Made by a program: the position numbers and the translations under genes
Part shown: one piece after another, positions 1-33,913 of the stretch
How positions within the stretch are numbered: the first letter of the stretch is position 1
How the letters are laid out: each line of letters begins with the position of its first letter
Assembly: GCA_019638635.1 (NCBI GenBank)
Contig: JAHBTM010000022.1
Location: 1-33,913 of the forward strand
Length of the DNA stretch: 33,913 nucleotides
Reading direction: 5' to 3'
From: Ferruginibacter sp.
GTDB lineage: Bacteria > Bacteroidota > Bacteroidia > Chitinophagales > Chitinophagaceae
Notes under the pieces: model-generated
Seen by the model: the letters and a program-made list of their open reading frames with translations, nothing else
Told to the model about the DNA's origin: nothing
Database searches by the model: none

Positions 1-3000
1 GACATAACGGAATTGCTAGACTTCATTTCATTGAATGCAGATAAGGGCGTGATGTTGAAATACCGCTGTTCAAAAATGTAATGATCGAGTGGGTGCCCGG
101 TAAGGTACATGCCAATCACTTCTTTCTCATAATCGAGTTGTTCAATCAACTCCCAGGGATTACAAGGTGTAAGTTTGGGGGCCGGTATTTCGGGCATATT
201 GCTTTCACCAAATAAGGTGTTGGCAGATTGTGTAGACTGTGATTGATAGGCTTGTCCGTACCGGATAATTTTCTCCAGGTTTGAAGGCTCCCCCGGAGGC
301 TGGTACAAATACATGGCACGGTGCATATCCGGAAAGGCATCAAAGGCACCACTGTACACAAGGCATTCCATTGCCTTTTTGTTCACCGAACGGAGGTTCA
401 CTTTTTTAACGAGGTCGTAGATGTTTTTAAATGGCCCATGCTTCTTACGTACTTCAATAATGCTGTCGATGGCTGCGGTGCCCACGCCGGCGATACCGGT
501 TAATCCAAACCGTATTTCCCGTGCAGTGTTCACTGAAAATCCGTGGTACGATTCATTGATGTGTGGCCCCAACACCGGTATGCCCATTCTTTTACACTCT
601 TCCATTATGGAAGTGATTTTTTCTTTACTACCCGCATGGTTGAGCAATGCCGCCATGAATTCTCCCGGATAATGTGCTTTCAAATACGCGGTTTGATACG
701 CCAGATAGGCATAACAGGTTGAATGCGATTTATTGAAGGCGTATTGCGCAAATGCTTCCCAATCGGTCCAAATTTTTTCAAGTTTATCTTTTGGATGTCC
801 TTTTTGATTGGCCCCCTCCATAAAACTGGATTTCAACTTATCCAGTTGTTCTCTGTTTTTCTTACCCATCGCTTTACGCAACAGATCGGCATCGCCTTTG
901 GAAAAATCGGCCAGCAACTGAGAGAGCAACATCACCTGTTCCTGATATACCGTGATTCCATACGTTTCGTCGAGATAGGTTTTCATCTCAGGTAAATCGT
1001 ATGTTACTTCCTGTTTACCATGTTTACGGTTGATGAAATCTGGTATATAACTCAATGGGCCCGGGCGATACAAGGCATTCATCGCGATGAGGTCATCGAA
1101 TTTATCCGGTTTGAGCTCACGTAAATATTTCTGCATACCCGGACTTTCAAACTGGAACGTGCCGAAGGTTTCGCCTTGTTGATATAGCTCGAATGTTTTT
1201 GTATCGTCTAACGGAATCTGATCGATGTCAATTTCAATATCATAGTTCTGCTTGATGAGTGCGAGTGAAGTTTTAATAATACTCAACGTCTTCAAACCGA
1301 GAAAGTCCATTTTAATAACACCGGCCGCTTCAATATTATCTCCGTCAATTTGTGTTACACATAGTGTGGAATCTTTTGATGTGGCTACCGGTATCAGATC
1401 GGTGAGGTTGCTGGGTGCAATGATAATGGCCGAGGCGTGCACACCCGTATTGCGTATTGAACCTTCCAGTGCTTCTGCTTCGCGCAACACTTTCGAAAAT
1501 TCATCGTTGGCATGATAGATGGCACGTAGCTTTTTAATATTCTCCACATCATCTGGAATCAGTTGTGATTTACTGAGGTGGATGGTGGTTTCGCCCTTTT
1601 TTTCCTCTTTGTATTCTATCTCAGTATGTAAAACATCTTTCAGTGTGATGCCCGGTTTTTCAGGAACCAGTTTGGTGAGCATGCGGCTGTCGGCTATAGG
1701 AATGTCTAACACCCGGGCTACGTCTGCAATGCTCGATTTGGCGGCCATGGTACCGTAGGTAATAATTTGCGCCACCTGTTGTTTGCCGTATTTATCTACT
1801 ACATAGTCTATCACTTTTTGCCGTCCGATATCATCAAAATCGGTATCAATATCGGGCATCGACTTACGTTCCGGATTCAGGAAACGCTCAAAAAGAAGAT
1901 TGTATTTAATAGGGTCGATGTTAGTGATACCGATACAATATGCTACGGCACTGCCTGCGGCGGATCCACGTCCGGGTCCAACAAACACGCCCATATCTCT
2001 CCCCGCTTTTATGAAATCACTTACAATGAGGAAGTAACCGGCAAACCCCATTTTACGGATAATGCCCAGTTCAAAATTTAATCGTTCTTCAATGGCGGGA
2101 GTTAATATGCCATAACGAATCTTCGCTCCGCTCCAGGTGAGGTGTTCCAGGTATTCATCCTGCGATTTAAATTGAGCGGGTACTTCAAAAAACGGCAATA
2201 AAATTTCACGCTTTAAATCGAGCAGTTCTACCTTGTCCACAATTTCGTTGGTATTGTCGATGGCTTCCGGCAAGTCGCTGAAAGTGTGCAACATCTGTTC
2301 GGTCGTTTTCAGAAAAAACTGGTCGTTGGGAAAAGCAAAACGTTTGTTTCGAACAGTAACATCATCATCCGAAAAATCAGACAATGAAGGCGTGGTTTGC
2401 TTTTCACCGGTATTGATACATAAGAGGATGTCGTGTGTGTTATAATCTTCCTGTTCTACATAGTGTGAATCGTTGCTGGCAATAACCTTTACATTATACT
2501 TCTTCGCAAATTTCATCAACACCTCATTCACCTTATCTTGTTCGGGTATGCCATGCCGTTGTAACTCCACATAAAAATCTTCCTGAAAAATATTGAGCCA
2601 CCACTTAAATTCATTTTCGCCTTCTTCTTCCCCTTTTTTTAAAATGGTTTGAGGAACAAGTGCTCCAAGGCAACAGGTGGTTGCAATCAATCCTTCATGG
2701 TATTGATGTATCAGTTGTTTATCAATGCGCGGATATTTGGAATACATGCCTTCCGTAAAACCCAGGGAAGTGAGTTTGATGAGGTTTTGATATCCGGTGG
2801 CGTTTTTGGCCAGTAATATTTGATGGTGACGGGGATCTTTTTCTTCCTTGCTGAACGTTTTGCGTGTACGGTCGTGGGTGATATAAAATTCACAACCCAC
2901 AATGGGCTTTACCAAAGGTTTACCTTCGCTGTCTTTGTGGTTGTAGGCCTCTTTCACAAATTCAAAAACACCAAACATATTCCCATGATCACTGATGGCC

Positions 3001-3107
3001 AGCGCCGGCATTTTATCTGCTATGGCTTTTTTATACAATTTCTCAATGGAGGCCGCCCCATCTAACAACGAAAATTGGGTATGCACATGCAGGTGGGAGA
3101 ATTTCAT
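1..3107 (-). CDS. dnaE: DNA polymerase III subunit alpha, N-terminal ~1035 aa (3' end outside window)
   Basis: Catalytic subunit of the replicative DNA polymerase. The minus strand reads from an ATG at 3105-3107 without a stop to the left edge. The N-terminus (MKFSHLHVHTQFSLLDG) starts a PHP domain, with ISDHGNMFG and a string of conserved His/Asp after it. The polymerase active site is visible as GPGRGSAAGS followed by PDIDTDFDD. Further on come NTGVHASAIIIAP, MDFLGLKTLSII, NALYRPGP, QEQVM and FNKSHSTCYAYLAYQTAYLK, all typical of DnaE. The visible part ends just after EVIGMYLTGHPLD. Family members are about 1150-1250 aa, so roughly the last 150-200 residues (OB-fold and tau-binding region) are missing because of the window edge, not truncation. 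I see no frameshift. The upstream neighbour is divergent. Confidence 0.97.
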   Translation of the reverse strand, partial: MKFSHLHVHTQFSLLDGAASIEKLYKKAIADKMPALAISDHGNMFGVFEFVKEAYNHKDSEGKPLVKPIVGCEFYITHDRTRKTFSKEEKDPRHHQILLAKNATGYQNLIKLTSLGFTEGMYSKYPRIDKQLIHQYHEGLIATTCCLGALVPQTILKKGEEEGENEFKWWLNIFQEDFYVELQRHGIPEQDKVNEVLMKFAKKYNVKVIASNDSHYVEQEDYNTHDILLCINTGEKQTTPSLSDFSDDDVTVRNKRFAFPNDQFFLKTTEQMLHTFSDLPEAIDNTNEIVDKVELLDLKREILLPFFEVPAQFKSQDEYLEHLTWSGAKIRYGILTPAIEERLNFELGIIRKMGFAGYFLIVSDFIKAGRDMGVFVGPGRGSAAGSAVAYCIGITNIDPIKYNLLFERFLNPERKSMPDIDTDFDDIGRQKVIDYVVDKYGKQQVAQIITYGTMAAKSSIADVARVLDIPIADSRMLTKLVPEKPGITLKDVLHTEIEYKEEKKGETTIHLSKSQLIPDDVENIKKLRAIYHANDEFSKVLREAEALEGSIRNTGVHASAIIIAPSNLTDLIPVATSKDSTLCVTQIDGDNIEAAGVIKMDFLGLKTLSIIKTSLALIKQNYDIEIDIDQIPLDDTKTFELYQQGETFGTFQFESPGMQKYLRELKPDKFDDLIAMNALYRPGPLSYIPDFINRKHGKQEVTYDLPEMKTYLDETYGITVYQEQVMLLSQLLADFSKGDADLLRKAMGKKNREQLDKLKSSFMEGANQKGHPKDKLEKIWTDWEAFAQYAFNKSHSTCYAYLAYQTAYLKAHYPGEFMAALLNHAGSKEKITSIMEECKRMGIPVLGPHINESYHGFSVNTAREIRFGLTGIAGVGTAAIDSIIEVRKKHGPFKNIYDLVKKVNLRSVNKKAMECLVYSGAFDAFPDMHRAMYLYQPPGEPSNLEKIIRYGQAYQSQSTQSANTLFGESNMPEIPAPKLTPCNPWELIEQLDYEKEVIGMYLTGHPLDHYIFEQRYFNITPLSAFNEMKSSNSVM

Positions 3108-3167
3108 AGAGAAAAGTAGTTAACAAGTTGAAAATCAGCGAAATAAATAAAAGTGTGTCCGTTGCTG

Positions 3168-3197
3168 CAAAGTTCGGAAACTATCCCTTGAAACAAA
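3168..3197 (-). promoter_or_regulatory. Probable dnaE promoter
   Basis: On the minus strand TTTG (3194-3197) is followed after 18 nt by GAACTTTG (3168-3175). This is one base off the Bacteroidota -7 consensus TAnnTTTG, with nearly the usual 19-21 nt spacing. The box lies about 60 nt upstream of the dnaE ATG. Only pattern-matched. Confidence 0.5.
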
Positions 3198-3219
3198 GGG
3201 TGTGTTTTCCACAAAAAAG

Positions 3220-3233
3220 TGTAAAAGTTTACA
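3220..3233. promoter_or_regulatory. 14-bp palindrome in the dnaE/NlpC intergenic region
   Basis: TGTAAA-AG-TTTACA is a perfect inverted repeat (6-bp arms, 2-nt centre) between the two divergent promoters, about 30 bp upstream of the NlpC -7 box. It could be an operator. No regulator is identified. A second perfect 10-bp palindrome (TGTTATAACA, 3294-3303) lies in the NlpC leader. Confidence 0.3.
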
Positions 3234-3264
3234 AGTTTTGATAGGATAAAAAGGTGTAATGTTT

Positions 3265-3272
3265 TAACTTTG
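3265..3272 (+). promoter_or_regulatory. -7 box of the NlpC/P60 gene promoter
   Basis: TAACTTTG is an exact match to the Bacteroidota -7 consensus TAnnTTTG. The nearest TTTG upstream (3237-3240) is 24 nt away, longer than the usual 19-21, so the -33 element is uncertain. Transcription from here would give a leader of roughly 105 nt before the ATG at 3386. Confidence 0.55.
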
Positions 3273-3337
3273 CACCCGTGTTAGATTAGAATATGTTATA
3301 ACACAATAAGTTGCATTAAGAAGAACGGATAGAAATC

Positions 3338-3359
3338 GGAAAATACTCTGGTGTTTTCC
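3338..3359 (+). promoter_or_regulatory. Hairpin in the 5' leader of the NlpC/P60 gene
   Basis: GGAAAATAC - TCTG - GTGTTTTCC forms a fully paired 9-bp stem (one G-U pair) with a tetraloop, ending 26 nt before the start codon. No T-run follows, so it is not a terminator. It could control mRNA stability or ribosome access. Function unknown. Confidence 0.4.
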
Positions 3360-3385
3360 ATTGTACACCCCCAGAACGCATCGGT

Positions 3386-3982
3386 ATGAAAAACTTATTG
3401 TCTCTCGCTATGTGTATTTTGTTGGTTACAGGCCTTCAATTGCAGGCCAGTGCACAGCCGACCGACCACACGCCAACACAAAATGAACAAGTTCAAGATT
3501 CAGACGTATTCACACCGTCACTTTCCAAAGCATCGATTCTTCAAAAAAAACCGCGAACAACTACACAAACCGTATTGAACAAAATGGCGGCCACTGTGCA
3601 GAATTTACCCTTGTTTGGTTTTATTGACGATTGGTATTATACCCGTTATCGATTTGGCGGAACTACTAAGAAAGGAGTGGATTGCAGTAGTTTCACATTG
3701 CAGTTGTTTCGCGATGTGTATCAGATTTCATTACCACGTACGGCCCGTCAGCAATACGAAATATCTATCAAAGTCAATGAGGAGGAAATGCAGGAGGGCG
3801 ATCTGGTGTTCTTCAATACCCGCGGTGGTATCAGCCATGTAGGGGTATATTTGGTGAATGGTTATTTTGTACACGCCAGTTCGAGCCGTGGGGTGATGGT
3901 GAGCAATATACGTGAACCGTATTTCAGCAAGCGCTTCCTGGGGGCACGCCGGATTGTGGGCCCAATGAACGGGTTACTCTAA
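3386..3982 (+). CDS. Secreted NlpC/P60 (C40) peptidoglycan endopeptidase
   Basis: The protein has 198 aa. Residues 1-24 form a signal peptide (Lys near the start, a hydrophobic core, then ASAQ). The C40 cysteine peptidase domain covers about residues 75-193. The catalytic Cys is C100 in GVDCSSFTLQLF, the His is H151 in GGISHVGVYL, and the polar third residue is probably H163 in YFVHASSS. Family members cut the D-gamma-Glu to diamino-acid bond in peptidoglycan stem peptides in the periplasm. There is no SH3 or LysM targeting domain. It is transcribed alone, with a strong -7 box and a long leader holding a hairpin. Its stop overlaps the stop of the convergent M1 peptidase gene by 3 bases. Confidence 0.9.
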   Translation: MKNLLSLAMCILLVTGLQLQASAQPTDHTPTQNEQVQDSDVFTPSLSKASILQKKPRTTTQTVLNKMAATVQNLPLFGFIDDWYYTRYRFGGTTKKGVDCSSFTLQLFRDVYQISLPRTARQQYEISIKVNEEEMQEGDLVFFNTRGGISHVGVYLVNGYFVHASSSRGVMVSNIREPYFSKRFLGARRIVGPMNGLL

Positions 3983-5628
3983 TCCACTTTTTTTATTTCC
4001 ACGTAATAGTTTTTAGCGGCTGTTAGTGTTGCATGGCGACAAGCCATTTTTTTCCACTCCGTGGTGGGTTCAAGTGTAATCAACCTATTGCAGGATGTTT
4101 GTACTTCCAACGGCATGTTGAATCCATCCATGCATTGGCTCCAGCGATAGTAAATCCATTTTTTGTCATTTCGCCACTCCAGTACAGGTATTTGTGTGGT
4201 GGTTAAATACTGTTCAAACATTTTTTTGAAATTTCTTCCGGCTTGTACATTCCAGAATTCCAGTAATAGGGGTGTACTGATATATCCATGTTGAAAGTGG
4301 GATACCATTTGCCGGAGGATGGATCGGAATTTTATATCATCCCTTATAATTGAACGCATCATGTGTATCAAGGCTGCGCCTTTCGGATACATATCCGTTG
4401 AGCCTTCGTTTCGTACGCCGTATGTGCCGAGTACCGGACTGCTGTTTTCAATCCGTTGTAAGGTGCCTTGCATAAAGGAGTCGGCCGCAGCTTTTCCCGA
4501 TAGGGATTCTGTATACAACACCTCCGTATAGGTGGTGAATCCTTCATGAATCCATAAATCAGCCATATCATCCGCCGTGAGGCTGTTACCGAACCATTCG
4601 TGTCCGGTTTCGTGTACAATGATGAAATCCCACAACAAGCCATATCCCGAACCGGATAAATCGTTGCCGAGATAACCGTTCTTGTATGCGTTACCGTAAG
4701 CGATGTTGCTTTGATGTTCCATACCCAGATAAGGAGCTTCCACCAGTTTATATCCATCATCATAAAACGGATAAGGCCCCAGCCAGTACTCCATCGATTC
4801 GAGTATATGAGGTACTTGTTTAAAGTGAATGCGGGCTTTATCCAGATTCGGTTCCAACACCCAATATTCTATGGGAAGCTGTCCATTTTCGCCCCGGAAT
4901 GTTTCATTAAAGGATACATATTTTCCTATGTAGGGGATGATATTGTATGTATTGATGGGGTTTTTAACCTGCCAGGTGTATTGTGTGAAATCGCCGGGCA
5001 ATGCTTTTGTTTCTATGAGTTTCCCGTTGCCTACTCCGGAGAGATGACGGGGTGTAATGATACGGAGTATTGCACCGGAATCGGGTTTGTCGGCCATATA
5101 ATCTTTACAGGGATACCAGAGGCTGGCTCCGTCGCCCTGGCATGCCACACTGGCCCAGGGATTACCGTTTGCATCGGTTTTCCAAACCCAGCCTCCATCC
5201 CACGGGGGAAGTGCCGCTTCTTTGGGTTTACCGCTAAAATATATATCGATGGTACGCACGCCCGGCTGTACACGATAATGATACAGGCTGTTGGTGTCTA
5301 TAAACATTAGCGTATATACGTTTCCGTTACGGCTGTATGTTAAATGGTTCCCGCTGTGCAATACACTGTCAATTTGCATGGGTTGCTGCAGGTCAATTTG
5401 CATCAGCCGTGTGCCGGAATCAAAAAATGTCATCCTATTAACGCCTTGCAACGTTCGTTGTTGCAGATTAGGTGTAATGGTTAAATCGTAATGCAACACA
5501 TTCCATAATGCACGGTGAGGTCCGTTGCTTCCTCGCAATGAATCAAAGGATGAAAAGAGTTGCGCCGATGCAGGGGAGTTGATGCAGAACAGAATGAGTA
5601 GGATTGATGTTGCTGAAAATGTGCGCAT
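3979..5628 (-). CDS. Secreted M1-family zinc metallopeptidase (aminopeptidase N-like)
   Basis: The protein has 549 aa with a signal peptide (residues 1-22, cleavage near SPASAQ). The zinc site is clear: HETGHEW with H339, E340 and H343, and the third ligand E362 in LWIHEGFTTYTE, 18 residues after E340's motif, as in gluzincins of family M1. The exopeptidase motif that is usually GxMEN reads GMEHQ here (residues 302-306), a His in place of Asn seen in some M1 subfamilies. The N-terminal beta domain starts about residue 45 (LHYDLTITPN). At 549 aa it lacks the large C-terminal helical domain of PepN. Expected role: removal of N-terminal residues from periplasmic or extracellular peptides. It diverges from the peptide-binding lipoprotein gene with only 39 bp between start codons. 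Confidence 0.92.
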   Translation of the reverse strand: MRTFSATSILLILFCINSPASAQLFSSFDSLRGSNGPHRALWNVLHYDLTITPNLQQRTLQGVNRMTFFDSGTRLMQIDLQQPMQIDSVLHSGNHLTYSRNGNVYTLMFIDTNSLYHYRVQPGVRTIDIYFSGKPKEAALPPWDGGWVWKTDANGNPWASVACQGDGASLWYPCKDYMADKPDSGAILRIITPRHLSGVGNGKLIETKALPGDFTQYTWQVKNPINTYNIIPYIGKYVSFNETFRGENGQLPIEYWVLEPNLDKARIHFKQVPHILESMEYWLGPYPFYDDGYKLVEAPYLGMEHQSNIAYGNAYKNGYLGNDLSGSGYGLLWDFIIVHETGHEWFGNSLTADDMADLWIHEGFTTYTEVLYTESLSGKAAADSFMQGTLQRIENSSPVLGTYGVRNEGSTDMYPKGAALIHMMRSIIRDDIKFRSILRQMVSHFQHGYISTPLLLEFWNVQAGRNFKKMFEQYLTTTQIPVLEWRNDKKWIYYRWSQCMDGFNMPLEVQTSCNRLITLEPTTEWKKMACRHATLTAAKNYYVEIKKVD

Positions 5629-5667
5629 CCTTTTTTTCTTTAAATTTAGTTCAAATTCATCAAGACA

Positions 5668-7263
5668 TTGTTAAAGGCTTTTGTTTACGGCGTTTTATGG
5701 TGCGCATTATGTACAGGATGCGAACGGAGAGATACCGTACACTCCCGTTCTGTTTTCAGGTATAATGAAACGTCGGGTATCCACTCACTTGATCCTGCTT
5801 TTGCAAGAAATCAATCCACCATGTGGGCCGTTCATCAGTTGTATAACACACTCGTTGAAGTAGATGAATATTTACAAATTGTGCCATCGCTTGCAAAATC
5901 TTGGGAAATAGCTGACAGTGGCCGAACGATTATTTTCAGGTTGCGGACGGATGTGTTTTTTCATAACAGTGACATATTTCCGGGCGGAAAAGGCAGGAAG
6001 CTGGTTGCGGAGGATGTGGTGTATAGTTTTCAGCGTTTGATTCAGCCGGAAACGGCGAGTCCGGGTGCATGGATTTTCAACACAAGGGTTGCAGCCCAGG
6101 AACCTTTCAAGGCCGTCAACGACAATACCTTTCGGTTACGCCTGAACGAACCTTTTCTTCCGATACTCGGTGTTCTCTCTATGAAGTATTGCTCTATCGT
6201 GCCCCGGGAAGCGGTACAAACGTATGGTGCTGCATTCAGGCAACATCCGGTGGGTACAGGTCCTTTCAGGATGGTACACTGGAAGGAAGGGCAGGCACTG
6301 ATCCTCGAAAAAAATCCAACCTATTTTGAACGGGATGCGCAAGGCAAGCAATTGCCTTATCTCGATGGAATCAAAGTTACCTTTCTTGAAAATAAGGCTT
6401 CAGAATTTGTGATGTTTCGTCAGGGACAACTCGATTTCGTAAACGATATGGATCCTACATTTAAAGATGAAATCTTAACCCGTGGTGGACAACTCAAACC
6501 GGTTTGGAACAACCGGATTCAGTTGCACAAAGGGCCATACCTGAATGTAGAATATCTGGGCATCCTAACCGATACCACCTCAAAGAGTCCTTTACAACTG
6601 AAGGGGGTTCGTAAAGCACTACAGTGGGGCATCCCGAAAGAAAAGTTATTGATGTACTTGCGCAATTCAATCGGAGAGCCTGCACAATACGGATTCATAC
6701 CCAATGGATTTCCCGGGAATTCCCGATACATGCATGGATACACCTATCAACCCGATTCTGCCCGTGCCTGGTTGAAACGTTCCGGATATAATCGTGAAGA
6801 AATTTTACTAACCACTGTTCCGCAATATGAGGCCATCGGTTCTTTTATTGCAGGCGCATGGCAGGAGATAGGATTGAACGTACGTGTGGAACAAGTGCCC
6901 AAATCGGTATTGCTACAACGTACTTCAAAATCGGAAATACAGTTCTTTCGCGGTAGTTGGATTGGCGATTATCCGGATGAAGAAAATTTTATGAGCGTTT
7001 TTTATGGTAAAAATCCTACACCACCGAATTATACAAGATATAAAAACCCGATGTACGACCAATGGTATGAAATGGCCATTCGTGAACCCGATGTTACACA
7101 ACGCAGGAAATATTACCGTTGGATGGATAGTTGCGTGGTTGCTGATATTCCCGTGATTCCTTTATGGTACGATATGGTGATTCATCTCGTACAACCCAAT
7201 GTGAGCGGATTTAAAACCAATCCGTTGAATATACTGGAACTACGACGCGTTCGAAAAGATTGA
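5668..7263 (+). CDS. ABC transporter solute-binding lipoprotein, peptide type (SBP_bac_5)
   Basis: The protein has 531 aa. The start is TTG at 5668: an in-frame TAG at 5647-5649 lies just upstream, no ATG falls between, and TTG gives a proper lipoprotein signal with lipobox LCTGC (Cys18). A later ATG would remove the signal. The SBP_bac_5 fold is supported by HSLDPAFA near residue 36, LAKSWEIADSGRTIIFRLR, VVYSFQRL and VGTGPFRMVHWKEGQ. Family members bind oligopeptides, nickel or similar ligands and hand them to permease and ATPase subunits. No permease or ATPase gene is present here, so this is an orphan binding protein and its partners must be elsewhere. The divergent peptidase next door suggests peptide scavenging, but that is inference. 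Confidence 0.88.
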   Translation: MLKAFVYGVLWCALCTGCERRDTVHSRSVFRYNETSGIHSLDPAFARNQSTMWAVHQLYNTLVEVDEYLQIVPSLAKSWEIADSGRTIIFRLRTDVFFHNSDIFPGGKGRKLVAEDVVYSFQRLIQPETASPGAWIFNTRVAAQEPFKAVNDNTFRLRLNEPFLPILGVLSMKYCSIVPREAVQTYGAAFRQHPVGTGPFRMVHWKEGQALILEKNPTYFERDAQGKQLPYLDGIKVTFLENKASEFVMFRQGQLDFVNDMDPTFKDEILTRGGQLKPVWNNRIQLHKGPYLNVEYLGILTDTTSKSPLQLKGVRKALQWGIPKEKLLMYLRNSIGEPAQYGFIPNGFPGNSRYMHGYTYQPDSARAWLKRSGYNREEILLTTVPQYEAIGSFIAGAWQEIGLNVRVEQVPKSVLLQRTSKSEIQFFRGSWIGDYPDEENFMSVFYGKNPTPPNYTRYKNPMYDQWYEMAIREPDVTQRRKYYRWMDSCVVADIPVIPLWYDMVIHLVQPNVSGFKTNPLNILELRRVRKD

Positions 7264-7282
7264 TTCCATTCCTCAATTCAAT

Positions 7283-7840
7283 CTATGGTTTACCGGATGG
7301 TTTTAATTTGTGTTTGTACACTTTTTGGAATTTCTCCACTTTCGGACGCACCACCAAAGCACAGTAATTATTTTCAGGATGCTGGTTGAAATAATCGGTA
7401 TGGTAATCTTCGGCAGGATAGAACACAGTAAATGCTTCAATGGCTGTTACAATCGGTGAGGCATACACGCCACTCGATTCTAATTGTTGCCGGTAGTTTT
7501 CAGCCACTTCTTTTTGTTCCGGACTATGATAAAAAATAACACTGCGGTATTGTGTACCAATGTCGTTCCCTTGTCGGTTCAATGTAGTAGGATCGTGTGT
7601 ATTCCAGTACACTTCCAGCAAGTCAGCATATGAAATAACCGATGGGTTAAATATGATTTGAAGCACTTCTGCATGTCCGGTATGTCCTTCACAAACCGTT
7701 TTGTAATCAGGGTTTTCCAGGTGCCCGCCGCTGTATCCGCTTTTTACGCTCAACACTCCGTTCAATTGTTGAAAAATTGCTTCTGTACACCAAAAACAAC
7801 CGTTTCCCAGTGTGGCGGTTTCAAGATTTGAAGTTTCCAT
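7283..7840 (-). CDS. msrA: Peptide-methionine (S)-S-oxide reductase, cytoplasmic
   Basis: The protein has 185 aa from the ATG at 7838-7840. It reduces methionine-S-sulfoxide in proteins, using thioredoxin. The active-site motif GNGCFWCTEAIF has its catalytic Cys at residue 15. Other family marks are GYSGGHLENPDY, GHTGHAEVLQI, FWxTHDPTTxNRQGxDxGTQYRS (here YWNTHDPTTLNRQ) and the C-terminal NNYCALVVRPKVEKF. An in-frame TTG at 7870 would add ten residues, but a perfect -7 box (7868-7875) overlaps that codon, so it cannot be on the mRNA. There is no signal peptide, unlike the paralogue at 11360-12001. It converges with the solute-binding protein gene, 19 bp apart. Confidence 0.95.
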   Translation of the reverse strand: METSNLETATLGNGCFWCTEAIFQQLNGVLSVKSGYSGGHLENPDYKTVCEGHTGHAEVLQIIFNPSVISYADLLEVYWNTHDPTTLNRQGNDIGTQYRSVIFYHSPEQKEVAENYRQQLESSGVYASPIVTAIEAFTVFYPAEDYHTDYFNQHPENNYCALVVRPKVEKFQKVYKHKLKPSGKP

Positions 7841-7867
7841 ATGAGGGTTTCGTGTTTTAAATCTTAA

Positions 7868-7875
7868 CAAAGATA
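7868..7875 (-). promoter_or_regulatory. -7 box of the msrA promoter
   Basis: The minus strand reads TATCTTTG, a perfect TAnnTTTG. A TTG 18 nt upstream (7894-7896) may be a partial -33 element. It excludes the TTG at 7870 as the msrA start. It is divergent from and interleaved with the mutS2 -7 box (7903-7910). Confidence 0.55.
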
Positions 7876-7902
7876 CATGGCAAAATAGTCAGCCAATGCA
7901 AT

Positions 7903-7910
7903 TAATTTTG
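7903..7910 (+). promoter_or_regulatory. -7 box of the mutS2 promoter
   Basis: TAATTTTG matches TAnnTTTG exactly and ends 13 nt before the mutS2 ATG, so the leader would be very short. No clear TTTG at -33. The divergent msrA promoter lies 28 bp to the left. Confidence 0.5.
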
Positions 7911-7923
7911 CACAACCAATTGA

Positions 7924-10035
7924 ATGAAACTTTATCCTGCATCCACATTACAGCAACTTGAGTTTGATACCGTCAGAGACTGGTTAATAGGGTATTGCCG
8001 TACGGCCTATGCGAGAAAAAAAGCAGCGGCATTAAGAATTCATACACACCGGAAATGGATTGAACATGAATTAAAACAAGCGGCGGAGTTTAAACAGGTG
8101 CTCCACAGTGGATTTGTTTTTCCCAACCAGTTTACAGAAGATGTACAGCCGGTTATCCAGTTGTTGTCTATCAGCGGCGCCACCGTGCCCGAAGAACAAT
8201 GGATGCAGATACTGGCCTTGTCTTCTAATACAGAACAAATTTTCCGTTGGTTCAATGCAGAACGTGCAGATATGTATCCTGCGTTGTTTGAAGAATTGAA
8301 CGGCATCACATTCGATAAAAAGATTGCAGAGAAAATTTCTGAAGTGCTCGATGAGCACGGGCAGGTACGGGATCAGGCTAGTGAAGAATTAGCGTCAATA
8401 CGTATGAGTATCTACCGGAAACGCAATGAGTTGAGGAGGATGTTCGACGGGCTTTCATCACGATACAATAAATTGGGCTATTTGAGTGACATCGGTGAAA
8501 GCTTTCTGAACGGGCGACGTGTACTGGCCGTTGTTGCCGAATACAAACGGATGGTGAAGGGCGTATTGCATGGAGAGAGCGACAGCCGCAGAACGTCTTT
8601 TATTGAACCGGAGGAAACAACTTCTCTCAACAATGAATTGTTTTCATTGAGTTGGGATGAACGCAAAGAGATTCAGCGGTTACTAAAGAAGCTAACAGCT
8701 GAGTTGAGCGTATATGCAACACCGTTAGCAAATTGGCTCAAGCTGTGCGGCACGTATGATTTTATTCAGGCAAAAGCCAAACTGGCTATAGAATATCAGG
8801 GAACCGCCCCCGTTATTGAAGACCGGGCAGTGGTTGATTTGAAAGATGCACGGCATCCATTGTTGTTAAGAAAAAATGTATCACTGTCTAAACCGGTTAT
8901 CCCGCTAAACATCCGCCTCGATGAACAATCCCGTATACTCGTCATCAGCGGACCCAATGCCGGTGGTAAAACGGTAACCCTGAAAACCATCGGTTTGCTA
9001 CAATTGATGGTGCAAAGCGGATTACTGGTGCCGGTAGGGGTTGACAGTGTGATGGGCATCTTTAAACAGATTTTTATTCACATCGGCGATACGCAGAGCA
9101 TTGAGTTTGAGCTGAGCACGTATTCTGCGCAGTTGAAAAACATGAAGCATTTCACGGAACATGCCAACGGGAAAACCCTTTTCTTCATTGATGAATTAGG
9201 CTCCGGCAGCGACCCGGCATTAGGCGGAGCCTTTGCGGAAGTATTTCTGGAGGCCCTGATACAAATACATGCAATGGGCGTGGTGACCACACATTATCTG
9301 AATCTTAAAATCATGGCCAACCATGTGAAAGGAATTGTGAATGGCGCTATGCAATTTGATGAGAAAAAATTATTGCCGCTATATAAACTACAGGTAGGCC
9401 AACCCGGTAGTTCCTATACCTTTTCTATTGCAGAAAGAATTGGAATAGACCCGAGCCTGATTAAAAGGGCACGAGCACTTGCTGAAAAAGAACATATCCG
9501 TCTGGATCAGTTACTCAACCGCACCGAACAAGATTTGCAACGGATGGATAAGGAACGTGAACAATTACAACAACAGATTCGCGAAAATACTCGCCTCAAA
9601 GCTGAAATGGAAAAGTGGATAGCCCGTGAACAACATCAGCAGGAAATGGAGCGATTGAAACATCAAAATGCAATCTCATCAGATAGATTAGCTTATCTGA
9701 AAGATATGGAACGGAAATTGAAAGCAATGGTTGTGGAGTGGCGTCGTGCAGAAGATAAAACGAAAGCTGTGCAGATGATTCAAGCATTGTTGTTCGGCCA
9801 AAAAGAAAAGTTTGTGGTTGGTAAAAAGGAAAAGCATCTGAACGAAAAATTTATGGAAGTGGAAAAAACGTTGCACGCCGGTGATCTGGTGAAGCTGAAA
9901 TCGAGCCGTGTGGTGGGTACGTTAAAAGAAATTAAAGGAAAAAAAGCTATTGTACAGGTAGGGCAAATGCCCATGACGGTGGATATAAAAAATCTGGTGG
10001 TGGTGGTGGAAAGACAGAATAGTGCGGCAGTTTAA
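7924..10035 (+). CDS. mutS2: MutS2-family ATPase lacking the C-terminal Smr domain
   Basis: The protein has 703 aa. The N-terminal core and lever domains are followed by the ABC-type ATPase: Walker A GPNAGGKT (343-350), Walker B LFFIDELGSGSD (D423, E424) and the H-loop VVTTHYLNLK. A long charged coiled coil occupies about residues 515-610, and a small KOW-like beta segment (AGDLVKLKSSRVVGTLKEIK) about 655-695. MutS2 proteins usually have about 780 residues and end in an Smr endonuclease domain. Here the reading frame stops right after the KOW-like part, and the 54 bp before the next gene have no room for Smr. MutS2 acts on recombination intermediates or on collided ribosomes. Without Smr this copy would bind and remodel but not cut. 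The ndh gene follows. Confidence 0.93.
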   Translation: MKLYPASTLQQLEFDTVRDWLIGYCRTAYARKKAAALRIHTHRKWIEHELKQAAEFKQVLHSGFVFPNQFTEDVQPVIQLLSISGATVPEEQWMQILALSSNTEQIFRWFNAERADMYPALFEELNGITFDKKIAEKISEVLDEHGQVRDQASEELASIRMSIYRKRNELRRMFDGLSSRYNKLGYLSDIGESFLNGRRVLAVVAEYKRMVKGVLHGESDSRRTSFIEPEETTSLNNELFSLSWDERKEIQRLLKKLTAELSVYATPLANWLKLCGTYDFIQAKAKLAIEYQGTAPVIEDRAVVDLKDARHPLLLRKNVSLSKPVIPLNIRLDEQSRILVISGPNAGGKTVTLKTIGLLQLMVQSGLLVPVGVDSVMGIFKQIFIHIGDTQSIEFELSTYSAQLKNMKHFTEHANGKTLFFIDELGSGSDPALGGAFAEVFLEALIQIHAMGVVTTHYLNLKIMANHVKGIVNGAMQFDEKKLLPLYKLQVGQPGSSYTFSIAERIGIDPSLIKRARALAEKEHIRLDQLLNRTEQDLQRMDKEREQLQQQIRENTRLKAEMEKWIAREQHQQEMERLKHQNAISSDRLAYLKDMERKLKAMVVEWRRAEDKTKAVQMIQALLFGQKEKFVVGKKEKHLNEKFMEVEKTLHAGDLVKLKSSRVVGTLKEIKGKKAIVQVGQMPMTVDIKNLVVVVERQNSAAV

Positions 10036-10089
10036 CTGCATAGTATAAACCTCCCACACCTTTTTTACTCATTTGTTTAAAAATTATTT

Positions 10090-11358
10090 ATGAAAAAGCT
10101 GGTTATCATCGGGGGAGGATTTGCAGGAGTGAATCTGGCGAGAGCCTTACGTAAAACACCTGATGTAGATATTACACTGGTTGATAAGAACAACTATAAT
10201 TTTTTCCCTCCCTTGTTGTATCAGGTGGCCACGGGCTTTCTGGAACCCTCCAATATTAGTTATCCATTCCGGAAATTGTTTACCCATCAAAAGAACATCC
10301 GGTTTCGCATGGGTACACTGGAACGGATAGACGCGAATAACAACCGAGTGATTTTGTCGAATGGCGAGCTGGATTATGATTACCTCGTACTGGCAACCGG
10401 AACGGTGAGCAATGATTTTGGCATGGCGTCGATTCGCAAGAATGCCCTCCACATGAAAACCATTGACGATGCTATTGAAATTAGAAACACTATGTTACAA
10501 CGCATCGAAGAAGCCACACTCATTCCAGACCCGGAGGCCCGAAATCCTTACAAAACCATCGTCATTGCGGGTGGCGGCCCCACCGGTGTGGAGATAGCAG
10601 GTATGTTGGCTGAAATGCGGAAAAATGTATTTCATAAAGATTATCCTGAGTTTAAAGGAACAGCCATCAGGATTTGTTTAATTGATGCAGCTCCGGTATT
10701 GCTCACACCCATGAGTCAGAAAGCACAGCATTACACCAGGGAAACACTGACTAAAATGGGGGTGGAAGTGATGTTGAATGTACAAGTGAAAGACTACAAT
10801 AACGACAAAGTGATGCTGTCTGACGGAACCGTGATTGAAACTAAAATTCTCGTTTGGGCAGCAGGCGTTACATCTTCAATTTTCAATGGAATTCCCGAAT
10901 CCTCCATTGACCGTGGAAGGCGAATGCGTGTGAATCCTTTTCAACTGGTGGATGGAACCACGAACATCTTTGCCATTGGAGATACCTGTCTGATGTTGTC
11001 GGATCCCAAGTTCCCCAACGGGCATCCGCAAGTGGCACAGGTAGCTTTGCAACAAGGAAAGAATCTGGCACACAACCTGAAAGCGTTTTTCAAAAATCAA
11101 CCCATGAAGAAGCCCTTCCGCTATTACGACAAAGGCTCCATGGCCATTATTGGCAGGATGAAAGCCACCGCCGATATCCCCAAACCGAAATGGAATATGA
11201 CCGGATTTGCCGCATGGATGATGTGGTTATTTATCCACCTGTTCTTCCTCATCAGCTATAGAAACAGGGTGCTAACCATGTACAACTGGACAGTATCTTA
11301 CTTTACCAAAGATCAGGCACTGAGAATGATTATCCGGCCCAAGGAATCGCCGGAATAA
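10090..11358 (+). CDS. ndh: Type II NADH:quinone oxidoreductase (NDH-2)
   Basis: The protein has 422 aa. It starts with the FAD-binding Rossmann motif KLVIIGGGFAGVNLARAL, followed by the second dinucleotide (NADH) fold VIAGGGPTGVEIAGMLAEM at about residue 157 and the FAD-binding NIFAIGDTCL near residue 294. Substrate-domain text includes NNYNFFPPLLYQVATGFLEPS, where AT-rich quinone contacts are expected (only part quoted). The C-terminus (WMMWLFIHLFFLISY and following) is amphipathic and hydrophobic, matching the membrane-anchoring tail of NDH-2 enzymes. Reaction: NADH oxidation with reduction of the quinone pool, without proton pumping. It lies 54 bp after mutS2 on the same strand, and one base separates its stop from that of the convergent msrA paralogue. 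Confidence 0.92.
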   Translation: MKKLVIIGGGFAGVNLARALRKTPDVDITLVDKNNYNFFPPLLYQVATGFLEPSNISYPFRKLFTHQKNIRFRMGTLERIDANNNRVILSNGELDYDYLVLATGTVSNDFGMASIRKNALHMKTIDDAIEIRNTMLQRIEEATLIPDPEARNPYKTIVIAGGGPTGVEIAGMLAEMRKNVFHKDYPEFKGTAIRICLIDAAPVLLTPMSQKAQHYTRETLTKMGVEVMLNVQVKDYNNDKVMLSDGTVIETKILVWAAGVTSSIFNGIPESSIDRGRRMRVNPFQLVDGTTNIFAIGDTCLMLSDPKFPNGHPQVAQVALQQGKNLAHNLKAFFKNQPMKKPFRYYDKGSMAIIGRMKATADIPKPKWNMTGFAAWMMWLFIHLFFLISYRNRVLTMYNWTVSYFTKDQALRMIIRPKESPE

Positions 11359-11359
11359 T

Positions 11360-12001
11360 TTATTCCTTCAGTTTAGATTTAAATACTTTTCTGAATTTGT
11401 CAATCTTAGGCGTGATTACCGCCCGGCAATAGGGCGCGTTGGTGTTGTTTCTGTAATACGATTGATGATAATCTTCTGCAGGATAAAACCTCGAAGCTTT
11501 TGTAATTTCTGTTACTACCGGTTTGGCATAAACGCCGGATGTGTTTAATTCATTTTTATAATGTATCGCTTTAGATTGTTGTGATGCGTTGTGGTAGAAC
11601 ACAGCACTGCGGTATTGGGTGCCTACATCTGCTCCCTGGCGGTTGAGCGTTGTTGGGTCGTGGGTTTCCCAAAAAACTTCCAGCAGTTCATCGTAGGAAA
11701 TTATAGTAGTGTCGTAGATAATTTGAAGACACTCTGCATAACCGGTGGTGCCACTGCTCACGGTTTCGTACGTAGGGTTGGGAGTTTGGCCACCCATATA
11801 ACCGGAAGTAACTTTTACTACACCTTTCAGTTGTTCGAAGATGGCTTCTGTACACCAAAAACAACCGTTGGCCAACGTGGCGGTATCGGTATAAGTTAGT
11901 GTGGTTGTGTTTTGTACACCAATATCATTTTTGGATGACACCTGAGCACAGGAAGGCAAAATAAATAACAGCAGCAGGGTAGCGGAAACAATTGTTTTCA
12001 T
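11360..12001 (-). CDS. msrA: Peptide-methionine (S)-S-oxide reductase, exported lipoprotein
   Basis: The protein has 213 aa from the ATG at 11999-12001. The lipoprotein signal MKTIVSATLLLLFILPSC ends at Cys18, so the enzyme should sit on the periplasmic face of a membrane. The catalytic domain begins about residue 45 with NGCFWCTEAIFEQLKG and keeps GYMGGQTPNPTYETV, FWETHDPTTLNRQG and the C-terminal APYCRAVITPKIDKF. An in-frame ATG at 12016 would add five residues, but a perfect -7 box at 12018-12025 leaves it upstream of any plausible transcript start. It is clearly a paralogue of the cytoplasmic MsrA at 7283-7840. Together they give repair of oxidised methionine in two compartments. No MsrB is in the window. 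Confidence 0.94.
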   Translation of the reverse strand: MKTIVSATLLLLFILPSCAQVSSKNDIGVQNTTTLTYTDTATLANGCFWCTEAIFEQLKGVVKVTSGYMGGQTPNPTYETVSSGTTGYAECLQIIYDTTIISYDELLEVFWETHDPTTLNRQGADVGTQYRSAVFYHNASQQSKAIHYKNELNTSGVYAKPVVTEITKASRFYPAEDYHQSYYRNNTNAPYCRAVITPKIDKFRKVFKSKLKE

Positions 12002-12017
12002 GGAGACGTGTTTCATG

Positions 12018-12025
12018 CAAAGTTA
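12018..12025 (-). promoter_or_regulatory. -7 box of the lipoprotein msrA promoter
   Basis: The minus strand reads TAACTTTG, a perfect TAnnTTTG, 16 nt upstream of the ATG at 12001 but only 2 nt from the ATG at 12016. This decides for the shorter start. The -33 element is not clear. Confidence 0.5.
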
Positions 12026-12072
12026 ACAACACCCTGTGCAATGAAACCATCTGACTACCTTCTAAAATTAAC

Positions 12073-12420
12073 TTAAAATGAAGCGTTCAACTGTCGTTTA
12101 CCCTCTTCCGTCATACAATCAGCACTCCATGGTGGATCAAAAGTGATGTGCGTTTCCACTGTTTTACCCGGAGCATACTGCTGCACAGCGCGAGTAGCCA
12201 TCTCCTGAAGGGTGGCACCCATCGGACAATGAGGTGTGGTAAGCGTCATGGTGATATGGATGGTTTGGTCATCCGGCAACTGTATGTCGTAAATCAAACC
12301 CAGGTCTACTATATTAACCATCAATTCAGGATCAATGACGGAATAAAGCGTCTGCAGCATGTTGCATTTTTCCTTGTAATGTGGATCGGTTATTTCAAGC
12401 TCCATATGCAGGGATTTCAT
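12073..12420 (-). CDS. DUF59 (MIP18/PaaD-SufT-like) iron-sulfur cluster assembly factor
   Basis: The protein has 115 aa. Family marks are VIDPELMVNIVDLGLIYDI near residues 28-46, the TTPHCPMG motif with the conserved Cys65, and DPPWSADCMTEEGKRQL at the end, as in PaaD/SufT-type proteins. Such proteins help mature Fe-S proteins in the cytoplasm. It is the last gene of a five-gene operon headed by the Ric-like repair protein. Its ATG shares one base with the stop codon of the lipoprotein gene before it (TAATG), which points to translational coupling. In this setting it probably rebuilds clusters lost under nitrosative or oxidative stress. That role is inferred from context. Confidence 0.9.
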   Translation of the reverse strand: MKSLHMELEITDPHYKEKCNMLQTLYSVIDPELMVNIVDLGLIYDIQLPDDQTIHITMTLTTPHCPMGATLQEMATRAVQQYAPGKTVETHITFDPPWSADCMTEEGKRQLNASF

Positions 12421-12884
12421 TATTCAAAATACTGATGATACGTAGCCAGGTGATTCACCAATGCGGCTACGGAATCAATGCTGGCATCCGATGAGGAAAA
12501 TGTTTTCAGATGTTCCTGTACCGGTTTCAGGAAATGATGCAGTTGGTTATGTGCCTCGCCTTCCATCGTACATTGTTTGATGATTTCCTGAAATGCTTCG
12601 TTCAAAGGGGTAGACATAGCCTGTGGGGTGGATTTTGAATCCATTCCGTTTTTAATGATACCTACCATCTTTTTAATACCTTCTGTAGTTTCAACATTGG
12701 CTTTCCATTTTTGTCCGTTGTTTAATTGAACTACGGGAACAGCCTGGACAACTTCCGGTGTCGGTGTCGGGTGTTCATGTGCATGCGTTTCGTGTGTGTC
12801 ATTATTCACTGCAGTTTTTTCCTGTGGTTGACACGATGCGATGAAAAATGGTGTAAGCATAAACAAGATTGAAATACGTTTCAT
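12420..12884 (-). CDS. Small lipoprotein of unknown function with a His-rich N-terminus
   Basis: The protein has 154 aa. The signal MKRISILFMLTPFFIASC ends in a lipobox with Cys18. Right after the lipid anchor comes a flexible, His- and Pro-rich stretch (HETHAHEHPTPTPE, residues ~30-43) that could bind a metal or heme. The mature domain (about 55-154) is helical, with GQKWKANVETTEGIKKM at its start and a conserved-looking AHNQLHHFL near residue 110. I do not recognise a named family. It sits fourth in the operon, 9 bp after the 12-TM gene and overlapping the DUF59 gene by one base, so it is very likely a partner in the same stress response, perhaps with the membrane protein. Confidence 0.85.
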   Translation of the reverse strand: MKRISILFMLTPFFIASCQPQEKTAVNNDTHETHAHEHPTPTPEVVQAVPVVQLNNGQKWKANVETTEGIKKMVGIIKNGMDSKSTPQAMSTPLNEAFQEIIKQCTMEGEAHNQLHHFLKPVQEHLKTFSSSDASIDSVAALVNHLATYHQYFE

Positions 12885-12893
12885 GGTATTGTT

Positions 12894-14165
12894 TTATAAA
12901 GGTGATTGAATAAACTTTTCTTTAGTTGGAAGCATGATCATGCCGAGTAAATTGAGTAAGTAAATAGAAGCAACTCCTATCCAAACAACCATGGCAATTT
13001 GAATGATAGGGAGGTTCGACAAGGCAATCCCTGTCCCGAGCAATGCAATGGCGGCAATAAGCAATACAAGTTGTACGCTAACCCAGGAAGATTTATACAG
13101 ATGTTTCGGAAGTATTCCAGATGTGCCATTCAGTTGTTTTTTGTAATGTGTATTCCAAATCATGAACGGCAGGGTTTTGAATGTTTTCCCCAGAATGATT
13201 CCGGAAATAAATCCCATGAACAACAATGTTCCGTAAAGAACGGCTGGTGCGGTTCCCTGCACAAAATAAATGAACGGTATCGTGCACACGGCGACTAATA
13301 AACAGATGACTGAAACAAGTGTATGCATTACCGGTATATCCACTTTATTTCTTAGCCTTTTGCTTGCAGCGTCATAGAGGAACATCAGCCAACAGGCAAT
13401 ACCTGCCAGCATAATAACGGCATAGAGTATACTCCGAACCCCGGGTTCATTAAAGTATCCATCTAGCATAAATCCTGTAAGGGCAAGGTTTTGAAGAATG
13501 AACGCCCGGGTGAGTAAGTGTGTTTTGGTGGAATGGCCTACCACAAACATAGGAACCAATTTACTGCTGACACCCGTGATGAGTTGCACAAACCATCCAG
13601 CCAGACCGGCATGTGCATGTAGTTTAAGTATGTTTATATGATGCTGCGAAAAGAATGGGTTGTACAGGTGAATCGCCAGCAGGAGGCCGATGAGTACCGT
13701 AATTAGTAACCAGGTTACAGAGGAGGTGATGAACAAAGCATGAATGTTTTTGTTGAACGATCCATACGTTCCACATACCTGTATCCAGCAGGTTATAACC
13801 GAGATTGCAATCAGTGTGCCACCAGTAATCATCAACCATCCGGTGGTGAAATTCCTGAATGAAAATACCAACAATACCGTGCCGGTAGTTAAGGTGTACC
13901 AGGAGAAAATGCTGAGTGGATACATAAATAATTTTCGTTCACTCAATACCGGTAGTAACTGATACAATGCTCCGAAAATTACCATAGTGCCCCATCCCAA
14001 TGCAGCGGTATGTACCATAGAGAGCAGGTGCGGATTGAAATAGTGGCCCGTAAAAGCATCCGCACTCAGATACATCATGACGGTTAAAATTAAGAAGGCC
14101 AACGCACCCGTCAGATAAAACGGAAGTACATATTTTAAAGGAGTGGATGGTGCCGGCGAATACAT
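12894..14165 (-). CDS. 12-TM membrane protein resembling NnrS / heme-copper oxidase subunit I
   Basis: The protein has 423 aa and about 12 hydrophobic segments, with short loops. The N-terminal part holds PHLLSMVHTAALGWGTMVIFGALYQLLP (H46, H52; quoted for its motif order: H-x5-H then GW and FGA), which recalls the heme-binding helix of cbb3-type subunit I and of NnrS. Further His are at H142, H166, H175-H176, in LKLHAHAGLAGWF (H183, H185), H211 and H281. I do not see the Tyr-containing or three-His copper-site pattern of a true oxidase, so whether it reduces oxygen or NO cannot be told. Third gene of the operon, 10 bp from its upstream and 9 bp from its downstream neighbour. Context (Ric, DUF2249, Rrf2) suggests heme-dependent NO handling at the inner membrane. 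Confidence 0.75.
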   Translation of the reverse strand: MYSPAPSTPLKYVLPFYLTGALAFLILTVMMYLSADAFTGHYFNPHLLSMVHTAALGWGTMVIFGALYQLLPVLSERKLFMYPLSIFSWYTLTTGTVLLVFSFRNFTTGWLMITGGTLIAISVITCWIQVCGTYGSFNKNIHALFITSSVTWLLITVLIGLLLAIHLYNPFFSQHHINILKLHAHAGLAGWFVQLITGVSSKLVPMFVVGHSTKTHLLTRAFILQNLALTGFMLDGYFNEPGVRSILYAVIMLAGIACWLMFLYDAASKRLRNKVDIPVMHTLVSVICLLVAVCTIPFIYFVQGTAPAVLYGTLLFMGFISGIILGKTFKTLPFMIWNTHYKKQLNGTSGILPKHLYKSSWVSVQLVLLIAAIALLGTGIALSNLPIIQIAMVVWIGVASIYLLNLLGMIMLPTKEKFIQSPL

Positions 14166-14175
14166 TTGTACATGG

Positions 14176-15006
14176 TTATTTATGTTGAATTAAAAGTTGA
14201 ACATCTGTTTCGCTGTGCTGTACAATCATTACTATCAGGGGCGTGGTGTCCATGGCTTCCAGCAAATGAACAGGTATACGTTTATGTAATACATACAGCA
14301 CTTCCTCTCTTTGCATGTTTTGTACGGCTGCCAGAATCTGTTGCATGGGTAAGGGCATTTCAAGGTGCCGCACGTCCAGCGTTATTAATTTGTGGGCAGG
14401 TACCGCCATCAATGCTGATTGAAAAATATCACCTTTAACCATATTGTATTGCAGGTGTACTGTGGTTGTTTTACTGGCCGTTTCAGGTTTACGTATGTAG
14501 GTGTGAAATTCATACGGATGTATTGCTTCTGTGTAACAAACCCCTCTGTTGTTCTTTTCAAGCAAGGCAATGAGCGGTTCAGGCTTGAAAGAATTAATGA
14601 TACAAAGTGTTTGACCTACAGGCAATACTTCAAGTTGTAAAAGGATATTGGAAAGCGGGTCTTTTCCCTGCGACAGCTCTTCACGAACATCATATAGCGC
14701 TATGCTTTCCCGGTTTAGTTGTTTGTACCATTCTGGTATCGGTTCCATTTTTTCACTGGAAGATGTTGGTTGATTCATTTCAAATTCAAACCCCAGGGGT
14801 TCTAATGCCTTTTTAAAATCATTCAATGAGCATCCGCCAATTTTTGCGGCCTGTGCCAGATTTACCCTGGGCGCCATCCATTTTCGAAGGATTGGATTGT
14901 GCAATTTCCTGAAATGGGTTGAGATACCCGAAATAACCTCAACTGCATCTCGATGATGACGGAGTATCGTGCTCAGGCGTGTATCTGCAGAAATTTTCAT
15001 GCTCAT
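14176..15006 (-). CDS. DUF1858-DUF2249-DUF2249 protein
   Basis: The protein has 276 aa and appears soluble. Residues 1-75 look like a DUF1858 helical domain (ADTRLSTILRHH, then AAKIGGCSLNDFKKALEPLG with Cys59). Residues ~104-172 form a DUF2249 domain (LYDVREELSQGKDPLSNILL, then GQTLCIINSFKPEPLIALLE), and a second, more diverged DUF2249 follows at ~195-275 (LITLDVRHLEMPLPMQQILA). These domains are common beside Ric/hemerythrin, NnrS and NO reductase genes, but no biochemical role is established for them to my knowledge. Second gene of the operon, 11 bp after ric. An alternative ATG two codons later (14998-15000) would be equally acceptable. Confidence 0.85.
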   Translation of the reverse strand: MSMKISADTRLSTILRHHRDAVEVISGISTHFRKLHNPILRKWMAPRVNLAQAAKIGGCSLNDFKKALEPLGFEFEMNQPTSSSEKMEPIPEWYKQLNRESIALYDVREELSQGKDPLSNILLQLEVLPVGQTLCIINSFKPEPLIALLEKNNRGVCYTEAIHPYEFHTYIRKPETASKTTTVHLQYNMVKGDIFQSALMAVPAHKLITLDVRHLEMPLPMQQILAAVQNMQREEVLYVLHKRIPVHLLEAMDTTPLIVMIVQHSETDVQLLIQHK

Positions 15007-15017
15007 GGGTTGATCAT

Positions 15018-15959
15018 TTACTGTTTTATAAGTGCAGAAACTTTGGAAAACAAAATGTTATTCTCTAAGTGTATGTGCATGTGCAAATCATTTTCAAAAG
15101 CCTCCATTTTATTAAAGAGATATGCATAGCTGTTGCAGGCATCTTCCGGTAATGTGTAATGATTTGTGAGTTTTCTGAAATATTGCAGGTCCTCACCGGC
15201 CACTTCATGTTCACGTACCATGAGGTTTATAACTTTTTGAATGGCATGTGCATCTTCCGGTGAAGTGTTAGGTCCTTCACTTAGTAAATTCAATTCTTTG
15301 ATAGCCGGGAATAAAATTTCTTCTTCTTTTACTAAGTGTAATTGTAACTCCTCCAGAAAATGTCTGACTCCCTGCACCAGTCGTTTTAGCTCCGGGTGTT
15401 GATGTTCATGATGGGCTGCAACTTTTTCAGCGAGCGACATCAATATTGGAGATTGTTCCTTTACAAAACGGTGATGTGTTTCAACAATATAATCTGCCAA
15501 CAGGTTCGGCGACCACTTTGTCATGTCTTGTGCAGGATGTGTCACCACTTCGTCTACACGTTCGAGTGCTGCATTGATTTCTGCCTCTGAAATCCCGGCT
15601 GCTTCACCGGCCTCTTTCAATGTTTTGTTACCACCACAACAAAAATCAATCCCCATCTTTTTAAAAACTTCTGCCTTTCGGATATCTTTCGCTACCATTT
15701 CTCCTACGGTTTCAGCATGGCCTGCTTCCTGGTTTTTACTGATTCTGACGCGCCATGTATTTGGTCCTTCCTCCAGGTATTTCCAACTAAAAGTATTTCC
15801 TCTTTCACCCAATAACTGGTAATACAAAGGTTTGGGGTCGTGGTCGTTATTGATAACAAATCCTTCGCCGTTCTCCAGCGCATCAAAATGTTTGAAAATG
15901 GTTGGATGTTTGAGCTTGGGTTCAATTTGTGTTACGATCAATTCTTCAATGAGTATCAT
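15018..15959 (-). CDS. Di-iron Fe-S cluster repair protein (Ric/YtfE/ScdA type) with N-terminal DUF2249
   Basis: The protein has 313 aa. Residues 1-75 are a DUF2249 domain (DPKPLYYQLLGERGNTFSW). Residues ~82-138 are ScdA_N/DUF542, including MGIDFCCGG with C107 and C108. Residues ~148-313 are a hemerythrin-like di-iron domain with His/Glu ligands in VETHHRFV, LHLVKEEEILFP, MVREHEVAG and HMHIHLENN. Ric proteins restore Fe-S clusters damaged by NO or peroxide, by supplying iron or by removing NO. Standard Ric has about 220-245 aa, so the DUF2249 at the front is an extra domain. First gene of the operon. Its promoter (TTTG at 16021-16024, 21 nt, TATGATTT at 15992-15999) is covered by a palindrome shared with the rrf2/kinase region. 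Confidence 0.92.
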   Translation of the reverse strand: MILIEELIVTQIEPKLKHPTIFKHFDALENGEGFVINNDHDPKPLYYQLLGERGNTFSWKYLEEGPNTWRVRISKNQEAGHAETVGEMVAKDIRKAEVFKKMGIDFCCGGNKTLKEAGEAAGISEAEINAALERVDEVVTHPAQDMTKWSPNLLADYIVETHHRFVKEQSPILMSLAEKVAAHHEHQHPELKRLVQGVRHFLEELQLHLVKEEEILFPAIKELNLLSEGPNTSPEDAHAIQKVINLMVREHEVAGEDLQYFRKLTNHYTLPEDACNSYAYLFNKMEAFENDLHMHIHLENNILFSKVSALIKQ

Positions 15960-15991
15960 GTTTCTTTTTTTATGGGATTAAATAATGATTA

Positions 15992-16015
15992 AAATCATAC
16001 TAAAATGTCTTATTT
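15992..16015. promoter_or_regulatory. Candidate Rrf2 (NsrR-like) operator, copy 1
   Basis: Read toward ric: AAATAAGACA - TTTT - AGTATGATTT. The arms are inverted repeats matching at 7 of 10 positions. Both 10-bp arms recur base for base at 16503-16526, where the 4-bp centre is AAAA. Identical arms around a changed centre are what a dimeric regulator's site would leave. Length and layout resemble Rrf2-family sites. Which protein binds is inferred from the neighbouring rrf2 gene. Confidence 0.6.
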
Positions 16016-16024
16016 TATTTCAAA
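15992..16024 (-). promoter_or_regulatory. Promoter of the ric operon
   Basis: On the minus strand TTTG (16021-16024), a 21-nt spacer and TATGATTT (15992-15999). The -7 box keeps TA and TT of TAnnTTTG but is weak, as expected of a regulated promoter. The candidate Rrf2 operator covers the -7 box and most of the spacer. Confidence 0.45.
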
Positions 16025-16029
16025 AAAAA

Positions 16030-16464
16030 CTACTGTCTTTTCAGGTATGCATCCGATTGCACCGTCATATCTCTAAAATGTTCCAACGTAGCTTGTTTAT
16101 ATATTCTGTACACTTCTTTTCTGGTTTTTTTATATTCATGATGGATAGGACAGGGGTGTTTTTCGGAACAATAGTGTAAACCCACGCCACATCCCGTAAA
16201 AATTTTGTCGCCGTCTACTGCCAGTACAATGTCTGCCAGAGAGTTTCGGGCATCCTTCTCCGTGAGGTAAAAACCACCGTTTCTCCCTTTGCTGGATTGT
16301 AAAAACCCTTTTTTGCTCAACGATTGAAGAATCTTACCTATAAACAATTCCGGAGAATCAATGTTGGCCGCAATTTCCTTAATGCTCACCATGCGCTGCT
16401 CGTTGGAATGTTGTGCAACATATATCATGGCACGCAACGCATATTCACATGTTTTTGATAACAT
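16030..16464 (-). CDS. Rrf2-family [Fe-S] transcriptional regulator, NsrR-like
   Basis: The protein has 144 aa. The N-terminal winged helix is typical of the family (MLSKTCEYALRAMIYVA, then SIKEIAANIDSPELFIGKIL and KGRNGGFYL). Three cysteines at C92, C99 and C105 (C-x6-C-x5-C) fit a [2Fe-2S] or [4Fe-4S] ligand set as in NsrR, IscR and RsrR. NO destroys such clusters and releases the DNA. It has its own consensus promoter, 65 bp and more upstream of ric, so it is transcribed separately from, though in line with, the ric operon. A 24-bp palindrome overlaps its -33 box, consistent with autorepression. NO sensing is inferred from the controlled genes; IscR-like Fe-S sensing is the main alternative. 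Confidence 0.9.
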   Translation of the reverse strand: MLSKTCEYALRAMIYVAQHSNEQRMVSIKEIAANIDSPELFIGKILQSLSKKGFLQSSKGRNGGFYLTEKDARNSLADIVLAVDGDKIFTGCGVGLHYCSEKHPCPIHHEYKKTRKEVYRIYKQATLEHFRDMTVQSDAYLKRQ

Positions 16465-16482
16465 TCCGGTAATTTTTCAGGA

Positions 16483-16514
16483 CAAAAGTACAACAAAAAT
16501 TAAAATAAGACAAA
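16483..16514 (-). promoter_or_regulatory. Consensus promoter of the rrf2 gene
   Basis: The minus strand has TTTG (16511-16514), a 20-nt spacer and TACTTTTG (16483-16490), an exact Bacteroidota -33/-7 pair. The gene starts 18 nt downstream of the -7 box. The candidate operator (16503-16526) overlaps the -33 element. Confidence 0.7.
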
Positions 16515-16526
16515 AAAGTATGATTT
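16503..16526. promoter_or_regulatory. Candidate Rrf2 (NsrR-like) operator, copy 2
   Basis: On the plus strand AAATAAGACA - AAAA - AGTATGATTT, with the same arms as the site at 15992-16015. It overlaps the -33 box of rrf2 and lies 56 bp upstream of the sensor-kinase start. Its orientation toward the kinase is the same as copy 1 toward ric, so it may control both divergent genes. Confidence 0.6.
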
Positions 16527-16582
16527 AATTTTTTAAGCCCTCAAACCTATCCTATTCTGATTCCATCCTTTAACCAGTATAT

Positions 16583-19500
16583 TTGGTAAAACAACCGGTA
16601 CAATTGAAATTCAATGTAGTTTTCTTTTTTTTGGCCCTGGGAGGAATGTTGCATTTTCATACAGCATCTGCACAATCTTACCGTTATGTGCGCACCTATA
16701 CGGAACAACATGGACTGAGTGATAATCGGGTGACCTGTTTTTATAAAGATGTTCATGGTTATGTATGGATTGGAACACGCAACGGATTAAACCGGTATGA
16801 CGGTCATTCTTTTAAAGTATATAAACCAACCAGCAAGCAATCCATTTCAAATGAAATCATCAACGATATAACCGGTGATAGTGCAGGGAATATTTGGGTT
16901 GCTACTATGAACGGACTCAACCGGCTTGATCATGCAACCGGAAAATGGACTACCTGGATGCCCGACAATAAGAACAAACAAAATGCATTGCCCAATAATT
17001 TGGTTTGGGATATCGAATTGGATAAAAATGGAAAATTATGGATTGCATCAGATGTTTTCTCTTTTGCTTCATTGGATTACACAAAGAATCAATTTGATTT
17101 ATACGATTGGCCGGGGTTCGTAAAAACCATCAGCGGAATTCGGACACCGAAAGGTTATCATTCCATCCTCAGGTTTGTACAATCCAATAGTGATACCTGT
17201 TGGCTGGGAACCAATAAGGGATTGGTGATGTTGAACATCCGTACCAAACAATTTACGTATCTGGGGGCAGCGTACAATGATCAGCTTTCTGACATGCAAT
17301 ATGATTCCATTCGCCGAAAAGTATTGCTGGTTACAGAAGAGGGAAGTCTTTGGGAGTATGGATTGGATAGCGGCACGTTTAATGTGCATCAACCAGAATC
17401 AGAACCTTATCCTTCGACGCATTTCAATGCATTAGAAACCCATGAGCATTGGCTGGCTTCTGCCGGCGGCATCATACGATATGGGAATCGGACTCCGGTA
17501 CGGATGCATCATGTTCCCGGCCTGGACTTTTCCATTCCTCCCGGTGGTGTACATAGGGTGTATACAGATGATCAACAAATGATCTGGATTGGTACACCCA
17601 ATGGTTTTAGTTTGATAGATTCCCGTGATCAGTCGTTGCGCTTTGTTCCACTTACACCGGCATCCGATAAAGATGGCGTTAATCGGATGACCAGTGTGTG
17701 GTATGATGATGCCACTGAATTTTATTTTGTTACCTGTAGAAATCCGGCCGGTGTATTTATGATAGATAAAAAATCAGGTCGCATTCAATCAATTCAAACA
17801 GATGCATCCGGTAAACGATTGCCTGAATGTAATTTAATTAAAAAGGTGGCAGGGGATATATGGTTACTTACTTCGTCTGCGGTTTACCGTTATCATACCA
17901 CTTCCGGTATATTTAAGCCATTTCCTACACCATTCGATATTTCGGGAGTGCAGTTTACCGATGTGCTGCAGGACGCTTCCGGGAATATCTGGTTCTCTAC
18001 CTTTGGTGAAGGTGTTTTTTATTATGATGCACGCGATAAGGCTTTTAAACGAATCATTACATCCACAGATACTTTTTTGTTAAGAGGAGCGACTGCGCTG
18101 GAAAGGGATATAAGCGGCCAATGGATGTGGGTGGCTACTTATGGAAGTGATTTGTATCGGTATCACGTACAAAATAATTCAATGGAGGTGTTTTCTGAGA
18201 GCTTGAAGCATACATTGTACAAACCATTAAACCTTGTCAATGATCTTGAAACGGATCATCAGGGAAACATGTGGGCTGCAACCCATGCCGGGGGGGTGTT
18301 TACTTACAGTGAACGTTTAAAGTTTTTTCAGCCGTTTGATATGATGAACGGTTATCGGTACAATGAATATCTCGCCTTGAAAAAGGGCAAGGGAAACATG
18401 TTGTATCTATTGTCCAGAAAAGGGGTTTCGTACATCGACATCACAAAGCCCCAAACGGAACAGGTAATTCCCTATCTGTCGGCTTTCTCATCTTTTGGTT
18501 CATTTGCTGAAGTGCCGCATCGAATGTTTTATGATGTACAAGAAAATGAGTTGATTGTACCTGTTGCAGGAGGGTTGTTATTTTATAATCACGAACCACA
18601 ATACCCAATAGAAGGTTTTAAAATTGTAGCCGATGAGGTTTTCGCAGAATCGGGCACCATTGAAATGAAGGATGAAGGTTATTTTCAACTGTCGTTAGAT
18701 CACAAAAGATTATCTATACATTTTGCAGGATTGTATTACGGAGCAACACCCGTTATGTATCAGTACAAGATGGAAGGGCTGGATAAAGATTGGATTCAGG
18801 CCAATCCATTGCTGATTGCGGAATATCAAAATCTTCCTAAGGGACATTATTCATTTCAGATTCGGGCTACAGATGTAAACGGCGTAGAAATGGCCCGCAG
18901 TGTGCCGGTTGTGTTTTATGTGCAACCCCCATTCTACGACACGTGGTGGTTTAAGTTACTGGTTACAGTATGTGTGCTATGGATTGTATGGCGTGTGATT
19001 CATCATTTACAGAACCGTATTCGGGATGAAAGGATATTGAATCAATTTGCCACCTCATTGTATGGTAAAAACAGTGTGGAAGATATTTTCTGGGATGTAG
19101 CTTCGAACTGTGTGAAGTGGTTAGGCTATCCGGATTGTGTGGTGTATCAACATGATGAAAAACGAAAGGTATTAGTACAACGGTCAGCTGCCGGGCCTAA
19201 AAATCCGAAACAGGTACGTGAAATATTCAATCAGATTGAATTGCCCCTCGGAGTAGGCGTTGTTGGGTCGGTAGGAGCTACAGGTAAAGCAGAGCGAATA
19301 TCCTACACCTTAAAGGATAAACGGTATGTGGTGGATGATGCCATTCGGTTGTCAGAAATAACGGTGCCTATTAAAATTGATGGAAAAGTGTTTGGAGTAA
19401 TCGATTCGGAACATCCACAAAAAAATTATTACAAACGCAGGGATATGCGCATGCTTAAAAAAATTGCAGCCATATGTGCGGAACGTATTTCTAAATTCAT

Positions 19501-20113
19501 GACGGAAGAGAGGTTGCGTTCAAAAATTGCAAGGGATTTGCATGATGAAATGGGTTCAGTGTTAACCAGTATCAATATCCTGAGTAAAGTGGCGATGACA
19601 AAAACCAACGACATACAAACAATGGAATCTTATTTAGATAAGATTAAATCGCATTCATCGGATATGATGGAAAATATGAGTGATATTGTATGGGCAATTA
19701 ATCCATCCAACGACAGCATCGATAAATTACTCTTCCGCATGAAAGAATTTGCTGCTGAACTGCTTGAACCGGCAGGCATCAAAGCAAATTTTATTACAAC
19801 GGAAATTACAGATACTACCTTGCTGAATCTGGAGGAACGCAAAGATTTATACCTGATTTTTAAAGAAGCATTGCACAATGCAGTGAAATACAGTCGCGCC
19901 ACCCAAATTGATATTGAGTTACTGGTAAATGAGCAGGAAATTATTTTGAGGGTTACCGATAACGGTGTCGGATTCCGCATGAATCCTTCATTTTCCGGCA
20001 ATGGGTTGAGAAATATGCAAACCAGAGCCGACGAAATATCGGCTACTTTGCGGATTGTTCCGGCGAACGGAAAGGGTACGATGGTTGAATTGATGAAGCG
20101 TATCACATCATAA
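16583..20113 (+). CDS. Propeller-Y_Y_Y-GAF sensor histidine kinase (HisKA_3 type)
   Basis: The protein has 1176 aa. No ATG gives the full signal peptide; TTG at 16583 or TTG at 16604 (seven codons later) does. The signal (FNVVFFFLALGG...TASAQ) leads into a two-component-type periplasmic propeller (blades such as GYVWIGTRNGLNRYDG, GNIWVATMNGLNRLDH, GNIWFSTFGEGVFYYD), then a Y_Y_Y domain at about 706-782 and one TM near 788-805. The cytoplasmic part has a GAF domain (~830-970), a HisKA_3 dimerisation domain with phospho-acceptor H987 in KIARDLHDEMGSV, and a HATPase_c ending the protein. It should phosphorylate the LuxR-type regulator 47 bp downstream. The divergent rrf2 gene and the shared operator suggest it belongs to the same stress regulon. 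Ligand unknown. Confidence 0.93.
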   Translation: MVKQPVQLKFNVVFFFLALGGMLHFHTASAQSYRYVRTYTEQHGLSDNRVTCFYKDVHGYVWIGTRNGLNRYDGHSFKVYKPTSKQSISNEIINDITGDSAGNIWVATMNGLNRLDHATGKWTTWMPDNKNKQNALPNNLVWDIELDKNGKLWIASDVFSFASLDYTKNQFDLYDWPGFVKTISGIRTPKGYHSILRFVQSNSDTCWLGTNKGLVMLNIRTKQFTYLGAAYNDQLSDMQYDSIRRKVLLVTEEGSLWEYGLDSGTFNVHQPESEPYPSTHFNALETHEHWLASAGGIIRYGNRTPVRMHHVPGLDFSIPPGGVHRVYTDDQQMIWIGTPNGFSLIDSRDQSLRFVPLTPASDKDGVNRMTSVWYDDATEFYFVTCRNPAGVFMIDKKSGRIQSIQTDASGKRLPECNLIKKVAGDIWLLTSSAVYRYHTTSGIFKPFPTPFDISGVQFTDVLQDASGNIWFSTFGEGVFYYDARDKAFKRIITSTDTFLLRGATALERDISGQWMWVATYGSDLYRYHVQNNSMEVFSESLKHTLYKPLNLVNDLETDHQGNMWAATHAGGVFTYSERLKFFQPFDMMNGYRYNEYLALKKGKGNMLYLLSRKGVSYIDITKPQTEQVIPYLSAFSSFGSFAEVPHRMFYDVQENELIVPVAGGLLFYNHEPQYPIEGFKIVADEVFAESGTIEMKDEGYFQLSLDHKRLSIHFAGLYYGATPVMYQYKMEGLDKDWIQANPLLIAEYQNLPKGHYSFQIRATDVNGVEMARSVPVVFYVQPPFYDTWWFKLLVTVCVLWIVWRVIHHLQNRIRDERILNQFATSLYGKNSVEDIFWDVASNCVKWLGYPDCVVYQHDEKRKVLVQRSAAGPKNPKQVREIFNQIELPLGVGVVGSVGATGKAERISYTLKDKRYVVDDAIRLSEITVPIKIDGKVFGVIDSEHPQKNYYKRRDMRMLKKIAAICAERISKFMTEERLRSKIARDLHDEMGSVLTSINILSKVAMTKTNDIQTMESYLDKIKSHSSDMMENMSDIVWAINPSNDSIDKLLFRMKEFAAELLEPAGIKANFITTEITDTTLLNLEERKDLYLIFKEALHNAVKYSRATQIDIELLVNEQEIILRVTDNGVGFRMNPSFSGNGLRNMQTRADEISATLRIVPANGKGTMVELMKRITS

Positions 20114-20160
20114 GGGGACATATGCAACCTGTTTTGATATTAAATTGCATCTATTGATAC

Positions 20161-20796
20161 ATGCCAGCACCTATTCTCATAACCGTATTTGAAGACAATG
20201 ATTCCCTGCGGGCCAGTTTGTTGAATCTCCTGGAATTATCCGGTGAGTTTGTAGTTGTAAACCAATATTCCAATGCCGAAAATGCGGTGGAAGCTATTAA
20301 AAATGATAAGCCCGATGTAGTGTTGATGGATATTGATATGCCCGGTACCACAGGAGTGGAAGCAGTCAAAAAAATCCGTGTTTTAGATTCGACAACACAG
20401 ATTATTATGCTGACCGTTTTTGATGACAATGTGCATGTGTTGAATGCCATGGCCGCAGGAGCCAACGGGTATTTACTGAAGAAATATGTTAGTGATAAAT
20501 TAATTGATTCGATTCATGAAGTTTTGTCGGGAGGAGCGCCTATGAGTCCGTCGGTTGCCCGCATGATCATCAGCAGTATGCATCAGCAGGCACCGGCAAA
20601 TGCCTATCATTTAACAGCCCGCGAAAAGGAGACTTTACAATTGCTGGCGCAGGGAAATAGTTTTAAAATGATTGGGGCCGAACTGGATATCAGTATTGAC
20701 ACCGTTCGAACCCATATCAAAAGGATTTACGAAAAATTGCAGGTACGCTCACAGATTGAAGCAGTGAGTAAAGCCATCAATGAAAAGTTGGTATAG
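20161..20796 (+). CDS. NarL/LuxR-family response regulator
   Basis: The protein has 211 aa. The receiver domain (residues 1-120) has the acidic pocket near residue 11-12 (FEDNDSLR), phospho-acceptor D57 in VVLMDIDMPGTTG, the Thr switch in IIMLTVFDD and Lys in GYLLKKYVSDK. The DNA-binding domain (about 146-205) has LTAREKETLQLLAQG and ISIDTVRTHIKRIYEKLQV, as in NarL/LuxR proteins. It follows the HisKA_3 kinase by 47 bp on the same strand and is its expected partner. The gene ends at a dyad that also serves the convergent YHS lipoprotein gene. Confidence 0.95.
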   Translation: MPAPILITVFEDNDSLRASLLNLLELSGEFVVVNQYSNAENAVEAIKNDKPDVVLMDIDMPGTTGVEAVKKIRVLDSTTQIIMLTVFDDNVHVLNAMAAGANGYLLKKYVSDKLIDSIHEVLSGGAPMSPSVARMIISSMHQQAPANAYHLTAREKETLQLLAQGNSFKMIGAELDISIDTVRTHIKRIYEKLQVRSQIEAVSKAINEKLV

Positions 20797-20827
20797 AAGT
20801 TAATTGTTGGGATACAATTATTACTTC
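20796..20827. terminator. Probable bidirectional terminator
   Basis: TAATTGT (20801-20807) - TGGGAT - ACAATTA (20814-20820) is a perfect 7-bp dyad between two convergent genes. An outer GAAGT/ACTTC pairing (20796-20800 with 20823-20827) extends the stem past a small bulge. The stem is AT-rich with only a short T-run. Confidence 0.45.
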
Positions 20828-21132
20828 TTCTCAGCCAACATACTTTTGAAGGAGTCCTTACACTCCGTTGCGCAAAATCCATATATTTTTCCATCCACCA
20901 TCAAGGTGTCTGCGATACCTGCTTTCAATGGCATGCCGCAAATGGTATCATACGCTGATGCAAATTCAATACCACTGAACGCATCTTTATCTCCTGTGGA
21001 TTCCATGTGGTCGTGCGATTCATGCTTGTGTTGATCTTCCAAGGCATTTTGATTTCTGGGTGCGTCATTACATGCTGAAATGCACCATGCAGCTGCAAGG
21101 ATGAGGCCGCCTGCTATAATCCGAAATTTCAT
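20821..21132 (-). CDS. YHS-domain lipoprotein
   Basis: The protein has 103 aa. The lipoprotein signal MKFRIIAGGLILAAAWCISAC has its lipobox Cys at residue 21. A short His-rich linker follows (DQHKHESHDHME, ~33-44). The YHS domain spans about 55-100, with the metal-binding cysteines C65 (YDTICGMPL) and C87/C91 (IYGFCATECKDSF). YHS modules occur in copper and heavy-metal transport or trafficking proteins. With the His-rich linker this is probably a periplasmic metal-binding protein. It is transcribed alone, away from the pseudogene to its right. A near -7 box (TATCTTTC on the minus strand, 21168-21175) lies about 36 nt upstream. Confidence 0.85.
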   Translation of the reverse strand: MKFRIIAGGLILAAAWCISACNDAPRNQNALEDQHKHESHDHMESTGDKDAFSGIEFASAYDTICGMPLKAGIADTLMVDGKIYGFCATECKDSFKSMLAEKK

Positions 21133-21196
21133 AAATGGGTTTTAATATGGATGAAATCTTTTATCCTGAAAGATACGAATTATTGTGAAGAACTAA

Positions 21197-21712
21197 GTAT
21201 CGGCCTCCACCCTTCATGGTGCCAGAGCCATGAACAAAGAATCCGAATTCGGCACCGTCAGCACGGGTAAAAAAGCCAACCTGATTCTGCTCAATGCAAA
21301 TCCCGTGGAGGCTACAGAAAATGTCACGAAGATTGAATACGTTATCAATCAGGGTATCCTATTTAAACCGGAAACATTGGTATTTGTTCTGCCGGATAAT
21401 TTGGTGCAACTACAATTGAACGCTTATAACACCAAAGATATTGATGCTTTTCTGAAGCCTTATCATGATGAAGTGGAGGTATTTGAATTTCCCGATAAAT
21501 TATTGTATAAGGGTAAGCAAACCATGGGTTTACAGTATGCCGATATGTTTACAAATGTAACCAATCTGCATTGTGAACTGTTAGGAAGGGTACAACAATG
21601 AAATATAATAATAGACCAGGAACGGGAACGCGTATTCGTAAACACGTTCAATGCCATAGCGATGTATCACATTGAAGATGGAAAAATTAAAAAAGTGTAT
21701 TTTGTGCAATAA
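21197..21712 (+). pseudogene. Decayed 3' end of an amidohydrolase-SnoaL-like fusion gene
   Basis: The plus strand from 21197, just after an in-frame TAA, reads the C-terminal end of a metal-dependent amidohydrolase (STLHGARAMNKESEFGTVS, then GKKANLILLNANP and VINQGILF). It runs in frame into a SnoaL/NTF2-like domain (LVQLQLNAYNTKDIDAFLKP, then YKGKQTMGLQYADMF and LHCELLGRVQQ). A TGA at 21599-21601 interrupts it; after the TGA the same frame continues the domain (NIIIDQERERVFVNTFNAIA, then MYHIEDGKIKKVYFVQ) to a TAA at 21710-21712. Both the whole catalytic barrel at the 5' end and an open C-terminus are missing. The ATG at 21230 is inside the old gene. It could still give a 123-aa peptide, but I regard it as a remnant. 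Confidence 0.8.
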
Positions 21713-21821
21713 TGATACGAGACTGAATGATTTGTTTGTTCCATTTTAAAATGCGTTTGAGTGAAGCACCCATTTGTTGGTTCTGCAATACAAGATTTTC
21801 ACCGTATAAGCATATCTGTCA

Positions 21822-23132
21822 ATGCACTACATGAAGCCTAAGCAAGACGAACAACTGATACGAAGTGTAGGCGTGTTTGGATTATCTGCAAACATTGTAA
21901 ACATCATTATTGGGTCAGGTATTTTTGTCTTGCCTGCTATAGTGGCCGCAGGTATGGGCTCTTCGGCCATATATGCCTACCTGTTTTGTGGGGTTTTAAT
22001 TACCTGCATTATGCTGTGTTTTGCAGAGGCGGGAAGTAAAATTAATAAAACCGGTGGACCGTACACCTATATTGAAACAGCTTTTGGTCCGTTTGCGGGA
22101 TTTTTAGCCGGTGTATTCAGTGTAGTGGCGTCACTACTTTCTGTGGCGGCTGTATCTAACGCATTGGTGAACATTCTTGGAGTGTACCTGCCGGTCTTTC
22201 AGGAATCGTATGCTCGGATTTTATTTTTATTGTTGGTGTTTGGCGGATTGGCCTACGCGAATGTACTGGGAATAAAGCAAGGGATTGGGTTGGTGAAAAT
22301 GTTTGTGCTATTCAAATTAACGCCCCTGTTCCTAATCATTGTATTGGGTTGGAGTGAAGTATCTTTTGATAACTTTAATTTTCAAACATTCCCCGGGATA
22401 GAAGCACTGGGAGCAACCTCTCTTATTTTATTCTTTGCTTTTTTAGGCGCAGAGTCAGCAGTCACAGTAGGAGGTGAGGTGCTGCGTCCCAAGAAAACAT
22501 TTCCGCAAGCCATACTCATCGGTATACTTACTGTACTGGCCGTATATGTGATGGTTCAAACGGTAGCTCAGGGTGTATTGGGTGAAGAATTAAAAAATTA
22601 CACTTCAGCTCCTTTGGCTGAAACCGCCCGGCGTATCATGGGTAAGCCGGGATTTATTATTTTGATTGTGGGAGCCGCGTTGTCGATGTTCGGAAATTTA
22701 TCCGGTCAAATATTGAACGTGCCCAGGGTGTTGTATGCGCTCTCACGCGATAAGGTAATTCCCGTACCTTATTTTTCACGGATTCATAAAAAGTACAAAA
22801 CACCCTACACGGCCATTATGATGTACTCAATCATTGGTTTGTGTGTAGCCGTGGCGGGCAATTTTGAACAGTTGGCAGTGATATCCACCTCAACCGGATT
22901 GTTGCTGTATTTAGGCGTAGTGTTGGCGGTTATCAAACTTCGATACACTCAAAAAACTACCGCAGAAGAATTTCAGGTGCCCGGTGGTTTGATGATACCG
23001 GTCGTTTCAGTGGCCGTCATCCTGTATTTTTTGTCTCATCTACCAGGAAATGAAATGATAGGAACGCTCATCTTTGGAGTCATCGTTTCCGCATTATATT
23101 TTATCAACCGGAATTTGATTCAAAAAGGTTGA
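21822..23132 (+). CDS. APC-family amino acid permease
   Basis: The protein has 436 aa with about 12 membrane segments. TM1 has the unwound-helix motif IIGSGIFVLP that binds the amino group of substrates in the APC superfamily. Also present are GGPYTYIETAFGPFAGFLAG in TM3 and FFAFLGAESAVTVGGEV in TM6, with a KK after it. Such carriers exchange or import amino acids with protons. Substrate cannot be told. The start is ATG 21822 or the ATG nine bases later (21831); the second gives the more usual N-terminus (MKPKQDEQLIRSVGVFG). No coupled gene nearby. I saw no consensus promoter in the 109 bp between it and the pseudogene. Confidence 0.92.
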   Translation: MHYMKPKQDEQLIRSVGVFGLSANIVNIIIGSGIFVLPAIVAAGMGSSAIYAYLFCGVLITCIMLCFAEAGSKINKTGGPYTYIETAFGPFAGFLAGVFSVVASLLSVAAVSNALVNILGVYLPVFQESYARILFLLLVFGGLAYANVLGIKQGIGLVKMFVLFKLTPLFLIIVLGWSEVSFDNFNFQTFPGIEALGATSLILFFAFLGAESAVTVGGEVLRPKKTFPQAILIGILTVLAVYVMVQTVAQGVLGEELKNYTSAPLAETARRIMGKPGFIILIVGAALSMFGNLSGQILNVPRVLYALSRDKVIPVPYFSRIHKKYKTPYTAIMMYSIIGLCVAVAGNFEQLAVISTSTGLLLYLGVVLAVIKLRYTQKTTAEEFQVPGGLMIPVVSVAVILYFLSHLPGNEMIGTLIFGVIVSALYFINRNLIQKG

Positions 23133-23209
23133 TTGCAACATATTATACTATAGAAATGATTTTCGTTTTTAGCGATAAATACTAATGATGCATTCATGCA
23201 CAACCGAAC

Positions 23210-24061
23210 TTATATTTCTTTAATCATTTCAAACTGCTTTCCGGACACCTCAATGTTTTTCGATTTCAGGAACCCGGTGATGGAATTGCAATGAACCTCC
23301 GCATTAATGATTTTTGTCTTTGCATGGGTATTCAACTTACTTACCTCATACAATAATCTGGAACCAATGCCTTTTCTTCGGTGATTTTTGTGTACGGCCA
23401 GTTGGGTGATATCGCCAGATACGGGTTCAAATATACAATAGCCTTCAAGTGCGTCCTGACTAAATACACCTAAATGAATAAACTTTTCTTTTGCTCTAAG
23501 AATAGAGTCAAAACTATTTTGCCACGAAGGTTGGAAATCCCAAAAATTTGCTAATGATGGATAAAGATATGTATCAAACAACTGAATATAATAGTTAGAT
23601 TCAAGCGGTTGGATGTTGTGGTTGATTTGATTGTTGTTCCATACGAAATAATTGAACTCACGACTAACCAGGAATCCTACATTACGATAAACCGAAACGG
23701 CGCTCGTATTGTGTTGTAAGACTTCCAGTAAATAATGGTGGATACCTGATTCTTTTAGATACGGAATAGAGTATTCAAATATTTTTTTCGCTAATCCTTG
23801 TCCACGAAACGCCTTCAAAGTGCCTGTGCCTGTATCGTACGCCGTTTTCAATCCATTGTAACTCCCGATACCATTGAATGTGAATGAAACGATATGTTCG
23901 GCTTCAAAAGCGGCAAAGGATAGATCGGCATCGAATCCACGCCGTATCAGCATTGATTTTAGTTCATCTGGTTGAAGTTGCATTTCATAATCGGCAAAGG
24001 CGTGGTTGAATGCTGTATAAAGGGGATGGAAGGAAGTGGAACTTAGAGGTTTGATGGTCAT
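23210..24061 (-). CDS. Tandem-GNAT acetyltransferase
   Basis: The protein has 283 aa made of two GNAT folds. The first (about 3-140) carries the acetyl-CoA pyrophosphate loop as RGQGLA (86-91), followed by EVLQHNTSAVSVYRNVGF. The second (about 150-283) carries RRKGIG (228-233) and NAEVHCNSITGFLKSKNIEV. Substrate unknown: such proteins acetylate small amines, antibiotics or protein N-termini. Both acetyl-CoA loops look intact, unlike many tandem GNATs in which one half is degenerate. It lies 20 bp after the gluzincin-like gene on the same strand and may be co-transcribed with it. Confidence 0.88.
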   Translation of the reverse strand: MTIKPLSSTSFHPLYTAFNHAFADYEMQLQPDELKSMLIRRGFDADLSFAAFEAEHIVSFTFNGIGSYNGLKTAYDTGTGTLKAFRGQGLAKKIFEYSIPYLKESGIHHYLLEVLQHNTSAVSVYRNVGFLVSREFNYFVWNNNQINHNIQPLESNYYIQLFDTYLYPSLANFWDFQPSWQNSFDSILRAKEKFIHLGVFSQDALEGYCIFEPVSGDITQLAVHKNHRRKGIGSRLLYEVSKLNTHAKTKIINAEVHCNSITGFLKSKNIEVSGKQFEMIKEI

Positions 24062-24081
24062 TGTTTAAGGTAGTACTTCTA

Positions 24082-25383
24082 TCATTTAGTTTTAAAACGA
24101 ATCGTATATGGAGCTAATCTATTACCTCCATCTTCTTTTGAAAAATTTGAAATCACCAATCCGTAAGTTGTATTTGGTTTAAGGTCTTCAACTTCAATAG
24201 TATACCGCTTTTTGTCATCTGACCAACCAATATACTTTTTTACAACTAAAGGTTCTACTTCATTTGCTTGATCCAAATCAATGCTTCTACAGCAATCACT
24301 CATTGGATTAGAAAATTCTACTGTAATTAGTTTGAGTTTGGGAGATACACGATTACTTCCGTTTTTAAATTCAACTATTTTATTTACTGTGGGTCGCATC
24401 GATTCATATTTATTCCCAATTTCTTTCCATGTCATTGGTAAAAAGTTTGTGCCATCAATCAACTTTGCAAATGCTACTTCATTTCCATAATCAAGTTCTA
24501 TCAATTCTTTAATTGCTTTCTTCTTATCCGTGGCATTGTTATAATATCTTTCGCAAATTTCATATCCAATATAATATCCCAAATCATTCTCTTTTAATTC
24601 GTTCTGGTTTTCACTCCATAGCCAGTTCCCAATGTCATCATCTCTGAAAATCTCCACCATATATCTTTCTAAAACCCTTTCAGTATGCTGTTTCCCAAAA
24701 CGTATAGGGGGAGATAAAGGTTTTTTTGTAATCAGAGTTGAAACAAATTCGGCAACACCTTCAGCAACACAACGATGAATTATGCTTTGATTTTCCCAAC
24801 CTTTTTGTTGAGTATGAATATATTCGTGTATTGCGATACGAGGGATATCATAGGGAGCATATTCCTTTATAGCTTTTTGAATCCTTTCGGGAAGTTCTTC
24901 TAAAATGGTATTCTTTTGGGCGAGCATATACTCAGCACCAAAAAGAACTTTATTGCCTTCATACGTTCCTCCGCTTCTAAAAGCACCTATGGAAAAATAA
25001 ATGTTGGCTGGTTTAAGTTCGGGATAGATTTCTTTCAGCTGCCTGAGGTATTTCTCAATTTCCTTCGTATCCTTCAATAGATACGCTGAATTTCCTCTGA
25101 TAGAATTCCAAAATTTTGGATAATTCAAAATGTTTTGAACAAATTCATAATTCTGATAACGCCTTACAGATATTAAACCTTTTAAACCTTCTGTTCCTTT
25201 ATCGATATATAACTCGTTAATTAGTTTAATCCTTTCTAAACTGTCTGAAGATTGTATGATTCGGTCGTAGGTATTCCAGAAATTATCTATGTCTGATGTA
25301 ACAATTTGTTTTTTGAAGTCTTGTCCAAAAAGTCCATTCGTAAAAAGATATAGAGTAATTGTTAGTATTGTATTTCTAATCAT
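24082..25383 (-). CDS. Secreted gluzincin-like putative Zn-protease with C-terminal Ig-like domain
   Basis: The protein has 433 aa with a signal peptide (residues 1-20, up to GLFGQ). A zinc-protease motif HEYIHTQQ gives H186, E187 and H190, and VAEGVAEFV (E208, E212) could supply the third ligand, as in DUF2268/GldB-like predicted proteases. The last ~90 residues look like an Ig-like (Big_5/SbsA) domain: KLKLITVEFSNPMSD and LKPNTTYGLVISNF. Proteolysis is not proven. Codon use is visibly more AT-rich than in flanking genes (many AAA, ATT, TTA), suggesting recent acquisition. It starts about 30 bp after the duplicated tRNA-Ser end, and no promoter box is visible there. Confidence 0.75.
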   Translation of the reverse strand: MIRNTILTITLYLFTNGLFGQDFKKQIVTSDIDNFWNTYDRIIQSSDSLERIKLINELYIDKGTEGLKGLISVRRYQNYEFVQNILNYPKFWNSIRGNSAYLLKDTKEIEKYLRQLKEIYPELKPANIYFSIGAFRSGGTYEGNKVLFGAEYMLAQKNTILEELPERIQKAIKEYAPYDIPRIAIHEYIHTQQKGWENQSIIHRCVAEGVAEFVSTLITKKPLSPPIRFGKQHTERVLERYMVEIFRDDDIGNWLWSENQNELKENDLGYYIGYEICERYYNNATDKKKAIKELIELDYGNEVAFAKLIDGTNFLPMTWKEIGNKYESMRPTVNKIVEFKNGSNRVSPKLKLITVEFSNPMSDCCRSIDLDQANEVEPLVVKKYIGWSDDKKRYTIEVEDLKPNTTYGLVISNFSKEDGGNRLAPYTIRFKTK

Positions 25384-25415
25384 GTTGCTGATGCCTTTAT
25401 CGTAATGCTGCTAAG

Positions 25416-25517
25416 GTCGGAAGATTCGAACTAACTCCATCCATTGCATGTCAAAAAACTTGGTTGTAAAAAAATGCCCCAATTAGGGGCAAATTTTTTT
25501 TTCAGCGGAGAGAGAGG
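25416..25517. repeat. 102-bp direct repeat, copy 1 (tRNA-Ser 3' end plus terminator)
   Basis: Identical base for base to 25558-25659 (offset 142). Contents: GTCGGAAGATTCGAACTAAC (which resembles a tRNA T-arm), a spacer, the GCCCC-AATTA-GGGGC terminator hairpin (25476-25490) and, at its right end, the last 12 nt of tRNA-Ser on the minus strand. The rest of the tRNA is absent from this copy. Confidence 0.95.
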
Positions 25518-25564
25518 TGCCGACGACAAGTGTCGGCATTCCGACAAGCTTCGCTTCGTCGGAA
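25518..25564. repeat. Twin hairpins separating the two 102-bp repeats
   Basis: Two successive inverted repeats lie here: TGCCGAC - GACAAGT - GTCGGCA (25518-25538) and TTCCGAC - 12 nt - GTCGGAA (25539-25564). The inner 12 nt can pair further (AAGC/GCTT). The last arm, GTCGGAA, forms the first bases of repeat copy 2, and copy 1 begins with the same arm but lacks a partner. The arms resemble REP-type or mobile hairpin DNA. Confidence 0.8.
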
Positions 25565-25659
25565 GATTCGAACTAACTCCATCCATTGCATGTCAAAAAA
25601 CTTGGTTGTAAAAAAATGCCCCAATTAGGGGCAAATTTTTTTTTCAGCGGAGAGAGAGG
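25558..25659. repeat. 102-bp direct repeat, copy 2 (contiguous with complete tRNA-Ser)
   Basis: Perfect copy of 25416-25517. Here the repeat runs on into the complete tRNA-Ser gene, so it is presumably the original. The repeat ends inside the acceptor/T-arm, the usual crossover point of tRNA-targeting integrases. Confidence 0.95.
25610..25644. terminator. Intrinsic terminator of tRNA-Ser (duplicated at 25468-25502)
   Basis: Stem GCCCC/GGGGC (25618-25622 and 25628-25632) around AATTA. On the minus strand seven T follow (25616 to 25610), so it ends the tRNA transcript. Nine T on the plus strand make it bidirectional. Confidence 0.8.
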
Positions 25660-25732
25660 GATTCGAACCCCCGGACCTTTGACAGTCAACGGTTTTCAAG
25701 ACCGCCGCATTCGACCGCTCTGCCATCTCTCC
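25648..25732 (-). tRNA. tRNA-Ser (anticodon TGA)
   Basis: Minus strand, 85 nt. The acceptor stem GGAGAGA (25726-25732) pairs with TCTCTCC (25649-25655), with discriminator G at 25648. The anticodon stem-loop CGGT-CTTGAAA-ACCG puts TGA at 25696-25698 and reads UCA codons. A long variable arm (class II) and the T-loop GTTCGAATC are present. CCA is not encoded. It has its own consensus promoter and terminator. Confidence 0.95.
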
Positions 25733-25736
25733 GCGG

Positions 25737-25767
25737 CAAAAGTAAGGTTAGAATACATTTCAACAAA
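25737..25767 (-). promoter_or_regulatory. Consensus promoter of tRNA-Ser
   Basis: Minus strand: TTTG (25764-25767), 19 nt, TACTTTTG (25737-25744). Exact -33/-7 match; the tRNA 5' end is 5 nt downstream of the -7 box, so a leaderless or nearly leaderless precursor is expected. Confidence 0.75.
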
Positions 25768-25807
25768 AATAATTTTAATCAATACCCAAAGAGTACACCC
25801 GTTCAGG

Positions 25808-27751
25808 TTATACTTCTCCTAATTCCATCAACTTTTCAAACACAGTTTCGTATTCCTGATTGCAGGCAAAACAGGCTTCCGTTGCTTTTTTGTATTTTGT
25901 TTCCGTTTCTACAAATTTGTTTTTATCAGCATATATTTCAGGTAAACCCAGTTGTGCTTCCAATGCTGATTTTTCTTTGTTCAGTTTAGCCAGTTGCTCC
26001 TCTAGTTGCTTGAATCTATTCTTCAGTTTCTGAACTTCTTTTTTCTGATCACGGTCGGGAGTGTTGTGAACCGGTTTTTTAACTTGTGTATGGTCTGCCA
26101 CCGCTTTTACCGGTTCGGGTTTTGGTATGGAGGAGGCTACTGCTGCTGCTTTTTCCCGCCGGCTTTTCCAATCTTCCCACTCGGCATAATTGCCTTTAAA
26201 TTCACGCACCTTATGGTTGTCGATTTCCCAGATTTTGTTGGCTATGCGGGAGATGAAATAACGATCGTGGCTCACAATAATTAAACTGCCCTCGTATTTA
26301 TTCAGGGCCTCTACCAGTAAATCCACCGAATGAATATCCAAGTGATTGGTAGGTTCATCCAACATTAAAAAATTTGCTTTGCTTGCAATCGTTTTTGCCA
26401 AAGCCACTCGTGCTTTCTCACCACCACTCAATACTTTGATTTTCTTATCTACCTCATCTCCACTGAAAAGGAAAGCGCCCAGCAATGCACGCAATTCCAA
26501 ATCATTTTTTCCGCTGCGTGCTTCCTTCATTTCATCCAGGATGTTGTTTTCCAGATTCAAGGCTTCTAACTGATGTTGAGCATAGAACGATTCCACTACA
26601 TTATGACCCCAGATTCGCTCTCCTTCAAAAGGTTCTACCCCGGCAATAATTCTCAACAATGTCGTTTTACCTTTACCGTTAGCACCAATCAGTGCTATCT
26701 TATCACCGCGTTCTATCTCTGCTGCTGCATCCTGTAATATCTCCACATCCTTAAAACTTTTATGAATGTGTTTCAGGGTAACAATGGTTCTTCCGGGTTG
26801 ACGATCGATACTGAAATTGATGCGCATGTTTGGTCTTTCCAGTTCTACATCTTCAATCCGCTCCAGTTTATCGAGTCGTTTAACGATACTTTGCGCCTGA
26901 GCGGCCTTACTGGCCTTGGCTTTGAAACGTTCTACAAATCTTTCCTGCTGGCGAATGTAATCCTGCTGATTGTCGTAGGCTTTCTTTTGCAAATCAATCC
27001 GCATCGCTTTCTCCTGCTCGTAAAATGAATAGTTACCCGAATAAAAATGTAGTTCCTGCTGATACAATTCCACAATCTTTGTAACCATGCGATCGAGAAA
27101 AAACCGGTCGTGCGAAATAATGACCACCGCACCCTGGTAATGACTCAGGTACTTTTCCAGCCATTCAATACTGGGTAAATCAAGGTGGTTGGTGGGTTCG
27201 TCCAACAACAATACATCCGGTTGTTGTAAAATCATTTTCGCCAGCAATACCCGCATCCTCCATCCACCACTGAACTTTTTATATGGTTTTTGCAAATCGG
27301 CATTGGCAAAACCTAAACCTTGTAAAATTTCTTCTGTTTTATGATGAATACTATATCCGTCCAGCACATCCATTTCATGCAACTTTTCCGCATAGGTGAT
27401 GGCCAGCGCTTCGTCTCCGGTTTTCTCCAGTTCATGCCCGAGGGTCTCTAATTCTTTCTCTAGTTGTTTAACGCGCTCAAAAGCACCAAGAGCTACTTCC
27501 AGTATCGAATCTTCTGTATCAAATCCCAGCAAATCCTGATGCAGAAAGCCTATGGTGGTTTCGCGGCCCTTTTCCACCTGTCCCGCAGAAGGGGTGTATT
27601 GACCGGTCAGCACCTTAAACAAAGTAGACTTTCCCGTACCGTTATAGCCTATTAGTCCGATTCGTTCATTAGGTTGTATATGCCATGTGGCATCTCTCAC
27701 AATGGTACGTGCACCGAATTCAAATGTCACATTTTGTAAACCCAGAAGCAT
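25808..27751 (-). CDS. ABC-F family ATPase (ribosome-associated)
   Basis: The protein has 647 aa with two ABC ATPase domains and no membrane segments. Domain 1: Walker A GYNGTGKS (35-42), signature FSGGWRMRVLLAKM, Walker B LLLDEPTNHLD. Then a charged linker of about 80 residues with the RQQERFVERFKAKASKAAQA type helix pair (P-site tRNA interaction motif). Domain 2: GANGKGKT, LSGGEKARVALAK, FLMLDEPTNHLD. A Lys/Glu-rich C-terminal coiled coil (about 560-647) is as in Uup/YdiF-type members. ABC-F proteins enter the ribosomal E site and help stalled or antibiotic-bound ribosomes. This looks like a housekeeping Uup/YdiF type rather than an antibiotic-resistance factor, but sequence alone does not decide. 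Confidence 0.93.
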   Translation of the reverse strand: MLLGLQNVTFEFGARTIVRDATWHIQPNERIGLIGYNGTGKSTLFKVLTGQYTPSAGQVEKGRETTIGFLHQDLLGFDTEDSILEVALGAFERVKQLEKELETLGHELEKTGDEALAITYAEKLHEMDVLDGYSIHHKTEEILQGLGFANADLQKPYKKFSGGWRMRVLLAKMILQQPDVLLLDEPTNHLDLPSIEWLEKYLSHYQGAVVIISHDRFFLDRMVTKIVELYQQELHFYSGNYSFYEQEKAMRIDLQKKAYDNQQDYIRQQERFVERFKAKASKAAQAQSIVKRLDKLERIEDVELERPNMRINFSIDRQPGRTIVTLKHIHKSFKDVEILQDAAAEIERGDKIALIGANGKGKTTLLRIIAGVEPFEGERIWGHNVVESFYAQHQLEALNLENNILDEMKEARSGKNDLELRALLGAFLFSGDEVDKKIKVLSGGEKARVALAKTIASKANFLMLDEPTNHLDIHSVDLLVEALNKYEGSLIIVSHDRYFISRIANKIWEIDNHKVREFKGNYAEWEDWKSRREKAAAVASSIPKPEPVKAVADHTQVKKPVHNTPDRDQKKEVQKLKNRFKQLEEQLAKLNKEKSALEAQLGLPEIYADKNKFVETETKYKKATEACFACNQEYETVFEKLMELGEV

Positions 27752-27766
27752 TTAAGAAAATTTTTG

Positions 27767-27774
27767 CAAAAGTA
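27767..27774 (-). promoter_or_regulatory. -7 box of the ABC-F gene
   Basis: Minus strand TACTTTTG, a perfect TAnnTTTG, 15 nt before the ATG at 27751. No TTTG at the expected -33 position. Confidence 0.5.
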
Positions 27775-27812
27775 ATTGATTGCAGCTACTTATCCCGAAG
27801 TACCTGAATACT

Positions 27813-27820
27813 TAACTTTG
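27813..27820 (+). promoter_or_regulatory. -7 box of the DUF3347/TonB-receptor transcript
   Basis: TAACTTTG, a perfect TAnnTTTG, 16 nt before the ATG at 27837. No clear -33. Divergent from the ABC-F promoter 38 bp away. Confidence 0.5.
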
Positions 27821-27836
27821 CACCAAATTTTAATGT

Positions 27837-28451
27837 ATGAAGAAGTTCCTGGGTTTTGTTGTTTTGATTTTTGCGGGTTGGGCCGTGTGGTGGTTCTTTA
27901 TTAAAGACGATGGCCCTGCAAAACCCAAGCCACCGAAGCAACAACCGGTAACGCTGAATAAAAACTCAGCTCAATTCAACGCCAGCCTAAACGAATTGGT
28001 AACGAGTTACCTGAGCCTTAAAGATGCACTTGTGCAATCGGATACGGCCAGAGCAACAGAACAATCAGGACTATTCAATCAATTGCTGGACAGCATCCCT
28101 TACGCAGAGCTGCAAAATGATTCTGCACAGATTTTGGAAGGCGTTGAGATGATTGTAAAAGATTTAAGGCATCATGCTGTCAGCATCTCTGGAGCACGCA
28201 GTTTGCAGGGTATGCGCGAACATTTCAGCAGCCTGAGCGATTTGCTCTATCCCGGGTTTTTAAAAATGGTGAATTACGAAGGTGCGGTATTGTATGTTCA
28301 GCATTGTCCGATGGCTTTTAATGGCGATCAGGGAGCCAATTGGCTGAGCCGCGAATCTGAAATTATGAATCCATACCTCGGTAAAGATCATCCTATATAC
28401 AAAGGCGGCATGTTGCATTGTGGCGAAGTGCTCGATAGTATTGCACCCTAA
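27837..28451 (+). CDS. DUF3347-domain protein, membrane-anchored
   Basis: The protein has 204 aa. One N-terminal membrane segment (residues 4-22) is followed by a short Pro/Lys linker (29-37). Residues ~45-204 form a DUF3347 helical domain, ending in the family's conserved block HCPMAFNGDQGANWLSRESE and NPYLG, then MLHCGEV. H156/C157 and H194/C195 are candidate metal ligands. DUF3347 is often found with copper and cation efflux or CusB-like proteins in Bacteroidota, so copper binding in the periplasm is plausible but inferred. It precedes the TonB-dependent receptor by 29 bp on the same strand, so they are probably one transcript. Confidence 0.88.
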   Translation: MKKFLGFVVLIFAGWAVWWFFIKDDGPAKPKPPKQQPVTLNKNSAQFNASLNELVTSYLSLKDALVQSDTARATEQSGLFNQLLDSIPYAELQNDSAQILEGVEMIVKDLRHHAVSISGARSLQGMREHFSSLSDLLYPGFLKMVNYEGAVLYVQHCPMAFNGDQGANWLSRESEIMNPYLGKDHPIYKGGMLHCGEVLDSIAP

Positions 28452-28480
28452 TCTGTTCCTGTTTCAACCCTTAGTACCTT

Positions 28481-30841
28481 ATGAGAAAAATTTTATTCCT
28501 ATGCCTGATGCTATTGTCAGGTACACTCCGTACAGAAGCGCAACAAAATAAAACCCTGAGCGGCTTTGTACGCGATGTAACCAGCGGCGAAACCCTCCTT
28601 GGAGCTACCATTACTGTGGTGGAAACCAAGAAGGTAATCAATACCAATGCGTACGGCTTCTACTCGTTAACGTTACCTGCAGCTGAATACACAATCCTGG
28701 TCACATTTGTTGGTTTTCAAAGTGCCAGTTATAAGGTGGACTTAACAGCAGACCGTGAACTGAATGTCCCACTGGAACCATATGTGGCCACTGATGAAGC
28801 AGTGGTTGTGGCTTCTACCAAAAAAGAAAGTAACCTTCGTTCAGCTCAAATGGGAAAAGTGAGTTTGCCGATAGAGCAAATCAAAACCATTCCTGCATTT
28901 TTGGGCGAAGTGGATTTATTGAAAGTGGTTCAACTGGTACCGGGCGTTAGAAATGCGGGTGAAGGAAGTTCCGGTATTTATGTGCGTGGAGGTGGGCCGG
29001 ATCAAAACCTGATCATTCTCGATGATGCCGTGGTGTATAACACCGGGCACCTGTTCGGTTTCTTCTCCATTTTTAATGCCGACGCTATTAAGAATGTAAC
29101 GCTCATCAAAGGCGGTATGCCGGCTCAGTATGGTGGCCGCTTATCCAGTGTGTTGGATGTATCCATGAAGGAGGGGAATAATCAACAATTTCAGGCCGAA
29201 GGAGGAATAGGATTAATCGCATCCCGTTTTTCTATTCAGGGCCCGTTGAAGAAAAATGTTTCTTCTTTTATTCTGTCTGGCCGTCGGACATATATTGATG
29301 CTTTGGTAAAACCTTTCGTCAGTAAAGAAAGCCAGTTCCGCGGTTCGGGATATTATTTCTACGACCTGAATGCTAAAGTAAATTATACCATCAGTTCTAA
29401 GGATAAACTCTATATCAGCGGATATTTTGGAAGGGATGTGTTTGATTTTGTGAACGGTCGCCAAAGCCTTAATGTAAATATTCCATGGGGAAATGCTACT
29501 GCTACAATGCGTTGGAACCACGTGTTTAACAAAAAGTTGTTTGCCAACACCACAGCCGTGTATAATGATTATAATTTTAGTTTCACCGGTGCGCAGGAAA
29601 CGTTTGAAGTGAAACTGGCTTCGGGTATACGCGACATCAGTTTGAAACATGACCTGGATTTTTATCCTTCCACAGAACATAAAATGAAGATGGGTGCACA
29701 GTATATTTGGCATCGGTTTACACCCAGTGTGGTCAGTGGCCGCCAGGATTCTGTGGTGTTCAATCCGGCCAATGCACAAATTAAATACGCGCATGAGGCC
29801 GCAGTGTATGTACAGGATGATTGGGATGTTTCATCTAAAGTAAAAGTGAATGCAGGGCTACGATATTCTTTTTTCCAACAAACCGGCCCGTTTAAAATGT
29901 ATGAAACGGATGCAGATGGCAACCGGCTGGACAGTACCGTATTTGGGCGTGGACAAAAAGTGAAATCGTATGGTGGTCTGGAACCGAGGTTTTCTATACG
30001 GTATAGCATAAACGATGTAGCTTCTGTGAAGGGGTCGGTTACAAAAAATTATCAGTATATCCACCTCGTTAGCAATGCGGGAACTACACTACCTACAGAC
30101 CTGTGGGTACCTAGCACATATATGGTGCAACCTCAGGAAAGTTGGTTATATGCAGCGGGGTTCTTCCGGAATTTTAAAAACGGTATGTTTGAAACCTCTG
30201 TAGAAGTATATTATAAGGATATGCAGAATCAGATTGAATATGAGGAGGGGTACACACCTCGAACATTGGAAGATACAGAAACACAATTTGTTTTCGGACG
30301 TGGAAGAAGTTTCGGTGCTGAGTTCTTCGTGAATAAAACCCGTGGACGATTAACCGGATGGGTAGGATATACCATCAGCCGCACCGATAGAATCTTCAAA
30401 GACCTGAACGAAGGGAAACGTTTCCCGGCTAAGTACGATCGCCGGCATGATTTGTCAGTAGTGGCCATGTACAACCTTAACAAAAAATGGAAACTCGCAG
30501 CCACCTTCGTGTACGGAAGCGGAAACGCAGCTACATTGCCACAACGGTTTTATATTATGGAAGGTGTTTTGTCACAGGAATACAGCCGTATCAACCAGTA
30601 TCGTTTACCGTCCTATCATCGGTTAGATTTGTCGGCCACGCTAACGCCTAAACGCAATACCAATCGAAAATGGAAAACGGAGTGGGTATTTGCTATTTAC
30701 AATGCTTACAGCAGGCAAAACCCATATTTCATCTATTTCGATCAGGAAGGGAATCCACTCGAGGGAAGTGTACAAGTTCAGGCAAAACAGGTGGCTTTGT
30801 TTCCTATCATTCCTTCCGTTACCTGGAATTTTAAGTTTTAA
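28481..30841 (+). CDS. TonB-dependent outer-membrane receptor with CarboxypepD_reg domain
   Basis: The protein has 786 aa. A signal peptide ends near LRTEAQQ. An N-terminal carboxypeptidase-regulatory-like beta domain (about 25-105) begins KTLSGFVRDVTSGETLLGAT. The plug domain (about 115-230) contains LKVVQLVPGVRNAGEGSSGI and YVRGGGPDQNLIILDDAVVY. A 22-strand barrel fills the rest, ending in Phe (VTWNFKF), as outer-membrane proteins do. No SusD partner follows, so this is not a glycan SusCD pair. Co-transcription with the DUF3347 protein hints at a metal or metal-complex substrate. That is inference; the substrate cannot be read from sequence. Confidence 0.93.
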   Translation: MRKILFLCLMLLSGTLRTEAQQNKTLSGFVRDVTSGETLLGATITVVETKKVINTNAYGFYSLTLPAAEYTILVTFVGFQSASYKVDLTADRELNVPLEPYVATDEAVVVASTKKESNLRSAQMGKVSLPIEQIKTIPAFLGEVDLLKVVQLVPGVRNAGEGSSGIYVRGGGPDQNLIILDDAVVYNTGHLFGFFSIFNADAIKNVTLIKGGMPAQYGGRLSSVLDVSMKEGNNQQFQAEGGIGLIASRFSIQGPLKKNVSSFILSGRRTYIDALVKPFVSKESQFRGSGYYFYDLNAKVNYTISSKDKLYISGYFGRDVFDFVNGRQSLNVNIPWGNATATMRWNHVFNKKLFANTTAVYNDYNFSFTGAQETFEVKLASGIRDISLKHDLDFYPSTEHKMKMGAQYIWHRFTPSVVSGRQDSVVFNPANAQIKYAHEAAVYVQDDWDVSSKVKVNAGLRYSFFQQTGPFKMYETDADGNRLDSTVFGRGQKVKSYGGLEPRFSIRYSINDVASVKGSVTKNYQYIHLVSNAGTTLPTDLWVPSTYMVQPQESWLYAAGFFRNFKNGMFETSVEVYYKDMQNQIEYEEGYTPRTLEDTETQFVFGRGRSFGAEFFVNKTRGRLTGWVGYTISRTDRIFKDLNEGKRFPAKYDRRHDLSVVAMYNLNKKWKLAATFVYGSGNAATLPQRFYIMEGVLSQEYSRINQYRLPSYHRLDLSATLTPKRNTNRKWKTEWVFAIYNAYSRQNPYFIYFDQEGNPLEGSVQVQAKQVALFPIIPSVTWNFKF

Positions 30842-31090
30842 TGAATTACGCCATTTGACTTACGTGCATTTCAGATGATAATATATTATATAATAGAACA
30901 TGCTCGGTTAAACGTAGCATGTGCGCTGATAATATAATGGGTTAAGCAACGGTTCAAATTGTGTCGAATCATATCGAAAACACAAAACTTATTGTTTGAC
31001 AAAAGCAAATTTTCTATCGTTTGAATTAAATTGTTATGTTGCCAAAATATCAATGAATGATTTATTCGGATAAACACCCATACTTTTTCT
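30842..31090. other. Non-genic stretch downstream of the TonB receptor
   Basis: AT-rich DNA with no convincing gene. It holds a hairpin at 30898-30922: ACATGCT/AGCATGT arms, with CG/CG pairing inside and an 11-nt middle. AT-rich GATAATATA-type sequence lies on both sides. No T-run follows, so a terminator role for the receptor gene is uncertain. Confidence 0.5.
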
Positions 31091-31222
31091 TTCATACCAA
31101 TCGGGGCAACACATATAACCCTTTCTTTCCTCATTAGGGGAATTGTCAATCACTCCAAAATTCCCGAACTTTAAAATGGGCTTGAGGGTATAGCCGTCCC
31201 TAGGGGAAAATATTTTAAACAC
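31034..31222 (-). other. Longest cassette reading frame of the tandem array (unit 1)
   Basis: The minus strand from GTG 31222 to a stop at 31034 encodes 62 residues. It shares IFSPRDGYTLKPILKFG with the other units, then has its own tail (GVIDNSPNEERKGYMCCPDW, ending FIDILAT). It may be the remaining full 3' end of a parental gene. Expression is doubtful: there is no promoter box and the GTG start is arbitrary. Confidence 0.3.
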
Positions 31223-31675
31223 ACAATAACAGTCAGGTTACATTACACTATTCGCAATTAAACACAATTTCATACCTCCATAACTCCCCATCCGAGTAAT
31301 TGACAGGAAGCAAAATTTTTCCGAACTTTAAAATGGGCTTGAGGGTATAGCCGTCCCTAGGGGAAAATATTTTAAACACACAATAACAGTCAGGTTACAT
31401 TAAACTATTCGCAATTAAACACAATTTCATACCCCCTAAAACCCCCATCCGGGGAATTGTACACATCAACATTTTTCCCGAACTTTAAAATGGGCTTGAG
31501 GGTATAGCCGTCCCTAGGGGAAAATACTTTTTCACGCACAAACTTTCAGGTATCAATATATAAATTCTCATCCTCTGAAAATTCATACCCCCTAAAACCC
31601 CCATCCGGGGAATTGTACACATCAACATTTTTCCCGAACTTTAAAATGGGCTTGAGGGTATAGCCGTCCCTAGGG
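31091..31675 (-). repeat. Four ~157-bp tandem units with a 43-bp near-identical core
   Basis: Cores lie at 31163-31205, 31320-31362, 31477-31519 and 31633-31675 (spacing 157, 157, 156; each CCGAACTTTAAAATGGGCTT and onward to CCCTAGGG). Each unit also has a TTCATACC block (31091, 31269, 31426, 31582), 51 bp before the core in units 2-4, and a 62-63 bp segment that is near-identical after cores 1 and 2 and diverged after core 3. Read on the minus strand every core gives PRDGYTLKPILKFG, followed by 23-42 residues and a stop: at 31546 (unit 4), 31405 (unit 3), 31248 (unit 2) and 31034 (unit 1). It looks like a tandem array of duplicated 3' gene ends. No parent gene is in the window. Confidence 0.9.
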
Positions 31676-31796
31676 AGGATTCCCTATAATGTAATGGGTT
31701 CTTAAATATCAAATCGCTTTTCTGCTTTACGGCCAACCTGAAAAAAAATTACAAGTTATGTTGGAGGCAATTGAGCCAAAGATTTTAAGCTTACTT

Positions 31797-32846
31797 TTAA
31801 TTGGCCTCTTTCACAAAATGAATGACAGCATTGCGTTGCAAATCACAACTCACACGGACTTCATATCGCTTGCTGCCATCTGCTACAATCATGAGCGCCG
31901 TATTGGGTGGGATACTACCGAGGTTTTCAGCAAACAACACCAACTCATGTTCCTGCTGTCCGGCAGTTATGGGTAAATGTAATTGGATGGGCTTATCGGT
32001 GAGCCTCTTGTTTTTTAAAATCTGGTTGCCATTGAAATAAACGGAAATGCTGTCGCCATCAATTTCACCATTATCATAAATAGAAAGTGTAACAAAATCT
32101 GAAGATACACGTATGGTTTTTTGAAGATGTAAATTACGCTTTCTATATGCATCATCTTTTAATCCAATACTTAAGATTTCATCAGGGGATGATTCTATTC
32201 GCTGTATCTCAAATGTGTTCGGCAGGGGTTTGTGTTTTTCAGTTCGGTTAGCAAAAGTGTTGGCTGAAATTTCTTTATGGTTTTTGGTCTGATCATTTTT
32301 ACGGGCTGCCACGGAAGAATGAATAACCGGCGATTTGGTGGTTTGGTTTCTTTGAATGGGTGCGCGGGCTAATCCGTGGGAGATGTTTTCAACCGGCCGC
32401 CAGGATAACCAGGTTACTCCATAGCCGCAATCATTGTCGAGTGAATTGCTTGCCGGAATCCATTGGCCTTTTATAATCTTGGGCTGAGGTTTACTATCGT
32501 AATATAGTTTATGTACCTGTAAACAATGATCCCGCGAGGCCGGCACATTGGTTTTGGTTCGGGACACTTCCTTCACTTCAAGATATCTTGATTTGGGGTC
32601 AATGAAACCTTGTACACGGCATATGGAGTAAAAGCGTTTGCCGCCCTGTGTAAAATAAGTGTAAGAGTAACCAAATACCTGTTTTTCTTTAGATTCTAAC
32701 TCCAGTACGTATTCATACCTGCTGGCAACTCCATCAGAATCTACACTGATATCTTCGAAATAGCCCTTCCACTGGCCTTTCAGCTGCTGAGCAGCAACCG
32801 ACAGATTCATCCCGGCTAATAAAAAAGAGAGTAGAAGTTTGGTCAT
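31797..32846 (-). CDS. Secreted hypothetical protein, two beta-rich parts
   Basis: The protein has 349 aa with a signal peptide (residues 1-19, up to SVAAQQ). Residues ~20-150 look beta-rich and lipocalin-like (LKGQWKGYFEDISVDSDGV, with RYEYVLELES and FYSICRVQGFIDP), with Cys residues that may pair. A low-complexity linker (~155-215; Asn, Lys, Thr) leads to a second beta-sandwich-like part (~235-349) containing VTLSIYDNGEIDGDSISVYF and HELVLFAENLGSIPPNTALM. I do not recognise a named family for the first part; the second resembles domains in other secreted Bacteroidota proteins. No enzyme motif is seen. It is the gene immediately upstream, on the same strand, of the tandem array. Confidence 0.8.
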   Translation of the reverse strand: MTKLLLSFLLAGMNLSVAAQQLKGQWKGYFEDISVDSDGVASRYEYVLELESKEKQVFGYSYTYFTQGGKRFYSICRVQGFIDPKSRYLEVKEVSRTKTNVPASRDHCLQVHKLYYDSKPQPKIIKGQWIPASNSLDNDCGYGVTWLSWRPVENISHGLARAPIQRNQTTKSPVIHSSVAARKNDQTKNHKEISANTFANRTEKHKPLPNTFEIQRIESSPDEILSIGLKDDAYRKRNLHLQKTIRVSSDFVTLSIYDNGEIDGDSISVYFNGNQILKNKRLTDKPIQLHLPITAGQQEHELVLFAENLGSIPPNTALMIVADGSKRYEVRVSCDLQRNAVIHFVKEAN

Positions 32847-32880
32847 GCCTTACCGTGAAGTTCAAAAATACATTACTTGG

Positions 32881-32888
32881 CAAAGATA
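32881..32888 (-). promoter_or_regulatory. -7 box of the secreted hypothetical gene
   Basis: Minus strand TATCTTTG, a perfect TAnnTTTG, 34 nt before the ATG at 32846. No TTTG at -33. Confidence 0.5.
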
Positions 32889-32922
32889 TTCTACAAACGT
32901 GCTGTACTCGCTAATTGTTCGT

Positions 32923-32930
32923 TAAATTTG
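32923..32930 (+). promoter_or_regulatory. -7 box of thrS
   Basis: TAAATTTG, a perfect TAnnTTTG, 33 nt before the thrS ATG. No clear -33. Divergent from the neighbouring promoter 34 bp to the left. Confidence 0.5.
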
Positions 32931-32963
32931 CACCTTTCAAAGAGCAGATATACTGAGTAGATT

Positions 32964-33913
32964 ATGATAAACATCACGCTTCCCGACGGTTCCGTTAAAC
33001 AATATGAGAAAGGAACATCCTCATTAAACATTGCCAAATCCATTAGTGAAGGACTGGCCAGAAAAGTACTGGCTGCGCGACTGAACGGTCAGGTTCAGGA
33101 CGCGATGTTGCCCATTGAACATGATGCGTCTCTTCAATTACTGACTTGGGAAGATGCTGATGCCAAAGCCACGTTCTGGCATTCTTCTGCTCACCTTATG
33201 GCTGAAGCGGTTGAGGCTAGTTTCCCTGGAGTGAAATTCTGGGTAGGTCCGCCCGTTGAAAAAGGTTTTTATTATGATATGGATTTGGGGGCATACAAAA
33301 TCACTGAAGATGATCTCGCATCCCTGGAGAAAAAAATGAATGAACTGGCTCGACAGAATAATCCATTCGTTCGCAAAGAAATTGCCAAGGCCGATGCCGT
33401 TCAGTATTTTTCTGACAAGGGAGATGAATACAAACTCGATTTGCTCAGCAACCTGGAAGACGGAAATATTACTTTTTATACTCAAGGTGGATTTACCGAT
33501 TTATGCCGCGGTCCACACATCCCATCTACCGGCCCCATCAAAGCCATCAAACTACTGAGTATTGCAGGTGCTTACTGGAAAGGGGATGAGAAAAACAAAC
33601 AACTGACGCGCATTTACGGAGTAACTTTTCCTAGCCAGAAAGAATTAGATGAATACCTGGCGATGCTGGAAGAAGCCAAAAAACGTGATCATCGTAAACT
33701 CGGAAAAGAACTGAGCATTTACACCTATGATGATGAAATCGGACAGGGGTTACCGTTATGGCTCCCCAATGGCGCAGTGATTATTGAAGAACTGGAAAGG
33801 CTTGCAAAAGAAACCGAGTATGCACAAGGTTATAAAAGAGTTGTTACGCCGCACATCGCAAAGGAGAGTTTGTATCTAACCAGCGGGCACCTTCCATACT
33901 ACGAAGACAGTAT
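32964..33913 (+). CDS. thrS: Threonine--tRNA ligase, N-terminal ~316 aa (3' end outside window)
   Basis: Charges tRNA-Thr with threonine in the cytoplasm. The visible part starts with the TGS domain (MINITLPDGSVKQYEKGTSS, residues 1-62). The editing domain follows: HSSAHLMAEAV with H73 and H77, the residues that clear mischarged Ser-tRNA-Thr in this family, and CRGPHIPSTG near 182. The linker and the start of the class II catalytic domain follow (YTYDDEIGQGLPLWLPNGAV, then RVVTPHIAKESLY). The window ends near residue 316, before the main ATP/threonine site. ATG at 32964 gives the standard N-terminus. The usual infC follows thrS in many genomes, but this would be outside the window. Confidence 0.97.
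   Translation, partial: MINITLPDGSVKQYEKGTSSLNIAKSISEGLARKVLAARLNGQVQDAMLPIEHDASLQLLTWEDADAKATFWHSSAHLMAEAVEASFPGVKFWVGPPVEKGFYYDMDLGAYKITEDDLASLEKKMNELARQNNPFVRKEIAKADAVQYFSDKGDEYKLDLLSNLEDGNITFYTQGGFTDLCRGPHIPSTGPIKAIKLLSIAGAYWKGDEKNKQLTRIYGVTFPSQKELDEYLAMLEEAKKRDHRKLGKELSIYTYDDEIGQGLPLWLPNGAVIIEELERLAKETEYAQGYKRVVTPHIAKESLYLTSGHLPYYEDS

Follow-up and report, generated by a model that had tools for sequence, protein, structure and literature searches.

Paired candidate operators of an NsrR-like Rrf2 regulator around rrf2 in Ferruginibacter and related Bacteroidota

Which protein reads a 24-bp site that stands on both sides of a single regulatory gene, and which genes would it control? The question is raised by a stretch of 33,913 nt from Ferruginibacter sp. 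(GCA_019638635.1, contig JAHBTM010000022.1, positions 1-33,913, forward strand), the whole of which is called the window here. One copy of the site, the candidate operator O1 (16503-16526, no strand assigned), reads AAATAAGACA-AAAA-AGTATGATTT on the plus strand and lies in the promoter of rrf2, and relatives carry an equivalent site before rrf2. The other copy, the candidate operator O2 (15992-16015, no strand assigned, read on the minus strand), lies between rrf2 and ric. It begins 14 nt past the rrf2 stop codon and ends 32 nt ahead of the ric start. The best explanation as a whole, given a probability of about 0.85, is that O1 and O2 would be operators of the encoded Rrf2 protein and that nitric oxide (NO) would relieve repression of rrf2 and of the ric operon.

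Two copies of one site and the genes around them

An earlier note on this DNA had described a twin site of 24 bp with identical arms and a changed centre. Both copies were recovered exactly: AAATAAGACA-N4-AGTATGATTT occurs twice in the window without a mismatch over the 20 arm bases, and the centre alone differs (TTTT in O2, AAAA in O1). With up to three mismatches allowed, the window held 2 matches, where 100 dinucleotide shuffles gave 0.02 on average; one of the two matches by necessity, as the pattern was taken from that copy. The site had also been called a palindrome. The inverted repeat, with arms identical between the copies, was upheld; the palindrome is imperfect, since the left and right arms match at 7 of the 10 positions of the symmetry. 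When it is set beside the sites of relatives, a 9-6-9 operator layout seems likely, AAATAAGAC-N6-GTATGATTT, with one canonical half (AAGAC type) and one variant half (ATAC type).

The genome of origin (2.57 Mb in 127 contigs, 97.5% complete) was searched with the symmetric form AAATMAKACW-N4-WGTMTKATTT. O1 and O2 were the only matches with fewer than three mismatches; 9 more were found at exactly three, and the reversed control pattern gave 8. Random occurrence over this genome, which the earlier note would have taken as evidence against an operator, was not seen, and the sites stand at rrf2 and the ric operon only.

Bacteroidota promoters follow the consensus TTG (-33) and TAnnTTTG (-7). By this consensus, the rrf2 promoter on the minus strand has its -33 TTG at 16511-16513, inside O1, and its -7 box TACTTTTG at 16483-16490, separated by 20 nt, which agrees with the earlier placement of O1 over the -33 box. 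Exact TAnnTTTG boxes are common before orthologs: 30 of 35 dereplicated ones (from the best 80 of 580 relatives) have one within the 50 nt ahead of rrf2, with 1.6 expected from mononucleotide shuffles. A further exact -7 box, TATATTTG at 16578-16585, is positioned for the divergent kinase gene and is also present at locus L073. It overlaps the listed TTG start of the kinase gene at 16583; because of this overlap the kinase may start at TTG 16604 instead.

The gene rrf2 (16030-16464, minus strand) encodes an Rrf2-family regulator of 144 aa with the cysteine pattern C92-X6-C99-X5-C105 and the wing motif Lx3Gx6Gx2GGx2L, which runs from L49 to L67. The protein passed the superfamily cutoffs (PF02082, 98.5 bits against 30; TIGR00738, 90.7 against 73.3). 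It passed none of the NCBIfam equivalog models, scoring 45 against 182 bits for NsrR (PRK11014), 50.2 against 207.55 for IscR (TIGR02010) and 58.7 against 193 for RirA (PRK11920). In 14 aligned sequences, the window included, C92 and C99 are invariant and C105 is nearly so, the three-cysteine arrangement of NsrR type, and these residues would most likely be the ligands of an Fe-S cluster. In Streptomyces NsrR, the acidic fourth cluster ligand is Asp8. E7 of the window protein, invariant in the 14 sequences, stands opposite NsrR residue 8 if the alignment is ungapped (match ranges 3-127 and 4-127) and is a possible fourth ligand.

The genes behind rrf2 lie on the same strand. Directly after the rrf2 stop there is a TTTTTTTTG run (16021-16029, minus strand), where many relatives have T runs or A/T tracts. 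The gene ric (15018-15959) encodes an Fe-S cluster repair di-iron protein with the domain order DUF2249 - ScdA_N - hemerythrin (TIGR03652, 222.8 bits, cutoff 204.7). It is followed by genes for a DUF1858/DUF2249 protein named from its domain matches (14176-15006), a COX1-like membrane protein (12894-14165; PF00115, 20.4 bits, below the cutoff of 34.8), a small lipoprotein-like protein without a family (12420-12884) and a DUF59/SUF-associated protein (12073-12420; PF01883, 53.7 bits). The gene order at the COX1-like and DUF59 genes is the same in Kaistella loci, and an NnrS-like role of the COX1-like protein is a guess. Two msrA-like genes, named by eye, lie at 7283-7870 and 11360-12016, and one of the two comes immediately past the DUF59 gene. 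On the other side, genes for a kinase and a NarL-like regulator adjoin O1 in divergent orientation. Of the 80 loci (best 80 of 580 relatives), some of which are short, a single one has a kinase homolog at E<=1e-20. Judged from these loci, the adjacent kinase is outside the conserved unit, and a kinase-linked element was rejected on the same count.

Conservation of the sites among Bacteroidota

An Rrf2 match at E<=1e-10 was found in 47 of 78 genomes, a set that includes the own genome. In the nearest relative, G033 (Rrf2 88% identical), both sites flank rrf2, one departing from the symmetric form by 1 mismatch and the other matching it fully. At two mismatches, the symmetric window pattern has matches in 61 of the 78 genomes, and the control pattern matches many too. 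Among the matches listed, which leave out the sites of G083, G084, G087, G088 and G090, a pair of sites is present in the own genome and G033 only.

A species-genome collection was scanned with the 14 aligned Rrf2 sequences and the best 80 of 580 relatives were kept, including Chitinophagaceae, Weeksellaceae (Chryseobacterium, Kaistella), Sphingobacteriaceae and others. Many of these 80 carry an upstream palindrome, AATTMAGAY-N6-RTCTKAATT in the window clade (window class) and ATAAAAGAY-N6-RTCTTTTAT elsewhere (main class). In a consensus-free test, 21 of 35 dereplicated orthologs (from the best 80 of 580) had an upstream inverted repeat in which at least 8 of 9 positions pair across a centre of 6 nt, with 1.8 expected; such counts are not independent because the loci are related by descent. 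The axis of the repeat lies 44-54 nt before the start in 17 of the 21. A single mixed consensus matched at 13 or more of 16 positions in 17 of the 80 upstream regions (best 80 of 580; 1.15 expected) and at a threshold of 11 in 29 against 25.5 expected; it set apart mainly the window clade. By eye, a recognisable upstream site was absent in L096 (inside an operon), L105, L125 and L135. One Bacteroidota-like rrf2 locus (L091) stands under the name Azovibrio restrictus, and its contig is probably misbinned.

Regulator copies and operator copies were found together in two genomes. Of the two Rrf2 paralogs of Kaistella haifensis, one (L079) stands beside the near operator class and the other (L119) beside the main class. 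Genome G102 has three paralogs (L179, L188 and L120) with an operator copy before each.

The operator classes can be set beside a residue of the wing. In the available part of PMC9338935, the wing motif is described as a trait of Rrf2 regulators. Wing residues 59-64 of Streptomyces NsrR touch the operator ends, and IscR P61 is aligned with NsrR R62. By the wing motif, R61 of the window protein would occupy this spot. R61 is present in 15 of 15 near-clade proteins and P in 63 of the 65 others (best 80 of 580 relatives). In the tree, the near clade (the window and 14 rows) forms one branch at 100/100, with the bootstrap not settled, and the window branches first. Because the near clade forms a single branch, the link between R61 and the operator class counts as one evolutionary event. 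The sister locus L085 already has R61, yet it carries the main operator class. L073, as the nearest relative with a broken rrf2 frame, was excluded from the dereplicated set and the tree; its rrf2 match (6951-7378) is split in two near residue 104, which may be an assembly error near the contig end.

A blind sample of 395 Bacteroidota genomes was drawn irrespective of Rrf2. Exact main-class (sister-form) sites numbered 22 in 16 of these genomes, against 0 for the reversed pattern, and 20 of the 22 precede rrf2, cupin-rrf2, ric, nirK, nor or nos genes. They stand before a NorB-type NO reductase gene (6 of 22; PF22085 in 6/6), nirK (5; TIGR02376 passed by 5/5), rrf2 (3), ric (2; TIGR03652 passed by both), a cytochrome gene followed by nosZ (2; TIGR04246 at 918 against 625 in L238, by likeness in L239), a cupin gene followed by rrf2 (1) and a norC-like cytochrome gene named by eye (1). 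Of the remaining two, one precedes a P-type ATPase gene and one has no gene within 330 nt. At nine loci (L223, L228-L233, L235 and L237) the start was not found by script. Small cupin genes behind operator copies were seen in L204 (PF07883, then rrf2) and, by eye and about 620 nt downstream, in L197. An Rrf2 match at E<=1e-36 was found in 9 of the 16 motif genomes against 11 of 378 others (Fisher p 2.8e-9, own genome excluded, kinship uncorrected). No excess of the window class (AATTMAGAY type) was found in the 395 genomes, with 3 sites against 2 for the control, and no recognised NO gene follows any of the 3. The support for the window-class operator is its synteny inside the clade.

What lies behind the sites was also classified in relatives. 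In 18 genomes, 26 main-class sites were found at one mismatch or fewer, against 2 for the reversed control. Eighteen of the 26 stand before rrf2 or an rrf2 paralog, partly assigned by coordinate or sequence match. Three stand before ric or a ric-like gene; those of Chitinophaga rupis and Niabella drilacis pass TIGR03652, and the Arachidicoccus gene is ric-like (86 of 205 bits). The others precede a truncated globin gene (PF01152; 1), a hemerythrin-PAS gene (1) or genes without evident link (3; L180, L186, L187). The L187 gene (1513-2819) encodes a 423-aa membrane protein, and 12 nt separate its start from the one-mismatch operator copy ahead of it. It was dropped as a COX1-like protein because it has no Pfam or NCBIfam match and reaches only E 0.046 to the window gene; it is possibly a new regulon member. 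In Chryseobacterium lacus and Kaistella antarctica, ric is preceded by window-class sites unlinked to rrf2 (0 and 1 mismatch), and both ric genes pass TIGR03652. Five further window-class sites among the matches listed resemble chance (L154, L166 and L190-L192). In Chryseobacterium, the operon behind rrf2 has the order nirK - SUMF1-like - SCO-like - cytochrome c - ric - NorB-type reductase, the -like names being given by eye (TIGR02376, 358 against 296; TIGR03652, 243 against 205; PF22085, 221 against 29).

The second site behind rrf2

O2 has counterparts in relatives. All 15 loci of the window clade have a first site with at most two mismatches, and 10 of them have a second one within the same limit, at +445 to +451 relative to the rrf2 start. 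Of the five loci without it, L076 and L077 have a site at three mismatches and L078, L080 and L086 have none. A strict second-site pattern was written, like the near-clade pattern, after sites had been seen. Among 80 regions behind rrf2, those of 79 loci (from the best 80 of 580) and that of the window, 36 have a match to it, with 0.045 expected from a mononucleotide shuffle that guards base composition only. In the dereplicated set 13 of 36 regions have one (from the best 80 of 580). A loose pattern was too permissive (62 of 80 regions, best 80 of 580; 21.8 expected). The centre of the second sites is A-rich and conserved (consensus ATAAAAGATAAAAAGGTATTAATA), unlike that of the first sites, and O2 of the window is without that centre. 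In the window clade, the gene after the second site is ric (L076-L084 and L086) or a COX1-family oxidase gene (L071, L072, L074 and L075; Pfam checked for L071), and L073 ends there. ATGAT-N4-ATCAT, an FNR/Crp-like sequence, occurs once in the window (15985-15998; 0.07 expected) and overlaps the right half of O2, so that the two may form a composite site.

The earlier note had placed O2 over the -7 box of a ric promoter, and this claim was given up. The candidate box TATGATTT differs from TAnnTTTG in 2 of 6 positions, and the second sites of the 11 relatives examined do not preserve it. Of the 36 strict second sites (best 80 of 580 relatives and the window), one has an exact -7 box nearby, whereas 22 of the 26 strict first sites do, and the second site lacks a consensus promoter. 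The ric -7 box is therefore unsupported and O2 may be an in-operon site. Such a site would act as a roadblock, or as a loop partner of O1, and would part rrf2 from the genes behind it instead of being the operator of a second promoter. The position of the sites is consistent with this: 31 of 36 strict second sites lie 12-17 nt past the rrf2 stop, and the next gene starts 11-39 nt behind in 11 of the 12 cases measured. However, the next gene is 144-148 nt away in two nos-linked cases, and a promoter could be non-consensus. As for a loop, the O1-O2 distance is 509-512 in 12 of 17 cases, mostly because the length of rrf2 is nearly constant, so this spacing does not bear on helical-phase looping. 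The in-operon role, which is compatible with the best explanation, is held at somewhat under even odds.

Readings of the site pair

How does this system compare with the Rrf2 regulators already known? Like NsrR, the NO-sensing Rrf2 repressor of Proteobacteria, Bacillus and Streptomyces, the window protein belongs to the Rrf2 family and has three clustered cysteines. Its operator stands at its own gene, as described for nsrR of Streptomyces in the available part of PMC9338935. Exact sites in relatives precede ric (dnrN/ytfE), nirK, genes for NorB-type reductases and nosZ, an NO-detoxification and denitrification set of NsrR type; ric, nirK and norB are also in the published NsrR regulon as far as the available part of PMC1274295 gives it. 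There are differences. The protein scores far below the NsrR model cutoff, and no hmp gene, the best conserved of the NsrR targets, was recognised behind a classified site. The operator is of AAKAY-N6-RTMTT type, not the published gATGyAT-N5-ATrCATc (PMC1274295, available part). The latter gave 12 matches at three mismatches in the window, with 6.7 expected and none at O1 or O2; a canonical NsrR box at these sites was thus rejected, in line with the remark in the earlier note that the arms do not look like known NsrR sites. IscR, RsrR and RirA, further Fe-S regulators, share the family and the wing motif (PMC9338935, available part). The equivalog cutoffs of IscR and RirA were missed, and the targets here are NO and denitrification genes.

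NO regulators of the HcpR/FNR type, which are reported in Bacteroides and Porphyromonas, respond to similar stress. A likeness to them is that in Chryseobacterium the Rrf2 operator has FNR-like boxes on its upstream side. These TGAY-N4-RTCA boxes lie 81-91 nt before rrf2 (L108, L111, L112, L116, L122, L131 and others, mostly Chryseobacterium) and occur in 23 of 80 upstream regions (best 80 of 580; 0.5 expected) and in 2 of 35 after dereplication. The protein family and the box differ, the HcpR2 motif being GTAACnnnnGTTAC in the available part of PMC1274295. Neither the motif of O1 and O2 nor any Rrf2 operator in Bacteroidota was found in the open PMC literature at the level of titles and abstract openings, and an earlier prediction in subscription journals or regulon databases is possible.

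In our reading, O1 and O2 would serve as operators, of a type of their own, for an NsrR-like Rrf2 protein that represses NO genes and its own gene. The proposal of the earlier note that the site is a candidate Rrf2 operator was supported, as was the conservation before orthologous operons that it had named as a check, by the repeat upstream of 21 of 35 orthologs against 1.8 expected, by the pair in 10 of 15 clade loci and by the 22 blind sites against 0. The sequences themselves show the family of sites, its place before rrf2, its tie to ric, nirK, nor and nos genes and its scarcity elsewhere; from these we infer binding by Rrf2, the Fe-S cluster, NO as the signal and repression. An Rrf2 dimer with an Fe-S cluster on C92, C99 and C105 would bind both O1, where the -33 box of the rrf2 promoter lies, and O2 between rrf2 and ric. 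Bound Rrf2 would keep rrf2 and the operon ric-DUF2249-COX1-like-lipoprotein-DUF59 low. NO or reactive nitrogen species would attack the cluster and Rrf2 would release the DNA, whereupon repair and detoxification genes would be turned on together with more repressor. The site pair thus probably switches on an NO defence operon.

Could the same protein bind the same sites and sense something else? It might respond to Fe-S or iron status or to the redox state in the style of IscR, RirA or RsrR. No NCBIfam equivalog model was passed, the scores for RirA, suf_reg and IscR being slightly above that for NsrR (58.7, 53.5, 50.2 and 45 bits); moreover, Ric repairs Fe-S clusters and the operon holds a DUF59 (SUF-associated) gene. 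The exact sites in relatives with nirK, NorB-type reductase, norC-like and nosZ genes, however, fit NO or nitrite, and no isc or suf gene was seen, largely by eye, among the first genes behind classified sites. Sensing of this kind is considered improbable. Less probable still is that the sites belong to another regulator, such as the NarL-like protein that is encoded beside O1 as the divergent partner of the kinase and would be its response regulator, or a Crp/FNR-type protein for which the single ATGAT-N4-ATCAT overlapping O2 would speak. The sites persist in loci that, in all but one case among the 80 (some short), have no kinase homolog, the FNR-like boxes of relatives are mostly separate and upstream of the operator, and the two paralogs of Kaistella haifensis go with two operator classes. 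Chance, or a shared terminator-like inverted repeat, can be dismissed even though short inverted repeats are common in A/T-rich sequence, given the 0.02 matches expected in the window, the absence of a terminator-like element in 15900-16700 and the conservation across genera (21 of 35 orthologs against 1.8, and 22 against 0 in 395 genomes).

With O1 and O2 read as Rrf2 operators, a wider picture can be drawn, tentatively and with the odds rather against it. One Bacteroidota lineage of Rrf2 with its own operator code might govern ric, nirK, nor and nos operons. A second, promoterless operator right behind its own stop might form an in-operon gate, at which the repressor gene is read and the genes behind it are blocked. 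In the window clade, R61 (P in most sister groups) might have changed first and the outer operator arms afterwards, from ATAAAAGAY to AATTMAGAY.

To conclude, the control of nitrite, NO and N2O reduction in Bacteroidota is little described in the open literature found. With an operator and its regulator defined, the regulon would become predictable in other genomes of the phylum and the control by NO directly testable. The two operator classes, together with the pair of paralogs in one species, would offer a clear case of a regulator and its site changing together.
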